Below are positions 1 to 64,000 of a stretch of 64,000 nucleotides of DNA, piece after piece. Under the pieces are notes generated by a model. The model was not told where the DNA came from. It was given only the letters and a program-made list of their open reading frames with translations, and searched no databases. This DNA comes from Flavobacterium sp. TR2 (GTDB lineage Bacteria; Bacteroidota; Bacteroidia; Flavobacteriales; Flavobacteriaceae): NCBI RefSeq assembly GCF_025252405.1, contig NZ_CP104307.1, positions 620,001 to 684,000 on the forward strand. The letters run 5' to 3'. The stretch's first letter is position 1. Each line of letters opens with the position of its first letter. The translations under genes and the position numbers were made by a program.

Positions 1-1
1 T

Positions 2-2041
2 GACACTTCTGCTGCATACAAAGATTTAAACAAAAAGACCATTAACATCGATTCTTCCGATTATAAGTTTAAAGAAATTGTAAGCAAACAGCACTTATTT
101 CAGACTGAAAAAGTTTCTCAATATCAGTTTGGGAATAATAAATTAAAAGAAACTGTTCTGGGCACCAAAATCGCTGGTTTTAAACAGCCTATTTATGAAG
201 TTCTGGCTTTTAATCTTCAATCTATTTCTATTTACGATTCTAATTACGAATTATTCGAAACCAAGTACGAAAATCCGATTTCTAAAAACGCTCCTTCAAG
301 CTATAACTATAAACTGTTAGACACAGTCAGCATAAGAGGCCGCGATACGTATATGATTTATTTTAAAAACAAATCAAAACACAGAGCTTCTGGACTCGAA
401 GGGGTTTTATACATCGATAAAGAAAATTATGCTGTCGCGAAAGCGGTAATGCGAATTAAAGGCGTACTGGACATCAGCGGCATTCATGAGTTTGAATATA
501 TTCCGAAAGAGAAAATCTGGTTTCAGAGCAATACCACTTTTAAAATCGTAAAAGGAAAAAATGACGACGATATTCGCATTTTAGGCGGTACAATTCAATT
601 TGACGGAGATGTTGAAGAGAATTCAGAACGCAGAAAAAAAGCGGCTTCAGATTTTACATATCTGCTTTCAGAAAGCAATAGTTTTGATGTTCGCGTGAAC
701 ACCGACGCGCCAATAAAAAACCCTTCGCTTTATATCGAAATTAAAGACGATGCGGCCAAAAAACCAGAAAGTTTCTGGGAAGCTTACCGAAAAGAAAATC
801 TTGATCTAAAAAGCCAAAAAACATATTTGCTGCTCGACAGCCTATCTGTTCGAAACAGGATTGAAAAACGCTTAGGAATTGGCCGAAAGATCATTAATGG
901 CTTTTATCCTATTGGCCCAGTCGATTTGGATTTAAAAAAGATTATAAGCTACAACAACTATGAAGGTTTTCGTCTTGGCATAGGCGGCATTACAAATGAC
1001 CGTTTGTCCAAATTTTTCCGTGTGGAAGGCTATGGCGCTTATGGAACAAAAGACGGTGTTTTTAAATACAGCATCGGTGGCGGCGTTTTATTAGACAAAC
1101 ACACCAACACTTGGTTTAATGGCTATTACACCGACGATGTGCGAGAAATTGCGAGTACTGTTTTTTCTGTTGACAAACGCGTTTTTAAAATTTACGATCC
1201 GCGCCCGATAAACATCAGCACTTTTTATGAATATATTGGATGGCGCGCCAATGTCCAAACCAAATTTATTCCGAAAACCGAAGCTGTTTTAGAATTTTCG
1301 AGAAATTACATCGAGCCAAAATTTGATTATCTTTTTAATCTCAACGGAAAATTGTACTCCAATTATATCATGACAACAGCAATGCTTTCTATTGTTTGGG
1401 CGCCTTTCAGCAATTATATGCAGACTCCGACGGGAAGAACCGAAAGCGATAAAAAATTTCCGAGATTTACTTTCCAGTACACACAATCTCTGCCAAGTGT
1501 TCTTGAAAATGATTTTACCTTTAGCAAAATAGATTTTAAAGCCGAATACGAAAAACAGTACCTAAACCGCCAGAAAACAAGTTTACTGTTGCAGGGAGGC
1601 TTGGCAATGGGAGATGTTCCTATTACGCATTTGTACAATACAGCTCCGAATAACTTAACTAAAGAAACTGTTGTACAGCGTATCACTTTTGCGGGAAGAA
1701 ATGCTTTTGAAACGATGTATTTTAACGAGTTCTTCTCTAGCCAATATCTGATGTTTCAAATTAAACATGGTTTTGACCGAATTACAATCATGAAAAAAGT
1801 TCGTCCATCATTGGTTTTAGTTACCAGAATGGCATGGGGAAGCATGGAAAATCCCGAACAGCACGTTGGCCCAGCATACAAAACGCTTGATAAAGGGTAT
1901 TTTGAATCGGGAATAGAATTGAACAAAATCTTTAAAGGTTTTGGTTTAGGCGGATTTTATAGATATGGTCCAAACCAATTATTGAGATTTGAAGACAATA
2001 TCGCGGTTAAGATTTCTTATGTTCTTGATTTGGGGCTATAA
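2..2041 (+). CDS. DUF5686 family outer-membrane protein, 5' end missing
   Basis: The reading frame is open from base 2 of the window, so the gene starts upstream and about 679 residues are visible. The first in-frame ATG at 353 lies inside a well-formed protein sequence and is not a believable start. The C-terminal half is rich in alternating aromatic and polar strands (for example around 1000-2040) and ends in hydrophobic residues (YVLDLGL), as expected of an outer-membrane beta-barrel. The composition and layout resemble the DUF5686 family, which usually has an N-terminal carboxypeptidase-regulatory-like domain and occurs in the Bacteroidota outer membrane. The function is unknown. The family call rests on recall, not a search. 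Confidence 0.75.
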   Translation, partial: DTSAAYKDLNKKTINIDSSDYKFKEIVSKQHLFQTEKVSQYQFGNNKLKETVLGTKIAGFKQPIYEVLAFNLQSISIYDSNYELFETKYENPISKNAPSSYNYKLLDTVSIRGRDTYMIYFKNKSKHRASGLEGVLYIDKENYAVAKAVMRIKGVLDISGIHEFEYIPKEKIWFQSNTTFKIVKGKNDDDIRILGGTIQFDGDVEENSERRKKAASDFTYLLSESNSFDVRVNTDAPIKNPSLYIEIKDDAAKKPESFWEAYRKENLDLKSQKTYLLLDSLSVRNRIEKRLGIGRKIINGFYPIGPVDLDLKKIISYNNYEGFRLGIGGITNDRLSKFFRVEGYGAYGTKDGVFKYSIGGGVLLDKHTNTWFNGYYTDDVREIASTVFSVDKRVFKIYDPRPINISTFYEYIGWRANVQTKFIPKTEAVLEFSRNYIEPKFDYLFNLNGKLYSNYIMTTAMLSIVWAPFSNYMQTPTGRTESDKKFPRFTFQYTQSLPSVLENDFTFSKIDFKAEYEKQYLNRQKTSLLLQGGLAMGDVPITHLYNTAPNNLTKETVVQRITFAGRNAFETMYFNEFFSSQYLMFQIKHGFDRITIMKKVRPSLVLVTRMAWGSMENPEQHVGPAYKTLDKGYFESGIELNKIFKGFGLGGFYRYGPNQLLRFEDNIAVKISYVLDLGL

Positions 2042-2060
2042 CTTTAAAATTCATTTTTTC

Positions 2061-2209
2061 GCCACGAATTCACAAATTTATCTACTTACACTTGCGAAAA
2101 CTTTATCGATGAATTTCACGAATTGTCGCTAGGTTAATCTTGGTAAATTTGTGCAATTTGTTGGACAAGTACTGCGTAAAAAAATCATTAAAATTCGTGA
2201 ATTCGTGGC
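2061..2209. repeat. Inverted repeat of the GCCACGAATTC family
   Basis: GCCACGAATTCA at 2061-2072 is matched by its complement at 2198-2209, with related degenerate words (CACGAATT) between them. The same word pair flanks spacers at 9058-9103 and 16169-16227, and a single copy lies near 32243. It sits just after the DUF5686 gene and may help to end transcription, but no clean T-run follows. Confidence 0.55.
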
Positions 2210-2303
2210 TAAAAAAAACAAACCCCAATAAGTAAAATTGGAATTTAATCCCAAAGCTTCAGGACCAAATTCCAATTTGAACGCAAAATTAACACAACGT
2301 ATA

Positions 2304-2381
2304 TCTGTAGAGACGCACCGCAGTGCGTCTACGCAACGAATATCATCATGGGTTAGACGCACTGCGGTGCGTCTCTACAGA
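2304..2381. repeat. Perfect 28-bp inverted repeat (REP/MITE-like)
   Basis: The arm 2304-2331, containing GAGACGCACCGCAGTGCGTC, is repeated as an exact complement at 2354-2381 with a 22-base spacer. Each arm also contains its own near-palindrome (GACGCACCGCAGTGCGTC), so the element could fold in two ways. It lies in the 418-base gap between two convergent genes. No protein is encoded; the frame across it only looks open by chance. Confidence 0.8.
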
Positions 2382-2459
2382 ATATTGGAACGAAATAAAA
2401 AATCCCAAACTCCAATTGATTATTGGAATTTGGGATTAAAATCTTAAAATTTCAAATTT

Positions 2460-4730
2460 TTATGGTTTAAGAATCAAAACTGATGGAGAATTATTTAACC
2501 AAATACTTTGAGATTCTATAAGTTTTTTCCAGCTATCCAGACTGATAATCATCAAATCTTGGCTTTCTAAAAACTCTTTCTTCAATATTCTGTCGTTCAT
2601 AATCATGATGTGATTTGGGGCAATCTGCTCAATAGAACGAATGGTTTCTTGAATTTCTCTCGTATTTTTCACTTCTCCACCAGCATCTAAAACTGTAATT
2701 TGAGAACCGTTGTTATTAATTAGCTTTTTAGCATAATCAATTAAAAAAGCATCTTCTTTGCTAAAAACAGGTATAAAAACTTGATTGACTTCTTCTAGAT
2801 TTTTTTCGATGAAAATTCCAACTGGCATTTTTGCTTTAGCAATAATATGTCGAGTTCTTTCATCAAATGGAGAATTTTCAAATAGGCCTTCTTTTCCTGT
2901 AAACTTATCGATCAAACGATCTGGATTTACAATTCTGGTCGTAAAACCAAGAATTTTTCCAAGCAGCGTTCCGTCAAAAATAGATTGCCCTAAACCAATC
3001 AGCAGCAGATCATATTCTCCTTGGTTGGCAGTATCAATAATATCCGAATCAATATCATTCGAAACTTTAAACAAACTCACCACATTCTGATTCAAACGCT
3101 GTGATTCCTCAATTACAGGAACTAGCATTTTGCGTTCGTGTTCTTTAATGTCAAAAGAATGCACTTCTGTGCTTAAAGACAAATGCATTGCTGTTACAAT
3201 AGAATTATCTCCTTGTTTTTTAACTAAACTGTTCGCCATTTGCAGTAGCTTTTTACCTTTTTCTGGAGTAGAGAACGAAAGCAGAATTTTATACTTGCTT
3301 TTGGTTCCAATTTCTTCTGGAACAGCTGTAGCTTTATCTTTAAAAACAAACCCAATAAAATCTAATGCAGGCCCAGTCATAAAAGTCGTGATCAAAGCCA
3401 TAATTACCATCATGGTAAAAATCTCTGCTGATAATACTCCAAGATCGTAACCAATATTCAGAACCACCAATTCCATTAAACCTCTTGTGTTCATTAAAGC
3501 ACCGATGGATAAACTGTCTTTCCAATTTTGGCCCATAAATTTTGCAGCCAAAGCGCTTCCGAAGAATTTACCAACTACGGCAACCAAAATAATCAAACCG
3601 GTAATTTTCCATAATTCTGGATCATTCAATAATCCGATCTGCGTGCGCAAACCTGTAAACACGAAAAACAGCGGCAATAAAACAATAATCGAAACGTCTT
3701 CAACCTTTTCAATAAATATGTTTCTGAATTTGTTGTTTTCTGGCATAATTGCTCCAGCCAAGAAAGCTCCAAACAAAGCATGAATTCCAATTAATTCTGA
3801 TGCATAAGAAGATATTAAAAGCGTAATGAAGAAAATGGCCACAACAGGCTTGTTCAAACTTTCGCGTGTGGCATTTAAGTCTCCTACTCTTTTTAAGAAC
3901 GGACGAACAATTTTCAGCATGATAATTACATACAAAATTGCCATTCCAATTACATACAATGAACTCGAAAGCGAGCCCGCCTTTACAATGGCGATAACAA
4001 CTGCCAAAATACACCAAGCGGTAATATCGTCTGCAGCGGCACAAGTAATAGCAATAGTTCCAAGCTTAGTTTTCTGCATACCGCGCTCTTGAACAATTCT
4101 GGCCAAAACAGGAAAAGCTGTGATACTCATGGCAATACCCATAAACAAGCCAAAAGAAGAAAACTCCACTCCCATTGGAGCGTATGTTTCGTAAATAAAA
4201 TAAGCTAGCGACAAACCTAAAGCAAACGGAATCACAATACTCGCGTGGCTAATTACAACGGCATCGTGCGCTTTATTTTTCAGCACTTTCAAATCCAGCT
4301 CCATCCCGATTACAAACATGAAAAGGATTAAACCAATCTGGCTTAAGAACTGTAAATTGCCCAAAGATTCTTTTGGAAACAAAGCTGCTGAAAACTCTGG
4401 AAAATACATTCCGACCAAAGAAGGCCCCAATACAATTCCGGCAATCATTTCACCAATTACAGACGGCTGCCCTATTTTTCTAAAAAACCATCCAAACAAA
4501 CGGGCTACTAAAATAATGGTAACGATCTGCGCCAATAAAATAGCTAACGGATGCTGCAGATTTTCGACCATAGAATGAAGAAAATCTTTCCAGTGATTGC
4601 TTTCAATTTGTTTCTTGACAATATTTCGTCCTGCTTCTAGTGCAACACCTTTTGAGATTACCCAATATATCAGCGCCGTAAAACCGCCAATAATTGTCAC
4701 ATAGAATATAGAGTTCTTAATGTTATTCAT
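2460..4730 (-). CDS. Cation:proton antiporter (CPA2 family) with C-terminal USP-like region
   Basis: This 756-residue membrane protein is likely to exchange Na+ or K+ for protons across the inner membrane. An extra N-terminal helix (residues about 8-28) precedes a Na/H exchanger domain of about 12 helices (about 60-460). That domain has the typical GQPSVIGEMIAGIVLGP stretch near residue 87 and an adjacent Asp pair at 234-235 (AAADDITAW), as in electrogenic CPA2 antiporters. The remaining roughly 290 residues are soluble and look like two universal-stress-protein-like modules (one contains LLLIGLGQS). Whether it is Na+- or K+-selective cannot be read from the sequence. It is transcribed alone and converges on the DUF5686 gene. 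Confidence 0.85.
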   Translation of the reverse strand: MNNIKNSIFYVTIIGGFTALIYWVISKGVALEAGRNIVKKQIESNHWKDFLHSMVENLQHPLAILLAQIVTIILVARLFGWFFRKIGQPSVIGEMIAGIVLGPSLVGMYFPEFSAALFPKESLGNLQFLSQIGLILFMFVIGMELDLKVLKNKAHDAVVISHASIVIPFALGLSLAYFIYETYAPMGVEFSSFGLFMGIAMSITAFPVLARIVQERGMQKTKLGTIAITCAAADDITAWCILAVVIAIVKAGSLSSSLYVIGMAILYVIIMLKIVRPFLKRVGDLNATRESLNKPVVAIFFITLLISSYASELIGIHALFGAFLAGAIMPENNKFRNIFIEKVEDVSIIVLLPLFFVFTGLRTQIGLLNDPELWKITGLIILVAVVGKFFGSALAAKFMGQNWKDSLSIGALMNTRGLMELVVLNIGYDLGVLSAEIFTMMVIMALITTFMTGPALDFIGFVFKDKATAVPEEIGTKSKYKILLSFSTPEKGKKLLQMANSLVKKQGDNSIVTAMHLSLSTEVHSFDIKEHERKMLVPVIEESQRLNQNVVSLFKVSNDIDSDIIDTANQGEYDLLLIGLGQSIFDGTLLGKILGFTTRIVNPDRLIDKFTGKEGLFENSPFDERTRHIIAKAKMPVGIFIEKNLEEVNQVFIPVFSKEDAFLIDYAKKLINNNGSQITVLDAGGEVKNTREIQETIRSIEQIAPNHIMIMNDRILKKEFLESQDLMIISLDSWKKLIESQSIWLNNSPSVLILKP

Positions 4731-4860
4731 AACTCGTGCTTTTGATTTATTGCAGCAAATATCAGAACTGAGTTTTAAGTGAAAAAGGAAATTTCCAGCT
4801 AATTTTCAATGTATGTAACAAGTCGGAAAAACTTTGTAATAAGTTATAAAAATGATTGTC

Positions 4861-4918
4861 ATCCTGAGCGAAATCGAAGGCTAGACATTCTTCATCGAGC
4901 TTCGATTTCGCTCAGGAT
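4861..4918. terminator. Hairpin of the CTGAGCGAAATCGAAG repeat family
   Basis: The 19-base arm 4861-4879 (ATCCTGAGCGAAATCGAAG) is exactly complementary to 4900-4918, with a 20-base loop. It lies 17 bases beyond the stop of the minus-strand LytTR regulator, so it could end that transcript. No long T-run follows, so it may also be just a member of the widespread interspersed repeat seen at 12374, 12500-13046, 16600, 23934 and 31790-32190. Confidence 0.55.
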
Positions 4919-4934
4919 CACAGAAAATCAATGA

Positions 4935-5663
4935 CTATAATTTTACTTTTTTCAAAAAATCGGAACGATAGGTTTCGCTTAAAATTAAAGCGGTATTTTT
5001 ATTAGTTTCTTCCAAATGATGAAGCACAATTTCATTATGATTAAAGAATTTTATTGCTTTTACGGCTACAATTTCTTTTTTGTTTATTCGGCAGAAATCG
5101 GCATCGGGCAGTTCTTTTAAAAGCGTATCGAATTTTACATTTTTCAAATTCAAAAAACTTCCATCGGCAAGCAGAACCGTTTTGTCGCGGCTATCGCTCG
5201 CTGCAGTTTTTATATATTGGATTTTATTAAAATACAGCAGCGTTTTTCCTTTGTCTGTATTAAGCTGAATGAATTTTTTATCTGAATTCGATTTTTCAAA
5301 ACGTTCAAAAGCTTTTGCGATCGCTTTTTGCAGACGTTCCAATTTTACAGGTTTCGTAATGTAATCTACCGCATCAATATTAAACGCTTCGGCAGCATAT
5401 TCTTTGTATGCCGTACAAAAAATAACCAATTTGTCCTGCAGTTTTTCTGCCAGATGCAATCCATCAATTCCAGGCATTTCAATATCCGAAATCAGTAGAT
5501 CAAAATCCAAATCAGGAATATCAGACAGCAGCTTTTCAGGATTATTAAATGTTTTTACGATTTCCAATTCTGGAATTTGTTCGCAAAGCATTTTAAGGTA
5601 GGTTAATCCCGGAATTTCATCGTCCAGAAGCAAGCATTTCAGTTTTGTATTCAAGTAAATCAA
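4935..5663 (-). CDS. LytTR-family response regulator
   Basis: A two-component response regulator that should bind DNA after phosphorylation by the kinase encoded just upstream. The receiver domain (residues about 8-120) has the acidic pair D14-D15, the phosphoacceptor D60 (LLISDIEMPG) and a conserved Lys near 104 (TKPVK). A LytTR DNA-binding domain follows from about 140 to 240. The only start that leaves the receiver intact is a TTG at 5663, or a TTG three codons later; there is no ATG. The start overlaps the end of the kinase gene by 47 bases, which suggests translational coupling. The target genes are unknown. Confidence 0.88.
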   Translation of the reverse strand: MIYLNTKLKCLLLDDEIPGLTYLKMLCEQIPELEIVKTFNNPEKLLSDIPDLDFDLLISDIEMPGIDGLHLAEKLQDKLVIFCTAYKEYAAEAFNIDAVDYITKPVKLERLQKAIAKAFERFEKSNSDKKFIQLNTDKGKTLLYFNKIQYIKTAASDSRDKTVLLADGSFLNLKNVKFDTLLKELPDADFCRINKKEIVAVKAIKFFNHNEIVLHHLEETNKNTALILSETYRSDFLKKVKL

Positions 5664-6378
5664 TTTTTAGATGCGCAATATAGACATCATTTTCTATAAA
5701 CTTATCGAGTTTAAAATTATTCTTATAAATAATGCGAAGACGATGTTCGAGCGTAGCATGGCCAAAACCGCTTCGTTCTTTTTTCAATACTTTTTTATCT
5801 GAGATTTTATTGGAAACTGTCATAAAAAAAGCATTGTTTTTAAACTCAAAAACTACCGAAATAAAAGCATCGGCACTTTGCAGATCGGCATGTTTAAAAG
5901 CATTTTCAATTAAATCAATCGAAATTAAAGGCGCCAGCAAAGGCTGATCATACAATTTATCTTCCTGATTGATATTGGTTTTGACTTTGAGTTCGAATAA
6001 CGGACTGATTTTAATTTTATTGATTTCGATTAGATTCATCGCAAAATCAATTTCTTCTTTGGCCGTTACAAACTTCTTTTTGCTTTCGTACAGAATGTAA
6101 TCCAAAACATTTGCTAATTTATCCAGAGCAAAATACGTCTGATACGCGTGCGACTGAATCGAGTTGAGAATGTTCTTAAACAAATGCGGATTCAGTTTTG
6201 ACTCCAAATTCTCCAATTGCAAATCATTGACTTTTGATTCTAAGGCATAAAAACTTTTCTCTGCATCTTCTTTTGCTTTTTTGGTTTGCATTAATTGATA
6301 CACCATAAAACAAATGATCACGATTAAGAGCAATAGAATTGCCAAAAAGATAAAAGTTGTTGTATTGTTTTCCTGCAT
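5617..6378 (-). CDS. LytS/YehU-type sensor histidine kinase
   Basis: A membrane-anchored kinase of the His_kinase internal-region family, partner of the LytTR regulator downstream. I place the start at the ATG at 6378 (MQENN), because the longer frame begins with TTG at 6402. One N-terminal helix (about residues 7-30) is followed by a short coiled coil, the histidine box KLNPHLFKNILNSI, the N box LIENAFKHA and the G box SGFGHATLEHRL. The usual NPHFLFN is here NPHLFKN. There is no extracytoplasmic sensor domain, so the signal is probably sensed in the membrane or passed on from another protein. Confidence 0.88.
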   Translation of the reverse strand: MQENNTTTFIFLAILLLLIVIICFMVYQLMQTKKAKEDAEKSFYALESKVNDLQLENLESKLNPHLFKNILNSIQSHAYQTYFALDKLANVLDYILYESKKKFVTAKEEIDFAMNLIEINKIKISPLFELKVKTNINQEDKLYDQPLLAPLISIDLIENAFKHADLQSADAFISVVFEFKNNAFFMTVSNKISDKKVLKKERSGFGHATLEHRLRIIYKNNFKLDKFIENDVYIAHLKIDLLEYKTEMLASGR

Positions 6379-6636
6379 TGGCTGTTTACATTTAATGGAC
6401 AAACTCCTGAATAAAATTACTGAATCTGCTCTAATCTATCGAATCGAGGTGAGACTTTTTTATAAAGAGAGCAGCCTCATTTTAATTTTCTTAAAATCAA
6501 AATTATTTGCAAATATGAGAAAACCTTGTGGTTTAGATGTAAAAACAGGCAAATTATCGGCATAATGGCACTTTCAAATTTGTGTTAACGTTAAGTAAAA
6601 TAGAACGGAATATTTATGATTTCGAGCACTTTTCAC

Positions 6637-6644
6637 TACATTTG
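6637..6644 (+). promoter_or_regulatory. Bacteroidota -7 box for the MMPL exporter
   Basis: TACATTTG matches the Bacteroidota sigma factor -7 consensus TAnnTTTG and lies 20 bases before the ATG at 6665. No clear -33 TTG is visible at the expected distance. Confidence 0.5.
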
Positions 6645-6664
6645 CATCCATTTTTAAAGATTTT

Positions 6665-9031
6665 ATGAAAAACACTGTCCAAGTTGGATTTTGGGAAAAA
6701 TTGGCCCGAATCATACTTAAAAACAGAATTACGATTCTGGTTATACTTTCTGCTTTAACTATTTTCTTTGGTTATCAGTGGAAGAATCTTTCTATGACTT
6801 ATACCGAGGCCAACTTGCTTCCGAAAGATCATATTGCAAATAAAGATTATCAAAAATTCTTAGACAAATTTGGAGAGGAAGGAAACCTTATTGTCATTGG
6901 TTTTAAAGACCCTAAATTTTTTACGCCAAAAAATTATGCAGCTTGGACCGAATTAATGAACGGTCTGAAAAAAGCGAAAGAAGTTGATTTGGTGATTTCT
7001 TTGAATGACTTAAAGAAGCTTGAAAAAGATACCGTAAATCAAAAATTTGTTTTAGCGCCATTTATTGAAGAAAGTAAAGCACTCGATGCCAATTATTTAA
7101 AAAGCGTTCAGTACGATTTATTTCACAATCTTCCTTTTTACGAAGGCCTGCTGTTTAACAAAGAAAGTGGAAGCGTTCGTTCTGCCATCTACATGAACAA
7201 AGCACTTGTAAATACGGCAGAAAGAAAGACTTTTATCTTAAATGATTTAGTTCCGAAAATCGATAAATTCGAAAAAACAACTGGAATCGATCTTAAAGTT
7301 TCTGGAATGCCATACATCCGTACGATTAATGCGGATAATATGAAAGGTGAGATTGGACTTTTCATTGGAGCGTCTCTATTGACCGTTTCTTTGATTTTCT
7401 TTTTCTTCTTCCGTTCATTCAGAGCCACTTTTATTTCGATCTGCATCTTAATTGTCGGCGTAACTTGGTCATTTGGAACGCTTGGATTATTTGGCTATAA
7501 AATCACGATTTTAACAGCAATTATTCCACCGCTGATTATCGTAATCGGAATTACAAACTGTATTTTCCTGATTAATAAATACCAGCAGGAAATTAAACTG
7601 CACAACAATCAGGCAAAAGCTTTACAGCGTGTGATTTCAAAAATCGGTTCTTCGACTTTGATGACCAATTTAACAGCTGCGATTGGTTTTGCAACTTTGA
7701 TGATTACAGGAAACGAATTGCTTTTTGAGTTCGGATTAGTAACTTCAATCAATGTGCTTTCTGTTTATACTTTGACACTTTTTATCGTGCCGATTATTTA
7801 CAGTTTCATGCCGTTGCCAAAAGCAAAACACTTATACCACTTAGACAAAACGTACATTTCGACACTTTTAAATACAGTTACCACTATCGTTAAAGGCAAA
7901 AAGACAATTGTTTATTGCATTTATGCTGTTCTATTTCTTGTGAGTTTAAACGGAGTAAGACAGATGAAAGTGTCTGGAAGTTTGATTGGCGAAATGCCGA
8001 AAAGCGCTTCTTTCTTTAAAGATATTTTATTTTACGAAAAAGAATTCAACGGTGTAATGCCTCTTGAAATCATGATTGACACCAAAAAGAAAAAAGGTGT
8101 TATGAAGCCTTCTACAATCCGTAAAATGGACGAATTGCAGAACACCATTTCTGAAATTCCAGAATTGGCAAAACCTGTTTCGGTTGTAAATTTGGTTAAA
8201 TATGCCAAACAGGCTTTCTACAACGGAAACCCTGAATATTATCAATTGCCGACTTCTCAGGAACAGACATTTATTTTGGGCTATGCTAAAAATGCAACCA
8301 AAAACAGCAAAGAAAATTTAATGAAAGCTTACGTTGATTCGACTGGACAATATGCCAGAATTACGACTTTCATGAAAGATATTGGGACAGATGAAATGGC
8401 GAAAGTAGAAGGAAAATTGCGCAAAAAAATTGATGAAATTTTCCCGAAAGACCGTTACGAAGTTACGATTACTGGAAAAGCATTGGTTTTCCAAAAAGGA
8501 ACAACGTATTTGGCGCACAACTTAATCGAGTCATTATTATTTGCGATTCTGACTATTGCAATTTTGATGCTATATTTATTCCGTTCGTTCAAAATGGTAG
8601 CGGCTTCTTTGATTACGAATATTTTACCGCTTTGCATCACTTCGGGATTAATGGGTTATTTCGGCATTCCGTTAAAACCATCAACGATTCTAGTATTTAG
8701 TATCGCTTTCGGAATCTCGGTTGATAATGCGATTCAGTTTATGGCAAAATACAAACACGATCTGATGCAAAACAAAGGAAAAGTGAAGAAATCTGTTTTC
8801 AGTGCCTTGAGAGAAACTGGAGTAAGCACATTCTATACTTCGGTAGTTTTGATTTTAGGTTTTGCGACTTTCACTTTATCAAGCTTCAGCGGTACAATTG
8901 CTTTAGGAGGATTAATTTCTTGTACTTTGGTTTTTGCAATGTTTGCTAACTTGGTAGTTTTACCGTCATTGGTTTTAACTTTCGAGAAAAAGAAAACAAG
9001 GAAAGAGGAATTGGAGAATTTGGATAAGTAA
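6665..9031 (+). CDS. MMPL/RND-superfamily exporter
   Basis: This 788-residue inner-membrane protein has two halves, each with a leading helix, a periplasmic loop and a block of about five helices. Blocks lie at about 17-37 plus 225-390 and about 415-435 plus 620-775. The second half has the typical stretch FGISVDNAIQFMAKYKHDL. This is the architecture of MMPL and hydrophobe-exporter RND proteins, which use the proton gradient to move lipids or hydrophobic compounds; the substrate cannot be read here. There is no adjacent membrane-fusion or outer-membrane factor, in contrast to drug-efflux RND operons. It is transcribed alone. Confidence 0.85.
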   Translation: MKNTVQVGFWEKLARIILKNRITILVILSALTIFFGYQWKNLSMTYTEANLLPKDHIANKDYQKFLDKFGEEGNLIVIGFKDPKFFTPKNYAAWTELMNGLKKAKEVDLVISLNDLKKLEKDTVNQKFVLAPFIEESKALDANYLKSVQYDLFHNLPFYEGLLFNKESGSVRSAIYMNKALVNTAERKTFILNDLVPKIDKFEKTTGIDLKVSGMPYIRTINADNMKGEIGLFIGASLLTVSLIFFFFFRSFRATFISICILIVGVTWSFGTLGLFGYKITILTAIIPPLIIVIGITNCIFLINKYQQEIKLHNNQAKALQRVISKIGSSTLMTNLTAAIGFATLMITGNELLFEFGLVTSINVLSVYTLTLFIVPIIYSFMPLPKAKHLYHLDKTYISTLLNTVTTIVKGKKTIVYCIYAVLFLVSLNGVRQMKVSGSLIGEMPKSASFFKDILFYEKEFNGVMPLEIMIDTKKKKGVMKPSTIRKMDELQNTISEIPELAKPVSVVNLVKYAKQAFYNGNPEYYQLPTSQEQTFILGYAKNATKNSKENLMKAYVDSTGQYARITTFMKDIGTDEMAKVEGKLRKKIDEIFPKDRYEVTITGKALVFQKGTTYLAHNLIESLLFAILTIAILMLYLFRSFKMVAASLITNILPLCITSGLMGYFGIPLKPSTILVFSIAFGISVDNAIQFMAKYKHDLMQNKGKVKKSVFSALRETGVSTFYTSVVLILGFATFTLSSFSGTIALGGLISCTLVFAMFANLVVLPSLVLTFEKKKTRKEELENLDK

Positions 9032-9057
9032 TTTTTTTCATATCCTTAAATGTATTC

Positions 9058-9103
9058 GCCACGAATTCACGAATAAAAAACAAATAATTCGTGAATTCGT
9101 GGC
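9058..9103. terminator. 17-bp perfect hairpin (GCCACGAATTC family)
   Basis: GCCACGAATTCACGAAT at 9058-9074 pairs exactly with 9087-9103 across a 12-base loop. It lies 27 bases beyond the exporter stop codon and could act as a terminator or as an mRNA-stabilising end structure. It is the best-conserved hairpin of this repeat family in the window. Confidence 0.6.
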
Positions 9104-9178
9104 TTATAAATTTACACGAACAATTACCAGAATAACAAAAGGAGCAGGAAACAGCTTCAAAAATTAATTATTATCGAT

Positions 9179-9186
9179 TATATTTG
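9179..9186 (+). promoter_or_regulatory. -7 box for asnS
   Basis: TATATTTG matches TAnnTTTG and is followed by GC. The ATG is 46 bases downstream, leaving room for a short leader. No convincing -33 element was seen. Confidence 0.5.
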
Positions 9187-9231
9187 CAGTTGTTCAAAAC
9201 GAATATTATTTAATATCAATTATATATAAAA

Positions 9232-10677
9232 ATGAAACACACAAAAGTTAGAGACTTATTAAACAGTACGACGACGTTACAGGAAGTGAATGCAAAAGGT
9301 TGGGTGAGAACTTTTAGAAATAATCAGTTCATCGCTTTAAATGACGGTTCTACAATTAATAATATTCAATGTGTTGTTGATTTTGAAAATACACCAGAAG
9401 AGACTTTAAAAAGAATCACGACGGGAGCTGCGGTTTCTGTAATTGGAACTTTGGTTGAAAGTAAAGGTGCAGGTCAGAAATATGAAATTCAGGTAAACAA
9501 ACTTGAAATTCTTGGAGACTCTGATGCTGAGAAATTCCCAATGCAGCCTAAAAAACACTCTTTAGAGTTTTTGCGTGAAAACGCTCACTTGCGCGTACGT
9601 ACAAATGCTTTTGGTGCGATTATGCGTGTGCGTTCGGTATTGTCTTATGCGGTTCACAAATATTTTCAGGACAAAGGTTTTGTTTATGTAAACACGCCAA
9701 TTATTACTGGAGCAGATGCTGAAGGTGCGGGAGAAATGTTTCAAGTTACTTCATTGCCATTAGACAATCTTCCTAAAAATGAAGAAGGAAACATCGATTT
9801 CAAAAAAGATTTCTTTGGAAAACATACCAACTTAACCGTTTCTGGACAGTTAGAAGGTGAAACTTTTGCAATGGCTTTGGGTCAGATTTATACTTTTGGA
9901 CCAACATTTAGAGCAGAAAATTCTAACACTTCTCGCCACTTGGCAGAATTCTGGATGATCGAACCAGAAGTTGCTTTCAACGACTTGGACGACAACATGG
10001 ATTTGGCTGAAGATTTTATTCAGTATGTAATTAAATATGCTTTAGACAACTGTAAAGACGATTTGAAATTCTTAGAAGGAAGACTTTTGGAAGAAGAGAA
10101 ATCGAAACCACAGGCAGAAAGAAGCGAAATGGCTTTATTAGAAAAATTGAACTTCGTTTTAGACAACAACTTCAAACGTGTTTCGTATACTGAGGCCATT
10201 GACATTTTAAGAGATTCAACTCCAAATAAAAAGAAGAAATTCCAATACTTAATCAACGAGTGGGGAGCTGATTTACAGTCAGAACACGAGCGTTATTTAG
10301 TAGAAAAACATTTCAAATGTCCGGTAATTTTATACGATTACCCAGCAAACATCAAAGCGTTTTATATGCGTTTGAACGACAACACAGAACCAGGAAGAGA
10401 AACAGTTCGTGCGATGGACATTCTTTTCCCAGGAATCGGAGAAATCGTTGGCGGTTCTGAAAGAGAAGAGCGTTACGATGTTTTGGTTGAAAAAATGGAA
10501 AAACTTGGAATTGACAAAGAAGAATTATACTGGTACTTAGACACCAGAAGATTTGGTTCTGCAACACACGCAGGTTTTGGTTTAGGATTTGAACGTTTGG
10601 TATTGTTTGTAACAGGAATGACAAACATTAGAGACGTAATTCCTTTCCCAAGAACTCCGGGTAGTGCTGAGTTTTAA
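9232..10677 (+). CDS. asnS: Asparaginyl-tRNA synthetase
   Basis: This 481-residue class IIb aminoacyl-tRNA synthetase charges tRNA-Asn in the cytoplasm. The N-terminal OB-fold anticodon-binding domain (about 10-105) contains [18 protein letters not shown]. The catalytic domain carries motif 2 ([22 protein letters not shown], around residues 225-246) and motif 3 near the C terminus ([16 protein letters not shown]). The end [10 protein letters not shown] is typical of AsnRS and separates it from AspRS. The length is normal. It has its own promoter and is followed by a repeat-filled spacer before rpoN. Confidence 0.97.
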
Positions 10678-10694
10678 TCTATTTAGTTTAAAAA

Positions 10695-10810
10695 GTTTCA
10701 GGTTTCAAGTTTCAAGTTATTGGAGCTTGAACTAAAATAATAATATTTGTTTCAGGTTTCAAGTTTCAAGTTGCGGCAAGTTCTGCAACCTGAAACTTGA
10801 AACTTGTAAC
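10695..10810. repeat. Direct and inverted repeats in the asnS-rpoN spacer
   Basis: The 24-base stretch starting GTTTCAGGTTTCAAGTTTC occurs identically at 10695-10718 and 10749-10772. A complementary stretch (CCTGAAACTTGAAACTTG) follows at about 10789-10806, so the second copy can form a hairpin. It ends about 16 bases before the rpoN start and could affect rpoN mRNA folding or termination of asnS. Confidence 0.6.
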
Positions 10811-10825
10811 TTTTAACAAAAACAA

Positions 10826-12286
10826 ATGCTAAAGCAATTTTTAAATTTAAAATTATCCCAAAAATTATCTCCACAGCAAATTCAGCTGATGAAGTTAATT
10901 CAATTGCCTACGCAAGCTTTTGAACAACGTTTATTGGAAGAAATGAACGAAAATCCGGCTCTTGAAGCTGGGAAAGAAGACGAATACGAAGCTGATGAAT
11001 ATGCTAATGACGACTACGACGATTATGATGATGCAGAATCTGACAGAATCGAAGCAGACGACATTAACATTGACGAATATCTAAGCGATGACGATACGCC
11101 TGATTACAAAACTCAGGTAAACAATTACAGCGACGACGAAGAACGCGAAACGCCTTTTGCAGCTCCAATCAGTTTTCATCAGGATTTAATCAATCAGCTG
11201 AATACTTTTATTCTGAATGATGAAGAACGTGAAATTGCTGAGTTCTTAGTAGGAAGCATCGATGATATGGGTTACATCCGCAGAAGCATTCCAGACATTG
11301 TAGACGATATGGCTTTTACTCAGGGAATTTACACTGATGAAGCAATGGTTGAAAAAATGCTGACGGTAATCCATGAACTTGAACCCTCGGGAGTTGGCGC
11401 ACGTGATTTGCAGGAATGCTTATTATTGCAGCTAAAACACAAAACACCAACTGAATATGTTGATTTAGCAATCGATATTATCGAAAATCAGTTTGATGCA
11501 TTTACAAAGAAACATTACGATAAACTTTTACAGAAATATAGCATATCAAATGAACAGCTGAAAAAAGCAATTCACGAAATCGAAAGGCTAAATCCAAAAC
11601 CGGGCGGTTCTTTTGCTGGAAATAATAAAGTCACCGAGAATATTGTTCCCGATTTTGCGATCAGAATTGTAGACGGCGAACTGGAACTGACTTTAAACGG
11701 AAGAAATGCCCCTTCTCTGCACGTTTCTAAAGATTATCAGGAAATGATGCAGACGTACAAGGAATCTCGCGATAAATCGACTGCGCAGAAAGATGCGGTT
11801 CAGTTTATCAAACAAAAACTGGATTCTGCCAAATGGTTTATCGATGCGATCAGACAGCGTCAGGAAACTCTTTTTGTGACTATGAATGCGATTATGCATT
11901 ATCAGGAAGAATATTTCTTAGACGGAGATGAAACCAAACTAAAACCAATGATCTTGAAAGACATTGCAGACATGGTTGGTTTAGATATTTCGACGATTTC
12001 GCGTGTTGCAAACAGCAAATATGTTGAAACTCCATACGGCACAAAACTGATCAAAGAATTTTTCTCTGAAGCTATGAAAAATGATCAAGGAGAAGATGTT
12101 TCTACTCTTGAAATCAAAAAAATCCTTCAAAACACAATTGAAGAAGAAGATAAGAGAAAACCCCTTCCAGACGATCAGCTGGCAGAAATCTTAAAAGAAA
12201 AAGGCTACCCGATTGCCAGAAGAACAATTGCCAAATACCGCGAACAATTGGATATTCCAGTCGCAAGAATGAGAAAGAAAATCTAA
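10826..12286 (+). CDS. rpoN: RNA polymerase sigma-54 factor
   Basis: Sigma-54 directs RNA polymerase to -24/-12 promoters and needs an AAA+ activator; one such activator lies at 37202-38557. The 486-residue protein has the Gln-rich region I (KLSQKLSPQQIQLMKLIQLP) and a very acidic region II (about 50-105). The core-binding region follows (about 120-315), then the DNA-binding part with the RpoN box ARRTIAKYRE at about 464-473. All regions are intact and the length is normal for the Bacteroidota. A strong intrinsic terminator at 12333 and a tandem repeat array follow the gene. Confidence 0.96.
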   Translation: MLKQFLNLKLSQKLSPQQIQLMKLIQLPTQAFEQRLLEEMNENPALEAGKEDEYEADEYANDDYDDYDDAESDRIEADDINIDEYLSDDDTPDYKTQVNNYSDDEERETPFAAPISFHQDLINQLNTFILNDEEREIAEFLVGSIDDMGYIRRSIPDIVDDMAFTQGIYTDEAMVEKMLTVIHELEPSGVGARDLQECLLLQLKHKTPTEYVDLAIDIIENQFDAFTKKHYDKLLQKYSISNEQLKKAIHEIERLNPKPGGSFAGNNKVTENIVPDFAIRIVDGELELTLNGRNAPSLHVSKDYQEMMQTYKESRDKSTAQKDAVQFIKQKLDSAKWFIDAIRQRQETLFVTMNAIMHYQEEYFLDGDETKLKPMILKDIADMVGLDISTISRVANSKYVETPYGTKLIKEFFSEAMKNDQGEDVSTLEIKKILQNTIEEEDKRKPLPDDQLAEILKEKGYPIARRTIAKYREQLDIPVARMRKKI

Positions 12287-12332
12287 GGTTTTTAAAAACC
12301 TATAAGAAATATAAGTTCATTTAAAACAATAG

Positions 12333-12366
12333 ACCCGATAGTGCTAAAAACTATCGGGTTTTGTTT
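12333..12366 (+). terminator. Intrinsic terminator of rpoN
   Basis: ACCCGATAG at 12333-12341 pairs with CTATCGGGT at 12351-12359, followed by TTTGTTTT. It starts 47 bases beyond the rpoN stop codon. Confidence 0.8.
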
Positions 12367-12395
12367 TGTGAATGGGCTTCGACTCCGCTCAGCCT

Positions 12396-13057
12396 GACAA
12401 TCGTTTTCAAAAGAAAACCCGACAGGTTTTATACCGAGAATTCGGTACTGTCGGGTTTTGTTTATGATTATTTAATCGTACTAGATCTTTATATTTTGTC
12501 AGGCTGAGCGAAGTCGAAACCGACTCAACGCGACAATCGTTTCCAAAAAGACAACCCCGCCAGTACTGAAAATTCGGCACTGTCGGGTTTTGTTTAGGAT
12601 TATTTAATCGTACTAGATATTTATATTTTGTCAGGCTGAGCGAAGTCGAAGCCGACTCAGCCTGACAATCGTTTCCAAAAAGACAACCCCGCCAGTACTG
12701 AAAATTCGGTATTGTCGGGTTTTGTTTAGGATTATTTAATCGTACCAGATCTTTATATTTTGTCAGGCTGAGCGAAGTCGAAACCGACTCAACGTGACAG
12801 TCGTTTCCAAAAAAGACAAACCCGCCAGTACTGAAAATTCGGCACTGTCGGGTTTTGTTTATGATTATTTAATCGTACTAGATATTTATATTTTGTCAGC
12901 TGAGCGAAGTCGAAGCCGACTCAGCCTAACAATCGTTTCCAAAAAAGACAAACCCGCCAGTACTGAAAATTCGGCACTGTCGGGTTTTGTTTATGATTAT
13001 TTTAATTCTACGAGAGTTTATATTTTGTCAGGCTGAGCGAAGTCGAAGCCACCTCTG
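12396..13057. repeat. Tandem array of five ~132-bp units with two hairpins each
   Basis: The marker word GACAATCG starts at 12396, 12532 and 12664, with variants at 12796 (GACAGTCG), 12928 (AACAATCG) and 13057 (GACAATTG). The spacing is therefore 136, 132, 132, 132 and 129 bases. Each unit holds a terminator-like hairpin (CCGCCAGTACTG... CACTGTCGGGTTTTG) and a second hairpin built from GTCAGGCTGAGCGAAGTCGAAG and its complement. Units differ by a few substitutions, some in complementary positions. The array fills the gap between rpoN and the convergent membrane protein gene. Open frames across it are repeat artefacts. Confidence 0.85.
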
Positions 13058-13078
13058 ACAATTGTTTTCAGCAAACCT

Positions 13079-13498
13079 TTATTTATACTGATCTGGCTGT
13101 ATTTTTACATCGAACAAGAAAACTTTCTTTTTATCGCTATAACTATAATTCAACGTATAATCGTTATCTCTAAAAACTTGAAGTCCTGGATTTGCTTTTG
13201 CTGTGCTTAAAAGACTTTTCTTAATTTCTTCCTGAATTACATTTACCTCAGCAGTTTCTTTTGCAACATTCAATAAAGTCAAATTATACTGAACCATCCT
13301 TTCTTCATGCAGACTTACACTGTCTAAACGAATGCCTTCTTGAATATTTAAAGGACAACTCTTATTATATTTTGCGATTAATTCTACTACTTCAGTATTT
13401 ACCTGATCTTCTTTTTTGTCTAGGTAAAATTGAAAATAAACTACAAAAGCAACAGCAATTCCAATTAATAACAACAATAAAGCAGTCGATTTTCTCAT
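13079..13498 (-). CDS. Small membrane-anchored protein, function unknown
   Basis: A 139-residue protein with one N-terminal hydrophobic segment (residues about 5-25) preceded by RK, so it is probably anchored in the inner membrane with the rest in the periplasm. The remaining 110 residues are hydrophilic and mixed alpha/beta, with one Cys at 48. I do not recognise a family. It lies 43 bases downstream of tdk on the same strand and may be cotranscribed with it. Codon use and composition look like the neighbours, so I take it as a real gene. Confidence 0.7.
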   Translation of the reverse strand: MRKSTALLLLLIGIAVAFVVYFQFYLDKKEDQVNTEVVELIAKYNKSCPLNIQEGIRLDSVSLHEERMVQYNLTLLNVAKETAEVNVIQEEIKKSLLSTAKANPGLQVFRDNDYTLNYSYSDKKKVFLFDVKIQPDQYK

Positions 13499-13541
13499 AT
13501 TTTTTAATGTTTTTGTTAAGGCAAATATTTAATAAAACAAT

Positions 13542-14132
13542 CTATTTTTCCTGGTTCTTTTTCATCGCTTTAAAATACGCCGCACGGCTGAGCGGTTCAT
13601 ATTCTTCTGTTTCTCCAAGCATAACCAATTTATCATTATCCGTTTTTCTAAAACTATAATTGGCTAAATTTCCTGTTCTGGTGCAAACGGCATGAACCTT
13701 CGTTACATATTCAGCGGTTGCCATAAGTCCTGGCATTGGCCCAAACGGATTTCCTTTAAAATCCATATCCAATCCTGCCACAATTACTCGAATTCCCTGA
13801 TTTGCCAAATCATTGCAAACCGTAATAATTTCATCATCAAAAAACTGAGCTTCATCAATGCCGATCACATCGCATCCTTGAGCTAAAATCAATATGTTAG
13901 CTGCTGCAGGAACAGGTGTAGAACGAATTTCGTTGGCATCGTGAGACACCACCATTTCGTCATGATAACGGGTATCAATAGCAGGTTTAAAGATTTCGAC
14001 TCTTTGTTTGGCAAATTGGGCGCGCTTTAATCTTCGGATCAGCTCTTCGGTTTTACCCGAAAACATTGATCCACAAATAACTTCAATCCAACCAAATTGT
14101 TCTTTGTGATTTACTGTATTTTCGAGAAACAT
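13542..14132 (-). CDS. tdk: Thymidine kinase
   Basis: Phosphorylates thymidine to dTMP in the pyrimidine salvage pathway. I choose the ATG at 14132 ([14 protein letters not shown]), because the frame upstream adds 31 residues with no family resemblance. The P-loop [14 protein letters not shown] lies at about 21-34, the DEAQFF motif near 95-100, and the lasso region contains [12 protein letters not shown]. The structural zinc site of type II thymidine kinases normally has CxxC pairs. Here the region reads HAVCTRTGN, so at least one of those Cys is replaced. At 196 residues it is a normal length. Confidence 0.93.
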
Positions 14133-14368
14133 TTTGTATTTTTCTACCTTTAAAAATGAATAGTTTTTATTACTTTGTACTGGCAATAAATTGATGTAAA
14201 AATGTACTGTTTTACATTTTTTCAAAAGTAGAAAATTTTTACCAAACCTTAAATTCGCAACAGCGTATTAACAGAAATAAAAAATTATCTTTTGAATTTC
14301 CTTGAGAATAGAGACATTCAGACATTAAATACAATAAAATACCTTATTCACTATAATTTTCAACAGTT

Positions 14369-15400
14369 ATGAAAAAAAAATTGGAAGCTGATTTAATTAG
14401 CATTGCACATCGAATTTTAAAACTTAAAAATAAATCCGATATCAATCAATTGTACCTTGAAACTCAGAAATTATACGAGAAATTAGCGGTATTAAAATTT
14501 GTAGAAGAGAATTTCGACGCTGCAAAACCAACCATTGGGCAAAATAATATTGTGGCTGAATTGGAAACCATTTTTGAAAAAGAAGAAAATCCGATTCCTG
14601 CCGTAATTGAACTTGAAGCGCCAGCCGAAGAAAAAGTTATTGCGCTTGAAGAATCTTATGAACCTGAAATTTCAGAAGAAAAACCAGCAGAAATTGTTGA
14701 AACTGCTGAACCAATTGTGGAAGTTGAACCTGGAATCGAAGAAATCACTGAACCAATCGCTGCAGAAATTGAAGAGCCAGCCATTGAAGAAATTGTCGAG
14801 CCAATTGCTGAAAAAGCGGAAGAAACAGAAAAAGCTATTGATGATCTTTCATTCACAACTATAAATGAACTGAAACCTATTCCAGATTTCGTACCAGCTT
14901 TTGAATTGGAAACTGAACCCATTATTGAAGAAGTTAAAGAAGAGCCGAAGAAAGAAACTCCTGCACAGCCAACTATTCAATTTGAAGATTTCGGAATCAA
15001 CTATGCAGAAGCAGAATTTGTAAAAGTAGATAGTTTTGAAGCTGTTCCACCTGTTCAGACTCCATCAATAAATGATTTTAAAGAAGAAAAAAAGCAAGAG
15101 ATAAAAGCAGAAACAGCTATTCTAGAAACTCCTGTACAGCCAAAAGCAGTTAGTTTAAACGAAAAACTGGCAAGAGGTTTTCATATCGATTTGAATGACA
15201 GAATTGCTTTTACCAAAAATCTGTTTGGAAACAGTACGGAAGATTACAGCCGTGTTTTAAACCAATTGATGACTTTCGATTCTTATAGCGAAGCCAAAGA
15301 TTTTATCGAAGATATGGTAAAACCAGATTATAACAACTGGGAAGGAAAAGACGATTACGCAGAGCGTTTTCTAGGAATTATTGAAAAGAAATTCTCGTAA
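14369..15400 (+). CDS. Glu/Pro-rich protein with conserved C-terminal domain, unknown function
   Basis: A 343-residue cytoplasmic-looking protein with no signal peptide. The N-terminal 60 residues are helical. Residues about 70-260 are a low-complexity acidic linker of imperfect EE(P/I)-type repeats, and the last 80 residues form a compact domain (KLARGFHIDLNDRIAF... LFGNSTEDYSRVLNQL). The acidic linker makes other frames and the opposite strand look open; those are shadows. I recall similar proteins beside rsmI and tdk in other flavobacteria but no assigned function. It is upstream of rsmI by 46 bases and probably cotranscribed. Confidence 0.75.
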   Translation: MKKKLEADLISIAHRILKLKNKSDINQLYLETQKLYEKLAVLKFVEENFDAAKPTIGQNNIVAELETIFEKEENPIPAVIELEAPAEEKVIALEESYEPEISEEKPAEIVETAEPIVEVEPGIEEITEPIAAEIEEPAIEEIVEPIAEKAEETEKAIDDLSFTTINELKPIPDFVPAFELETEPIIEEVKEEPKKETPAQPTIQFEDFGINYAEAEFVKVDSFEAVPPVQTPSINDFKEEKKQEIKAETAILETPVQPKAVSLNEKLARGFHIDLNDRIAFTKNLFGNSTEDYSRVLNQLMTFDSYSEAKDFIEDMVKPDYNNWEGKDDYAERFLGIIEKKFS

Positions 15401-15446
15401 AGAAAATTTTCACATCTCACATTTTACATTTCACGAATAAACAACT

Positions 15447-16163
15447 ATGTCAAAATTATATATCGTTCCAACGCCAATTGGCAATCTTGAAGACATGACT
15501 TTCAGAGCCATTCGGGTTTTGAAAGAAGTCGATTTGATTTTGGCGGAAGATACCCGCACAAGCGGAAAACTGTTGAAGCATTTTGAAATTGGCACGCATA
15601 TGCACAGCCATCATATGCACAACGAGCATAAAACTACCGAAAACTTAATTGCACGTTTGAAAGCCGGCGAAACCATCGCTTTAATTTCAGATGCAGGAAC
15701 TCCAGCCATTTCAGATCCGGGATTTCTATTGACTCGTGCTTGCGTTGAAAATAAAATCGAAGTAGAGTGCCTTCCAGGCGCAACGGCTTTTGTTCCCGCA
15801 TTGGTAAACAGCGGACTTCCAAACGACAAATTTGTTTTTGAAGGTTTTTTGCCTGATAAAAAAGGGCGCCAGACGCGATTTTTGGCTTTAGCCGAAGAAA
15901 CCCGAACGATGATTTTATACGTTTCTCCACACAAACTCGTTAAAACTCTTAGCGAATTTATCCAGTATTTTGGAGAAGACCGACAAGTTTGCGTTTCGAG
16001 AGAATTGTCAAAATTGCATGAAGAAAATGTACGCGGAACCGCAAAAGAAGTTCTCGCCCATTTTGAAAAAACCGCACCACGTGGCGAAATCGTCGTTGTA
16101 GTTGCCGGAAAAACAATAACAAAAGAACCTAAGAAAAGTAAATTTTCGAAAGACGAAGAATAA
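15447..16163 (+). CDS. rsmI: 16S rRNA (cytidine1402-2'-O)-methyltransferase
   Basis: Methylates the ribose of C1402 in the decoding centre of 16S rRNA, using S-adenosylmethionine. The protein belongs to the tetrapyrrole-methylase fold. Visible motifs are PTPIGNLEDMTFRAIRVL at the N terminus, LAEDTRTS near 34-41, ISDAGTPAISDPG near 79-91 and LPGATAFVPALVNSG near 109-123. At 238 residues it is slightly shorter than the Escherichia coli enzyme and lacks its extra C-terminal domain, ending in a basic tail. Confidence 0.95.
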   Translation: MSKLYIVPTPIGNLEDMTFRAIRVLKEVDLILAEDTRTSGKLLKHFEIGTHMHSHHMHNEHKTTENLIARLKAGETIALISDAGTPAISDPGFLLTRACVENKIEVECLPGATAFVPALVNSGLPNDKFVFEGFLPDKKGRQTRFLALAEETRTMILYVSPHKLVKTLSEFIQYFGEDRQVCVSRELSKLHEENVRGTAKEVLAHFEKTAPRGEIVVVVAGKTITKEPKKSKFSKDEE

Positions 16164-16168
16164 TATTC

Positions 16169-16227
16169 GCCACGAATTTCACGAATTAGCACGAATTTAA
16201 TTAGCGGAAATTGGTGCAATTCGTGGC
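16169..16227. repeat. Inverted repeat of the GCCACGAATT family
   Basis: GCCACGAATT at 16169-16178 is complementary to 16218-16227, with further partial pairing of CACGAATT words inside. It fills the spacer between rsmI and the HopJ-family gene and runs to 22 bases before the next ATG. Confidence 0.5.
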
Positions 16228-16249
16228 AAAAAAACTAATCCAAAATAAC

Positions 16250-16594
16250 ATGAGCATACAAGCCTTTTTAGAAAAAGTAAAACAAACTCCAACTCAAATC
16301 ACATTTCCTGAAACTATTGCAGTAATTGAGGAAAATTACAACTTTACTCCAACTGCTTTCCAAAATGGAACTCAACATAACGCTGCCGGAGAAAATTCAG
16401 GTTCTTGCAAATTATTTTCTTTCGCAAAACTGCAAAACTTAAGCAAAGAAGAAACTTTGACGTGTTTCGGAGCTTTTTATTTTGAAGAAGTTTTGGGAGA
16501 TCCAAACGGAACAAACCATCAAAATATTAGAAATTTCATCAATTTAGGCTGGGACGGAATTGAGTTTGAAGGAAACGCATTAGAATTAAAATAA
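16250..16594 (+). CDS. HopJ-family protein
   Basis: A 114-residue soluble protein. The ATG at 16250 (MSIQAFLEKVKQTP) is preferred over an earlier in-frame start inside the upstream repeat. The pattern FPETIAVIEENYNFTPTAF, then NGTQHNAAGENSGSCKLFSFAKL, then LTCFGAFYFEEVLGDPNGTNHQNIRNF, is that of the HopJ family. That family is named after a Pseudomonas type III effector but is widespread in bacteria with no type III system. Nothing here suggests secretion: no signal peptide, no secretion genes nearby. The actual role is unknown. Confidence 0.8.
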   Translation: MSIQAFLEKVKQTPTQITFPETIAVIEENYNFTPTAFQNGTQHNAAGENSGSCKLFSFAKLQNLSKEETLTCFGAFYFEEVLGDPNGTNHQNIRNFINLGWDGIEFEGNALELK

Positions 16595-16892
16595 CATTTG
16601 TCAGGCTGAGCGAAATCAAAGCCCTTTCTAACATAAAATATCCTGACCATACCCGACCTTCGGAAATGTGTAAAAAAATTAAACACATAGAAACATAGTT
16701 TTTGTTTGTGAATAAAAGAAAATAGAAAGAAACTCGTTTCTAACACATAGAAAACTATGTGAATTTATGCAAGTGAAACGCCTTTTTATTAAGTATCAAT
16801 GAGCTATGATTCTATGTGTTTAAAAGAAATCACCTATCGGATTAAACGATTTCACAAATCTGAAATCTAAAATCAAATATCTACAATTAAAA
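16595..16892. other. Spacer with AACACATAGAAA repeats
   Basis: This 298-base gap holds no credible gene. GTCAGGCTGAGCGAAATC at about 16600 is a single member of the CTGAGCG family. The word ACACATAGAAA occurs at about 16683 and 16743, and its complement CTATGTGTTT at about 16812, which allows long-range pairing. The recJ promoter is not obvious. Confidence 0.5.
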
Positions 16893-18605
16893 ATGCGTTG
16901 GACTTTAAAACCAAAACCTTCTGAAGAAAAAATCAAACATTTAGCGCAAGCTTTAAATGTAGAAGATTTTGTAGCGACACTTTTGATTCAGCGTGGCATT
17001 GAAACTTTTGATGAGGCGAAAAACTTCTTTCGTCCGTCTTTAGAACATCTTCATGATCCGTACTTGATGAAAGATATGGACAAAGCTGTTGCCCGAATCG
17101 AAAAAGCTATTCAAAATGAAGAAAACATTCTGGTTTTTGGCGATTATGATGTCGACGGAACAACTGCTGTTTCTTTGGTTTCATCATACTTAAAATCACA
17201 TTATCCTCATATTGCCACTTATATTCCGGATCGTTATGATGAAGGTTACGGAATTTCATATAAAGGAATTGATTACGCAGACGATAACGGAATTTCTTTA
17301 ATTATCGCTCTCGACTGCGGGATTAAATCGATTGATCATATCGCTTATGCGAAAGCAAAAAATATAGACTTCATTGTCTGCGATCACCACCGCCCCGGCG
17401 AATTTCTTCCAGATGCTGTTGCCGTTTTGGATCCGAAAAGAGAAGACTGCTCCTACCCTTACGATGAATTGTGCGGTTGCGGAGTCGGTTTTAAATTGAT
17501 TCAGGCTTTGGGCCAAAACCGAAATGAAACTATAGAAGATTTGGTTCCGTATCTGGATTTGGTTGCTACCGCAATTGCAGCCGATATTGTTCCAATTACT
17601 GGAGAAAATCGTGTTTTGGCTTACTTCGGCTTGAAGGTAATCAATAGCGAGCCAAGACCTGGAATTAAGGCTTTGGTGCACCAGGTAAAAAAGAAAGTTC
17701 TGGATATTACAGATGTTGTCTTTATCATTTCGCCAAGAATTAATGCCGCAGGCAGAATCAAACACGGAAATCATGCAGTCGAACTGTTAACCGAATTTGA
17801 TTTGGAACAAGCGCAGCAATTTGCATCAGAAATCGAACAATATAATGCCGACCGAAAAGATTTAGATAAAAAAATCACGAAAGAAGCTTTCCAGCAGATT
17901 TTACAAAATAACGAAGAAGAACGTTTTTCGACTGTTGTCTTTCAGGAAGACTGGCACAAAGGCGTAATTGGGATTGTAGCTTCAAGATTGATTGAAACGT
18001 ATTACCGTCCAACTTTGGTTTTTACCAAAAGCGGTGACAAATACGCTGCTTCTGCGCGATCTGTAAAAGGTTTTGACGTTTACAACGCTCTCGATGCCTG
18101 TTCAGAACATTTGGAGCAATTTGGAGGACATATGTACGCGGCGGGAATGACTTTAAAAGCCGAAAATTATCAGCCTTTTAAAGAAGCTTTTGAAAAATGC
18201 GTACAAGAAACCATTCAGCCTGAAATGCGAACTCCAGAAATCGAAATTGATGCTGAAATTGATTTTTCGGACATCACGCCAAAACTTATTCGCATTTTAA
18301 AACAATTTGAACCTTTTGGCCCACAGAATATGACGCCTGTTTTTATGTCAAAAGGCATTAAAGACACTGGTTATGCCAAAACTCTGGGCGCAGAAGAAGA
18401 GCATTTAAGACTTTTTGTCAAACAACCCCGAAGTCTCGGAACCGATGGAATTGCCGCAATTGGCTTTGGACTCGGAAAAAAATTAAATATAGCACAAAAT
18501 CAAAATCCGTTTCAGCTGGCATATACCATTGCAGAAAATGAATGGAACGGAACTATTTCAACTCAGCTTATGCTGAAAGACATTAGAACAGATGGAAGAA
18601 ATTAA
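16893..18605 (+). CDS. recJ: Single-stranded-DNA-specific exonuclease RecJ
   Basis: A 5'-3' single-strand exonuclease used in recombination and mismatch and excision repair. The DHH phosphoesterase core shows DYDVDG at residues 84-89 and DHH at 164-166. The DHHA1 region contains SPRINAAGRIKHGNHAVELL and an OB-fold-containing C-terminal part ends at 570. All catalytic motifs are present and the length is typical. Its last 14 bases overlap the start of the MFS gene, so recJ, the transporter and the hydrolase very likely form one operon ending at the terminator near 20846. Confidence 0.96.
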   Translation: MRWTLKPKPSEEKIKHLAQALNVEDFVATLLIQRGIETFDEAKNFFRPSLEHLHDPYLMKDMDKAVARIEKAIQNEENILVFGDYDVDGTTAVSLVSSYLKSHYPHIATYIPDRYDEGYGISYKGIDYADDNGISLIIALDCGIKSIDHIAYAKAKNIDFIVCDHHRPGEFLPDAVAVLDPKREDCSYPYDELCGCGVGFKLIQALGQNRNETIEDLVPYLDLVATAIAADIVPITGENRVLAYFGLKVINSEPRPGIKALVHQVKKKVLDITDVVFIISPRINAAGRIKHGNHAVELLTEFDLEQAQQFASEIEQYNADRKDLDKKITKEAFQQILQNNEEERFSTVVFQEDWHKGVIGIVASRLIETYYRPTLVFTKSGDKYAASARSVKGFDVYNALDACSEHLEQFGGHMYAAGMTLKAENYQPFKEAFEKCVQETIQPEMRTPEIEIDAEIDFSDITPKLIRILKQFEPFGPQNMTPVFMSKGIKDTGYAKTLGAEEEHLRLFVKQPRSLGTDGIAAIGFGLGKKLNIAQNQNPFQLAYTIAENEWNGTISTQLMLKDIRTDGRN

Positions 18606-19875
18606 ATCAAGCAAACCAGATCCGTATCAAGCTCTTCGTTATAGAGAATTCAATGTATATTTATTACTGCGCTTCTGCATGGTTTTTGCCTGGGCAATGC
18701 AGTTTATCGTAATCGAATGGGAAGTTTATAGTTTAACTAAAAATCCGCTTTCATTAGGAATTATCGGTTTGATGGAAGTAATTCCAGCAGTTGGAATGGC
18801 ATTATTTGCAGGACATATTGTTGATCAAAGCGAAAAGAAAGGATTATTGGTAAAATGTATTCTGGGATTTTCTGTTATTAGTTTTGGATTGTTTTTATTG
18901 ACTTGGCCAAAGGTTGTCAGTGGCTGGCCAACCAATTCAATTCTATATTCAATTTATTTTTTGGTTTTTCTTGGCGGTTTAGTTCGCGCCTTTCTTGGCC
19001 CAACCACATTCTCTCTTCAATCGTTGATCATTCCTAAAAAAGTATATCCAAATGCTTCTACTTGGAGCAGTTCGGTTTGGCAAATTGGAGCCGTTATGGG
19101 TCCGGCATTGGCTGGTTTTTCAATTAACTGGATTGGAGTTCACTGGTCAATGTGCCTGGTTTTCGGATTTTCAGTTCTTGCCTTAATTGCCTTATCACAA
19201 ATCAGTAAAAAACCAATTGTAAATCCGAAGATTGGAGAATCAATAAAAGACAGTCTTACCGAAGGATTGACTTTTGTATTCAAAAACCAAATTGTTCTAG
19301 GCGCCTTATCGCTTGATATGATTGCTGTGCTTTTTGGAGGCGCGGTAGCATTATTGCCCGTTTTTGCTCAAGATATCTTAAAAGTCGGTTCCGAAGGGTT
19401 CGGAATATTAAGAGCAGCGCCTGCCGTTGGATCTTTTATTACCATGCTCATTTCTGCCTATGTGCCTTTGTATAAAAATGCAGGAAAGAAACTCTTAGTT
19501 GCCATTTTTGTTTTTGGACTATCAATTATTTTATTTGGTGTTTCAACTTATTTCTGGCTCTCTGTTTTTGCTTTATTTTTAAGCGGATTGGCTGACGGAA
19601 TTTCTGTGGTAATTCGCCAAACCATTTTACAGCTTAAAACTCCCGATCATATGCGCGGGCGCGTTGGCGCAGTAAATTCGATTTTTGTTGGATCTTCAAA
19701 CGAATTAGGCGCTTTTGAAAGCGGCGCAACGGCTAAATTGATGGGAACCGTCACTTCGGTTGTTTTTGGAGGAAGCGTTACACTTTTGACCGTTTTAGGC
19801 TTCGGATTTATATCTCCTACTTTTAGAAATTTAGACCTGAAAAGAGATATGGAAGAACATCATAAATTGGAATAG
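18592..19875 (+). CDS. MFS transporter
   Basis: A 427-residue inner-membrane protein with about 11-12 helices. It resembles the MFS_3 / enterobactin-exporter-like group: WEVYSLTKNPLSLGIIGLMEVIPAVGMALFAGHIVDQ near the N terminus and LRGR-like HMRGRVGAVNSIFVGSSNELGAFESG in the second half. These motifs point to an exporter, but the substrate cannot be told. The start overlaps recJ by 14 bases, a translationally coupled arrangement. The hydrolase gene begins at the base after its stop codon. Confidence 0.85.
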   Translation: MEEIKSSKPDPYQALRYREFNVYLLLRFCMVFAWAMQFIVIEWEVYSLTKNPLSLGIIGLMEVIPAVGMALFAGHIVDQSEKKGLLVKCILGFSVISFGLFLLTWPKVVSGWPTNSILYSIYFLVFLGGLVRAFLGPTTFSLQSLIIPKKVYPNASTWSSSVWQIGAVMGPALAGFSINWIGVHWSMCLVFGFSVLALIALSQISKKPIVNPKIGESIKDSLTEGLTFVFKNQIVLGALSLDMIAVLFGGAVALLPVFAQDILKVGSEGFGILRAAPAVGSFITMLISAYVPLYKNAGKKLLVAIFVFGLSIILFGVSTYFWLSVFALFLSGLADGISVVIRQTILQLKTPDHMRGRVGAVNSIFVGSSNELGAFESGATAKLMGTVTSVVFGGSVTLLTVLGFGFISPTFRNLDLKRDMEEHHKLE

Positions 19876-20790
19876 ATGAAGTCATTTCTCCTTTCTTTTT
19901 TTCTCGCGTTTTCCTTTTTGGCTAAAGGTCAAAATCTTTACATCAAAACCTACGGTAACAAAAAGGATAAAACCATAATTTTTATTCATGGCGGACCAAG
20001 TGGCAACGCAACATTATTTGAAGGAACAACAGCTCAAAAACTAGCTGATCAAGGTTTTTATGTTATTGCTTATGATCGAAGAGGTGAAGGAAGATCTCAA
20101 GATTCTAATGCAAAATTCACTTTTGAAGAAGCTTTTCAAGATTTAAATTCTATTTATGCAACCTACCATTTAAAGAAAGCCATTATTCTAGGCCATAGTT
20201 TTGGCGGTTTAGTAGCAACGCTTTATACTAATAAATATCCGCAGAATGTGAGCGCTTTGGTTTTAGCTGGAGCATTATTCTCCCAACAGGAAACGTACGA
20301 TCATATTTTAAATACATTGAAAAGAAAATACAATAATGATTCTGAACAACTAAAGAAAATCAGTATTGTAGAGAATCTAAATAAAAATTCAGCCGAATAT
20401 AGAAAAGGATGTTACGAACTTGCAGGTGAAAATGGCTTTTTTAAAATGCCAAAACCAACAGCAGAATCTAAAAAATTATACGCTGATTACGAAACAGGTG
20501 AATTTTTCAAAACCAATATTCGAAACAAAAATGCGCCACTTCTTTTTTATCAAAACGAAAAGCAAAATAATATTGATACGCGCACTATATTAAAGAAAAT
20601 TAAAAACGCTGGCGTTCCTATTTATGGAATTTACGGAAAAGATGACGGTATTTTTTCATCGGCACAAATTAATTCTCTTAAGGCAATAACTGGCGAAAAA
20701 CACTTTGCTTTTCTAGACAATTGCTCTCATTATTTATTTGTTGACCAACAGTCGGCATTTATTTCTAAGCTAAAAAATTGGCTGAAATAA
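19876..20790 (+). CDS. Exported alpha/beta hydrolase
   Basis: A 304-residue enzyme with a cleavable signal peptide (about 1-18, ending AKG). The fold markers are the oxyanion stretch FIHGGPSGNA (about 37-46), the nucleophile elbow GHSFGG with Ser near residue 111, and late acid and His candidates (YGKDDG near 255-260, NCSHYLF near 282). This is the proline-iminopeptidase-like / general hydrolase pattern; the substrate is unknown. It is the last gene of the recJ operon, with no gap from the MFS gene. Confidence 0.82.
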   Translation: MKSFLLSFFLAFSFLAKGQNLYIKTYGNKKDKTIIFIHGGPSGNATLFEGTTAQKLADQGFYVIAYDRRGEGRSQDSNAKFTFEEAFQDLNSIYATYHLKKAIILGHSFGGLVATLYTNKYPQNVSALVLAGALFSQQETYDHILNTLKRKYNNDSEQLKKISIVENLNKNSAEYRKGCYELAGENGFFKMPKPTAESKKLYADYETGEFFKTNIRNKNAPLLFYQNEKQNNIDTRTILKKIKNAGVPIYGIYGKDDGIFSSAQINSLKAITGEKHFAFLDNCSHYLFVDQQSAFISKLKNWLK

Positions 20791-20845
20791 TCTTATAATG
20801 AGATAGAATTTCATAAAAGATCAAAATCACAAAAACTTTATAAAT

Positions 20846-20888
20846 AGCTAAAAATCAAATAGTAATATTGGTTTTTAGCTTTTTTTTA
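20846..20888 (+). terminator. Intrinsic terminator of the recJ-MFS-hydrolase operon
   Basis: AGCTAAAAATCAA pairs with TTGGTTTTTAGCT (allowing G-T and one mismatch) around a short AT loop and is followed by eight or more T. It lies 56 bases after the hydrolase stop. Confidence 0.8.
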
Positions 20889-20924
20889 TGTTTTTATTAA
20901 TCAAGTATTAGTACAAAGACTCCG

Positions 20925-20932
20925 TATCTTTG
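20925..20932 (+). promoter_or_regulatory. -7 box for the first small paralogue
   Basis: TATCTTTG matches TAnnTTTG, 18 bases before the ATG at 20951. The very short leader is common for Bacteroidota promoters. Confidence 0.5.
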
Positions 20933-20950
20933 TAGCCTAAAAAAATTGCC

Positions 20951-21304
20951 ATGAATGACATCGAACAGATATACCGAAACGATTTTGGAATTTCATTTTA
21001 TTGGAAAGAAGGCAACGAAATTGTATCAGATAAAATCCAGCTGCTTTTTAAACAAATGGGATTTTACTTTTCAGTTCAGGAATTAAATGAATTTCACGAT
21101 TTAATTGAAGACTGCGTAACAGACCACAATGATAATACACGTGGCGCAAAACGTGCCTTCGATAAATTTTTATTGAAAACACCATATGTTGCTATAGATT
21201 TAGAAATATCACCGATTGAACTAAATTCTATAAAAGACTTAGTTGACGGCTCTTTATTTCGACTTAATCTTAATGAATACATCTACGGTTTTGGAATGAA
21301 CTAA
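20951..21304 (+). CDS. Small conserved protein of unknown function (paralogue A)
   Basis: A 117-residue soluble protein, clearly homologous to the next gene along its whole length: it shares the (E/D)IEQIY..(N/D)FGI.FYWK start, FY(F/S)(T/S)VQELN, FLLKTP and the YG.GMN end. No signal peptide or membrane segment is present. The best I can say is that it recalls small Bacteroidota proteins of the DUF6686 kind, which I cannot confirm. Compared with paralogue B it lacks the Cys cluster in the middle and has one Cys only (residue 56). It has its own promoter and follows a terminator. Confidence 0.72.
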   Translation: MNDIEQIYRNDFGISFYWKEGNEIVSDKIQLLFKQMGFYFSVQELNEFHDLIEDCVTDHNDNTRGAKRAFDKFLLKTPYVAIDLEISPIELNSIKDLVDGSLFRLNLNEYIYGFGMN

Positions 21305-21374
21305 AGCCAACTGGGAAAGATTATTTTTTCAAACTTTTATGATTTTTTTATTTAGAATTAATATAAATAATATT

Positions 21375-21382
21375 TATATTTG
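21375..21382 (+). promoter_or_regulatory. -7 box for the second small paralogue
   Basis: TATATTTG matches TAnnTTTG and lies 20 bases before the ATG at 21403, so the two paralogues can be transcribed separately. Confidence 0.5.
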
Positions 21383-21402
21383 TTGAAATAAAAGGATTTA
21401 CG

Positions 21403-21759
21403 ATGAGAGAAATTGAACAAATATATCATAATAACTTTGGAATAGCTTTTTACTGGAAAGATCACAACACTACACTTTCAGACAAAGTGCAATTGGTTTT
21501 TAAGGAAACTGGTTTTTACTTTACGGTTCAGGAATTAAATCATTTTTGCGATCTAATTGAAGATAGCATGATCGAAAACTCATGTTGCGAAGCGTGCGAA
21601 ATGAAATATTCCTGCCATAAGTTTTTATTGAAAACACCATGCAATTCTATAGATCTGGCCGTAAATATGACCGAATTAAAATCGATTAAAGATTTGGTCG
21701 AAGGCTCTTTATTCAAAATTGAACTGGATGAATATGTTTACGGAGTTGGCATGAATTAA
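21403..21759 (+). CDS. Small conserved protein with Cys cluster (paralogue B)
   Basis: A 118-residue soluble protein, sister of the gene at 20951. Where paralogue A has a charged loop, this one has SCCEACEMKYSCHKF: five Cys/His positions within about 14 residues, plus a Cys just after FLLKTP. That pattern could bind a metal or form disulfides. The rest (N-terminal IEQIYHNNFGIAFYWK, C-terminal VEGSLFKIELDEYVYG) matches A closely. No known function. A haem protein gene follows 84 bases downstream, but separate promoters make a link uncertain. Confidence 0.75.
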   Translation: MREIEQIYHNNFGIAFYWKDHNTTLSDKVQLVFKETGFYFTVQELNHFCDLIEDSMIENSCCEACEMKYSCHKFLLKTPCNSIDLAVNMTELKSIKDLVEGSLFKIELDEYVYGVGMN

Positions 21760-21842
21760 GAAGCATTCTAAACATTTTAACAGCATTTTTTCATTATTGA
21801 AATATATTTTGATTCAATTCAAAAAAAAGTATATTTACAGCA

Positions 21843-23054
21843 ATGAAAAAAGCTGCATTTCTACTTACCCTAACGCTTCTGGAAATTCTCTTTGCCAGTT
21901 GCAATAACAAATCAGAGGAATATATTGATCCGCGCGGAACTGATTATGCGGGTTCTGAAAGCTGTGTGCAATGCCATAAAGTGCAATCAGATATGGCATT
22001 CAAAAGTTCGCATTTTAAAGCAACTGCTCCAGCAATTTTAGGAAATGTCTCTGGCGATTTCGATTCTAAAAACCATACTTTCATTTACGATAAAGAAACC
22101 AAACTGGTCATGGAAAAACGTGGCGACAGTTTGTACCAAGTTGTTTATAAAAACGGCAAAGAAACTGCCAAATATAAATTTGAAATCGTATTTGGAACCA
22201 AGCACGCGCAAACTTCTGTTTACTGGAAAGACAACAACACTTATGAACTGCCAATCTCTTTTTACCATTCTATAAACAACTGGGCAACAAGTCCAGGTTT
22301 TCCTGCAGATAAACCATATTTTGACCGTATGGTGGTAAAAGACTGCTATTCTTGTCATGCCTCAAATGCCAGCAGCCGCAGCGTAAATCAGAATTCAGAA
22401 GAAAGAAATATGATGTCTATGGACGTTGAAGATATCATTAGAAAGGAAACAATTGTTTACGGAATTGACTGCGAACGCTGCCACGGTCCTGCCAAAAAAC
22501 ACGTTGACTTTCATTTAAAAAACCCAAACGTAAAAGTTGCCAATAGCATTACAAGCTTTAAAACATTAAACAGACAGCAAAAATTGGATGCCTGCGCTTT
22601 ATGCCATGCAGGAAATGATGGTATGAAACTAAAATCCCGTTTTGAATTTAAACCCGGAAATAATCTATCCGAATTCTTTCGTGAGACCAAAAGTATTACC
22701 GATACAGCAAATTTTGATGTTCACGGCAATCAATATCGTTTGATGGCGCAAAGCAAATGTTTTATGAAAAGCGATAAAATGGATTGCATTACCTGCCATA
22801 ATCCTCATGAAAATGCTTCTAAAAATATGGCTTCGTACTCTAAAATCTGTATGAGTTGCCATCAGGGCTTAAAACACAAGGAGACCACTTTGAAAACAAT
22901 GCCTGAGAAGTTAGTAGTGAGCAACTGTGTAGAATGCCATATGCCTAAAAAAGCATCAGGAGCCATTAAATTTCAGCTTTCAAGCAGTAAACAGCTTTCA
23001 GAATATATTCTGCGAACGCATAAAATTGGCATTTACCCAATAAGCGCAAAATAG
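21843..23054 (+). CDS. Seven-haem c-type cytochrome lipoprotein
   Basis: A 403-residue protein with a lipoprotein signal (LFASC, lipidated Cys 20) and seven CxxCH haem sites at residues 41, 168, 210, 251, 315, 336 and 362. It would be anchored on the outer face of a membrane and carry electrons. The layout recalls the cytochrome c554 / multihaem families, including GSESCVQCHK at the first site. No terminal reductase or quinol dehydrogenase gene is adjacent, so partner and substrate are unknown. A near-match -7 box (TATATTTA) lies just before the start. The gene is transcribed alone. Confidence 0.85.
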   Translation: MKKAAFLLTLTLLEILFASCNNKSEEYIDPRGTDYAGSESCVQCHKVQSDMAFKSSHFKATAPAILGNVSGDFDSKNHTFIYDKETKLVMEKRGDSLYQVVYKNGKETAKYKFEIVFGTKHAQTSVYWKDNNTYELPISFYHSINNWATSPGFPADKPYFDRMVVKDCYSCHASNASSRSVNQNSEERNMMSMDVEDIIRKETIVYGIDCERCHGPAKKHVDFHLKNPNVKVANSITSFKTLNRQQKLDACALCHAGNDGMKLKSRFEFKPGNNLSEFFRETKSITDTANFDVHGNQYRLMAQSKCFMKSDKMDCITCHNPHENASKNMASYSKICMSCHQGLKHKETTLKTMPEKLVVSNCVECHMPKKASGAIKFQLSSSKQLSEYILRTHKIGIYPISAK

Positions 23055-23144
23055 GACATTTTTCAGTTTTTGGATTTAGGAATTAAACCTCAACTTTTTG
23101 GCTTTAACTTTCAGCTTTCGACTTTTCGCTTTCGACTTCTTAAC

Positions 23145-23888
23145 TTATTTCTCAAACTTTTTAAGTTCGAATTTTTCACCGTCAAAAACGCCATAAGTAA
23201 AGTAGCCAATCCAGTCGCCTAGATTTACATATTCGGAGTTTTCTCCAACTGGAATAATCATGGGTAAGTGGCGATGTCCGAAAATGAAATAATTGTAATG
23301 TTTGGTTTCCAGTTTTCGTTTGGCATATAAAACCAGCCATTCGTTTTCTTCTCCTAAAAACTTCACGTCTTCATCGCCAGAAATCAGTTTATTTTTGACT
23401 GATAAATATTGAGCCAGACTTACGCCTACATCTGGATGCAGCCAGCGGAAAAGCCATTTTGAAAACGGATTTGTAAATACCTTTTTCATTCTTTTATAGC
23501 CTTTGTCTCCAGGGCCTTTTCCGTCTCCGTGGCCAATTAGGAACGTTTTTCCGTTAAAAGTAAATTCTTTGTTATCGTGATAAACCGGAATATTCAATTC
23601 GGTTTCAAAATAATCATTCATCCAAAGATCATGGTTTCCGACAAAAAAGTAAATCGGTATTCCGCTATCGCGAATTTCTGCCAACTTACCTAAAATGCGC
23701 ACAAAACCTTTCGGAACAACTGTTTTATATTCAAACCAAAAATCAAATAAATCTCCCAATAAAAAAATGGCTTCAGCATCTTCTTTCACCTCATCAAGCC
23801 AAGCCACGAATTTTTTTTCACGCGGTAAACTCAACTCTGGAGTCGGCGCACCAAAATGCTGATCTGAAGCAAAATATATTTTTTTCAT
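23145..23888 (-). CDS. lpxH: UDP-2,3-diacylglucosamine diphosphatase (LpxH-type)
   Basis: Hydrolyses UDP-2,3-diacylglucosamine to lipid X, the fourth step of lipid A synthesis, at the inner-membrane face. It is a calcineurin-like phosphoesterase with all metal motifs visible: SDQHFG (8-13), LLGDLFDFW (near 43-51), VGNHDLW and FGHRHLP near residue 205. A Bacteroidota-type version could prefer a related substrate, so the symbol is assigned by family. It is followed on the same strand only by a repeat-rich spacer, and queD lies 98 bases upstream. Confidence 0.85.
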   Translation of the reverse strand: MKKIYFASDQHFGAPTPELSLPREKKFVAWLDEVKEDAEAIFLLGDLFDFWFEYKTVVPKGFVRILGKLAEIRDSGIPIYFFVGNHDLWMNDYFETELNIPVYHDNKEFTFNGKTFLIGHGDGKGPGDKGYKRMKKVFTNPFSKWLFRWLHPDVGVSLAQYLSVKNKLISGDEDVKFLGEENEWLVLYAKRKLETKHYNYFIFGHRHLPMIIPVGENSEYVNLGDWIGYFTYGVFDGEKFELKKFEK

Positions 23889-23986
23889 TTAGAGTTTTAG
23901 ATTACTAGACTTCTCAGAATTTTTAGACTTTTGTCACTCTGAGCGAAGTCGGAGAGTTGGAATTTAGAATTTCTTTTTTAGGAATA

Positions 23987-24439
23987 TTAAAGATTATCAG
24001 AAGCGTACCATTCGGCAAAAGACGATTCTGTTTCCTGAAGTTTTAGTGAGAAAAGAGTAATTCCTGCAGGCAAGCGATTTTTGATTCTTTCAGCAAAATC
24101 AACTACCATATTTTCGCTTGTTGGCTGATAATCTACCAAAATAACGTGATGTCCACGATTTTTCAATTCATTTGCCAATTCGATATGCGGTGTTGTCTGA
24201 TTGAAAACAGTAGCATGATCAAACTGATCGACGATTTCTTCTTTTACAATTTTCTTTAGATCAGAAAAGTCAATTACCATTCCGAACTTTACATTCGATC
24301 GGTCTGTAATTGGCGAACCAATAACCGTTACCGATAATTTATAACTGTGTCCGTGAACGTTCTTGCATTTTCCGTCGTAACCGTACAAAGCATGGCCGGT
24401 TTCGAAGCTAAATTGTTTTGTAATTCTGATATTACTCAT
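23987..24439 (-). CDS. queD: 6-carboxytetrahydropterin synthase (QueD/PTPS family)
   Basis: Converts dihydroneopterin triphosphate to 6-carboxytetrahydropterin in queuosine precursor synthesis. The zinc ligands are H16 (ETGHAL), H29 and H31 (NVHGHSY), and the catalytic Cys is C25 (GKCKN). A later FDHATVF and the C-terminal LQETESSFAEWY are also family marks. At 150 residues it is slightly longer than the Escherichia coli protein. Other queuosine genes are not in the window. Confidence 0.9.
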   Translation of the reverse strand: MSNIRITKQFSFETGHALYGYDGKCKNVHGHSYKLSVTVIGSPITDRSNVKFGMVIDFSDLKKIVKEEIVDQFDHATVFNQTTPHIELANELKNRGHHVILVDYQPTSENMVVDFAERIKNRLPAGITLFSLKLQETESSFAEWYASDNL

Positions 24440-24472
24440 CGATTTTTAATTTTAAGCTTGCAAATTTACAAA

Positions 24473-24649
24473 TTAATTGCCGTTTTTAGCTCTTTTTTTA
24501 GCACGAGTATACATCCACAAAGCAATTCCGCCCAAAACCAGAAACGGAATGAAAGATCCAATGACAACGCCAATTTGATAACCGCTATCTGGAGCATCTT
24601 TAATTTTCTCTGCAATGTCAACTTTTTGCATTAACGAAATAAGTTTCAT
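24473..24649 (-). CDS. Small membrane protein, 58 residues
   Basis: A short frame from an ATG at 24649 to TAA at 24473. The protein starts MKLISLMQKVDIAEKIKDAP, has one helix of about 20 apolar residues (IGVVIGSFIPFLVLGGIALW, about 26-45) and ends in a basic tail (RAKKRAKNGN). The charge pattern suggests a single-pass inner-membrane protein with the tail in the cytoplasm. I do not recognise it. Support comes from the sensible topology, codon use like the neighbours and close fit 33 bases upstream of queD on the same strand. Confidence 0.65.
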   Translation of the reverse strand: MKLISLMQKVDIAEKIKDAPDSGYQIGVVIGSFIPFLVLGGIALWMYTRAKKRAKNGN

Positions 24650-24663
24650 TTTAAAAATGTTTT

Positions 24664-24762
24664 AATCCTGCAAGCTTCTTGAAACCTTTAGGTATTTATG
24701 AAATATTCTTTTTCTATTTTATTAATCAAACCTAAAAGGTTTTAAAAACCTTGCAGGATCTT
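24664..24762. repeat. Imperfect hairpin of the CCTGCAAGGTTT family
   Basis: AATCCTGCAAG... GAAACCTTTAGGT near 24665-24694 is largely complementary to ACCTAAAAGGTTTTAAAAACCTTGCAGGAT near 24730-24759. It lies between the small membrane protein start and the hydratase stop, so it may be the hydratase terminator. Confidence 0.55.
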
Positions 24763-24770
24763 ATGCGCAA

Positions 24771-25535
24771 TTATTTCTTAAACTGTAATAACGCCGACTT
24801 TGTAAAATCAGACAAGACCAATTTTCCTGTAATGGCAGCACGTTCAAATAAAAGCGATTCCCATTGTTCTGTTCCTTCCCAAATAATTTTTTTCATTTCG
24901 TAAAGCGCTTCGGGATTGTACGAGCTTAATTTTTGAGCAAAATTTACGACCCCTTTGTCTAAATTTTCAGCATCACTCATAACCGAATAAAGACCTTTTT
25001 GAAAAGCCCAATCTGCCGATTTCCATTCGTGCGCTGCCAGCGTCATTTCTGTCATAGCTGTTTTTCCGATTTTTCTAGAAACAGCCGGTTCTATCACAAA
25101 AGGCCCGATTCCGATTGCTAGTTCAGATAATTTAATATCGCTTTGCGGAGTTGCAAAAACATAATCGCAGGCCGAAATAATTCCGACACCGCCCCCTACT
25201 GCCTTTCCTTGCACTCTGCCAATTATAATTTTACTGCAATTTCGCATAGCATTCAATAGATGCGCAAAACCAGAAAAGAATTCTATTCCTTGTTCTTCAT
25301 TTTCAACTTTCAAAAGTTCATCAAAAGAAGCTCCGGAACAAAATGTTTTTTCTCCGTCGCTTTTCAAAATAATAACCGAAACATTTTCATTTCTGCTTAA
25401 GGAATTAATTTCAGCTGTAAGCCTATTTAACAATTCACGCGGAAAAGAATTACTTGCCCGATGGCCAAATTGCACAGTGGCAATCGTATTTTGGAAAAAT
25501 GTCTGTAAACTTCCATTTGCATTTTCTAAACTCAT
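24771..25535 (-). CDS. Enoyl-CoA hydratase/isomerase family protein
   Basis: A 254-residue crotonase-fold protein. The CoA-binding and oxyanion stretches are visible: TFCSGASFDELL (about 64-75) and GRVQGKAVGGGVGIISACDYVFAT (about 105-128), followed by LSELAIGIGP. A Glu is present in the LSELAIG motif, where one catalytic Glu of hydratases usually sits; the other position is less clear. Reaction could be hydration or isomerisation of an acyl-CoA; the neighbours give no pathway. It is transcribed alone on the minus strand. Confidence 0.82.
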   Translation of the reverse strand: MSLENANGSLQTFFQNTIATVQFGHRASNSFPRELLNRLTAEINSLSRNENVSVIILKSDGEKTFCSGASFDELLKVENEEQGIEFFSGFAHLLNAMRNCSKIIIGRVQGKAVGGGVGIISACDYVFATPQSDIKLSELAIGIGPFVIEPAVSRKIGKTAMTEMTLAAHEWKSADWAFQKGLYSVMSDAENLDKGVVNFAQKLSSYNPEALYEMKKIIWEGTEQWESLLFERAAITGKLVLSDFTKSALLQFKK

Positions 25536-25640
25536 AAAAAAATCAGATTTAAGGTAAAGTTACGCTTTTGAAAATAATTCCTCTGAAACTTCTAGAAATT
25601 TGTTTTTTGAGAATTAATTGACTTTATTTGTTAACGCTTA

Positions 25641-25715
25641 GGGGGATTAGCTCATTTGGCTAGAGCGTCCCGATGAAAAATCGGGAAGGCGACAGTTCGA
25701 ATTTTCTTTGCTCAA
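25641..25715 (+). pseudogene. Degenerate tRNA-Ala-like copy 1
   Basis: The first 25 bases, through acceptor 5' strand and D arm (GGGGGATTAGCTCATTTGGC...), are identical to the real tRNA-Ala at 25897. The anticodon arm is replaced by a TCCCGAT/ATCGGGA hairpin with a GAAAA loop, so there is no 7-base anticodon loop. The T-arm keeps GTTCGAAT but the T-stem and 3' acceptor strand do not pair. It cannot be a working tRNA. Confidence 0.75.
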
Positions 25716-25725
25716 CAAAAATAAA

Positions 25726-25800
25726 GGGGGATTAGCTCATTTGGCTAGAGTATCCCGATAAAAAATCGGGAAGGCGACAGTTCGAATTTTCTTTGCTCAA
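25726..25800 (+). pseudogene. Degenerate tRNA-Ala-like copy 2
   Basis: Begins exactly 85 bases after copy 1 and is almost identical to it, including the decayed 3' part and the CTCAACAAAAATAAA spacer. It differs at three bases: AGTATCCC instead of AGCGTCCC before the hairpin, and TAAAA instead of GAAAA in the loop. The AGTA agrees with the intact tRNA and with the tails at 26280 and 26644. Confidence 0.75.
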
Positions 25801-25810
25801 CAAAAATAAA

Positions 25811-25885
25811 GGGGGATTAGCTCATTTGGCTAGAGCGTCCCGATGAAAAATCGGGAAGGCGACAGTTCGAATTTTCTTTGCTCAA
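25811..25885 (+). pseudogene. Degenerate tRNA-Ala-like copy 3
   Basis: Begins 85 bases after copy 2. It is identical to copy 1 over the tRNA-like part and differs only by one extra base in the spacer before the intact tRNA. The shared decay of all three copies shows that they multiplied after losing tRNA function. Confidence 0.75.
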
Positions 25886-25896
25886 CAAAAAACAAA

Positions 25897-25970
25897 GGGG
25901 GATTAGCTCATTTGGCTAGAGTACTTGCCTGGCAGGCAAGGGGTGACCGGTTCGAATCCGGTATTCTCCA
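25897..25970 (+). tRNA. tRNA-Ala (anticodon GGC)
   Basis: A complete 74-base tRNA. The acceptor stem GGGGGAT pairs with ATTCTCC (with G-T pairs, among them the G3-U70 pair that marks tRNA-Ala), the discriminator is A, and CCA is not encoded. The anticodon arm is CTTGC-CTGGCAG-GCAAG with anticodon GGC. The T-arm is ACCGG-TTCGAAT-CCGGT. It is the fourth unit of an 85-base tandem array and the only intact one. A terminator follows at 25983. Confidence 0.95.
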
Positions 25971-25982
25971 CAAATAATTCAA

Positions 25983-26024
25983 AAATACCCAAACAGATAG
26001 TAATTCTGCTTGGGTATTTTTTTT
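25983..26024 (+). terminator. Intrinsic terminator after tRNA-Ala (copy 1 of 3)
   Basis: AATACCCAAACAGA pairs with TCTGCTTGGGTATT (one A-C mismatch), followed by a run of T. The same structure recurs at about 26347 and 26713. It ends 13 bases before the first GIY-YIG start codon. Confidence 0.85.
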
Positions 26025-26036
26025 AGTATCCATTTT

Positions 26037-26285
26037 ATGTTTTATATCTACATCATATATTCAGAAACATTAGACAAATACTATGTCGGTTCATCTCAAA
26101 ATATCAAACAACGTTTAGAAGATCATTTAAATAGCAGAAGCAAATTCACAAAAGCTGCGAAAGATTGGGTGTTAAAATACTCTGAAACCTTTACTACAAG
26201 AAGTGAAGCTTATCAAAGAGAATTACAGATAAAAAAAATGAAAAGCCGAAAATATATTGAAAACCTAATACAAACAAAAGGCTAG
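26037..26285 (+). CDS. GIY-YIG nuclease-family protein, copy 1
   Basis: An 82-residue single-domain GIY-YIG protein of the short UPF0213/YhbQ-like kind. The GIY and YIG motifs read YIYIIYS and YYVGSS, followed by the Arg of KQRLEDH and the catalytic-type Glu in YQRELQIKKMKSRKYIE. The ATG at 26037 is preferred; the longer frame begins with TTG inside the terminator. The last codon and stop (GGC TAG) are the G18-G19 and following bases of a tRNA D-loop, so the coding region runs into a tRNA-like tail. It is identical in sequence to the copy at 26401. Confidence 0.85.
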   Translation: MFYIYIIYSETLDKYYVGSSQNIKQRLEDHLNSRSKFTKAAKDWVLKYSETFTTRSEAYQRELQIKKMKSRKYIENLIQTKG

Positions 26286-26335
26286 AGTATCCCGATGCAT
26301 CGGGAAGGTGACCGGTTCGAATCCGGTATTCTCCA
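26280..26335 (+). other. tRNA-Ala-like 3' part fused to GIY-YIG copy 1
   Basis: From GGCTAGAGTA in the D-arm to the final CTCCA this matches tRNA-Ala, except that the anticodon arm is TCCCGATGCATCGGGA, a hairpin without a 7-base anticodon loop. T-stem, T-loop and 3' acceptor strand are identical to the intact tRNA. The acceptor 5' strand and D-stem are absent, replaced by the nuclease gene. Confidence 0.8.
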
Positions 26336-26346
26336 CAAATAATTAA

Positions 26347-26389
26347 AAATACCCAAACAGATAGTAATTCTGCTTGGGTATTTTTTTTA
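26347..26389 (+). terminator. Intrinsic terminator (copy 2 of 3)
   Basis: Same hairpin and T-run as at 25983, after the first tRNA-like tail. One base is missing in the preceding spacer (AATTAAAAAT instead of AATTCAAAAAT). Confidence 0.8.
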
Positions 26390-26400
26390 GTATCCATTTT

Positions 26401-26649
26401 ATGTTTTATATCTACATCATATATTCAGAAACATTAGACAAATACTATGTCGGTTCATCTCAAAATATCAAACAACGTTTAGAAGATCATTTAAATAGCA
26501 GAAGCAAATTCACAAAAGCTGCGAAAGATTGGGTGTTAAAATACTCTGAAACCTTTACTACAAGAAGTGAAGCTTATCAAAGAGAATTACAGATAAAAAA
26601 AATGAAAAGCCGAAAATATATTGAAAACCTAATACAAACAAAAGGCTAG
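26401..26649 (+). CDS. GIY-YIG nuclease-family protein, copy 2
   Basis: Exact duplicate of the gene at 26037, one 364-base unit downstream; I see no base difference in the coding region. The stop codon again falls in a tRNA D-loop sequence. The perfect identity means a recent duplication or frequent gene conversion. Whether either copy is expressed is unclear, since each is preceded by a terminator and no -7 box was found. Confidence 0.85.
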   Translation: MFYIYIIYSETLDKYYVGSSQNIKQRLEDHLNSRSKFTKAAKDWVLKYSETFTTRSEAYQRELQIKKMKSRKYIENLIQTKG

Positions 26650-26699
26650 AGTATCCCGATGCATCGGGAAGGTGATCGGTTCGAATCCGATATTCTCCA
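26644..26699 (+). other. tRNA-Ala-like 3' part fused to GIY-YIG copy 2
   Basis: Same as the tail at 26280 apart from two bases: the T-stem is ATCGG/CCGAT instead of ACCGG/CCGGT. The two changes pair with each other (position 50 with 64), so the stem is kept. Confidence 0.8.
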
Positions 26700-26712
26700 C
26701 AAATAATTCAAA

Positions 26713-26755
26713 AATACCCAAACAGATAGTAATTCTGCTTGGGTATTTTTTTTTA
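26713..26755 (+). terminator. Intrinsic terminator (copy 3 of 3)
   Basis: Third copy of the AATACCC hairpin with T-run, ending the array's conserved part. Confidence 0.8.
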
Positions 26756-26763
26756 CACATTCT

Positions 26764-26812
26764 ATGTTTTATAGCATATGCTCAGAAACCTTAGACAAAA
26801 ACCTGTCGGGTT
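26764..26812 (+). pseudogene. Stump of a third GIY-YIG gene
   Basis: ATGTTTTAT, a gap of about 6 bases, then AGCATATGCTCAGAAACCTTAGACAAAAAC...GTCGG aligns with codons 1-17 of the two intact copies (MFYIYIIYSETLDKYYVG). After GTCGG the similarity stops and a word of another interspersed repeat (CCTGTCGGGTTT) begins. It is a truncated remnant. Confidence 0.7.
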
Positions 26813-26838
26813 TGTTATAAATTTTCCAATCTTGTCAT

Positions 26839-27015
26839 TTATTTCTCATTAGCAGCATCATCTGCATCGACTCTATCTTTCTCAGTTTTTTTAAAATCGT
26901 TGTTCAGCAGATTTTCCAATTTCTTTTTCTCCCGCTGATTTTTTCTGATTGTTAGCACAACAAGAATAATTACTAATATTGCTACAATCGCTATTATATT
27001 CCAATTGATATCCAT
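26839..27015 (-). CDS. Small membrane protein, 58 residues
   Basis: ATG at 27015 to TAA at 26839. The protein begins MDINWNIIAIVAILVIILVV, a single N-terminal helix (about 5-23), followed by a basic stretch (RKNQREKKK) and an acidic C terminus (DRVDADDAANEK). This would be an inner-membrane protein with a charged cytoplasmic tail. I do not recognise a family. It lies alone on the minus strand between the GIY-YIG array and a divergent membrane-protein pair. Confidence 0.6.
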   Translation of the reverse strand: MDINWNIIAIVAILVIILVVLTIRKNQREKKKLENLLNNDFKKTEKDRVDADDAANEK

Positions 27016-27154
27016 GATTAAAATTTTTAATTAAAAGTAACTAATTAAAAACATCTTTCATGTTATCAAACAGTTAAGTGTTTGAGTTTTGAGTAAAACA
27101 TATTTTGACGCATCGTCTTTTTTTTTGAAAGATATTTCTTTAGAAACTGTTTTC

Positions 27155-27162
27155 TATTTTTG
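27155..27162 (+). promoter_or_regulatory. -7 box for the membrane-protein pair
   Basis: TATTTTTG followed by CG matches TAnnTTTG, 54 bases before the ATG at 27217. Confidence 0.45.
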
Positions 27163-27216
27163 CGTGACATAAAATTCCAAACAGAACAGTTTTAATAGTT
27201 CATCAAACGTTTCAAA

Positions 27217-27660
27217 ATGAATCAAAGCTTAAAGAATAAAATATTTCCACTTTTGAAAAGACTCATTATAATTGCAGGATTTCTTTTCGTTTTCACTTTC
27301 GCACAAATCTATTGGGCAATGGGAAGTTTTTCTGAAAGAATGTCAAGTGGGTGTTTAAACTGTTCTTTTTTTGATGATGCTTATTTAATGTCAGTATTCA
27401 CAACCGTTTTTCTAACAATTGTTTTTTTGCTGTTTACTCTCATAAAAAACAAATATCTCCAAATCGGACTTGAATTCATCTTCTTAATTTTTGTTTGGTT
27501 TCTTTGGGATTATGGCATTTTTGTTGATCGCGAATCTTCATGGAGCACTTATCTTTTGAATGAAGAAATTACATATACTCTTTCGTTTTCCTTCTTCCCT
27601 ATCCTAGTTTTATCGACTGTTATGGTATTTGCTTTACGTTATATCTTAAGAAAATTATGA
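27217..27660 (+). CDS. Four-helix membrane protein, unknown function
   Basis: A 147-residue protein with four predicted helices (about 12-32, 54-73, 79-97 and 122-142) and basic ends. A CLNC pair lies in the loop after helix 1. No enzymatic motif is visible and I do not recognise it. Its stop overlaps the start of the next gene (ATGA), so the two are translationally coupled and probably act together. Confidence 0.68.
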   Translation: MNQSLKNKIFPLLKRLIIIAGFLFVFTFAQIYWAMGSFSERMSSGCLNCSFFDDAYLMSVFTTVFLTIVFLLFTLIKNKYLQIGLEFIFLIFVWFLWDYGIFVDRESSWSTYLLNEEITYTLSFSFFPILVLSTVMVFALRYILRKL

Positions 27661-28247
27661 GTAAGAATAAAAAACTAATATTATTCGTTTATTTTATCAT
27701 CTGCACTCTTTCTGTTCTGGACTGCCTTTTTTATTATTATAAAGAAATCAGTCTACGCGGTTATTACAGCGATGTGGCTTTATCATGGCTTTGGCTGATA
27801 AGCAGTTTTGTTATCATCATCGTTTTTTGGAAAAAACTTTTAGCAAAACTTCTTTTGACAGCGATAATTGTAACATTTTCAATAAGCATTTTGGCTATGA
27901 TGATGCCTTTTTTTGCTTTATTACTTTCTACAACATCATTAGGATTAATTAAAGATAAAAGCTTAAATGAGAAATATCGAGCGCAAATTGTGCGTTACAA
28001 TGCGATGGCATCTCCTTGGCTTGAAGTAATTGAAACAAATGGCATAATCGAAAAAAGGATATTTAAATGTACTGATCTACAACTTATGGATGAAAATCAG
28101 GATATAAGAATCGGAACGGCAAAAGACATTCTTTTTAAAAGCGAAACTGGCAGCACGCTGACTTTGACACTCTTTTACGGCGGACCAAACAAAACCATCA
28201 CTTTCAATAAAGCCTCAGGAAATAGTATTGCAATAAAAAATAATTAA
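27657..28247 (+). CDS. Membrane protein with C-terminal soluble domain, unknown function
   Basis: A 196-residue protein with three to four helices in the first 105 residues and a soluble domain of about 90 residues with beta-strand character at the end (ILFKSETGSTLTLTLFYGG). The ATG overlaps the stop of the preceding gene. No known family was recognised. The pair has no other partner; the next gene is a broken DUF1016 copy. Confidence 0.66.
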   Translation: MSKNKKLILFVYFIICTLSVLDCLFYYYKEISLRGYYSDVALSWLWLISSFVIIIVFWKKLLAKLLLTAIIVTFSISILAMMMPFFALLLSTTSLGLIKDKSLNEKYRAQIVRYNAMASPWLEVIETNGIIEKRIFKCTDLQLMDENQDIRIGTAKDILFKSETGSTLTLTLFYGGPNKTITFNKASGNSIAIKNN

Positions 28248-28400
28248 TCCTTAGAGAAACTATTGACACACATCACTATGGCTTATTATTCCTTAAATAA
28301 AACTTTTTGCCACTAAATTCTTTATTTATGCATTCAATATTTGCATTTCAAATCGATCATTATTTGACTCAACCTATAGGCTTAAAAATTCATTTAGCAA

Positions 28401-28781
28401 ATGCAACTAAAAAAAGAGTTTATAAAACAAATACGTGATATTATTGCTAATGCAAAAAACAAAGCAATTCGTTCTGTCGATATGGAACGAGTCCTGATGT
28501 ATTGGCAAATGGACAAAGTAATTTTTGAAGAAGAACAAAAGGATAAAGAAAGAGCCGCATATGGTGAATTTATCATAAAATCGCTTTCAAATGAACTGCA
28601 ACCACAGTTTGGCAACGGGTTTTCTATTCGTCAACTAGAAATGTGTCGTCAATTTTACAGAACTTTTCCAATTGCGAACGCACTGCGTTCGCAATTTTGC
28701 TGGACTCATTACCGAATTCTTATACGAATTGACAATCAAGACAAAAGAACGTTCTGCATTGCCGAAACAGAGAAAAAATAA
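28401..28781 (+). pseudogene. Truncated DUF1016 (YhcG-like) N-terminal domain
   Basis: The 126 residues match the N-terminal half of DUF1016 proteins: IRDIIANAKNKAIRSVD, YWQMDKVIFEEEQ, AAYGEFIIKSLSNEL, GFSIRQLEMCRQFY and WTHYRILIRIDNQ. Full proteins are about 340 residues, with a PDDEXK nuclease domain that is absent here. Near 28770 the frame reads ETEKK and stops, while a one-base shift gives K-N-K-W-T, close to the usual KNNW, so a frameshift is likely. The following bases do not continue the family. A 25-base palindrome (28671-28695) lies inside. Best read as a decayed gene. Confidence 0.75.
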
Positions 28782-28808
28782 ATGGACGTCTTTTTTTGTT
28801 CAAAAAGA

Positions 28809-29783
28809 TTACTTAAGCAAAAACCCCATTCTTATAGACCCATAAAAATATCCAGAATTGGTATCGATTCCTGGATCTTTTAATTCTCTTCCGCGATAAA
28901 GGAAAGAATAAGATATATTGAAGTTATTGTGCCGGTATTTTAAACCCGCTTCGGCGTTGAATCGCAGCGGTTCTAAATCGAAAGTAACGGGGCTTGTGTC
29001 ATTAAACATACTGCCTTCAATTGTGGCGTCATAAAACTGATAATTGACACTTGGCGCCGCGTAAAAGTAAAACTCTCTAATATTCGGCTGAGCCTGCGCA
29101 CTTACAGAAGCATGATACATATTGGAATCGTAAATTGGAAGGAGTTTTTTAAATCCGAATCTCGCCATAAATCCTGTTGAAAAACCCGAGAAGATCGTTC
29201 CTAAATTTCCTTCTGACTGCCAATGAAAGTCTACAAAATCATTGTGTTTTGACGGAAACATTTTTTTTGAATACATCGCATGAACCTGCACTCCAAAAGC
29301 ATTATGAATCTGATTTTCCCAACCATATACTTTTTTGTAGCCAATCAGATTATGAAAGCCTTCCTGCAATTCTTCGCCTAATGCATTCGGACCAAGCAAA
29401 CCAATTTGAAAATCGGTCTTCAAAACCGATTCGCTTTGGTAAAAAAAACTTTTTCCTGCTTCGGCAAAAAGATAACCGGCAAAAGGGCGGTCGTTTACCG
29501 TAACTGCTTCTTTGTTTAGAAAACGCGGATTATAAAGATATTGTCCAATTCTAAATTCAGTAATTTCTTTATTGATTTTAGGATTATCATTTTTTGATAA
29601 AAACCGATAAAAAAGTTCAAGACCATTGGTATAGTACATATCATACTTAGACGAGGTGTATAAATCATTATCAGATATAAAACCTATTTCTGCTGTTTTT
29701 CCTTGTCCAAAAGTGAGCGTTGCGGTCAGTATCAGAAAAGCAAAAAGCGTTTTTTTACTTCTTCTTGTCTTCTTTGCCATCAT
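28809..29783 (-). CDS. LpxR-family lipid A 3'-O-deacylase-like outer-membrane protein
   Basis: Starts at the ATG pair at 29783/29780 (MMAKKTRRSKK), then a signal peptide ending TFGQG. The mature part is a beta-barrel with the N-terminal LpxR-type stretch EIGFISDNDLYT (the Asn-Asp pair belongs to the active-site region in LpxR) and YYTNGLEL. Length is about 324 residues, close to LpxR. The family removes the 3' acyloxyacyl chain of lipid A in the outer membrane; actual activity here is unproven. The start overlaps the end of mtgA by 29 bases, so it belongs to the envelope operon 31661-28809. Confidence 0.8.
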   Translation of the reverse strand: MMAKKTRRSKKTLFAFLILTATLTFGQGKTAEIGFISDNDLYTSSKYDMYYTNGLELFYRFLSKNDNPKINKEITEFRIGQYLYNPRFLNKEAVTVNDRPFAGYLFAEAGKSFFYQSESVLKTDFQIGLLGPNALGEELQEGFHNLIGYKKVYGWENQIHNAFGVQVHAMYSKKMFPSKHNDFVDFHWQSEGNLGTIFSGFSTGFMARFGFKKLLPIYDSNMYHASVSAQAQPNIREFYFYAAPSVNYQFYDATIEGSMFNDTSPVTFDLEPLRFNAEAGLKYRHNNFNISYSFLYRGRELKDPGIDTNSGYFYGSIRMGFLLK

Positions 29784-30546
29784 AATTGATTTTTCCGACG
29801 TAACGCATCTCGCGCACAATTCGTTCTTTTCTTCTGTTAATATAACTTGACGAACCTGTAGCCTTAAATTTTCTAGGATTTGGCAAAATCGCCGCAATTC
29901 CGGCAGCCTGCATAGGCGTTAAACTCGAAGCATCTCTACGGTACCAGTGTTCTGTAGCTGCGTAGGCACCATAAACTCCGTCTCCCATTTCGATACTGTT
30001 CAAATATACTTCCATGATGCGTTCTTTGCCCCAAATAATTTCAATTAAAACGGTAAAGTACGCTTCGAGACCTTTACGGAAATAACTTTTCCCCTGCCAT
30101 AAAAAGACATTTTTAGCCGTTTGCTGCGAAATGGTGCTTCCTCCTCTAATTCGGCGGCCGCGTTCATTGCTTTTATATGCCTTTTGCAGTGCTTTAAAAT
30201 CGAAACCATTGTGCGTTAGGAAAGTTCCGTCTTCACTTGCGATTACGGCTTTCTGCAAATTCATTGAGATTTTATCAATCGGTTCCCAATCGTGATCAAA
30301 ATAAACTTCTTTTCCAGCCATTTTATTTTCGATGGCACGAATGAGCATTAATGGCGTAAACGGCACTGGAACATATTTAAAAAAGATAACCGAGCCAATT
30401 GATAATCCAAAAAACCAAAGGGCTGCTTTAATAAAAAACCATTTTACTTTTTCTCCAAAAGTGCGATTCCCTTTTTTAGAAGATGTTTTAGGTTTTGGTT
30501 TGCTTGCTGCTGGTTTTTTTGGTGCTGGTTTTTTGGTTGCTGCCAT
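29755..30546 (-). CDS. mtgA: Monofunctional peptidoglycan glycosyltransferase
   Basis: A GT51 enzyme that polymerises lipid II into glycan strands. A Lys/Pro/Ala-rich cytoplasmic N terminus (1-28) precedes one helix (about 37-57). The catalytic domain carries ASEDGTFLTHNGFD (catalytic Glu about 105), RGGSTISQQTAKN, KRxEAY-like KGLEAYFTVLIE and EVYLNSIEMGDGVYG. No transpeptidase domain follows, which separates it from class A PBPs. The Lys-rich N terminus is unusually repetitive. Overlaps the FAD oxidoreductase gene by one base upstream and the lpxR-like gene by 29 bases downstream. Confidence 0.94.
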   Translation of the reverse strand: MAATKKPAPKKPAASKPKPKTSSKKGNRTFGEKVKWFFIKAALWFFGLSIGSVIFFKYVPVPFTPLMLIRAIENKMAGKEVYFDHDWEPIDKISMNLQKAVIASEDGTFLTHNGFDFKALQKAYKSNERGRRIRGGSTISQQTAKNVFLWQGKSYFRKGLEAYFTVLIEIIWGKERIMEVYLNSIEMGDGVYGAYAATEHWYRRDASSLTPMQAAGIAAILPNPRKFKATGSSSYINRRKERIVREMRYVGKINYDGKEDKKK

Positions 30547-31661
30547 TATTGTATTAAATCTGCTAATTCTGTTCCTATTAAACTTCCTATTGCCACTCCC
30601 ATTCCGCCTAAACGCACTCCGCAGAATACATTTTCCGAAAGCCGGGTCACGACAGGATTCTTACTATTTCCGACTCCCATAATACCGCTCCATCGGTGCG
30701 CAATCTGGAAATCCTGATTTGGTAAAATTACATTTTTCAGCAAATCTTCCAATTTATTTTGAATAATTTTCGTCTGTCCAAATTCAACAGTTGTTTCTCC
30801 TTCAAAATCAAGGTTTCGGCCTCCGCCCAATAAAATGCGGTCATTAATATTTCTGAAATAGTAATACCCTCGATCCAAATGAAACGTTCCTTTGATGTCT
30901 AAATTATGAATGGGTTCTGTAATAAGCACTTGTGCTCTTGCAGGTTTTACGGCACCATTGGTCAATTCGCCAGCAAAACCATTGGTTGCAAAAAGCAGTT
31001 TTTGGGTTTTAAAACTAAAATCGTTTACTGCAACTTCAACCTGATTTCCTGTATCGAGATACGATTTTACCGTCTGTTGGTTTAAGATCAGAATATCTGC
31101 CGAAACGGCTTGTTTCAACAATTCCTGCATCATATTCCCGGTATCAATCTGCCCTTCAAACGGATTAAAAATTAAATACTCCTGCGTATTTTGAAACCCA
31201 AATCGATCGACTTCTTTCGAAAAAACATCGGTTTTAAAAAGAGGTTTCAGAACTTCATTGATAAATGGAATTTTAGAAATGTATTCATTAAATCCAGATT
31301 CATCTTCTTTCAAAAACAATTCATATCCGCCGTGAGGCTTAAAATCAATGGCCTGATCTCCCAATCTTTTTCGAAGCAATTGCAGACCTTTCCAACGTTT
31401 TTCAATAAGTGCGACAACATCATCTTCAGCGTGTGTTTTTAAGTCATCCATAATTTCAGAAAGACTCCCGAAACAGGCAAAACCAGCATTTTTTGTGCTG
31501 GCTCCTTGCGGCAGCATTCCGCGTTCTAATACCAGAATTTTAGCCGCAGGAAATCTTTCGCGTAAGCGTAATGCCGTATGAAGGCCAACAATTCCGCTGC
31601 CTACAATTGTATAATCAATATTTGCAAACCAATTTTTAAGTTCCCAATAGCTTAGTTCCAT
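30546..31661 (-). CDS. FAD-dependent oxidoreductase (DAO family)
   Basis: A 371-residue flavoprotein with the dinucleotide-binding fold at the N terminus (YTIVGSGIVGLHTALRL, then LVLERG about 28 residues on) and the DAO-type GASTKNAGFACFGS stretch. The end LGGMGVAIGSLIG is the second FAD contact. It resembles gamma-glutamylputrescine-oxidase-like enzymes, but the substrate amine cannot be deduced. It is the first gene of a three-gene operon with mtgA and the lpxR-like gene, an odd mix for which I see no metabolic reason. Confidence 0.83.
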   Translation of the reverse strand: MELSYWELKNWFANIDYTIVGSGIVGLHTALRLRERFPAAKILVLERGMLPQGASTKNAGFACFGSLSEIMDDLKTHAEDDVVALIEKRWKGLQLLRKRLGDQAIDFKPHGGYELFLKEDESGFNEYISKIPFINEVLKPLFKTDVFSKEVDRFGFQNTQEYLIFNPFEGQIDTGNMMQELLKQAVSADILILNQQTVKSYLDTGNQVEVAVNDFSFKTQKLLFATNGFAGELTNGAVKPARAQVLITEPIHNLDIKGTFHLDRGYYYFRNINDRILLGGGRNLDFEGETTVEFGQTKIIQNKLEDLLKNVILPNQDFQIAHRWSGIMGVGNSKNPVVTRLSENVFCGVRLGGMGVAIGSLIGTELADLIQ

Positions 31662-31814
31662 ATTTTAAAAATTCCAATTAGTAAAATTCAAAATTCCAAT
31701 CTTGGGTTAAATTACAAATTTTTTCAAACCATATAAAAAATGTAAGTTCATTTAAACACTTTGCTCCGCCGAACCAAATCAAAGTCTCTTTGCGCCCTTC
31801 GACTTCGCTCAGGG

Positions 31815-32192
31815 GACAAAATGGTAATCTGAAAATTCTAATATCCAAATTCCAAGATTTAATCAATTAAATTTTTCTTAACTGTCAGGCTGAGCGGAGT
31901 CGAAGCCTCTTACATTGCGCCCTCCGACTTCGCTCAGGGGGACAAAATGATAATCTGAAAATTCTAATATCCAAATTCCAAGACTTTATCAATAAAATTT
32001 TTCTTAACTGTCAGGCTGAGCGGAGTCGAAGCCTCCTACGTTGCGCCCTCCGACTTCGCTCAGGGGGACAAAATGATAATCTGAAAATTCTAATATCCAA
32101 ATTCCAAGACTTAATCAATTAAATTTTTCTTAACTGTCAGGCTGAGCGGAGTCGAAGCCTCTTACGTTGCGCCCTTCGAATCCGCTCAGGGG
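31815..32192. repeat. Tandem array of three 126-bp units
   Basis: The unit start GACAAAATG (last copy GACAAGACG) lies at 31815, 31941, 32067 and 32193, spaced exactly 126 bases. Each unit contains AATATCCAAATTCCAAGA, then TCTTAACTGTCAGGCTGAGC and the complementary CGACTTCGCTCAGGGGG, which can form a hairpin. It belongs to the same GTCAGGCTGAGCG family as the array after rpoN, but the units are otherwise different. It fills most of the 715-base gap between the divergent FAD oxidoreductase and S9 peptidase genes. Confidence 0.85.
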
Positions 32193-32376
32193 GACAAGAC
32201 GAAACTCATAAATTGTTTTTTTAATAACGTTTAAGAATAAAAATTCGTGAATTCGTGGCGAATAAAAATTTTACGACAGTCTTTTTGAAATTTTAACAAT
32301 ATTTGGGATTTGGATTTTAAAAGTTTGGAATTTTTAATTCGTATTTTTAGCGCACAAAAAATAGAATAATTTAATT

Positions 32377-34278
32377 ATGAAAAAAGTAGTATTAACAACC
32401 TTAATAATGATGAGTTTAAATGCTATCGGACAAAATGTAATGTCGCCAGAATTGTTATGGAAATTAGGGAGAGTAACTCCTCTTGGCATTTCTAAAGATG
32501 CGAAAAATGTAGTTTTTAAAGTTTCAACACCTTCTGTAGCCGACAATAAATCGACTTCAAAAATTTACACAATTCCTGTAACTGGAGGAAATGCAGTTGA
32601 GATTAAAGAAACGGCAACTATTTTGGCCGATAAAAACATTTCGCCTGACGGAAAATTTGTCGTTTACAATGAAGAAGTAAAAATTGATAAAGTTTTAGGC
32701 AAAGATTTCTACCCAAGTCTTGATAAATCTGATGCTCAAATTTATGATGGGTTAGATTACCGTCACTGGGATACTTGGAACGAAGGAAAGTTTAATCACG
32801 TTTTTTATAAAGAAAACAAAGACGGAGCAAAAGGAATTGACATTTTGAAAGATGAAACTTTCGATTCTCCTCAAAAACCTTTTGGCGGCGATGAAGATTA
32901 CATCTGGTCGCCAGACAGCAAAAGCATTTTTTATGTTTGCAAGAAAAAAGCAGGAACTGCTTACGCTATTTCTACCAACACAGACATTTATGAGTACAAT
33001 TTAGAAACTCAAAAAACAACTAATAAAACCGAAGGCAACTTAGGTTACGATACTGCACCGCAATTTTCGCCAACTGGAAATTTATCTTGGCTGCAAATGA
33101 AGCGTGACGGTTACGAGTCTGATAAAAATGATATTATTGTTGAGTTTAAAGGAATCAAAACCAACTTAACTGCAAACTGGGACGGAACTGTAGATAATTT
33201 TATCTGGAGCAAAGATGGGAAAACAGTATTTTTTGTGGCTCCAATCGACGGAACAAAACAACTTTTCTCGGTTAATTTTCCAGGTTTGACTAAAATCGCA
33301 ATCAACGTTCGACAATTGACAAACGGCGATTTTGATGTGAACGATTTAATTGGTTTTGCTGGAGATGATATTATCGTTACAAGAACTGACATGAATCATG
33401 CAGGCGAAATTTATTCTTTCAATTTGAAGAAAAATACTTGGAAACAATTATCAAACGTAAATACAGAAACTTATAAAACTTTAGCATTAAGCAAAACCGA
33501 AAAACGCTATGTTACGACAACTGACGGTAAAAAAATGCTGGTTTGGGTAATTTTGCCTCCAAACTTTGATGCTACTAAAAAATACCCAACTTTATTGTTC
33601 TGTCAAGGAGGACCTCAAAGTGCATTGACACAATCGTACTCTTTCCGTTGGAATTTCTCTCTAATGGCGGCTAAAGGTTATGTGGTTGTAGCGCCAAACC
33701 GTCGCGGTATGCCTGGACATGGTGTTGAATGGAATGAGCAGATCAGTAAAGACTGGGGCGGACAAGTTATGGACGATTACCTTTCTGCAATTGATGATGT
33801 GGCAAAAGAAAGCTATGTTGACAAAAGCCGTTTAGGATGTGTCGGGGCAAGTTACGGAGGATATTCTGTATTTTATTTAGCAGGAATCCACAAAAACCGT
33901 TTCAAAACTTTCATTGCTCACGATGGAGTTTTCAATACCATTTCTATGTTAGGAACTACAGAAGAAGTTTTCTTTAACAATTGGGATTTTGGCGGGCCTT
34001 ACTGGGAAAAAGATAATGCTGTAGCTCAAAAAGCCTACACTACTTTTAACCCTGCCACTTTGGTGCAGAACTGGAATAAGCCAATTTTAATTTTCCAAGG
34101 CGGAAAAGATTTCCGTGTGCCAATCGGACAAGGGCAAGAAGCTTTTCAAGCCGCTCAATTGAGAGGAATCAAAAGTAGATTTGTGTATTTCCCAGACGAA
34201 AATCACTGGGTTTTAAAACCGCAAAATGCTCAAGTTTGGCAAGGCGAATTTTTCAAATGGTTAGACGAGACTTTGTAA
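32377..34278 (+). CDS. Exported S9-family serine peptidase
   Basis: A 633-residue prolyl-oligopeptidase-family enzyme with a signal peptide (MKKVVLTTLIMMSLNAIG-Q). Residues about 25-350 form a WD/beta-propeller-like part; the alpha/beta-hydrolase part holds the triad Ser492 (GASYGGYS), Asp578 (GGKDFRVP) and His610 (ENHWV). Family members act as dipeptidyl or acylaminoacyl peptidases on periplasmic peptides; the loop FCQGGPQS marks the oxyanion region. Transcribed alone, preceded by a weak -7 box (TATTTTTA near 32343) and followed by a terminator. Confidence 0.92.
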   Translation: MKKVVLTTLIMMSLNAIGQNVMSPELLWKLGRVTPLGISKDAKNVVFKVSTPSVADNKSTSKIYTIPVTGGNAVEIKETATILADKNISPDGKFVVYNEEVKIDKVLGKDFYPSLDKSDAQIYDGLDYRHWDTWNEGKFNHVFYKENKDGAKGIDILKDETFDSPQKPFGGDEDYIWSPDSKSIFYVCKKKAGTAYAISTNTDIYEYNLETQKTTNKTEGNLGYDTAPQFSPTGNLSWLQMKRDGYESDKNDIIVEFKGIKTNLTANWDGTVDNFIWSKDGKTVFFVAPIDGTKQLFSVNFPGLTKIAINVRQLTNGDFDVNDLIGFAGDDIIVTRTDMNHAGEIYSFNLKKNTWKQLSNVNTETYKTLALSKTEKRYVTTTDGKKMLVWVILPPNFDATKKYPTLLFCQGGPQSALTQSYSFRWNFSLMAAKGYVVVAPNRRGMPGHGVEWNEQISKDWGGQVMDDYLSAIDDVAKESYVDKSRLGCVGASYGGYSVFYLAGIHKNRFKTFIAHDGVFNTISMLGTTEEVFFNNWDFGGPYWEKDNAVAQKAYTTFNPATLVQNWNKPILIFQGGKDFRVPIGQGQEAFQAAQLRGIKSRFVYFPDENHWVLKPQNAQVWQGEFFKWLDETL

Positions 34279-34298
34279 CCATTTAAAAAAAATATTTT

Positions 34299-34335
34299 AC
34301 AGTCGCAGATTTACATAATCTGCGGCTGTTTTTCT
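34299..34335 (+). terminator. Intrinsic terminator of the S9 peptidase gene
   Basis: ACAGTCGCAGATT pairs with AATCTGCGGCTGT (one G-T pair), followed by TTTTTCTTTCT. It lies 21 bases beyond the stop codon. Confidence 0.8.
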
Positions 34336-34424
34336 TTCTGCACCTTACAATTATATAACATATTCGGTAGATTTACTCTTCATAAAACAGATTTTTTTGG
34401 ATAAATTGCAATGTTTTAATCCCG

Positions 34425-34440
34425 TCCCGAAGTTTCGGGA
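34425..34440. repeat. Short hairpin TCCCGAA/TTCGGGA
   Basis: A 7-base perfect palindrome around GT, 33 bases before the hybrid kinase start. The same TCCCGA/TCGGGA core appears in the tRNA-like elements of 25.6-26.7 kb. Confidence 0.4.
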
Positions 34441-34473
34441 TCGAGCCCGAATTACTAAATCTTTCAGCAAAAT

Positions 34474-36915
34474 ATGGAGACCAAAAAAAGTTACACCGCA
34501 ATAAAAGTTTTATTCAGCTATGTTGCATTATTAGCTTTGGTTGTCACAGTCGGATGGTTTCTATATTCTGAAAATGTGGTTTACAATAAGCTGGAAGATA
34601 AGATTGCTTTAGAAAAAACAAAAATTATAAGAGTCAGCAGATTGTACTCTAATGTTTATAAAACAGAAAGTCTGGCCAGACAGACAATCCAAAATAATTC
34701 TGAAAAAGATTTTAAAAGTTATTTAATCGAAACCGATTCGCTTCGCAAACGCATTGACACTTTAAAACAAATTGTCACTACAGAATACCAGAAAAAACTT
34801 TTGGACAGCGTTACTTATTTCTTGGCCGAAAAGACAGAAAACATCAAACAATTAAGAGAAATCAAAAATAAAGCTGACGATGAAACTTCTGTAAATAATG
34901 CCATTGACGAAATCACAAAAATGGAGTTCAACCTCAGAAAACTTGAGCTTCAGGATTTTACCAAAAATCCAAATCAGCTTGGGAGTTACCAGCGAAGTGT
35001 TCTGCAACAATATGTTGACTATTTGAATTCGAATATTCCTGACGACAGCACCAATACGCTGAGCAAAAAAGCTTCAGATTCTATTTTGGCCAATTCGAAA
35101 AAGCTTTTGAGCTCTGTAAAAATAAAAGCCGAAAAAAAGAAAGAATCTTTGAATTTTGAAGAAAACAAACTGCTTCAGAACGAAATTGCCATCTCCGATC
35201 AGCTTAGAAAGATACTCCGAATTATTGAGAGAGAAATTATCATCAATTCGATAAAAAACAATTCATTAAAAGAAAAATCATTAAAAAGAGTCAACGAAAT
35301 TGTAACGGCTTCTGCTGTTATCGGTTTATTGCTGACTGTCTTTTTTTCGATCTTAATTGTAAGCGATTATTCAAAATCACAATTGTATAAAAAACAGCTT
35401 GAAATCGCCAACTTCAAAACAAAGAATCTGCTCAAAAGCCGCGAGCAACTAATTTCAACAGTAAGCCACGATTTGAAAACGCCTTTGAGCACAATTGTGG
35501 GGTATTCTGAACTTTTAGGCAATTCAGATGTCAATACCAAACAATCCTATTTCATTAAAAACATTAAAAATTCGTCTGAATACATCACCCAGCTCGTTCA
35601 GGATTTATTAGATTTCTCTCAGATTGAAGCAGGGAAAATTTCAATCGAAAAAGTTCCGTTTTCATTGCCGGAAATTATCGAAGATGTTGCCAGAAATATT
35701 CAAACCGTTTATAAACAAAAGGATATTGACCTCATTATCAATGTTGATGAACAATTTCAGAAACGTATTGTTGGCGATCCATTTCGTTTGAAACAGATTC
35801 TGACAAATATTATCGGAAATGCTTATAAGTTTACCGAACAAGGCCATATTCGAATTGCCGCCTACGCGAATGACGACCAGTCTTTTACGATTTCAATTCA
35901 AGATACCGGAATCGGAATTGAGAAGGCGAATCAGAAATTGGTTTTTGAAGAATTTGCCCAAGCCAATGAAAACATCGAAAAGAAATATGGCGGAACAGGT
36001 TTAGGCTTGTCAATCTGCCAAAAAATTATTTCAATTTTGGGCGGAAGTTTAAGCTTGGAAAGCATTTTTGGAAAAGGCAGCACATTTATTATTCAATTGC
36101 CGCTATTGTTTGATAGCAGCGAAGGAAATATGGCTTTAAATGATGTTAAAAGCAAACCTTCAAAAAACACCAAAAAACAGACTTTTATTGTTGTAGACGA
36201 TGATATAAATCTTCTGAATTTAACAAGCGGTGTTTTAAAACAGGAGCAGCATCAAGTACTTTCGTTTACCAATCCTGCCAAAGCTTTGGAAACAATCAAG
36301 AGCACGCCTTTCGATTTTGTTATTACCGACATTCAAATGCCAGAAATAGACGGATTTCTTTTTCTGGAAAAACTGCGCGAACTTCCGGAAACCATTTTTA
36401 AAAATCAGCCTGTAATTGCACTTACGGGGCGCACAGATTTGGATCTTGCCGTTTACAAAAATGCTGGTTTCACTACAGTAATAAAGAAACCTTACTCTCC
36501 CAAAATTCTCTTGGAAACCATTCAGCATATTTTGGACCACGAAGAAATTCCTGTCGCCGAAGACACCGAAAATGCAGATAGAAATGCGTCTCAGCTATAT
36601 TCTTTAGAAACTTTGAAAGATTTTCTAGGTCAGGACGGAGTGGCTTTGAAAGAAGTTTTAAAATCTTTTATAGAAACCACAATAGAAAATTTAGGCTTTT
36701 TGGAAGCTGCTGTTCAAGATAAAAATTATGATGAAATAAAATCTATTGCGCATCGAATTGCTCCAATGTTCAAACAAATTCAGGCAAATGAAATTGGCGA
36801 ACTCTTAAAAAATCTAGAAAAAGAAGATTTAAATACAATAGATATAAAAGCGACCTATGCGTATTTGAATGAAAAAGTAAACGCTCTTTTTAAGGAATTA
36901 AAACACGAGCTTTAA
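34474..36915 (+). CDS. Hybrid sensor histidine kinase with receiver and Hpt domains
   Basis: An 813-residue inner-membrane phosphorelay protein. One helix (about 10-30), a helical extracytoplasmic sensor region (about 31-275) and a second helix (about 277-299) precede the HisKA domain with His332 (STVSHDLKTPLS). The ATPase domain has NIIGNAYKFTEQG and GIGIEKANQ. A receiver domain holds Asp619 (FVITDIQMPE) and Lys in VIKKPYS, and a terminal Hpt domain holds His760 (IAHRIAPM). The built-in relay would pass phosphate from 332 to 619 to 760 and then to a separate regulator. The convergent sigma-54 activator is the nearest candidate. Confidence 0.93.
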   Translation: METKKSYTAIKVLFSYVALLALVVTVGWFLYSENVVYNKLEDKIALEKTKIIRVSRLYSNVYKTESLARQTIQNNSEKDFKSYLIETDSLRKRIDTLKQIVTTEYQKKLLDSVTYFLAEKTENIKQLREIKNKADDETSVNNAIDEITKMEFNLRKLELQDFTKNPNQLGSYQRSVLQQYVDYLNSNIPDDSTNTLSKKASDSILANSKKLLSSVKIKAEKKKESLNFEENKLLQNEIAISDQLRKILRIIEREIIINSIKNNSLKEKSLKRVNEIVTASAVIGLLLTVFFSILIVSDYSKSQLYKKQLEIANFKTKNLLKSREQLISTVSHDLKTPLSTIVGYSELLGNSDVNTKQSYFIKNIKNSSEYITQLVQDLLDFSQIEAGKISIEKVPFSLPEIIEDVARNIQTVYKQKDIDLIINVDEQFQKRIVGDPFRLKQILTNIIGNAYKFTEQGHIRIAAYANDDQSFTISIQDTGIGIEKANQKLVFEEFAQANENIEKKYGGTGLGLSICQKIISILGGSLSLESIFGKGSTFIIQLPLLFDSSEGNMALNDVKSKPSKNTKKQTFIVVDDDINLLNLTSGVLKQEQHQVLSFTNPAKALETIKSTPFDFVITDIQMPEIDGFLFLEKLRELPETIFKNQPVIALTGRTDLDLAVYKNAGFTTVIKKPYSPKILLETIQHILDHEEIPVAEDTENADRNASQLYSLETLKDFLGQDGVALKEVLKSFIETTIENLGFLEAAVQDKNYDEIKSIAHRIAPMFKQIQANEIGELLKNLEKEDLNTIDIKATYAYLNEKVNALFKELKHEL

Positions 36916-36945
36916 TAAAATCTATAAAAATAAAGCAGTCTGAAA

Positions 36946-37108
36946 ACTTCAGAGAAGCTAAATATTTATAGTAAAGAATAAATAATACAGCATAAGAGCT
37001 CCGTAGGTGCGACATATTTTTTCTCCATTCTCAATATATGTCGCACCTACGGAGCTTTTTATTGTAGATGTCGAATATTTGCTATAAATATTGCGCTTCT
37101 CCGAAGCT
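36946..37108. repeat. Long nested hairpin element between kinase and regulator
   Basis: The inner arms AGCTCCGTAGGTGCGACATAT (36997-37017 and its exact complement 37036-37056) are 21 bases long. Outer arms 36946-36980 (CTTCAGAGAAGCT... AATATTTATAG) and 37073-37108 (complementary AATATTGCGCTTCTCCGAAG...) are imperfect. The whole ~163-base element could fold into one long stem. It lies between two convergent genes, where it could act as a bidirectional terminator, or it is a non-coding mobile repeat. A similar-looking repeat is not present elsewhere in the window. Confidence 0.8.
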
Positions 37109-37201
37109 TATGGATAACTTTATATTGCAAGCTGTGCGTTAAAATCCAGTAGGGACAAAAATATTTATAGACTCCAATAACATGAATAAAAAAAGGTTTT
37201 T

Positions 37202-38557
37202 TTATTCGATATTGTATTGCTTCAATTTATTGTAAAGTGTTTTTCTGGTAATTTTGAGCAATTTTGCTGCCTCCGATTTATTATTCTGTGTTTTTGACAA
37301 AGCATGAATGATGGTTTCTTTTTCGTTTTCAGACAATGAGAAAACTTCGTTTGAAGGCTGCTGCTTTTGAATCTGAAAAAATTCTGCCGGAAGCACATCG
37401 CTTTCTATAAAATCGCCGCGCGTTAAAAGAGTGGCGCGTTTTACGCAATTCTGCAATTCGCGTAGATTTCCTGGCCAGCTGTAATTTTGAAAAATGGAAA
37501 CCACTTCTGGAGAAAATCCGATGACATCTTTGTCCAGCTGCTGATTGGCTTTTTCTAGAAAATAATCGGCAAAAACCATTAAATCTTCTCCGCGGTCTTT
37601 TAAAGATGGCGACTGAATAGAAAATTCATTGATTCTATGATATAAATCTTCTCTAAAATCGCCGTTTTTTACTGCCTCGCGCAAATCTTCATTCGTAGCC
37701 GTAATAATGCGTATATCGACGTTTATTTCTTTATTGCTGCCAACAGGTTTGATTTTTCTTTCCTGAAGCGCTCTTAATAACTGAATCTGATTTTCATACG
37801 AAAGATTTCCAATTTCGTCCAAAAACAAAGTGCCGCCATTTGCAGCTTCAAAATACCCTTTTTTGTCGCTGATTGCTCCAGTGAAAGAACCTTTCAAATG
37901 CCCAAAAAATTCGCTTGCCGCCAATTCTTTCGGAATTGCTCCACAATCTACCGCAATAAAATTATTGTCTTTTCTTCTGCTTTGCTGATGAATGCTTTTG
38001 GCTATGATTTCTTTTCCTGTTCCGCTTTCGCCAATAATAAGGACAGACATATCGGTCGGGCTCACCAGCTGAATATGATCTAAAAGTTTTTTTGATGCAA
38101 CAGAAATTCCTTTCACAAATTCATTTTCTGCTGTAGCCGTTTTTTTAACTGCTTTTTTCTTTTTTTCTGAAGTTTCAGATTGCTCTTCTTCAGCTTTTGG
38201 AGTCTGCAATGCATTGGTAATAACCAGAAGAACTTCATCTGGATTAAAGGGTTTCGAGATATAATCTGCGGCCCCATTTTTAATGGCTTTAACAGCAGTG
38301 TTTACATCCGAGTAACCCGTCATTAAAATAACCGGAATATGGGGATGCGAATTTTTAAATTCAGACATAAGTCCGATACCGTCAGAATCAGGCAAACGAA
38401 GGTCTGTTAAAATCAAATCGAAAGATTCTTTTTTAACCGCTTCGCGTGCTTCTGCTGCAGAGAAAGCTATCGTTACATCGTACGTTTTTTTGATTAGAAA
38501 CTTTTCTAATAATTTACAAAACGCAATATCATCTTCTATCAGTAATATCTTCGGCAT
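37202..38557 (-). CDS. Sigma-54-dependent response regulator (NtrC family)
   Basis: A 451-residue activator of sigma-54 promoters. The receiver domain carries Asp52 (LILTDLRLPDSDG) and the SKPF Lys. A Lys/Glu-rich linker (about 120-145) leads to the AAA+ domain with Walker A GESGTGKE (176-183), the sigma-54 contact loop written GSFTGA (223-228, normally GAFTGA) and Walker B GGTLFLDEIG (241-250). The C terminus is a Fis-type HTH (NNKSEAAKLLKITRKTLYNKL). It converges on the hybrid kinase and its start is 137 bases from the end of the PepSY gene cluster on the same strand. Confidence 0.94.
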   Translation of the reverse strand: MPKILLIEDDIAFCKLLEKFLIKKTYDVTIAFSAAEAREAVKKESFDLILTDLRLPDSDGIGLMSEFKNSHPHIPVILMTGYSDVNTAVKAIKNGAADYISKPFNPDEVLLVITNALQTPKAEEEQSETSEKKKKAVKKTATAENEFVKGISVASKKLLDHIQLVSPTDMSVLIIGESGTGKEIIAKSIHQQSRRKDNNFIAVDCGAIPKELAASEFFGHLKGSFTGAISDKKGYFEAANGGTLFLDEIGNLSYENQIQLLRALQERKIKPVGSNKEINVDIRIITATNEDLREAVKNGDFREDLYHRINEFSIQSPSLKDRGEDLMVFADYFLEKANQQLDKDVIGFSPEVVSIFQNYSWPGNLRELQNCVKRATLLTRGDFIESDVLPAEFFQIQKQQPSNEVFSLSENEKETIIHALSKTQNNKSEAAKLLKITRKTLYNKLKQYNIE

Positions 38558-38630
38558 TTGCTTTGAGGGACTTTTTGCTAAAATAATATTATTAAACTTG
38601 TTATTTCATAAAATTATGTAAAATATGTAA

Positions 38631-38664
38631 AAAAAAAGAGATTGCACGACGCAATCTCTTTTTC
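38631..38664 (-). terminator. Terminator of the PepSY-like gene cluster
   Basis: On the minus strand AAAGAGATTGC pairs with GCAATCTCTTT around a short loop and is followed by a run of T. It lies just after the last gene of the cluster and before the sigma-54 activator, so the activator should have its own promoter. Confidence 0.8.
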
Positions 38665-38693
38665 ACCAAAAACATAAATCTAAATTCACCTAA

Positions 38694-38990
38694 TTATATT
38701 TTCAACCAGTTACCATTGACATCTGAGTATACAGTAGCCTTCTGGTCTCCAACTGATATTTCGAGTTTGTACTCTTTTTTGTCATTTACAAAAGCTTTCT
38801 CCAGTTTTGCTCCTGGATAAGCAGTCTGCAAGGCTGTTTTTACAGCTGCAGGCACAGCATCTACTGTAACTTCTGTATATTCAGTCTGAATTGTTACAGT
38901 TGCTTTAGTGTCACTCGAGACTGGCAATACACTTGCATGAATTGACATTGTCCCAAAAACAACTATCGCTGATAAGATTAATTTTTTCAT
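38694..38990 (-). CDS. Secreted PepSY-like small protein 5
   Basis: A 98-residue exported protein, last of five tandem paralogues. The signal peptide (MKKLILSAIVVFGTMSIHAS) is followed by a PepSY-like module: TVDAVPAAVKTALQTAYPGAKLEKA, then NDKKEYKLEISVGDQKATVYSD. The end GNWLKI differs from the others. It carries a VDAVPAA start like copies 3 and 4. PepSY-like domains often bind or inhibit partners in the periplasm; the actual role of this group is unknown. Confidence 0.85.
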   Translation of the reverse strand: MKKLILSAIVVFGTMSIHASVLPVSSDTKATVTIQTEYTEVTVDAVPAAVKTALQTAYPGAKLEKAFVNDKKEYKLEISVGDQKATVYSDVNGNWLKI

Positions 38991-39005
38991 GATGCTGATT
39001 TTTAA

Positions 39006-39299
39006 TTATTTCTTGATGATATTACCAGAAGCATCGGTAAAAATCGTATACTTCTTGTCTCCGCTTGAAATTTCAAGTTTATACTCGTTCTTATCGTTTT
39101 TATAAGCTTTCTCAAGCTTAGTATTCGGAAAAGATTTTTCAACGGTAGACTTCACTGCTGCCGGCACTTGGTCTGCGGCTACTTCAGTAAAAGCATCTTG
39201 AAAAATTACTGATTGAATAATTGAGATTGCTGGAAGAACTGTAGCATTTACTGAAAGGCTTCCTAAAACAATCGCTGCTGATAAAACTAACTTTTTCAT
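39006..39299 (-). CDS. Secreted PepSY-like small protein 4
   Basis: A 97-residue paralogue with signal peptide MKKLVLSAAIVLGSLSVNAT. The domain reads VAADQVPAAVKSTVEKSFPNTKLEKAY, then NEYKLEISSGDKKYTIFTDASGNIIKK. Its ending is closest to that of copy 3. The gap to the next gene downstream is 15 bases, so the genes are cotranscribed. Confidence 0.85.
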   Translation of the reverse strand: MKKLVLSAAIVLGSLSVNATVLPAISIIQSVIFQDAFTEVAADQVPAAVKSTVEKSFPNTKLEKAYKNDKNEYKLEISSGDKKYTIFTDASGNIIKK

Positions 39300-39316
39300 A
39301 ATATTTGTGGTTTAAA

Positions 39317-39607
39317 TTATTTTTTAAGAATATTACCAGAAGCATCTGTATAAACGATCGATTTTTCCCCTCGAACGGTTATCTCAATTTTGTACTCCTT
39401 TTTATCATTTACCCATGCTTTTTCAAGCACTACACCAGGATAAGCTTCATCTAGGCCTTTTTTTACGGCTGCCGGAACTCCATCTACTTCTTTATATCCA
39501 TCCTGATCATTGACTGTCTGCACCATTGGACTGGCTGCAGCAGTGGTTTCTGCATACATCGACAGACTGCCTAAGACAATTGCTGCCGATAAGATTAACT
39601 TTTTCAT
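39317..39607 (-). CDS. Secreted PepSY-like small protein 3
   Basis: A 96-residue paralogue with signal peptide MKKLILSAAIVLGSLSMYAE. The domain reads VDGVPAAVKKGLDEAYPGVVLEKAW, then KEYKIEITVRGEKSIVYTDASGNILKK. It has an Arg (VRGEK) where the others have VGDK or SGDK, and its pre-domain linker is shorter by two residues. The gap to copy 4 is 17 bases. Confidence 0.85.
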   Translation of the reverse strand: MKKLILSAAIVLGSLSMYAETTAAASPMVQTVNDQDGYKEVDGVPAAVKKGLDEAYPGVVLEKAWVNDKKEYKIEITVRGEKSIVYTDASGNILKK

Positions 39608-39633
39608 AGTTATAGTTTAAGGGTTAGACTTAA

Positions 39634-39930
39634 TTATTTTTTAATCCAAGTTCCATCTGCGTTAGCAAAAAGATTTCCTGTTTTATCTCCAACAGTCACT
39701 TCAAGCTTATACTCAGATTTTGTGTTTTTAAATGCTTTAGAAAGCACAGCATCTGGATATGCTTTTTTAAGAGCATCTGTTACGGCTGCTGGAACTTCTT
39801 CCAATTTGATTTCTGTATAATCATCTTGGATAAAAATTGTTTTTACGATTGTATTTGAAATTGGCGAAGTTGAAGCAAATGATGTTAAACCTCCCAAAAC
39901 GATTGCGGCTGATAAAAATATTTTTTTCAT
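39634..39930 (-). CDS. Secreted PepSY-like small protein 2
   Basis: A 98-residue paralogue, nearly identical in layout to copy 1: both have ...GGLTSFASTSP or GSLTSFASTSP at the signal peptide end, then DDYTEIKLEEVPAAVTDALKKAYP and the ending GNLFANADGTWIK. The two clearly arose by a later duplication. No catalytic residues are visible. The gap to copy 3 is 26 bases. Confidence 0.85.
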   Translation of the reverse strand: MKKIFLSAAIVLGGLTSFASTSPISNTIVKTIFIQDDYTEIKLEEVPAAVTDALKKAYPDAVLSKAFKNTKSEYKLEVTVGDKTGNLFANADGTWIKK

Positions 39931-40004
39931 GATAGTTGTATTTTAATATAGTTAATTTGATCTTAGTATTCTTGATCTGGATTTTCACAAAATCTTAGAT
40001 TAGA

Positions 40005-40301
40005 TTATTGTTTAATCCATGTTCCGTCTGCATTAGCAAAAAGATTTCCAACCTTATCGCCAACAGTTACGTCAAGTTTATACTGTGCTTTTTCATTTTT
40101 GTATGCTTTAGTAATTACCGCTTCTGGATATGCTTTTTTCAAAGCGTCCGTGATAGCAGCTGGTAATTCTTCCAATTTGATTTCTGTGTATTCGTCTTCA
40201 ATAGAAATCACTTTTACATTTGTATTGGTAACTGGTGAAGTTGAAGCGAATGAAGTTAAACTTCCTAAAACAATTGCGGCTGATAAAAATAATTTTTTCA
40301 T
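40005..40301 (-). CDS. Secreted PepSY-like small protein 1
   Basis: First gene of the five-gene cluster (98 residues). The signal peptide ends near SFAS and is followed by NTNVKVISIEDEYTEIKLEE, LPAAITDALKKAYPEAVITKAY and VTVGDKVGNLFANADGTWIKQ. The 74-base gap after it is the largest in the cluster and could hold a processing site. The 341 bases before it, up to accC, hold a candidate promoter but no gene. Confidence 0.85.
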   Translation of the reverse strand: MKKLFLSAAIVLGSLTSFASTSPVTNTNVKVISIEDEYTEIKLEELPAAITDALKKAYPEAVITKAYKNEKAQYKLDVTVGDKVGNLFANADGTWIKQ

Positions 40302-40364
40302 AACGTATATATTTAAATTAATAGTTGTTTACGCTTAGAGTAATGAAATTATTATGCCGTAAAA

Positions 40365-40380
40365 GAAAAGCACCATGCCA
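40365..40380 (-). promoter_or_regulatory. Partial sigma-54-like site before the PepSY cluster
   Basis: On the minus strand TGGCATGGTGCTTTTC matches the sigma-54 consensus TGGCACGRNNNTTGCW well in the -24 half but has TT where the -12 GC should be. It lies 64 bases before the first ATG. GATCTTTG, overlapping it at 40378-40385, is one base off the housekeeping -7 box, so either polymerase could use the region. Confidence 0.35.
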
Positions 40381-40610
40381 AAGATCATAAAAAGCTGTAT
40401 TTAAACACTTTACATCAAATATAATAAAAAAAGAGAAAACTAAGAAGGTGTGTAAAAGAGAAAAAAAGTGTGTAATAAGTAAACACACAAAGTGTAACCT
40501 GAGCGAAATTTCAAATTCTAAAATCAAACCTTAATCTAAAGTTTGAACTCGAGAGGCAGCGAATAGGCGAAGCAATTTCCAAATTGGAATTTATAAAGAG
40601 CCTATAAAGA

Positions 40611-40640
40611 AAAAAGGCTGTCAAAATTGACAGCCTTTAT
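40611..40640 (-). terminator. Terminator after accC
   Basis: On the minus strand AAAGGCTGTCA pairs with TGACAGCCTTT around AATT, followed by TTTTTTC. It lies directly after the accC stop codon at 40643. Confidence 0.85.
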
Positions 40641-40642
40641 AA

Positions 40643-41989
40643 TTATTGTGGATTATTCATTTTAAATGTATCCATAAATGCAGTTGTATAATCTCCTGCA
40701 ATATAATTCGGATCATCCATTAATTGTCTATGGAAAGGGATTGTAGTTTTCACACCTTCAATTACGAACTCATCCAAAGCTCTACGCATTTTGCTGATAG
40801 CTTCTTCACGAGATTGTGCCGTTGTAATCAACTTAGCAATCATAGAGTCGTAGTTTGGCGGAATGCTATATCCTGAATACACGTGAGTATCTAAACGCAC
40901 TCCGTGTCCTCCTGGCATATGAAGCGTAGTAATTTTTCCTGGCGAAGGGCGAAAATCGTTATAAGGATCTTCAGCATTAATACGAACTTCAATAGCGTGC
41001 AATTGCGGCAGATAGTTTTTACCAGAAATTGGAATTCCGGCAGCAACCATAATCTGCTCACGAATCAAATCGTAATCAATAACTTGTTCTGTGATTGGAT
41101 GCTCCACCTGAATACGAGTATTCATTTCCATGAAGTAGAAGTTTCTGTGTTTGTCTACTAAAAACTCTACAGTTCCAGCTCCTTCATATTTAATGAATTC
41201 AGCAGCTTTTACAGCGGCCTCTCCCATTCTAGTACGAAGTTCGTCTGTCATGAAAGGCGAAGGTGTTTCTTCAGTAAGTTTTTGGTGACGACGCTGTACA
41301 GAACAGTCTCTTTCAGAAAGGTGACAAGCTTTTCCGTAAGAATCTCCAACAACTTGAATTTCGATATGACGCGGTTCTTCAATAAGTTTCTCCATGTACA
41401 TTCCGTCATTTCCAAACGCTGCGGCAGCTTCCTGACGTGCGCTTTCCCAAGCTTTTAAAAGGTCTTCCTCTTTCCAGATGGCACGCATTCCTTTTCCACC
41501 GCCACCGGCAGTAGCTTTCATCATTACTGGGTAACCAATTTCTTTAGCTACTTTTTGTGCGTGTTCGTAAGATTCTAATAATCCGTCTGAACCTGGCACA
41601 CAAGGAACTCCTGCAGCTTTCATTGTTTCTTTTGCAGTAGCTTTATCTCCCATTCGGTCGATCATTTCTGGAGCAGCCCCAATAAATTTGATTCCGTGCT
41701 CTTGACAGATTTTTGAGAATTTAGCATTCTCAGAAAGAAATCCATAACCTGGATGAATTGCATCTGCATTTGTAATTTCTGCAGCTGCAATAATATTTGA
41801 CATTTTCAAATACGATAAGTTACTCGGAGGAGGGCCAATACAAACCGCTTCATCAGCAAATTTAACGTGCAAACTTTCTGCGTCGGCTGTAGAGTAAACT
41901 GCAACAGTTTTGATTCCCATTTCCTTACATGTACGAATTACACGTAGTGCAATTTCTCCTCTATTCGCAATTAATATTTTTTTAAACAT
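40643..41989 (-). CDS. accC: Acetyl-CoA carboxylase, biotin carboxylase subunit
   Basis: Carboxylates biotin on the carrier protein with ATP and bicarbonate, the first half of malonyl-CoA synthesis. The 448 residues show the N-terminal [22 protein letters not shown], the ATP-grasp Gly-rich loop [12 protein letters not shown] and the [15 protein letters not shown] signature. Length is normal for a single-domain AccC. It is the last gene of a cluster with accB and fabH; a 109-base repeat-rich gap separates it from accB. Confidence 0.96.
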
Positions 41990-42098
41990 CTTATTTTAAT
42001 TAGATAATTAGACAATTTGATAATTAGATAATTTTAGATGTCTGACATAATTAATTTGCAGATCAATCTAAAATCTAAAATCTAAAATCTAAATTTAT

Positions 42099-42584
42099 TT
42101 ATGATGGATCTACTAAGAATAAAGGTTGATCAAATTCTACTGGAGACATATCGTCTACAAGAATTTTTACAATTTTACCAGAAACTTCAGATTCGATTTC
42201 GTTGAATAATTTCATTGCTTCAATTACACAAAGAACATCTCCTTTAGATACAGTGCTTCCTACTTCAGTAAACACTGGTTTGTCTGGAGAAGGTTTTCTA
42301 TAGAATGTTCCAATAATTGGAGATTTTATAGTAATGTATTTAGAATCGTCAGTAGCAGGTTTTTCTGGAGTCACATTTACAACTGTTGGAGCTGTTACTT
42401 GCGGAACTGCCGCTTGAGGTAAAGCTGCCTGAGTTGGCAATTGCTGCACATAAGTTGCTTCAGTTACATTTGTTTCTAAAGTTGTTCTGATCGTGATTTT
42501 TACATCATCCATTTCTAACTTCACTTCTGCAACGCCCGAATTTGCAACAAATTTAATTAGGTTTTGAATTTCTTTTAAATCCAT
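42099..42584 (-). CDS. accB: Acetyl-CoA carboxylase, biotin carboxyl carrier protein
   Basis: A 161-residue biotin carrier. The N-terminal helical region (about 1-45) is followed by a Pro/Ala/Val/Thr linker (45-80) and the biotinyl domain with the EAMK motif at Lys125 ([12 protein letters not shown]). The end [14 protein letters not shown] is typical. It lies 22 bases downstream of fabH on the same strand. Confidence 0.96.
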
Positions 42585-42606
42585 AATGATTCGTTTTTAG
42601 TTTTAA

Positions 42607-43605
42607 TTATTTCTTATCGTAAGCCCATTTTAAATAGATAGATCCCCAAGTGAATCCTCCACCAAAAGCAGCAAAGATAATATTATCTCCTTTTTTAAGC
42701 TTATCTTCAAAATCAGCCAATACTAATGGTAAAGTTCCAGAAGTAGTATTACCATATCTTTCGATGTTTACCAAAACTTTAGAATCGTCCAATTCTAATC
42801 TTCCAGCAGTAGCATCAATAATACGTTTATTAGCTTGGTGCGGCACCAGCCAGTCAACATCTTGATTTGTCAAATTATTTCTATGCAAAATCAATTCGCT
42901 GGCATCTGCCATATTAGTCACAGCATATTTGAAAACAGTTTTACCGTCTTGCACAATATTATGCTGTCTATTTTTTACAGTGTCTTCTGAAGGCGGAATC
43001 AAAGAACCTCCTGCAGGAATTTTAAGAAAATCGCGTCCTACGCCATCACTTCTTAAATACTCATCCTGCAGACCTAAGCCTTCATAATTTGGTTCGAAAA
43101 GAACTGCTCCAGCCCCATCTCCAAAAATAATACAAGTTGCTCTGTCTGTATAATCTACAATTGATGACATTTTATCGGCACCAATTAAAAGCACTTTTTT
43201 GTAACGTCCTGACTGTACATAAGCAGCAGCCGTTGACATTCCGTATAAGAAACTTGAACAAGCAGCCTGCAAATCATATGCGAATGCATTTGTTGCGCCA
43301 ATTTCTGTTGCAACAAATACTCCTGTAGAAGCCACCATCATATCTGGTGTTGCAGTTGCCATTATAATCATATCAATCTCAAGCGGATCAATATTTGCTT
43401 TTGCAATCAAATCCTTTGCTGCCTGTATAGCAAGATACGATGTACCTTTATCAGCATCTTTAAGAATTCTTCTTTCTTTAATTCCTGTTCGAGCGGTAAT
43501 CCACTCATCATTGGTATCAACCATTGTTTCTAGTACTTGGTTCGAAAGAACGAAGTCAGGAACATAAGCTCCAACAGCGGTAATTGCGGCTGTGATTGTA
43601 TTCAT
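42607..43605 (-). CDS. fabH: 3-oxoacyl-ACP synthase III
   Basis: Condenses an acyl-CoA primer with malonyl-ACP to start fatty acid synthesis. The catalytic triad is visible: Cys116 (LQAACSSFLYG), the His of VPHQANKRI and the Asn of YGNTTSGT. The 332-residue length fits. In flavobacteria FabH is expected to accept branched primers, which is an inference from the lineage. It follows rpmF by 174 bases, with a terminator between. Confidence 0.95.
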   Translation of the reverse strand: MNTITAAITAVGAYVPDFVLSNQVLETMVDTNDEWITARTGIKERRILKDADKGTSYLAIQAAKDLIAKANIDPLEIDMIIMATATPDMMVASTGVFVATEIGATNAFAYDLQAACSSFLYGMSTAAAYVQSGRYKKVLLIGADKMSSIVDYTDRATCIIFGDGAGAVLFEPNYEGLGLQDEYLRSDGVGRDFLKIPAGGSLIPPSEDTVKNRQHNIVQDGKTVFKYAVTNMADASELILHRNNLTNQDVDWLVPHQANKRIIDATAGRLELDDSKVLVNIERYGNTTSGTLPLVLADFEDKLKKGDNIIFAAFGGGFTWGSIYLKWAYDKK

Positions 43606-43730
43606 TATATTCTATTATTTTCCTTTCAAATTATGATAATTTGAAAAATTTTTAAAAGACCCGAAAATTACAAAAAAAAACGTAACGAATTTGTGTATAT
43701 TTTCCTAAAAAACGAAAATTATAACCAACA

Positions 43731-43755
43731 AAAAAAACTCTCACTATGTGAGAGT
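43731..43755 (-). terminator. Terminator between rpmF and fabH
   Basis: On the minus strand ACTCTCAC pairs with GTGAGAGT around a 3-base loop, followed by seven T. It sits 25 bases beyond the rpmF stop codon and could partly uncouple the ribosomal protein gene from the lipid genes. Confidence 0.8.
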
Positions 43756-43779
43756 TCTAGTATAATTTACAAAAACGTA

Positions 43780-43974
43780 TTAAGCAACCGCTTCAGATTT
43801 ATCGATAACAACTTGCCCTCTGTAGTACATTTTACCTTCATGCCAGTAAGCTCTGTGGTATAAATGCGCCTCACCTGTAATAGGACATGTAGCGATTTGA
43901 GCTACAGTAGCTTTGTAATGTGTTCTTCTCTTACCTCTTCTTGTTTTCGAGGTTTTTCTCTTAGGATGTGCCAT
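43780..43974 (-). CDS. rpmF: 50S ribosomal protein L32
   Basis: A 64-residue basic protein with the L32 start [20 protein letters not shown]. One Cys remains in [17 protein letters not shown]; this is a zinc-free or partial zinc-ribbon form. The DUF177 protein gene lies 9 bases upstream, an arrangement conserved in many bacteria. Confidence 0.95.
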
Positions 43975-43983
43975 TTTACTATA

Positions 43984-44526
43984 TTATTTATCCGTTAATA
44001 GTTTCTTTAATTTTTCCCAACGCGGGTCAATATCTTCTTCTTTGTTACTCTCTTCCTTTTGTTCTTTAACACTTAATTCGTTCAGTTTTGTCAAAGCTTC
44101 TGTCTGAAGGCTTCCGTCTTTAACACCTGGATGAATTCTTTTTTGAGGCACTGAAAGCGCAATCATTTCATAAATATACTGCGCAACATTTATCTCATGT
44201 TCACCATGCGGCAAAATCAATAGCTCTTCATTATCATCATTAAATTCTTCTCCAAAGCGAACTATCAACTTCATTTTCCCTTTTATAGGTAAATCAAAAT
44301 CTTCGCCTGTTAGATCACAAGGCACATTTACTGTCCCTTTGTGTTTGAATTCTAATTCTAACATAGTACTTTTCTTTTCGAAAAGCAAATTGACTTTAAT
44401 ATCCGAACTTTGAAACTCTTCGTATTCAAAATTCTTAAAGAACTCGTTATTTATCTGATACTCAAAATGGTGTTTTCCTAGTTTTAATCCTACGAAAGGA
44501 ATTAAAAATTCTTTTGTTTTGCTCAT
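43984..44526 (-). CDS. DUF177/YceD family protein
   Basis: A 180-residue soluble protein of the DUF177 family, encoded just before rpmF as in most bacteria. The family is linked to 23S rRNA maturation or plastid/bacterial ribosome assembly in other organisms; here that is inference. The core has KGTVNVPCDLTGEDFDLPIKG and the C terminus is charged and ends PRWEKLKKLL. A TATCTTTG promoter box lies at 44581-44588. Confidence 0.9.
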   Translation of the reverse strand: MSKTKEFLIPFVGLKLGKHHFEYQINNEFFKNFEYEEFQSSDIKVNLLFEKKSTMLELEFKHKGTVNVPCDLTGEDFDLPIKGKMKLIVRFGEEFNDDNEELLILPHGEHEINVAQYIYEMIALSVPQKRIHPGVKDGSLQTEALTKLNELSVKEQKEESNKEEDIDPRWEKLKKLLTDK

Positions 44527-44580
44527 TTCAACATCAATTTGAACAATTCAGTTCTAAAACTAGATATCTGAATTGGGGTG

Positions 44581-44588
44581 CAAAGATA
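44581..44588 (-). promoter_or_regulatory. -7 box for the DUF177-rpmF-fabH-accB-accC cluster
   Basis: On the minus strand TATCTTTG followed by CA matches TAnnTTTG. It lies 55 bases before the DUF177 start codon. Confidence 0.55.
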
Positions 44589-44631
44589 TAAAATTATTAT
44601 AAAACTAATAATCTTATTCACCTTTTTTTGT

Positions 44632-45681
44632 TTATAACTGTTTTTCTTTTATTTTAAGAGGTTTTTGGCTAATCTCCTCATACTGATTACGCGAGCGAAA
44701 AATATCGATCGCAAGATAGACTGCCTCTTTAAACGAATTGTAATCTGCCATGTCTTTTCCAGCAATATCATAGGCTGTACCGTGATCTGGAGAGGTTCTA
44801 ACTTTATCTAGACCTGCTGTATAATTGACTCCTTTTCCAAAAGACAATGTTTTAAACGGAATTAATCCTTGATCATGATACATTGCCACGATCGCATCAT
44901 ATTTTTCATATTGGCTGCTTCCGAAAAAGCCATCGGCAGGAAATGGACCAAAAACCATTGTTCCTGAGTCAAATATTTTTTTCAGAACAGGCTTCAAAAT
45001 TAAATCGTCTTCTTTTCCAATTACCCCACCGTCACCAGCGTGCGGATTTAATCCTAAAACTGCTATTTTTGGTTTTACTATGCTAAAATCTTGAATTAAA
45101 GATTTTCTAATAGTTTCTATTTTTTTAGCAATCAACTCTTCTGTTAAATGAGAGGCGACTTCATTTAAAGGCACATGATCGGTAATCAATCCTACTCTTA
45201 AATTATCCTGAACCATCATCATAAGGGCATCGCCTTCTAATTCCTGGCCTAAATAATCTGTATGCCCAGGAAATTTAAAATCCTCAGACTGTATATTGTA
45301 TTTATTAATAGGAGCTGTTACCAAAACATCTATTTCGCCATCTTTCAACGCCTTTGTGGCTGCTGTAAAAGATTTTATGGCATATTCTCCTATTTTAGGA
45401 TCATTTACTCCAAAGTTTATGTCAACTCCTTCTCTCCAAAGGTTCAAAACATTTACTTTTCCCGGAATAACCTGCTCCAATTTATCAACCCCATGAAATT
45501 GAACTGTTGATGTGAAGCTTTTTCTAACGAATGAAAGAATTTTAGCATTTGCAAAAATAACCGGCGTACACAATTCCAACATACGCGAATCTTCGAATGT
45601 TTTCAGTATAACTTCGCTTCCAATACCGTTTAAATCTCCTACCGAAATTCCAACAATTATATTTTCTGCTTTTTTATTCAT
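44632..45681 (-). CDS. pdxA: 4-hydroxythreonine-4-phosphate dehydrogenase
   Basis: Oxidises 4-phosphohydroxy-L-threonine in the DXP-dependent pyridoxal phosphate pathway. Metal-binding and substrate motifs are present: TAPINKYNIQ, FPGHTDYLGQ, GLNPHAGDGG and MYHDQGLIPFK. The 349-residue length is normal. It is divergent from ribE with a shared 57-base gap. Confidence 0.95.
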   Translation of the reverse strand: MNKKAENIIVGISVGDLNGIGSEVILKTFEDSRMLELCTPVIFANAKILSFVRKSFTSTVQFHGVDKLEQVIPGKVNVLNLWREGVDINFGVNDPKIGEYAIKSFTAATKALKDGEIDVLVTAPINKYNIQSEDFKFPGHTDYLGQELEGDALMMMVQDNLRVGLITDHVPLNEVASHLTEELIAKKIETIRKSLIQDFSIVKPKIAVLGLNPHAGDGGVIGKEDDLILKPVLKKIFDSGTMVFGPFPADGFFGSSQYEKYDAIVAMYHDQGLIPFKTLSFGKGVNYTAGLDKVRTSPDHGTAYDIAGKDMADYNSFKEAVYLAIDIFRSRNQYEEISQKPLKIKEKQL

Positions 45682-45716
45682 GAGCTCAGTTTATTTATTA
45701 CTAATTTTGATGTGCA

Positions 45717-45724
45717 AATTTAGT
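45717..45724 (-). promoter_or_regulatory. -7 box for pdxA
   Basis: On the minus strand TAAATTTG followed by CAC matches TAnnTTTG, 36 bases before the pdxA start codon. Confidence 0.5.
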
Positions 45725-45738
45725 AAAATAAAACCACA

Positions 45739-46329
45739 ATGTTTACAGGAATTATAGAAACACTCGGCAGGATTCATGAAATTCAAAAAGACCAAAACAA
45801 TCTTCACATAACAGTTGACTCCTCAATAACCAATGAATTAAAAATAGACCAGAGTGTTTCTCACAACGGAATATGCCTTACAGTAGTCGCCATTAAAGAC
45901 TCTCTTTATACCGTAACCGCTATTGACGAAACGATTTTAAAAACCAATATTGGCGATTGGAAAACTGGCGACATTGTAAATCTGGAAAGAGGAATGAAGC
46001 TTGGAGACCGTTTGGACGGACATATCGTACAGGGACACGTAGACCAAACTGGAACCTGCATTAAGATTGAAGAAGCAAACGGAAGCTGGAATTATACTTT
46101 TGAGTATGACAAAAGCCTCAGCAACATTACAATCGAAAAAGGTTCGATTACTGTAAATGGAGTAAGCTTAACAGTCGTAAATTCTAAAACAAATGAATTT
46201 AGCGTTTCAATTATTCCATACACTTACGAACACACTAATTTTAAAGATTTCAAAGTCGGAACAAAAATCAACCTTGAATTTGATGTGGTTGGAAAATATA
46301 TTTCTAGACTTTATTCGATCAACAAATAA
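45739..46329 (+). CDS. ribE: Riboflavin synthase, alpha subunit
   Basis: Dismutates two 6,7-dimethyl-8-ribityllumazine molecules to riboflavin. The 196 residues contain two copies of the lumazine-binding module: MFTGIIETLGRI...GICLTVV and, after DGHIVQGHVDQTGT, SITVNGVSLTVV. No FMN riboswitch was seen upstream in the 57-base gap. A terminator follows at 46350. Confidence 0.95.
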   Translation: MFTGIIETLGRIHEIQKDQNNLHITVDSSITNELKIDQSVSHNGICLTVVAIKDSLYTVTAIDETILKTNIGDWKTGDIVNLERGMKLGDRLDGHIVQGHVDQTGTCIKIEEANGSWNYTFEYDKSLSNITIEKGSITVNGVSLTVVNSKTNEFSVSIIPYTYEHTNFKDFKVGTKINLEFDVVGKYISRLYSINK

Positions 46330-46349
46330 ATATTTTCAATTTTTCACAA

Positions 46350-46382
46350 AAAAAAGCTTCAGTTTAAACTGAAGCTTTTTTT
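46350..46382. terminator. Bidirectional terminator
   Basis: AAAAAAAGCTTCAGTTT pairs with AAACTGAAGCTTTTTTT, giving T-runs on both strands between the convergent ribE and the small protein gene. Confidence 0.85.
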
Positions 46383-46615
46383 GTATAATTTCTATATATC
46401 GCAACTCCTCCTAAAGCTAAACCGCCCACAAGGAGAAAACTAATATTTTGATCTATTGGGAATTTAGGAGGACAGGCGGGACAATCGTCATCTGCACTGG
46501 CATCCATAGTATTTGTTGCATTACCAGGCTCAGGAAGTTCTTCTTTTGCCGCAACTAATGAAACATTTAATAAAAATAAGGCAATTACTAAAAATGGGGC
46601 TTTTAGATTTTTCAT
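46364..46615 (-). CDS. Small exported protein with PID-CTERM-like tail
   Basis: An 83-residue protein: signal peptide (MKNLKAPFLVIALFLLNVSLVAA), a short acidic mature part with a DDDCPACPP pair of Cys, then PIDQNISFLLVGGLALGGVAIYR and a basic end. The order PID, hydrophobic helix, basic cluster recalls the PID-CTERM sorting tail described in the Bacteroidota, which I name from memory. If right, it would be processed by an exosortase-like enzyme. The stop overlaps the shared terminator. It stands alone. Confidence 0.7.
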   Translation of the reverse strand: MKNLKAPFLVIALFLLNVSLVAAKEELPEPGNATNTMDASADDDCPACPPKFPIDQNISFLLVGGLALGGVAIYRNYTKKASV

Positions 46616-47030
46616 AAATTCAAGCTATTGCAAAATGCAAGTCTAGATAATTATTGATAAATATTCTTTAATAGAAATTTCTCACAAAGCATTTCTACCT
46701 CCAAAATCTTGGACAAAAGTATAAGTTTTTCGCAGAAAAGCAACTTTTAAATTAAAAAAGGAGAAACAAATTTTAACATTTTATTTTTAGAATTTCACCA
46801 ATCCTTTTCAGAAAACGTCCTAGAAGAAAATCTTGCTTTTCTACTATTATCGCAAAGATTATCGGTTTGTCAGAATTTACTGATTTTAACAAAGATGCCT
46901 TTTCAGCAATAAAAACAGTAACATCAAATTTACTCCAAAAAAGTCTCAATTCATTTCCAAACCAAGAATAGAATATCTTCAAATTAATATATTTGTAAAA
47001 TCCAAACCCCTTTCAACCACAACAAAACAA
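46616..47030. other. Spacer before the methyltransferase gene
   Basis: A 415-base gap. The minus-strand frame 46773-46982 (69 residues, TTG start, FAIIVEKQDFLLGRFLKRIGEIL) has no family resemblance and I do not count it as a gene, though it could be a fragment of a lost restriction gene. The methyltransferase promoter lies at the end. Confidence 0.45.
46988..46995 (+). promoter_or_regulatory. -7 box for the DNA methyltransferase
   Basis: TATATTTG matches TAnnTTTG, 36 bases before the start at 47031. Confidence 0.5.
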
Positions 47031-48017
47031 ATGAAAAACAAATATACAGTCGGAAGTTTATATGCAGGCGTAGGCGGTATCTGTTTAGGTTTTGAAAATG
47101 CGGGATTCAAATTGGAATGGGCAAATGAATTTGACAAAAAAGCCTGCGTTACTTATAAGAACAATTTTGCGCATACTCTAATTGAAGGCGACGTAATGCA
47201 GCTTGATGTAAAAAAACTCAATAAAATAGATATCCTTACTGCCGGATTTCCTTGCCAGCCGTTTTCTCTTGCCGGACACAGAAAAGGTTTTAAAGACAGC
47301 AGAGGAAATCATTTTTTTAAAATATTAGATTTTATTGATGAAATGAGACCGAAGGTGGTATTTCTTGAAAATGTTAAAAACCTAAAAAACCATGACAAAG
47401 GAAATACCATGAAAGTTATTCAGCGCGAAATTAAAAAACGCAACTATACTTTTGACAGCGCCATTTTAAACACTAAAGATTTCGGAAACATTCCTCATAA
47501 TCGCGAGCGAATTTTCATGGTTGCTTTTGATAAAAATTTCGTAAAAAAAAGCTTTAAGTTTAATTTTCCTAAAAAAGAAGAGTTAACCAAAAAAGTCACC
47601 GATTTAATCACGCAAGAAAAAGTCGATAAAAAATTCTATTACACCGAAGACAAATATATGTACAATATGCTGAAGGAAGCAGTTGTGAGAGAAGACAGAA
47701 TTTATCAGTTCAGGAGGCAGTATGTACGAGAAAACAAAAGAGAAGTCTGCCCTACCCTTACAGCCAATATGGGAACTGGCGGACACAATGTTCCAATTAT
47801 CACAACAGAATTCGGTTTTAGAAAATTGACACCTAGAGAATGTTTTCGCTTTCAAGGTTTTCCGGACCATTACAAGCTGCCTAAAATTTCTAATTCCAGC
47901 CTTTACAAACAAGCTGGAAATTCGGTAAGTATGCCAGTTATTGAGAGACTTGCATCTGAAATATTCAAATGCATTGAAAAAATCGAAGCCAAACAACTCA
48001 AAACAGAAAAGGCTTAA
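47031..48017 (+). CDS. dcm: DNA (cytosine-5)-methyltransferase
   Basis: Methylates C5 of cytosine at an unknown site. The 328 residues hold motif I (SLYAGVGGICLGFENAG), the catalytic Cys75 (AGFPCQPFSLAG), motif VI (ENV at 113-115), motif VIII (IPHNRERIFMVAF) and motif X (QAGNSVSMPVI). The target-recognition region is about 200-260. No restriction nuclease is encoded nearby, so it could be a solitary enzyme. The symbol follows the family and the adjacent vsr; CCWGG specificity is not shown. The stop overlaps the vsr stop by four bases. Confidence 0.9.
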   Translation: MKNKYTVGSLYAGVGGICLGFENAGFKLEWANEFDKKACVTYKNNFAHTLIEGDVMQLDVKKLNKIDILTAGFPCQPFSLAGHRKGFKDSRGNHFFKILDFIDEMRPKVVFLENVKNLKNHDKGNTMKVIQREIKKRNYTFDSAILNTKDFGNIPHNRERIFMVAFDKNFVKKSFKFNFPKKEELTKKVTDLITQEKVDKKFYYTEDKYMYNMLKEAVVREDRIYQFRRQYVRENKREVCPTLTANMGTGGHNVPIITTEFGFRKLTPRECFRFQGFPDHYKLPKISNSSLYKQAGNSVSMPVIERLASEIFKCIEKIEAKQLKTEKA

Positions 48018-48433
48018 ATACTCAAAAGCATAATTGCTCCTTCAATTTTTGCCAGACAAACCTCAAGGTGTTTCTCAATATCTTTGCTCCAAAACCTCAA
48101 AACGGTCCAATTTTCAGCAATTAAGAAAGCGTTGACCTCCTCATCCCGCTGTATATTTCTCTCTATTTTCGGAATCCAGTATTCCCGATTTGTTTTAATT
48201 CTGAGCTGTTCTGTATCCCAATTTTTCCCATGAAAAAATTCGCTGTCAACAAAAATGGCAATTTTATATTTGGCAAAAGTAAGATCAGGCCTGCCAAATA
48301 CCTTTTTATTGTTTTTTCGGTATCTGTGACCTAATTTCCATAAAGCTTTAGCAAGCCTTACTTCACCTTTTGTAGCAGTGCTTTTTATCGCCTGCATAGT
48401 TTTCCTCCTCTGTTCGGGAGTTAATCTATCCAT
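48014..48433 (-). CDS. vsr: Very-short-patch mismatch endonuclease Vsr
   Basis: Nicks next to T:G mismatches that arise from deamination of 5-methylcytosine. The 139 residues show the Vsr start (LTPEQRRKTMQAIKSTATKGEVRLAKALWKLGHRYRKN), the catalytic region FGRPDLTFAKYKIAIFVDSEFFHG and a C-terminal VLRFW. In the usual VDGCFWHGH the residues here are VDSEFFHGKNW, so the second conserved His is changed. This is a divergent Vsr. It converges on the methyltransferase gene. Confidence 0.88.
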   Translation of the reverse strand: MDRLTPEQRRKTMQAIKSTATKGEVRLAKALWKLGHRYRKNNKKVFGRPDLTFAKYKIAIFVDSEFFHGKNWDTEQLRIKTNREYWIPKIERNIQRDEEVNAFLIAENWTVLRFWSKDIEKHLEVCLAKIEGAIMLLSI

Positions 48434-48547
48434 CTGAAGATTAAATTTGTTTCGGATGGATAAAGTTAAAACATTTTAAAGGATTAAAGATTCAATTAAG
48501 AAGTTCCAAAATTTCAATTTTCAGATTTTAAAAAGCATCAAAAACAA

Positions 48548-48577
48548 AAAAAGCCTCTACATTTCTGTAAAGGCTTT
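48548..48577 (-). terminator. Terminator after the CAT tRNA
   Basis: On the minus strand AAAGCCTTTACAG pairs with CTGTAGAGGCTTT-like bases (imperfect) and is followed by seven T, 16 bases past the tRNA 3' end. Confidence 0.7.
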
Positions 48578-48592
48578 GTGTTTCTAAAAGAG

Positions 48593-48666
48593 TGGTCCCA
48601 CCTGGGCTCGAACCAGGGACCACCTGATTATGAGTCAGGTGCTCTAACCAGCTGAGCTATAGGACC
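48593..48666 (-). tRNA. tRNA with CAT anticodon (Ile2 or elongator Met)
   Basis: A complete 74-base tRNA with acceptor GGTCCTA/TGGGACC, discriminator A, anticodon arm CCTGA-CTCATAA-TCAGG and T-arm CCTGG-TTCGAGC-CCAGG. No CCA is encoded. CAT can mean Met or, after lysidine modification, Ile. The acceptor has C4-G69 and C5-G68, the pairs TilS reads in Escherichia coli tRNA-Ile2, which favours Ile2, but this is not decisive in another phylum. Confidence 0.92.
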
Positions 48667-48814
48667 GGTTTAGAGGATGCAATATTACTACTATTTTTCA
48701 TTCACTCCAAATATTTTAAGACATCATTTTAATTTAATTTTAAAACTTTTGCCGAATCTCAAAGGACAAAATTGATTTTCAACATCTTATTCAAAAATTA
48801 AAATGACTTTTTTT

Positions 48815-49219
48815 TTATTTAATTTCTTGGCAAAGCTCTACCAAAACGCCATTTGTGTTCTTTGGATGCAGAAAAACGACCAATTTATTATCGGCTCCTT
48901 TCTTTGGAGTTTCGTTAATCAAGACAAAACCTTCGTTTTTTAATCTGGCAATTTCAGCCTCGATATCATCAACATCAAAAGCAATGTGATGGATTCCTTC
49001 GCCTTTTTTCTCCAAAAATTTAGCAATTGGACTTTCTGGATTGGTCGCCACCAAAAGTTCGATTTTATTATTTCCCGTTTGAAAAAAAGACGTTAAGACG
49101 CCTTCGCTTTCTACAGCTTCCATTTTATAAGACGGAACGCCAAGCATTTTTTCGAACAAAACATTGGCATCGTCCATATTTTTTACTGCAATTCCGATAT
49201 GTTCTATTTTGTTTACCAT
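48815..49219 (-). CDS. mce: Methylmalonyl-CoA epimerase
   Basis: Interconverts the two epimers of methylmalonyl-CoA in propionyl-CoA and succinyl-CoA metabolism. The 134-residue glyoxalase/vicinal-oxygen-chelate fold has the metal ligands in IEHIGIAVKNMDDA, GEGIHHIAFDV and the Glu of NGVLVELCQE. It lies 8 bases after the long TPR-like gene and is probably cotranscribed with it. No methylmalonyl-CoA mutase gene is in the window. Confidence 0.9.
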   Translation of the reverse strand: MVNKIEHIGIAVKNMDDANVLFEKMLGVPSYKMEAVESEGVLTSFFQTGNNKIELLVATNPESPIAKFLEKKGEGIHHIAFDVDDIEAEIARLKNEGFVLINETPKKGADNKLVVFLHPKNTNGVLVELCQEIK

Positions 49220-49227
49220 TGCTTCAA

Positions 49228-51588
49228 TTATTGATTTATATAGGTCTTAAAATAACCGCATTCTGCAATTACATCCTGATAATATTTGGTATCAGAATAG
49301 TCTTTTCTTAAAGCTTTGAATGAGTTCCAAGCAATAAAATTAACTTTATCGTCTTGAATTTCCCAATAGCTGTTTACATTATTATATTTTTTATTGTAAT
49401 ACTCATTTCTTTCACATTTCGAAATCAGATACAGACATTTTGCTTTTTGCTCTTTGTTTGAAGCTGCTTCAAAAGCTTTTTGATAATACATTTTAGAAAC
49501 AGAATTGTTTGTAATCATTTCTTTCATTGCATCTCTAAATGAATATGGGCTAGAACCATAACCTACAATATTGTTTTCATAAAAAGTTCTTCCGTTTCCA
49601 AAATGAGAAATATTATAAAACGCATTTCCTAACAAAAGACTGTTTGTGTAAACATCTTCTTTCTGAGCCAATTTATCCTGCATTTCTTTTACTGTAGTTA
49701 AGAAATCCATGAAAGTATATTTTCTTTTCTGATACGCTGCGTGTTCGCAATCGTGACAGTCTTTTATGTTTCCGTTAAACGGATTCCCTAAAAACTTATA
49801 ATATTGAACCGAATCTGTTTGTTTCATAAATTCGATCGCTTCCGGGATTTTATTCTTAAACGTCGACTGAACTGCCTGAAAATTATTAATGTCTTTCAGT
49901 TTTAGGCTATAAATTCCAGCGCCAATATTCTCTATTTCAGATTTATTTGGCTTAGCCAAAAACGATTTAATGCCTAGCAGCTTTTTTTCATCATCATAAA
50001 ATGCATTTCCATCGTTCCAATAACTATAACGTGATTCGCCAAAAATTTCAGCCATAACCAAATCCCCTTTTTCTTTATAAAGATTTGACAAATAGCTTCT
50101 GCTCCATGACGAAGCATTTTGATAACGAAATTCTTGCCCCTTATAATTTTTTGGAAGTTCATTATAAAGCCAATTCAAATCGGCTAGAAGTGTTTTTTCA
50201 TTTTTGTCTGTCAGCTTATCTATTTTGCTCAAATTATTCACAAAACGCAATAATCTTATTTGGTACTTAGCCAATTCCGTTTTTGGAAGCGTCTTTTCTG
50301 CTTTATTATAATTCTTATCTGCATTGGCATAATCGCCTTTTAGCGTTTGAAGATACCCAATTGCCATATCCCATAAATATGGTTTTTCGGTATTTCCGGC
50401 AGCAGAAATTTTTGCAATCAAATCAACTGCGCTGTTGTCAACTTTTGATTTGTTCTCCGTTTTATTCTCTGCAACAGTTTGAGGTGTCGGCGGCTTGCTG
50501 TAATCTGAGCTGCTCACCTGAAATGAGTTGTTTATTTTTTGCTCCAGCGAATTAACCAATCTCGTTCCAAGATAATTTAAATGCTCGCTTTTTGGATCTA
50601 ACTCGTAGATTTTCTCAATCGCCTGTTTTTCATCTTTGTAATATCCATGTATGGCCCAAAGCGCTGCTCTTTCTTTATTATTTTTTGCCATTGCCAGCGC
50701 TTTTGTCCAGTCCGACTCATTTTTTGGTTTAAAACTATAAGCTGTAACAACTCTCAATTCTGGACATTTGTCAAAAACCTGAGCATATAAATAGTTCGAA
50801 GTAGCAAATTTATTCTGCTTATAATTAATTCCGGCAACATACGCCAAAGCACGATAATACAAAGTATTCTTTGGGACAGAACTTTCGGTTTTATTAAAAA
50901 AGTCAATTGCTTTCTGTTTGTTATTGCTATAAAAACGTGCTTTCATAGTCAGGAACCAATACCTGTTTTTCAAAAATGGGTCAGACAGAGTATTGTATAC
51001 ATTTTCTATTGACTGAATCATTTTGGCATCATTGAAAGTTTTTGCCACAACAGGATCATAGCTCCAATAATCGTCTCCAATAGAAACTGTTTCTATTTTT
51101 TGAGCCAAGTACAAAAATTCAATAAAGTTTTTTACTTTCTCATCTTTCAGATTCAGCTTTTTACCCCATTTTTGAGAGCTTTTGTTTTCTTTTTTTGTTT
51201 TGTAAAAAACGTGCAGATCGGCTACTTCTTGTTTGTTTTTGATAGCCTCTTTTTCATCCGAATAATATCTTGGCTTTTCATCTCCAATCAAAAAGTAATT
51301 TACTGTTGTCGTATCTGCTTTTCCTTTAAGATAGTCTGCCCAATCTGATTTTATATTTTTGTTAAAACGCGAATTATGCTGGGTGTCAAAACCAATTCCA
51401 TAAAAAATACCGCCTGATAAAAACAGAGGCGAGTATGACTTGTCTGCAAAAGTTTCTGGTGTAAAATTTGAGTTATAAGACCCGAAATAATCCCAATCTC
51501 CATCCGCGCAGGCGTATGCAATACCGAATGCAGAAAGCAAAACGGCACTAGAAACAAGAAATAACTTGCTCAAAAATATTCTTTTCAT
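49228..51588 (-). CDS. Large exported repeat-rich protein, function unknown
   Basis: A 786-residue protein with a signal peptide (SSAVLLSAFGIAYA-C); cleavage may leave Cys25 as a lipid site, though the motif is weak. The mature start CADGDWDYFGSYNSNFTPE is followed by mostly helical sequence with tetratricopeptide-like periodicity (for example KNTLYYRALAYVAGINYK and AIGYLQTLKGDYANADKNYN). I know similar long proteins of unknown role from flavobacteria. A CHDCEH motif near residue 605 could bind a metal. It overlaps the upstream lipoprotein gene by 41 bases. Confidence 0.75.
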   Translation of the reverse strand: MKRIFLSKLFLVSSAVLLSAFGIAYACADGDWDYFGSYNSNFTPETFADKSYSPLFLSGGIFYGIGFDTQHNSRFNKNIKSDWADYLKGKADTTTVNYFLIGDEKPRYYSDEKEAIKNKQEVADLHVFYKTKKENKSSQKWGKKLNLKDEKVKNFIEFLYLAQKIETVSIGDDYWSYDPVVAKTFNDAKMIQSIENVYNTLSDPFLKNRYWFLTMKARFYSNNKQKAIDFFNKTESSVPKNTLYYRALAYVAGINYKQNKFATSNYLYAQVFDKCPELRVVTAYSFKPKNESDWTKALAMAKNNKERAALWAIHGYYKDEKQAIEKIYELDPKSEHLNYLGTRLVNSLEQKINNSFQVSSSDYSKPPTPQTVAENKTENKSKVDNSAVDLIAKISAAGNTEKPYLWDMAIGYLQTLKGDYANADKNYNKAEKTLPKTELAKYQIRLLRFVNNLSKIDKLTDKNEKTLLADLNWLYNELPKNYKGQEFRYQNASSWSRSYLSNLYKEKGDLVMAEIFGESRYSYWNDGNAFYDDEKKLLGIKSFLAKPNKSEIENIGAGIYSLKLKDINNFQAVQSTFKNKIPEAIEFMKQTDSVQYYKFLGNPFNGNIKDCHDCEHAAYQKRKYTFMDFLTTVKEMQDKLAQKEDVYTNSLLLGNAFYNISHFGNGRTFYENNIVGYGSSPYSFRDAMKEMITNNSVSKMYYQKAFEAASNKEQKAKCLYLISKCERNEYYNKKYNNVNSYWEIQDDKVNFIAWNSFKALRKDYSDTKYYQDVIAECGYFKTYINQ

Positions 51589-52552
51589 AATTGTTTAAAT
51601 TGAATTCGTCTAAATCGTAAAATATAATTTCGTTTGGCTTTTCGACAAGATTATCCTGCAAATCTTCTGCCATTTCTTTTAAATCTTCAGCTTTAATTTC
51701 TTCTATTTTCAAGAGATCATTTTTTTCATAAAAAACACCATTTTTATAATTGGAATGTTTTGCCCTAAAAAAAATCGAACTTACTTTTTCAAAATTAGGA
51801 TCTTTCCCTAGCATTGCGCTATTGATTTTAGCACGAAGCCCAATCACTTTATTTTCTCTGATGTGAACTCCCCAAGAATAAATTGGAAATGCAAAATCGA
51901 GATGCAGCGGATACCTCTTTAAGCTTTTAAGGTAGCGCTCTGCCACTTTCTGGTCGTAAATAGAATTGAGCGAGTCTGGAGCAATCGACCCCATATTATA
52001 ATACATCAGAACACCAGAATCTACATTTGGAATTTTTGTTTTTTTGAAATATTTCACCTGATGCAATCGAATGGTCGCTGAAAGTTTCTTTTTCGACAGT
52101 TTTTTAAAAACCTCTATAAACTTCAAATAATTCTCCTTGCTTTTTAATGTCCAATCGCAATCAATTTGAATTTCCTGACAAGAAATTTTGTTTTTGAAAT
52201 TGATCTGTTCTATAAAATCAAAAGTTTTTTGAGCCAGATTCTCTATATCCAAATTGGCCTGCAGCATAACTTTATTCTGAATAAAAACTACAGGAACGAC
52301 AGTATATCCTTTTGGTTTTTCTTGAAATCGAATGGGGCTGATGGGAATTGGAAAATCTGATTCTGGATGGAGCCCAATATCAAAATACCTCACATAAAGT
52401 TTTTGAACATTATTCTCATTCAAAACTTCCTTTTCGGCTTTTGAAAATTTCAACATCGTTTTCCAGTAATAAAAGGAGATTGCAGGTTTTTCGCTTTTAG
52501 TGCATGATAACATCAAAAAGAGAAACAAAACTGGAAAAAATCGCTTGAACAA
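51548..52552 (-). CDS. Lipoprotein of unknown function, TTG start
   Basis: A 334-residue protein with lipobox LFLMLSC (lipidated Cys 17). The only start before the signal peptide is TTG at 52552, because an in-frame TAA lies two codons upstream. The sequence has alternating strands and helices (YVRYFDIG, EIQIDCDW, SATIRLHQV, HLDFAFPIYSW), suggestive of a TIM-barrel, glycosidase-like fold, but I see no certain catalytic pair. It heads a group with the long exported protein and mce. Confidence 0.7.
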   Translation of the reverse strand: MFKRFFPVLFLFLMLSCTKSEKPAISFYYWKTMLKFSKAEKEVLNENNVQKLYVRYFDIGLHPESDFPIPISPIRFQEKPKGYTVVPVVFIQNKVMLQANLDIENLAQKTFDFIEQINFKNKISCQEIQIDCDWTLKSKENYLKFIEVFKKLSKKKLSATIRLHQVKYFKKTKIPNVDSGVLMYYNMGSIAPDSLNSIYDQKVAERYLKSLKRYPLHLDFAFPIYSWGVHIRENKVIGLRAKINSAMLGKDPNFEKVSSIFFRAKHSNYKNGVFYEKNDLLKIEEIKAEDLKEMAEDLQDNLVEKPNEIIFYDLDEFNLNNYEKNIFEQVISCF

Positions 52553-52727
52553 AACTTAGGAAATTACATTTTAGATCAAAAGTAAGAAATTATATCATTT
52601 CAAAAATGTCCGAAACATTAATTTTTTCAGAAGATTCGTAAAAGTTCCAAATCCTAATAAATGGATAAAAAATTTCAATTAAAGCAAATATAATTGTTAT
52701 TTTGTGCAATCAAATTGAAAAACCGTT

Positions 52728-54416
52728 ATGTTGAAAAACACTCTAAAATACATTGCATTTATAATTTTAATATCAATGATAAGCTGCGCCAAAAGAGGCA
52801 GCATTACCGGCGGTTTAAAAGATACTTTGCCTCCTGTTTTAGTATCTAGCGTTCCTAAAAATTTTACAACCGATTTTAAAGGAAACACGATCACTTTAAA
52901 TTTTGACGAATACATCAAACTTAAAAACACCAATAAACAGCTGATTATTTCGCCCCCTTTAAAAAACGAGCCGCAAATCACGCCTTCGACTGTCAGTAAA
53001 TTTGTAAAAATTGAACTTCGAGACACTTTGCTGCCAAACACTACTTATAGTTTAAATTTCGGACAAGCAATTCAAGATAATAATGAAGGAAATGCTTTAA
53101 ATCAGTTCAAATACATCTTCTCAACAGGACCGCATATTGATTCGCTCAAATTAAACGGAAGAATCAAAGATGCTTACGGAAAGTATGTTGACAATTTTGT
53201 TTCTGTGATGCTTTACGAAGTAAATGACAAGTTTAAAGATTCTACCATTTACAAAGAATTTCCGCGTTACATTACCAACACTTTGGATAGTATGAGAACT
53301 TTTCAGTTTGAAAATCTAAAAGAAGGAAAATATCTTTTGGTTGCTTTAAAAGACAAAGGATCAAACAATAAATTTAATCCGAAAGATGATAAAATCGGTT
53401 TTTTAAAAAACTACATTACAGTTCCGTCAGATACTGTCTATGAGTTGGAATTGTTTAAGGAAACGCTTCCGCTAAAGGCCTTCAAACCTATTCAGGCTTC
53501 TGGAAACCGTTTGTATCTTCCGTATGAAGGGAAACAGAATTTCAAAAATTCAAAACCAAAAATTACGCTTAAAAACGGCAGCGAAGTTTTGGAAACCATT
53601 GTAACTCAATTTCCTAAAAAAGATTCGCTTCAAGTTTGGTATAAGCCAATAAAAGCAGACTCATTATCGATGGAGGTTGAGAAAGGAAGCTATAATAAAA
53701 AGTTTTCGTTCAAAATTAAAGCCTTAAAAAAAGACACTTTAAATATCAAAGCGATACAAAACGGCGTGATTAATTTTAGAGAGCGTTTTACATTGGAAAC
53801 CGAAACGCCATTGGTAAAATTTGACAAATCTAAAATCAGATTGGTTAACAAGGATTCTGTTGCTGTGCCTTATACCACAGAATATGACGAGTTTGAGCAG
53901 AAACTTTATGTTGATTTCAAAAAAGAGCCTCTAGACAAGTATAGCTTCACTTTCTTGCCTGGCGCTTTGACCGATTTTTACGAAAAAACAAACGACACTT
54001 TATCGTACAAACTCAGCACTAAAGAATATGCCGATTACGGAAATATTATACTGAATCTGAAAAATGTAAAGCGTTTTCCTATCATTGTAGAATTGACCAA
54101 CAAAAAAGGAGATGTTGTTTTAGCCGAAGGATATTCTGAAGGCGCAACAACACTAGAATTCAATTTGCTGCAGCCCGACGTTTTTACAGTCCGAATTATC
54201 TACGACGACAACAAAAACAAACAGTACGATACTGGTAATTTCTTAGAGAAAAAATATTCTGAAGAAGTGTTTTACAATCAGGAAGAATTTGATGTTCGCG
54301 CCAATTGGGATCGAAACGAAACCATCGACTTGAGTATTCCGTTTAATCCAGAAGTGGAGAAAAAACAAGACGATAAAAAGAGAAAAGACGCAGAAAAGAA
54401 ACGGAAAGCTTTCTAA
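52728..54416 (+). CDS. Ig-like domain lipoprotein
   Basis: A 562-residue outer-surface or periplasmic lipoprotein (lipobox ISMISC, Cys 20). After it comes RGSITGGLKDTLPPVLVSSVP and an SbsA/Big_5-type Ig-like domain (about 35-135). The rest is beta-rich, and the C terminus is a charged Lys/Asp/Arg tail (KKQDDKKRKDAEKKRKAF). Such proteins are common near the cell surface of the Bacteroidota, with no assigned activity. The stop codon overlaps the convergent amidase gene by four bases. Confidence 0.8.
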   Translation: MLKNTLKYIAFIILISMISCAKRGSITGGLKDTLPPVLVSSVPKNFTTDFKGNTITLNFDEYIKLKNTNKQLIISPPLKNEPQITPSTVSKFVKIELRDTLLPNTTYSLNFGQAIQDNNEGNALNQFKYIFSTGPHIDSLKLNGRIKDAYGKYVDNFVSVMLYEVNDKFKDSTIYKEFPRYITNTLDSMRTFQFENLKEGKYLLVALKDKGSNNKFNPKDDKIGFLKNYITVPSDTVYELELFKETLPLKAFKPIQASGNRLYLPYEGKQNFKNSKPKITLKNGSEVLETIVTQFPKKDSLQVWYKPIKADSLSMEVEKGSYNKKFSFKIKALKKDTLNIKAIQNGVINFRERFTLETETPLVKFDKSKIRLVNKDSVAVPYTTEYDEFEQKLYVDFKKEPLDKYSFTFLPGALTDFYEKTNDTLSYKLSTKEYADYGNIILNLKNVKRFPIIVELTNKKGDVVLAEGYSEGATTLEFNLLQPDVFTVRIIYDDNKNKQYDTGNFLEKKYSEEVFYNQEEFDVRANWDRNETIDLSIPFNPEVEKKQDDKKRKDAEKKRKAF

Positions 54417-55180
54417 AACTTGATTTCAAACTGATCTCTATCGCTTAAAAAGTCTAATTTTTTACGCGTTTCATACATGGTGTTTTTGTCCAATTCTACG
54501 ACAAAGACACCATTTTTTTCTTGTGGCTCTAAAATATAATTACCTAAGAAATCTATCGCCTGCGAATGGCCGATATGTTCATAATCGTGAGCATCGTTCC
54601 CTATTCTGTTAACTCCAATTACATAAGAAAGATTTTCTATTGCTCGAGCTTTTAGCAAAGCATCCCAAGCATTGGTACGCACTTTTGGCCAATTAGCCAC
54701 ATACAAAATCAGGTCGTAATTTTCTGCATTTCGAACAAAAACCGGAAATCTCAAATCGTAGCAAATCTGAAGGCATATTTTCCAATCCAGATAATTTACA
54801 ATTACTTTTTGATCTCCACGCGTATACACCTTGTCTTCGCCTGCGAGAGAAAAAGAATGTCTTTTATCGTAATATTGAATTTCGCCAGAAGGAAAAACAA
54901 AAAACATTCTATTGTAATATTTTCCATTTTCTGTAATGACAACACTTCCTGTAATCGCTGCATTTTTTTGCTTTGCTTTCAGCTTCATCCATTCGATCGT
55001 TTCGCCCTGCATGGTTTCGGCAACTTCCGAAGCATCCATAGTAAATCCTGTAGAAAACATTTCTGGAAGCACGATCAAATCTACTTGCGAACTAATTTCA
55101 TTGATTTTGGAATCAAAGTTTTCTCTGTTTTTACCGGCATTCTGCCAAAAAAGATCGGTTTGAATTAAAGCAATTCTCAT
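54413..55180 (-). CDS. Nitrilase-family amidohydrolase (omega-amidase-like)
   Basis: A 255-residue carbon-nitrogen hydrolase. The Glu-Lys-Cys triad can be placed in LIVLPEMFSTGF (Glu), YYDKRHSF (Lys) and ICYDLRFPVF (Cys). It is closest to omega-amidases such as YafV, which hydrolyse 2-oxoglutaramate-type amides. It is transcribed alone on the minus strand; the convergent neighbour overlaps it by four bases. Confidence 0.88.
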   Translation of the reverse strand: MRIALIQTDLFWQNAGKNRENFDSKINEISSQVDLIVLPEMFSTGFTMDASEVAETMQGETIEWMKLKAKQKNAAITGSVVITENGKYYNRMFFVFPSGEIQYYDKRHSFSLAGEDKVYTRGDQKVIVNYLDWKICLQICYDLRFPVFVRNAENYDLILYVANWPKVRTNAWDALLKARAIENLSYVIGVNRIGNDAHDYEHIGHSQAIDFLGNYILEPQEKNGVFVVELDKNTMYETRKKLDFLSDRDQFEIKF

Positions 55181-55216
55181 TTTTATAATGGTATGAAAGT
55201 CAAAAACACTTTGAAA

Positions 55217-55999
55217 TTAGACAACAACAAGACTCGGAACAGCGGTTTTATAAGATTTTAGTTTTGCATGAGTCGGCTCTACCTCTGTAATTACATAATT
55301 TATATCAGACAAATTGGCAATTTTCATTTTAAGAACGGTATTCAATTTCTCTGTAATAGTCAGGACCGCTGTTTTTTTAGAAGCATTAATCATGGCTTTT
55401 TTTACCTGAACCGTTTCCCAATCAGAATCAGAATAGCCTCCATCTATATCAAGCGCATTTGTTCCTAAAACCAAGAGATCGGCTTTTATGCTGGCTAATT
55501 GATGAAAAGCTTCCCCGCTCACACACATCTGGCTGTAAGAAGAAATGCTTCCGCCAATCATAATGGTTTTGATGTTTGGCTTATCTAAAAGCTGCACTGC
55601 AGTCAAAGCGGTGATCGTAAAAACGGTCAGATTAAGATCATTTGGTATTAATCGGATAAACTCGCGGATGGTTGTTCCTCCATCAACAATTAAAACCATA
55701 CCATCATGAAGAAGATCGACTGCTTTTTGGGCAATAACCTGTTTGGCTTCTACAGCATAAGTCTGATTCAACGAAGAGTAGTGATATCCTTTGGTCATCG
55801 CGCCGCCTTTTACTTTGATGATAAGCGATTCGGCGTCAAGTTCGTTTATATCACGTCGCACAGTATCTTCAGAAACACCAAGTTTAGCCGAAAGAGTTTC
55901 AAAACTAACACGCGTATGCAGGTTGATCTCTTTTAGAATATGATTTTTACGTTCTTCTTTACTGTAATTTAAAACTTCATTTTCAGTGCTCATGCCCAA
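55217..55999 (-). CDS. DeoR/GlpR-family transcriptional regulator
   Basis: A 260-residue repressor-type regulator. The N-terminal winged HTH (VSFETLSAKLGVSEDTVRRDINEL, about 33-56) is followed by the sugar-phosphate-binding DeoRC domain (IVDGGTTIREFI, MIGGSISSYSQM, LGTNALDIDGGYSD). It is divergent from the GH20 hexosaminidase gene, 157 bases apart, so it may control that gene in response to an amino-sugar phosphate; this is inference from position. Confidence 0.9.
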   Translation of the reverse strand: MGMSTENEVLNYSKEERKNHILKEINLHTRVSFETLSAKLGVSEDTVRRDINELDAESLIIKVKGGAMTKGYHYSSLNQTYAVEAKQVIAQKAVDLLHDGMVLIVDGGTTIREFIRLIPNDLNLTVFTITALTAVQLLDKPNIKTIMIGGSISSYSQMCVSGEAFHQLASIKADLLVLGTNALDIDGGYSDSDWETVQVKKAMINASKKTAVLTITEKLNTVLKMKIANLSDINYVITEVEPTHAKLKSYKTAVPSLVVV

Positions 56000-56016
56000 T
56001 TATTTTTTTCTACTTA

Positions 56017-56024
56017 CAAAAATA
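56017..56024 (-). promoter_or_regulatory. -7 box for the DeoR regulator
   Basis: On the minus strand TATTTTTG matches TAnnTTTG, 18 bases before the start codon. Confidence 0.5.
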
Positions 56025-56109
56025 AACATTTCAGCACATAATTCGTTCAAATCAAAAATTGTATTTGGCAATAAAAAATTCCAATACATTAGTTTTAAAA
56101 CCATTTGCA

Positions 56110-56117
56110 TATCTTTA
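56110..56117 (+). promoter_or_regulatory. Near-match -7 box for the hexosaminidase
   Basis: TATCTTTA differs from TAnnTTTG at the last base and lies 39 bases before the start codon. Confidence 0.35.
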
Positions 56118-56155
56118 AAAATTCCTTTTTAATAAAAATTTAAAGTTTTTCACTT

Positions 56156-58450
56156 ATGAAAAAATTCCTCTTTTTATTTTTCACCCTTTCTTTTTTGAAC
56201 GGAAATGCTCAAAATTCCCAGCAGAATACAACCATAATTCCCGCTCCGAATTTGTATCAGCTGACGGGCGACAGCATTCGGATAAATGGAAAAATTGAGG
56301 TTCTTTTTAAAAACAAAAATTATAGCGAAAAGGAATTAAAATCGGCTGAAATTTTAGAATCGGCATTCAACTCAAAATCCAATCCCAAAAAATCAAATAT
56401 CAAAATTGAACTTAATTCAGATGTAAATTTCAAATCAAAAGAGAGCTATAAAATTGAAATTGCCTCGAACAAAATTTCAGTTTCAGGAAAAGAAGAAGGG
56501 CTTTTTTATGCTATCCAATCTTTATTGCAGCTTCTTCCAAACAGGCCTTCGGGGACAGAAATTAAAATTCCGTGCCTAATCATCGAAGATTCGCCCCGAT
56601 ATTCTTACCGAGGCTTGCATTTAGACGTTTGCCGCCATTTTTTCTCTGTTGATGTCATAAAAGATTTTATCAGACAAATGTCTTGTTATAAGCTAAACAA
56701 CTTTCATTGGCACTTAACAGACGATCAAGGATGGAGAATTGAGATTAAAAAATACCCAAAACTTACAGAAATCGGTTCAAAAAGAGCAGAGACTTTAGTC
56801 GGCAATAAATTTGAAAGATCGCCATTCTTTTTTGACGGAAATCCATACGGCGGATTTTATACTCAGGAAGAAATTAAAGACGTAGTGAAATTTGCCGAAG
56901 ATCATTATGTAAATATTATTCCAGAAATCGAAATGCCAGGTCACGCCTCGGCAGCTGTTACAGCTTATCCGAATTTGGCTTGTTTTCCGGACCGAAATTA
57001 TAAAGTTGCAACATCATGGGGTGTTTTTGAAGATGTTTTCTGCGCAGGAAAAGACGAAACTTTTACTTTTTTAGAAGATGTTTTGACAGAAGTGATGGTT
57101 CTTTTTCCGAGTAAAAACATTCATGTTGGCGGAGACGAATGTCCAAAAACCAGATGGAAAGCTTGTCCGAATTGCCAAAAGCGAATTAAAGATCTCGGTC
57201 TAAAAGACGAACACGAACTGCAAAGCTATTTTATTAAAAGAATTGAAAAATTTCTGAATGCGAATGGAAGACAGATTTTTGGCTGGGATGAAATCTTAGA
57301 AGGCGGATTGGCGCCAAACGCAGCTGTGATGTCTTGGCGCGGAGAATCGGGCGGGATTCATGCGGCAAAATTAAAACATCCAGTCGTAATGACTCCAGAA
57401 GCAACGGTCTATTTTGATTATAACCAAGGCTATTCGCCAAACGAACCGCTTACTGTTGGCAGATTAAGCACTTTAGAAAAAGTCTATCATTACAACCCGA
57501 CTCCCGTTGACAGTTTAAATGTCGAAGAACAAAAATATATTCTTGGAGTTCAAGCTAATCTTTGGTCAGAATATTTAACAAATGCGGCGAAATTAAATTA
57601 TATGCTTTATCCTCGAGTTTTTGCCTTGGCTGAAATTGCTTGGACCGAACCTCAAAACAAAAACTACAATCATTTCATTCAAAACCAGCTGCCTTATCAT
57701 TTAGAAAAATTAGAAGCAGCAAGCAGATTATACAAAGTTCCAACGCCTTTTGGTGCAGATGAAACAGCTTTAATTGCATCAAAATATATTTTGGAGGTAA
57801 AACCGACCATTAAAAACGGAAAGATCTTTTACACGATTGACGGTTACAATCCTGATGAAACGGCAAACCTTTACCAAAATCCCGTGACAGTAAATATCCC
57901 AAAGGGAGAATATCGAGTTATCAAAACGATTCAAATTAGCGAAAGCGGAAAAAGAAGTTCCATCAACAAAATCATTGTTAGAAATTCGGATCAAAAACCT
58001 TCACTTGCGATCCAGCCAAAGAAAAAGGGTTTGAAATACGAGTATTTTACAGGAACGTTTAAACAAACACAAGATCTAGAACTTTCAAAACCTGTCAATT
58101 CGGGAATTTTAGAAGGCAAAATCAGTGCAGAAAAATGGAAAACGAAATTAGAGCGCTATATCGGCTTAAAATTTAGCGGATATGTCTTTATACCAGAAAC
58201 GGGAAATTATACTTTTTCGACACTTTCAGATGACGGATCAAAGCTTTTTATAGACGATGAATTAATTGGGGACAACGATGGCCTTCATTGGATGAACGAA
58301 GCTTATGGCGCTGTTAAACTAGAAAAGGGGGTTCACAAACTCAACATCAGCTATTTTGATTTAACTGGCGGTACAGCTTTAAAATGCTTTATTCAAAAAG
58401 AAGGACAGAAGAAAGAAGAAATTAGCGCTTCACAATTGTTCTATGAATAG
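56156..58450 (+). CDS. Family 20 beta-N-acetylhexosaminidase with PA14-type C terminus
   Basis: A 764-residue exported glycosidase (signal peptide about 1-19, MKKFLFLFFTLSFLNGNA). The GH20b-like domain is at about 25-145, then the GH20 barrel with RGLHLDVCRHFF, FHWHLTDDQGWRIEIK and the catalytic Asp-Glu pair in HVGGDECPKTRW. A chitobiase-like C-terminal domain and a PA14-type domain (about 630-760, ETGNYTFSTLSDDGSKLFID) follow. It would release GlcNAc or GalNAc from chitin- or glycan-derived oligosaccharides. No other carbohydrate genes or SusCD pair are adjacent. A terminator follows. Confidence 0.93.
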   Translation: MKKFLFLFFTLSFLNGNAQNSQQNTTIIPAPNLYQLTGDSIRINGKIEVLFKNKNYSEKELKSAEILESAFNSKSNPKKSNIKIELNSDVNFKSKESYKIEIASNKISVSGKEEGLFYAIQSLLQLLPNRPSGTEIKIPCLIIEDSPRYSYRGLHLDVCRHFFSVDVIKDFIRQMSCYKLNNFHWHLTDDQGWRIEIKKYPKLTEIGSKRAETLVGNKFERSPFFFDGNPYGGFYTQEEIKDVVKFAEDHYVNIIPEIEMPGHASAAVTAYPNLACFPDRNYKVATSWGVFEDVFCAGKDETFTFLEDVLTEVMVLFPSKNIHVGGDECPKTRWKACPNCQKRIKDLGLKDEHELQSYFIKRIEKFLNANGRQIFGWDEILEGGLAPNAAVMSWRGESGGIHAAKLKHPVVMTPEATVYFDYNQGYSPNEPLTVGRLSTLEKVYHYNPTPVDSLNVEEQKYILGVQANLWSEYLTNAAKLNYMLYPRVFALAEIAWTEPQNKNYNHFIQNQLPYHLEKLEAASRLYKVPTPFGADETALIASKYILEVKPTIKNGKIFYTIDGYNPDETANLYQNPVTVNIPKGEYRVIKTIQISESGKRSSINKIIVRNSDQKPSLAIQPKKKGLKYEYFTGTFKQTQDLELSKPVNSGILEGKISAEKWKTKLERYIGLKFSGYVFIPETGNYTFSTLSDDGSKLFIDDELIGDNDGLHWMNEAYGAVKLEKGVHKLNISYFDLTGGTALKCFIQKEGQKKEEISASQLFYE

Positions 58451-58454
58451 AAAA

Positions 58455-58491
58455 CAAAAAACGCATCAACCGTGGCTGATGCGTTTTTTTT
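58455..58491. terminator. Bidirectional terminator
   Basis: AAAAAACGCATCA pairs with TGATGCGTTTTTTT around a short loop, between the convergent hexosaminidase and sdhB genes. Confidence 0.85.
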
Positions 58492-58510
58492 AAATATACT
58501 AAATTGTGTA

Positions 58511-59257
58511 TTATCCTTTCAAGCTTGCTGCTAAATACTCACGGTTCATACGTGCGATATTTTCAAGCGAAATTCCTTTTGGACATTCGATTTCACAAGC
58601 TCCCGTGTTTGTACAGTTACCGAAACCTTCTAAATCCATTTGGTGAACCATGTTTAATACACGATCAGTTGCTTCCACTTTACCTTGTGGCAATAATGTA
58701 TATTGAGAAACTTTTGCAGAAACGAATAACATTGCTGAAGAGTTTTTACAAGTTGCAACACAAGCTCCGCAACCAATACAAGCAGCAGCATCAAATGACT
58801 TATCTGCATCAGCTTTTGGAACTGGAATAGTATTCGCATCGATTGTGTTTCCTGAAGTGTTTACAGAAATAAATCCTCCAGCGTGCTGGATTCTATCAAA
58901 AGAACTTCTGTCAACTACTAAATCTTTAATTACTGGGAAAGCTTTTGCTCTAAATGGCTCGATAAAAATTGTATCGCCATCTTTAAACATACGCATATGC
59001 AACTGACAAGTCGTAACACCTCTATCTGGTCCGTGCGCTTCACCGTTGATGAATAAAGAACACATTCCGCAGATTCCCTCGCGGCAATCGTGGTCAAATG
59101 CTACAGGCTCTTGTCCTTTGTTGATTAGATCTTCGTTAAGAACGTCTAACATTTCAAGGAAAGACATATCTGGTTCGATTCCATCGATAGGATATTCTAC
59201 AATCCCTCCTTTATCTTGGGCGTTTTTCTGACGCCATATTTTTAATGTAAGTTTCAT
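58511..59257 (-). CDS. sdhB: Succinate dehydrogenase/fumarate reductase iron-sulfur subunit
   Basis: Carries electrons from the flavoprotein to quinone. The 248 residues show the [2Fe-2S] ligands ([11 protein letters not shown], Cys58/63/66 and Cys84), then two further clusters in [13 protein letters not shown] and the [14 protein letters not shown] stretch. The second motif of the [3Fe-4S]/[4Fe-4S] region is as in Bacteroidota enzymes. The gap to sdhA is 95 bases and contains GTCGAAAGTCGAAAGTCG simple repeats. Confidence 0.95.
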
Positions 59258-59352
59258 ACCTTTTTCGTTTGAAAGTCATAAAGTCGAAAGTCGAAAGTCG
59301 CTTGGCGCATTTTGCCTTTTGACTTTAAGACTTTGGGCTTTCGACCAAATTC

Positions 59353-61353
59353 TTATTTATAACTTCTTTGAACTAATTTAATGTTTTCGTAATTAAGAGG
59401 TTCTTTGTGCAACACTGCATCACTTGGTTTTCCTTTGTATTCCCAAGCTGCAACGTATGCAAAGTTTTCGTCGTCACGAAGTGCTTCTCCTTCTTCTGTC
59501 TGATACTCCTCACGGAAGTGACCACCACAAGATTCGTTACGGTGTAAAGCATCTTTTGCAAACAATTCTCCTAATTCTAAGAAATCGGCAACACGAGTCG
59601 CTTTTTCCAATTCCTGATTAAATTCGTTAGCGTTTCCAGGAACTTTTACATCTCTATAAAACTCTTCACGTAAAGCAGCAATTTCTTCGATAGCCTCAGT
59701 TAAACCTTTAGCATTACGAGCCATACCTACTTTATTCCACATGATCTTTCCAAGTTTTTTGTGGAAATAATCTACAGAATGTTTACCGTTGTTATTGATA
59801 AATTTATTGATTTGATCTACAACTGCTTTCTCAGCTTCAACGAATTCTGGCAAGTCTGTAGAAATTGGTCCCATTTTAATATCTGGAGCTAAATAATCTC
59901 CGATAGTGTATGGCAATACGAAGTATCCATCAGCTAAACCTTGCATTAAAGCAGAAGCTCCAAGTCTGTTTGCTCCGTGGTCAGAGAAGTTAGATTCTCC
60001 AATTGAGAAACATCCAGGAATTGTAGTCATTAAGTTATAATCAACCCATGTTCCACCCATTGTGTAGTGAACTGCCGGGTAAATCATCATTGGCGTTACA
60101 TACGGATCTTCGTCAACGATTTTCAAGTACATTTGGAATAAGTTTCCATATTTACTTTTCACGATATCAGTTCCTAATTTAGTAACTAAAGCTTTGTCAT
60201 TTTCATTCAATCCTTTTACGTGAGCAGCTTCTTTTCCGTAACGTTCGATAGCCGCCGCAAAATCAAGATAAACTGCTTCTCCAGTTTTGTTAACACCAAA
60301 ACCAGCATCACATCTTTCTTTAGCCGCACGAGACGCAACGTCACGAGGAACCAAGTTACCAAAAGCAGGATATCTTCTTTCCAAGAAATAATCTCTTTCT
60401 TCTTCAGATAAATCAATTGCTTTTTTCTTTCCTTCACGGATTGCCTGAGCATCTTCAATTTTCTTTGGTACCCAAATACGACCGTCATTACGTAAAGATT
60501 CAGACATCAAAGTCAATTTAGACTGGTGATCTCCTGAAACTGGAATACAAGTTGGGTGAATTTGCGTGTAACAAGGATTTGCGAAAAATGCTCCTTTTTT
60601 ATGAATTTTCCAAGCTGCTGTTGCGTTACTTCCCATAGCATTTGTTGAAAGGAAAAATACGTTTCCGTATCCTCCAGAACCAATTACTACCGCGTGAGCA
60701 GAATGTCTTTCTATTTCTCCAGTGATTAAGTTACGAGCGATAATCCCTCTCGCTTTTCCATTCACGATTACAATGTCAAGCATTTCGTGACGGTTGTACA
60801 TTTTAATTTTTCCACGGCCAATCTGACGGTTCATTGCAGAATAAGCTCCTAACAACAATTGCTGTCCAGTTTGTCCTTGTGCGTAGAATGTACGAGAAAC
60901 TAAAGTTCCTCCAAAAGAACGGTTATCTAAAAGTCCGCCGTATTCACGAGCCAATGGCACCCCTTGAGCCACACATTGGTCAATAATGTTAGCAGAAACT
61001 TCAGCCAAACGATATACGTTTGCCTCACGTGCACGGTAATCGCCTCCTTTTACAGTATCATAAAACAATCTGTAAGTTGAGTCACCGTCACCTTTATAGT
61101 TTTTTGCCGCGTTGATACCTCCTTGTGCAGCGATCGAGTGCGCACGACGTGGAGAATCTTGGAAGCAGAATGCTTTTACGTTATATCCTAACTCAGCCAA
61201 AGTAGCCGCAGCCGAACCTCCAGCCAAACCTGTACCAACAACAATAATATCTAAGTTACGTTTGTTAGCCGGATTTACTAAATTAATATGATCTTTATAA
61301 TTTGTCCATTTGTCCGCAATAGGACCATTTGGAATTTTTGAATCTAATGCCAT
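59353..61353 (-). CDS. sdhA: Succinate dehydrogenase/fumarate reductase flavoprotein subunit
   Basis: Oxidises succinate (or reduces fumarate) with covalent FAD. The 666 residues show the FAD-binding [17 protein letters not shown], the flavinylated His72 in [16 protein letters not shown], and active-site residues in [11 protein letters not shown] and HYTMGGTW. The length and this layout match the Bacteroidota type. It lies 11 bases downstream of sdhC. Confidence 0.96.
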
Positions 61354-61364
61354 TATAATTGATA

Positions 61365-62030
61365 TTAATTATTGAAATGATGAAATAAAGCGATAATTAC
61401 GAAAAGTGCTGGAACTACAACTGCAAACCAGTAACCTACTTTCGCTAAAAATCTAGAGTATTTGTTATACATCCCTACAGATTGAAGAGAAGATGCAAAC
61501 CCGTGCCATAAGTGGAATCCTAAAAGGATAAATGACACACAGTACAATGCCGTACGAATTGGATCGTGGAATTTGTGAACTAACTCACCATAATACCTTG
61601 TAGCATCTGGTGCTGTACCTGCAATATATTTGTAGGTAACTTCAGGAAACCAGAAATCATAAAAATGCAATCCTAAGAAAGCCAAAATAACCAATCCAGA
61701 AATAATCATATTTCTAGAACTCCAAGAAGCGTTTGCTGCTCCATTGTATTTTGCGTATGCAATTGGTCTTGCCGCGCTGTTTTGAGCCGTCAGAATAAAT
61801 CCCATTACGAAGTGGAAAATTACTCCGAATGCCAAAATTGGCTGCATTACATACTGAATCAGCGGATTGTATCCCATAAAGTGAGAAGCCTCGTTAAAAA
61901 CGTCTTCACTAATAATAGAGATAAAATTTAAGGAAACATGCAGCGCTAAAAACGTGATTAAGAATATTCCCGAAAGAGCCATAGCTACTTTCTTTAAAAT
62001 GGAAGCATTCAATAGTGCAGATTGTGCCAT
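61365..62030 (-). CDS. sdhC: Succinate dehydrogenase cytochrome b subunit
   Basis: A 221-residue, five-helix membrane anchor of the b558 type (single subunit, two haems). His residues in helices ([41 protein letters not shown]) are candidate haem ligands. It passes electrons to menaquinone and heads the operon sdhC-sdhA-sdhB. Confidence 0.94.
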
Positions 62031-62062
62031 AAGTGTTAAGTAGTTTATTTTAAAAAATTAGA

Positions 62063-62093
62063 CAAAAATAATTCAATTACAAAAGAACTACAA
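62063..62093 (-). promoter_or_regulatory. Promoter of the sdh operon
   Basis: On the minus strand TTG at 62091-62093 is separated by 20 bases from TATTTTTG at 62063-62070, fitting the Bacteroidota -33/-7 layout. The -7 box is 32 bases before the sdhC start. Confidence 0.6.
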
Positions 62094-62337
62094 CCATTTC
62101 GCTGTTATTTATAATGATTTTAAAATAGCTCTTCCCTACGTACTTTTACGTACACAAATGAAGCTGATAAAAAATAATTCACTATAGAAAACCTCAAAAC
62201 ATTGCTTTTTAAGCCTTAAAGAAAATTTTACGCACTAAGTAGATTACCGAAAATTTATCATATTGTTATTTTATTCAAACTTTTAATTTATTTTCTTCAA
62301 AAGTGTTCACCGTCTCAAATTTTGTCTGAGTAAAAAA

Positions 62338-62367
62338 TTGTCATTCCACAACATAGTTTTACCTTTA
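62338..62367 (+). promoter_or_regulatory. Promoter of the HMG-CoA synthase gene
   Basis: TTG at 62338-62340 and TACCTTTA at 62360-62367 (last base off consensus), separated by 19 bases. The start codon is 19 bases downstream. Confidence 0.5.
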
Positions 62368-62386
62368 GCGGCTCAAAAAATTAATA

Positions 62387-63748
62387 ATGAAAACAGGAAT
62401 TGATGCTATTTCATTTGATGTAGCAAACATACATTTACCCATAAAAACTTTGGCAATTGCCAGAAATATTGAGCCAGAAAAACTAGAAAAAGGTCTTGGA
62501 TTACTAAAAATGACCTTCCCAGACGTTCATCAAGACGCTGTAGTTTTTGGAGCAAATGCCTTGACAAAACTTATCATTGAGAATAAAATTGACTTAAAAG
62601 AAATCAGTCGAATCTATGTCGGTACAGAAAGCGGTGTCGACAGCTCAAAACCAATTGCTTCTTACTTAATTAGCTTAATGGAGCAGAAATTTGGCGAAGA
62701 TTCATTAGCAGAATGCGATGTGGTGGACTTTACTTTTGCTTGCATTGGCGGAGTTGACGCTTTACAAAATTGTCTTGATTTTGTAAAACTGAATCCGACG
62801 AAAAAAGCAATTGTGGTTACATCTGATTTTGCAAAATACGATTTAAATTCTGGCGGAGAATACACTCAAGGTGCTGGAGCTGTTGCGATGCTGATTGCTG
62901 CAAACCCAAAAATTATTGCTTTTGACGATAATTGGGCAACGAGTACAAAAGGTGTTTTCGATTTCTTTAAACCGTACAGAACTATATCCAAAGAAGAAAT
63001 AACCAAAAACGCAAACAACGATTCTTGGTTTGATAATTTAGAAGCCGAAATCGAAATCCACAAAGATCAGCCGGTTTTTGACGGACAATATTCTAACCAA
63101 TGCTACATGGATCGTACGCGAAATGCTTACTTTTCATTCAAAAAATTAAAAAACACAACCGAAACTTTATACAGCACTTGGCACAGTATCGTGATGCACT
63201 TGCCTTATTCTTTCCAAGGGCGACGAATGTTATCTGAAATTTACGCTTTAGACAGTGCCAAAAAAATTATTGCTGACGATATTGCGTCTGCAGATTATCA
63301 GTCTAAAATTAAGGAAGTTGCAAAATCGGAAGATTATAGAAGTTTTGTAACTGAGAAATTACAGCCTGCTGAATTGGCTTCTTCTTTAATTGGAAACCTT
63401 TACACGGGTTCTATTTTCATGGGCTTATTGTCGACTTTGGCTCATTTTAACGACACAAGCAAAGAAATTTCTGGAACTAAATTTGGTTTCTTAGCTTACG
63501 GTAGCGGATCGAAATCAAAAGTTTTTGAAGGAACGATTCAACCAGAATGGAAATCAGCTTTAGCGAATGTGAAACTTTTCGAAAATTTAGCTGGAAGCAC
63601 AGAAATTGACTTCAACACTTATGAAAGCCTTCATAAAAAAGAACAAAAACAAAGTGTAAAAACCCCGAAAAACGAATGGGTTTTGGACCGAATCGAAAAA
63701 GAAATTCCTGTTTTGATTGGAGCGAGATATTATAAATGGGTGGATTAA
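62387..63748 (+). CDS. mvaS: Hydroxymethylglutaryl-CoA synthase
   Basis: Condenses acetoacetyl-CoA with acetyl-CoA to HMG-CoA, the entry to the mevalonate pathway. The 453 residues have the thiolase fold, YVGTESGVDSSKP near 77-89 (with the family Glu), the catalytic Cys119 in FTFACIGGVDALQ and a His in MHLPYSFQGRRM. The neighbours add no mevalonate genes. It is separated from sdhC by a divergent 356-base gap. Confidence 0.9.
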   Translation: MKTGIDAISFDVANIHLPIKTLAIARNIEPEKLEKGLGLLKMTFPDVHQDAVVFGANALTKLIIENKIDLKEISRIYVGTESGVDSSKPIASYLISLMEQKFGEDSLAECDVVDFTFACIGGVDALQNCLDFVKLNPTKKAIVVTSDFAKYDLNSGGEYTQGAGAVAMLIAANPKIIAFDDNWATSTKGVFDFFKPYRTISKEEITKNANNDSWFDNLEAEIEIHKDQPVFDGQYSNQCYMDRTRNAYFSFKKLKNTTETLYSTWHSIVMHLPYSFQGRRMLSEIYALDSAKKIIADDIASADYQSKIKEVAKSEDYRSFVTEKLQPAELASSLIGNLYTGSIFMGLLSTLAHFNDTSKEISGTKFGFLAYGSGSKSKVFEGTIQPEWKSALANVKLFENLAGSTEIDFNTYESLHKKEQKQSVKTPKNEWVLDRIEKEIPVLIGARYYKWVD

Positions 63749-63791
63749 ATTTTTAATTCCAATATAGAAAATTCTAAATTCCGATAAATTG

Positions 63792-63823
63792 AAAACCGAA
63801 GTGAAAATTGCTTCGGTTTTTTT
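63792..63823 (+). terminator. Terminator of mvaS
   Basis: AAAACCGAAG at 63792-63801 pairs with CTTCGGTTTT at 63811-63820 and is followed by TTT. Confidence 0.85.
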
Positions 63824-63837
63824 ATGCTTTTAAATTT

Positions 63838-63914
63838 AACCGCAAAGTTCGCAAAGGATTACGCAAAGTTTTTTGCTTTTCTATGAACACAAAGTTTTGT
63901 GCTCTTTGCGGTTA
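63838..63914. repeat. Inverted repeat TAACCGCAAAG
   Basis: TAACCGCAAAG at 63838-63848 is complementary to CTTTGCGGTTA at 63904-63914; CGCAAAG occurs twice more between them. This is another interspersed flavobacterial spacer repeat. The 86 bases after it to the end of the window show no gene. Confidence 0.65.
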
Positions 63915-64000
63915 AATAACAAAAAAATCAATTGCTGTTCCGTCTGAACAAAACTTCCGTTATATTTTTTCAAATCTGTTTACTATTACAATTTCATTTC

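Follow-up and report, generated by a model that had tools for sequence, protein, structure and literature searches.

The locus described here lies within a window of 64,000 nt of the Flavobacterium sp. TR2 genome (contig NZ_CP104307.1, positions 620,001-684,000, forward strand), the whole stretch of DNA that was analysed, and all locus coordinates given below are window positions. On the plus strand, three pseudo-copies of tRNA-Ala are followed by an intact tRNA-Ala(GGC) gene, two complete units and the stump of a third, with each unit running from a terminator-like hairpin through a GIY-YIG nuclease gene into a tRNA 3' tail that extends from the D loop to CCAC. The individual features are:

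25641..25717, + strand: pseudo-tRNA-Ala copy 1 (5' of the tRNA), with an intact 5' half, TCCCGATGAAAAATCGGGA replacing the anticodon arm and a degenerate 3' half
25726..25802, + strand: pseudo-tRNA-Ala copy 2 (5' of the tRNA), with the palindrome TCCCGATAAAAAATCGGGA
25811..25887, + strand: pseudo-tRNA-Ala copy 3 (5' of the tRNA), recognised by repeat, Rfam and palindrome pattern
25897..25971, + strand: intact tRNA-Ala(GGC) (ARAGORN; Rfam 57.3 bits)
25981..26021, + strand: left-end hairpin of unit 1, terminator-like and with a T run (folding; its symmetric stem is called by the terminator scanner for the minus strand alone)
26037..26285, + strand: GIY-YIG nuclease gene 1, 82 aa, stop codon TAG within the D-loop word (PF01541)
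26280..26336, + strand: tRNA 3' tail 1, D loop to CCAC, with a palindrome at 26290-26305 replacing the anticodon arm
26345..26385, + strand: terminator-like hairpin of unit 2 (terminator scan)
26401..26649, + strand: GIY-YIG nuclease gene 2, identical to gene 1
26644..26700, + strand: tRNA 3' tail 2, with a palindrome at 26654-26669 and a compensated T-stem pair relative to tail 1
26710..26750, + strand: third terminator-like hairpin (terminator scan)
26764..26802, + strand: stump of a third, diverged GIY-YIG gene (82% over 26770-26802; start and end judged by eye)

The initial annotation had placed the parts of the array in this way, including the stop codon in the D-loop word, and its layout holds, with the two units measuring 365 and 364 nt. 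Of 365 aligned columns 362 are identical; the reading frames, 249 nt each, do not differ at all, and one indel together with one compensated T-stem pair accounts for every difference between them. Each nuclease gene ends at the TAG of GGCTAGAG, from where the sequence continues into the tRNA 3' part and then into a hairpin (folding z -6.7) that is followed by a run of T. Six miRNA or sRNA family names returned by Rfam near the terminator hairpin were weak, under their gathering scores, and were rejected. Since little except this terminator separates the tRNA from the nuclease gene, the latter is probably expressed via read-through. The third gene copy, annotated earlier as cut off after about 17 codons, is indeed broken off there according to alignment, and is fused to sequence alignable with the right arm of the native terminator in a relative. 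On the 5' side, the three 85-nt repeats (25641-25884) are 97-100% alike and score weakly as tRNAs (19.3-22.7 bits in Rfam, with a gathering score of 29 bits). The copies of the array in the window are tandem duplicates and not separate insertions.

All five degenerate tRNA copies, upstream as well as in the tails, carry a perfect palindrome, TCCCGAT..ATCGGGA, in the place of the anticodon arm. The corresponding pattern TCCCGAN{2,10}TCGGGA matches six times in the window, five of them at the array, and not once in 100 shuffles. This anticodon-arm palindrome was absent from the initial annotation. ARAGORN labels some palindrome copies tRNA-Lys, -Phe, -Ile or -Gly. A second palindrome site in the tails is the T loop, as seen at seven listed Ala loci (one of them imperfect) and also at L143. 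Among distinct gene copies, which span all loci including those picked by the palindrome pattern, 131/201 are followed within 150 nt by a YCCGA..TCGGR palindrome, and 100/201 have the T-loop word in addition; when repeated gene copies are included, the figures are 159/239 and 122/239. Palindrome and T-loop word are both present in 3 of 3916 control stretches of the window.

The protein encoded by the units comprises 82 aa with a GIY-YIG domain (PF01541, 65.6 bits at a cut-off of 22.6), and its structure model has a mean pLDDT of 86.6. Residues Y5, Y16, R26, H30 and E62 are invariant among nine diverse members; among 35 closer members the first four are invariant and E62 is nearly so. This set of conserved Tyr, Tyr, Arg, His and Glu we take to be the GIY-YIG catalytic residues. 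The best PDB sequence matches are 1YWL (E 0.0003) and 1ZG2 (E 0.0016), UPF0213 or stand-alone GIY-YIG proteins that belong to the same single-domain length class and for which we know of no tRNA linkage. The group I intron endonuclease family TIGR01453 was also matched, at 32 bits and thus under its curated cut-off of 56.05, and was rejected. No integrase or recombinase gene was found within the units, where the reading frames are the two GIY-YIG genes and one antisense frame of 67 aa, which is too short to be an integrase. At the Ala locus the median dN/dS is 0.089 (distinct proteins, 460 usable of 552 pairs), a ratio that indicates strong purifying selection on the nuclease.

Within the TR2 genome, seven GIY-YIG genes are detected with PF01541, two of which are those of the tRNA-Ala array. 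Another is situated at tRNA-Val(TAC), between two intact tRNA-Val genes and accompanied by further pseudo-copies, and the palindrome of this unit is TTCCGAT..ATCGGAA; the remaining four have no tRNA within 1.5 kb. At tRNA-Pro(TGG) there is a unit that lacks the nuclease gene and has a palindrome at two sites, the anticodon arm and the T loop.

The same layout recurs at many tRNA genes beyond this locus, and the mobile-element idea withstands the refuting condition named in the initial annotation, namely absence of the arrangement everywhere else together with simple tandem duplication in relatives. A pattern combining palindrome and T-loop word has matches in 84/299 Flavobacterium genomes; the number of genomes with units is lower, because real tRNA-Asp genes and a small number of unrelated sites are among the matches. 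The tRNA-Asp anticodon arms were set aside as false positives, and 57 stretches were taken among the matches listed, with tRNA-Asp and others left out. Nuclease units in Flavobacterium reside at tRNA-Ala(GGC), Arg(TCT), Pro(TGG) and Val(TAC). When the genomes of the order were searched with a profile, 88 of 246 gave matches at E 1e-8, with arrays downstream of tRNA-Phe, Asp, Met, Asn and Arg genes; at 30 order-level loci, a tRNA is found within 130 nt in 20 cases and farther away in four, while one locus was dropped by the domain filter and five have none. The longest array beside an intact tRNA comprises seven nuclease genes (L096), and L198 has eight, with no intact tRNA within the stretch taken. 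Units without a gene, about 110-150 nt in length, also form arrays of their own (e.g. L080, L087 and L112).

A sample picked regardless of tRNAs is provided by the closest protein relatives in named genomes (the best 80 of 143), whose hosts include Flavobacterium, Algibacter, Flagellimonas, Algoriphagus, Chitinophagaceae, Bacteroidales, Ignavibacteria and others. For 65/80 of these homologues an intact tRNA on the same strand lies no more than 130 nt upstream of the gene start, and in a further four the tRNA lies at 153-1166 nt; four were removed by the domain filter, and the seven without an upstream tRNA all start no more than 702 nt from the start of the stored stretch. By chance, tRNA adjacency would be expected about 0.1 times in 76, given 64 tRNAs per 5.1 Mb. 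The tRNA types of the 69 homologues are Ala (41), Lys (12), Met (7), Val (3), Arg (2) and one each of Ser, Asn, Asp and Ile, the Ile call being doubtful as it overlaps the gene; nine types occur within 130 nt upstream of the 65. The median distance between tRNA and gene is 52 nt (104 distinct copies within 130 nt).

The identity of the tails was assigned against 30 tRNA types, excluding tRNAs of the same locus, at 84 loci that count one genome twice; one further locus was too short and was left out. At 58 of 62 recognisable tails the assigned type is that of the adjacent tRNA, an assignment that favours Ala because the tRNA library holds more Ala entries; 22 tails score too low, and two of the four mismatching tails name another isoacceptor of the same amino acid. 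According to the patterns applied, 46 tRNA-Ala loci are occupied, 31 of them with a recognised tail, and 21 have no unit after the tRNA. Some of these 21 (e.g. L093 and L120) are probably decayed rather than virgin sites, judging by the likeness to the element terminator that follows their tRNA. For 18 of the 31 tailed loci, at least 200 nt after the tail align with a unit-less locus, and in six the alignment begins no more than three bases from the tRNA end on both sides: L016 and L180 align with the empty locus L019 (86% over 499 nt and 83%, respectively), L237 with L031 (86%), which has an assembly gap upstream, and L113, L241 and L012 with L074 (76%, 73% and 67%). A base-exact comparison with an empty site failed for the other 25, where the alignment begins farther in or is missing. 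The comparison of occupied and empty loci that the initial annotation had proposed hence reveals, in the six Ala cases readable to the base, a clean insertion that leaves the tRNA whole. As these six loci align from the end of the tail, the tail is best understood as the displaced native 3' end and the tRNA as probably having been given a new one; and since the tails occupy the native 3'-end position, insertion took place inside the tRNA or its 3' repeat. Of the 23 Ala loci whose T stem is readable in both the intact and the displaced 3' end, only six show different compensated alleles between the two. For Val, Arg and Pro the empty-site comparison gave no clear answer, because several supposed empty loci hold units themselves. 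Pseudo-tRNA copies on the 5' side accompany 28/46 occupied and 6/21 other Ala loci; they need more than one simple insertion.

In terms of descent, a nuclease lineage generally stays with a single type of tRNA and of palindrome, and switches are few. A quickly built tree with 187 distinct genes requires 18 changes of tRNA type (149 genes, 12 types, 38 genes left out) against a minimum of 83 when shuffled, and nine changes of palindrome class (118 genes, eight types, 69 genes left out) against a shuffled minimum of 27. The TCCCGA palindrome is common to the Ala, Arg, Val, Pro, Ser, Lys, Met and Asp types and to Bacteroidota and Ignavibacteriota, and distant lineages have other palindromes, namely TCCGCC..GGCGGA (Met), CCCCGA or CTCCGA forms (Asn, Phe) and TCTCGTC..GACGAGA (Asp). 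Inheritance at the Ala locus looks mostly vertical, because divergence of the nuclease gene follows that of the neighbouring gene overall (r = 0.51 for 1081 pairs of 47 loci, some genomes being represented twice, with 13 duplicate pairs counted among 55 Ala loci, which adds identical pairs). Among these 1081 non-independent pairs there is one clear transfer, L016/L180, in which the terminator is identical in 60/60 bases and the gene 97.5% identical, while the flanks share 79-86%; the synonymous difference is 0.042 for the nuclease gene vs 0.637 for the neighbouring enoyl-CoA hydratase gene. Horizontal movement of one element is indicated because it is near-identical in two species with diverged flanking genes. 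A search for relatives in viral contigs yielded 19 candidate stretches, none of which was confirmed, and plasmids gave no match; a phage or plasmid vehicle is hence unsupported within these collections and the sensitivity of the search.

Taken together, these observations are probably best explained if the units are minimal, intronless homing elements that target tRNA genes and function like fungal mitochondrial mobile ORFs (mORFs) and the phage nuclease SegB. In such a process, the 82-aa GIY-YIG protein would cut a unit-free copy of its own tRNA gene, and repair of the break would copy the occupied allele into the cut gene. The outcome, as seen at the loci, is a whole tRNA followed by a terminator, the nuclease gene, a D-arm remnant, the palindrome and the displaced tRNA 3' end on its native flank. 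Within the displaced tRNA copy, the palindrome probably either marks the nuclease site or destroys it, and the direct repeats of the tRNA 3' end may then allow tandem expansion and contraction of the unit. A point against homing is that the intact tRNA, which keeps its anticodon arm and T loop, should itself remain a target. Also weighing against it are the largely vertical inheritance at the Ala locus, the 25 of 31 tailed loci without a base-exact empty counterpart, the small share of loci with differing T-stem alleles, the result for Val, Arg and Pro, the 5' pseudo-copies and the lack of a phage or plasmid match in the collections searched.

The initial annotation had proposed a mobile element that inserts as integrative elements do at their attachment sites. 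Mobility is supported by the recurrence, the clean insertion and the one transfer, whereas att-like integration is not borne out; a break-and-copy homing route fits better, and the copies of the array arose by duplication. Integrative elements with attP in a tRNA 3' end carry a 3' part that keeps the tRNA whole, and a repeat of the 3' end marks their far end. The units resemble them in both respects, but no integrase is seen, the total length is about 364 nt and the anticodon arm of the displaced copy is replaced.

In fungal mitochondria, an mORF (Glomus atp6, atp9, cox2 and nad3; Allomyces atp6) is described as setting an endonuclease gene between a host gene whose 3' end has been inserted and the original 3' end of that gene, now displaced (PMC3630166). 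As in these, an endonuclease gene sits at the 3' end of a conserved gene that stays whole, here probably through a new 3' end such as mORFs supply (PMC3630166): the nuclease gene lies between a complete tRNA and a displaced 3' end, with the native flank base-exact in 6/31 Ala loci. In contrast to mORFs, which in the examples given hit mitochondrial protein genes and, for atp6, encode a LAGLIDADG enzyme (PMC3630166), the target here is a tRNA gene of a bacterial chromosome and the enzyme a bare 82-aa GIY-YIG domain; a palindrome replacing the anticodon arm and tandem arrays are further differences from the mORFs as portrayed there. SegB of phages T4 and T6 is, in the parts of its description at hand, a free-standing GIY-YIG homing endonuclease that is linked to many tRNA types and cuts inside tRNA genes, and for which tandem amplification of tRNA and nuclease gene is reported, with short homology suggested as the route (PMC13096335). 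GIY-YIG domain, tRNA genes as target class and tandem amplification are thus shared (PMC13096335). SegB differs in being phage-borne, and the same parts of its description mention neither a displaced tRNA 3' tail nor a palindrome (PMC13096335), while the protein here consists of one 82-aa domain. In our own comparison, the SegB motif RAWTSGAAC (PMC13096335, as quoted in those parts) fits, on the other strand, the tRNA T loop GTTCGAATC. By analogy, the units may work like both systems.

Another explanation is that a nuclease of the SegB kind is kept by the host as an amplifier, breaking the tRNA locus and thereby generating tandem tRNA or pseudo-tRNA units that could, for instance, resist or decoy tRNA-cutting toxins and defences, with mobility being secondary. 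Arrays that reach seven genes next to an intact tRNA, or eight in L198, would suit it, as would the strong purifying selection on the nuclease and the tandem amplification of tRNA and segB by the likewise GIY-YIG enzyme of phages, as far as this is described (PMC13096335). Yet the repeated unit holds a broken part of the tRNA, so the tRNA dose is unchanged, single units per locus are common, and the 5' copies in the window fold hardly better than shuffles (z about -1, with the intact tRNA at -2), which makes this explanation unlikely.

A somewhat less probable possibility is a palindrome spreader comparable to REP/RAYT systems, in that the GIY-YIG protein would move the palindrome genome-wide, with tRNA loci as one landing place. 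The TCCCGA palindrome is indeed scattered, with 90 copies in the TR2 genome vs 3 of a reversed control and 1171 vs 47 in 37 Flavobacterium genomes, and palindromes also occur in the T loops of the tails. Its density is 10.1 per Mb in the 22 genomes with the gene vs 4.1 per Mb in the 15 without (p = 0.005, uncorrected for kinship), but two genomes without the nuclease gene hold more than 40 copies and three with the gene hold seven or fewer. Where units carry TCCGCC..GGCGGA, the evidence is mixed: in G335, G530 and G398 this palindrome is also the commoner one genome-wide (31, 32 and 25 copies vs 16, 3 and 6 of TCCCGA), whereas in G417 the TCCGCC of the Met-type units is confined to the array (five copies) and the scattered form is TCCCGA (73 copies). 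As for its origin, G417 favours the nuclease over the host, and the other three genomes fit either. In addition, the gene associated with REP/RAYT systems is a tyrosine transposase and here a GIY-YIG gene. Least probable of all is plain unequal crossing-over that duplicated a tRNA beside a resident small nuclease gene lacking mobility of its own, since despite the 362/365 identical units flanked by direct repeats and the broad agreement between divergence of nuclease gene and neighbour gene, it accounts for the copy number of arrays and not for the element, and as a full account it is contradicted by six clean insertions relative to unit-less loci, by the many tRNA types at which units recur and by the transfer across diverged species.

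The homing reading can tentatively be extended to a broader proposal, one that is possible though rather unlikely as a whole: that these are mini-elements found throughout the Bacteroidota in which the lineage-paired palindrome in the anticodon arm, and sometimes the T loop, of the displaced tRNA serves as a cognate recognition or immunity mark, with homing between tRNA specificities and the tRNA always restored. As each nuclease lineage is tied in a near-fixed manner to its tRNA type and palindrome, the way in which a bare GIY-YIG domain recognises its target is open to direct testing. A practical consequence concerns annotation, in that caution is advised where ARAGORN miscalls palindrome copies as tRNAs.

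No description of such elements in bacteria was found in the open-licence literature, and to our knowledge no smaller nuclease-borne mobile element exists at tRNA genes of bacterial chromosomes. If the homing reading is true, the units would be the smallest known there, and the gene-restoring strategy of fungal mitochondrial mobile ORFs would extend to bacteria. It may also explain the many small GIY-YIG proteins of Bacteroidota that adjoin tRNA genes. The elements, which occur at many different tRNA genes of Bacteroidota, have the appearance of a gene type not described before, one that propagates by entering tRNA genes and leaves the tRNA whole.

The tRNA-Val(TAC) site of Flavobacterium sp. 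TR2 (genome positions 3598055-3599465, taken for comparison as L004) constitutes the second nuclease unit of this genome and comprises several pseudo-tRNA copies flanked by two intact tRNA-Val genes. Two of these pseudo-copies are annotated as tRNA-Lys(TTT) by ARAGORN. At another locus of the same genome, a unit devoid of the nuclease gene follows tRNA-Pro(TGG) (L143:1501-1720), with palindromes in both its anticodon arm and its T loop. The window itself also features a single copy of the dispersed palindrome, TCCCGAAGTTTCGGGA, at 34425-34440, away from the tRNA-Ala(GGC) locus.

In the comparison stretch L195, what reads in the sequence as a complete tRNA-Pro(TGG) lies immediately after the nuclease gene at the contig end, which is the inverse of the usual order. 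The tRNA-Phe array of the comparison stretch L196 encompasses seven units, the first nuclease gene of which appears, on visual inspection, to be split by a transposase-like stretch (L196:4100-5900).

Other GIY-YIG genes, residing in the comparison stretches L207 and L213, occur in repeated pairs followed by different repeats, one of which, in L213, is based on TGCTGAA/TTCAGCA. No tRNA is present within either stretch as taken, and these genes possibly form a separate palindrome-linked group.
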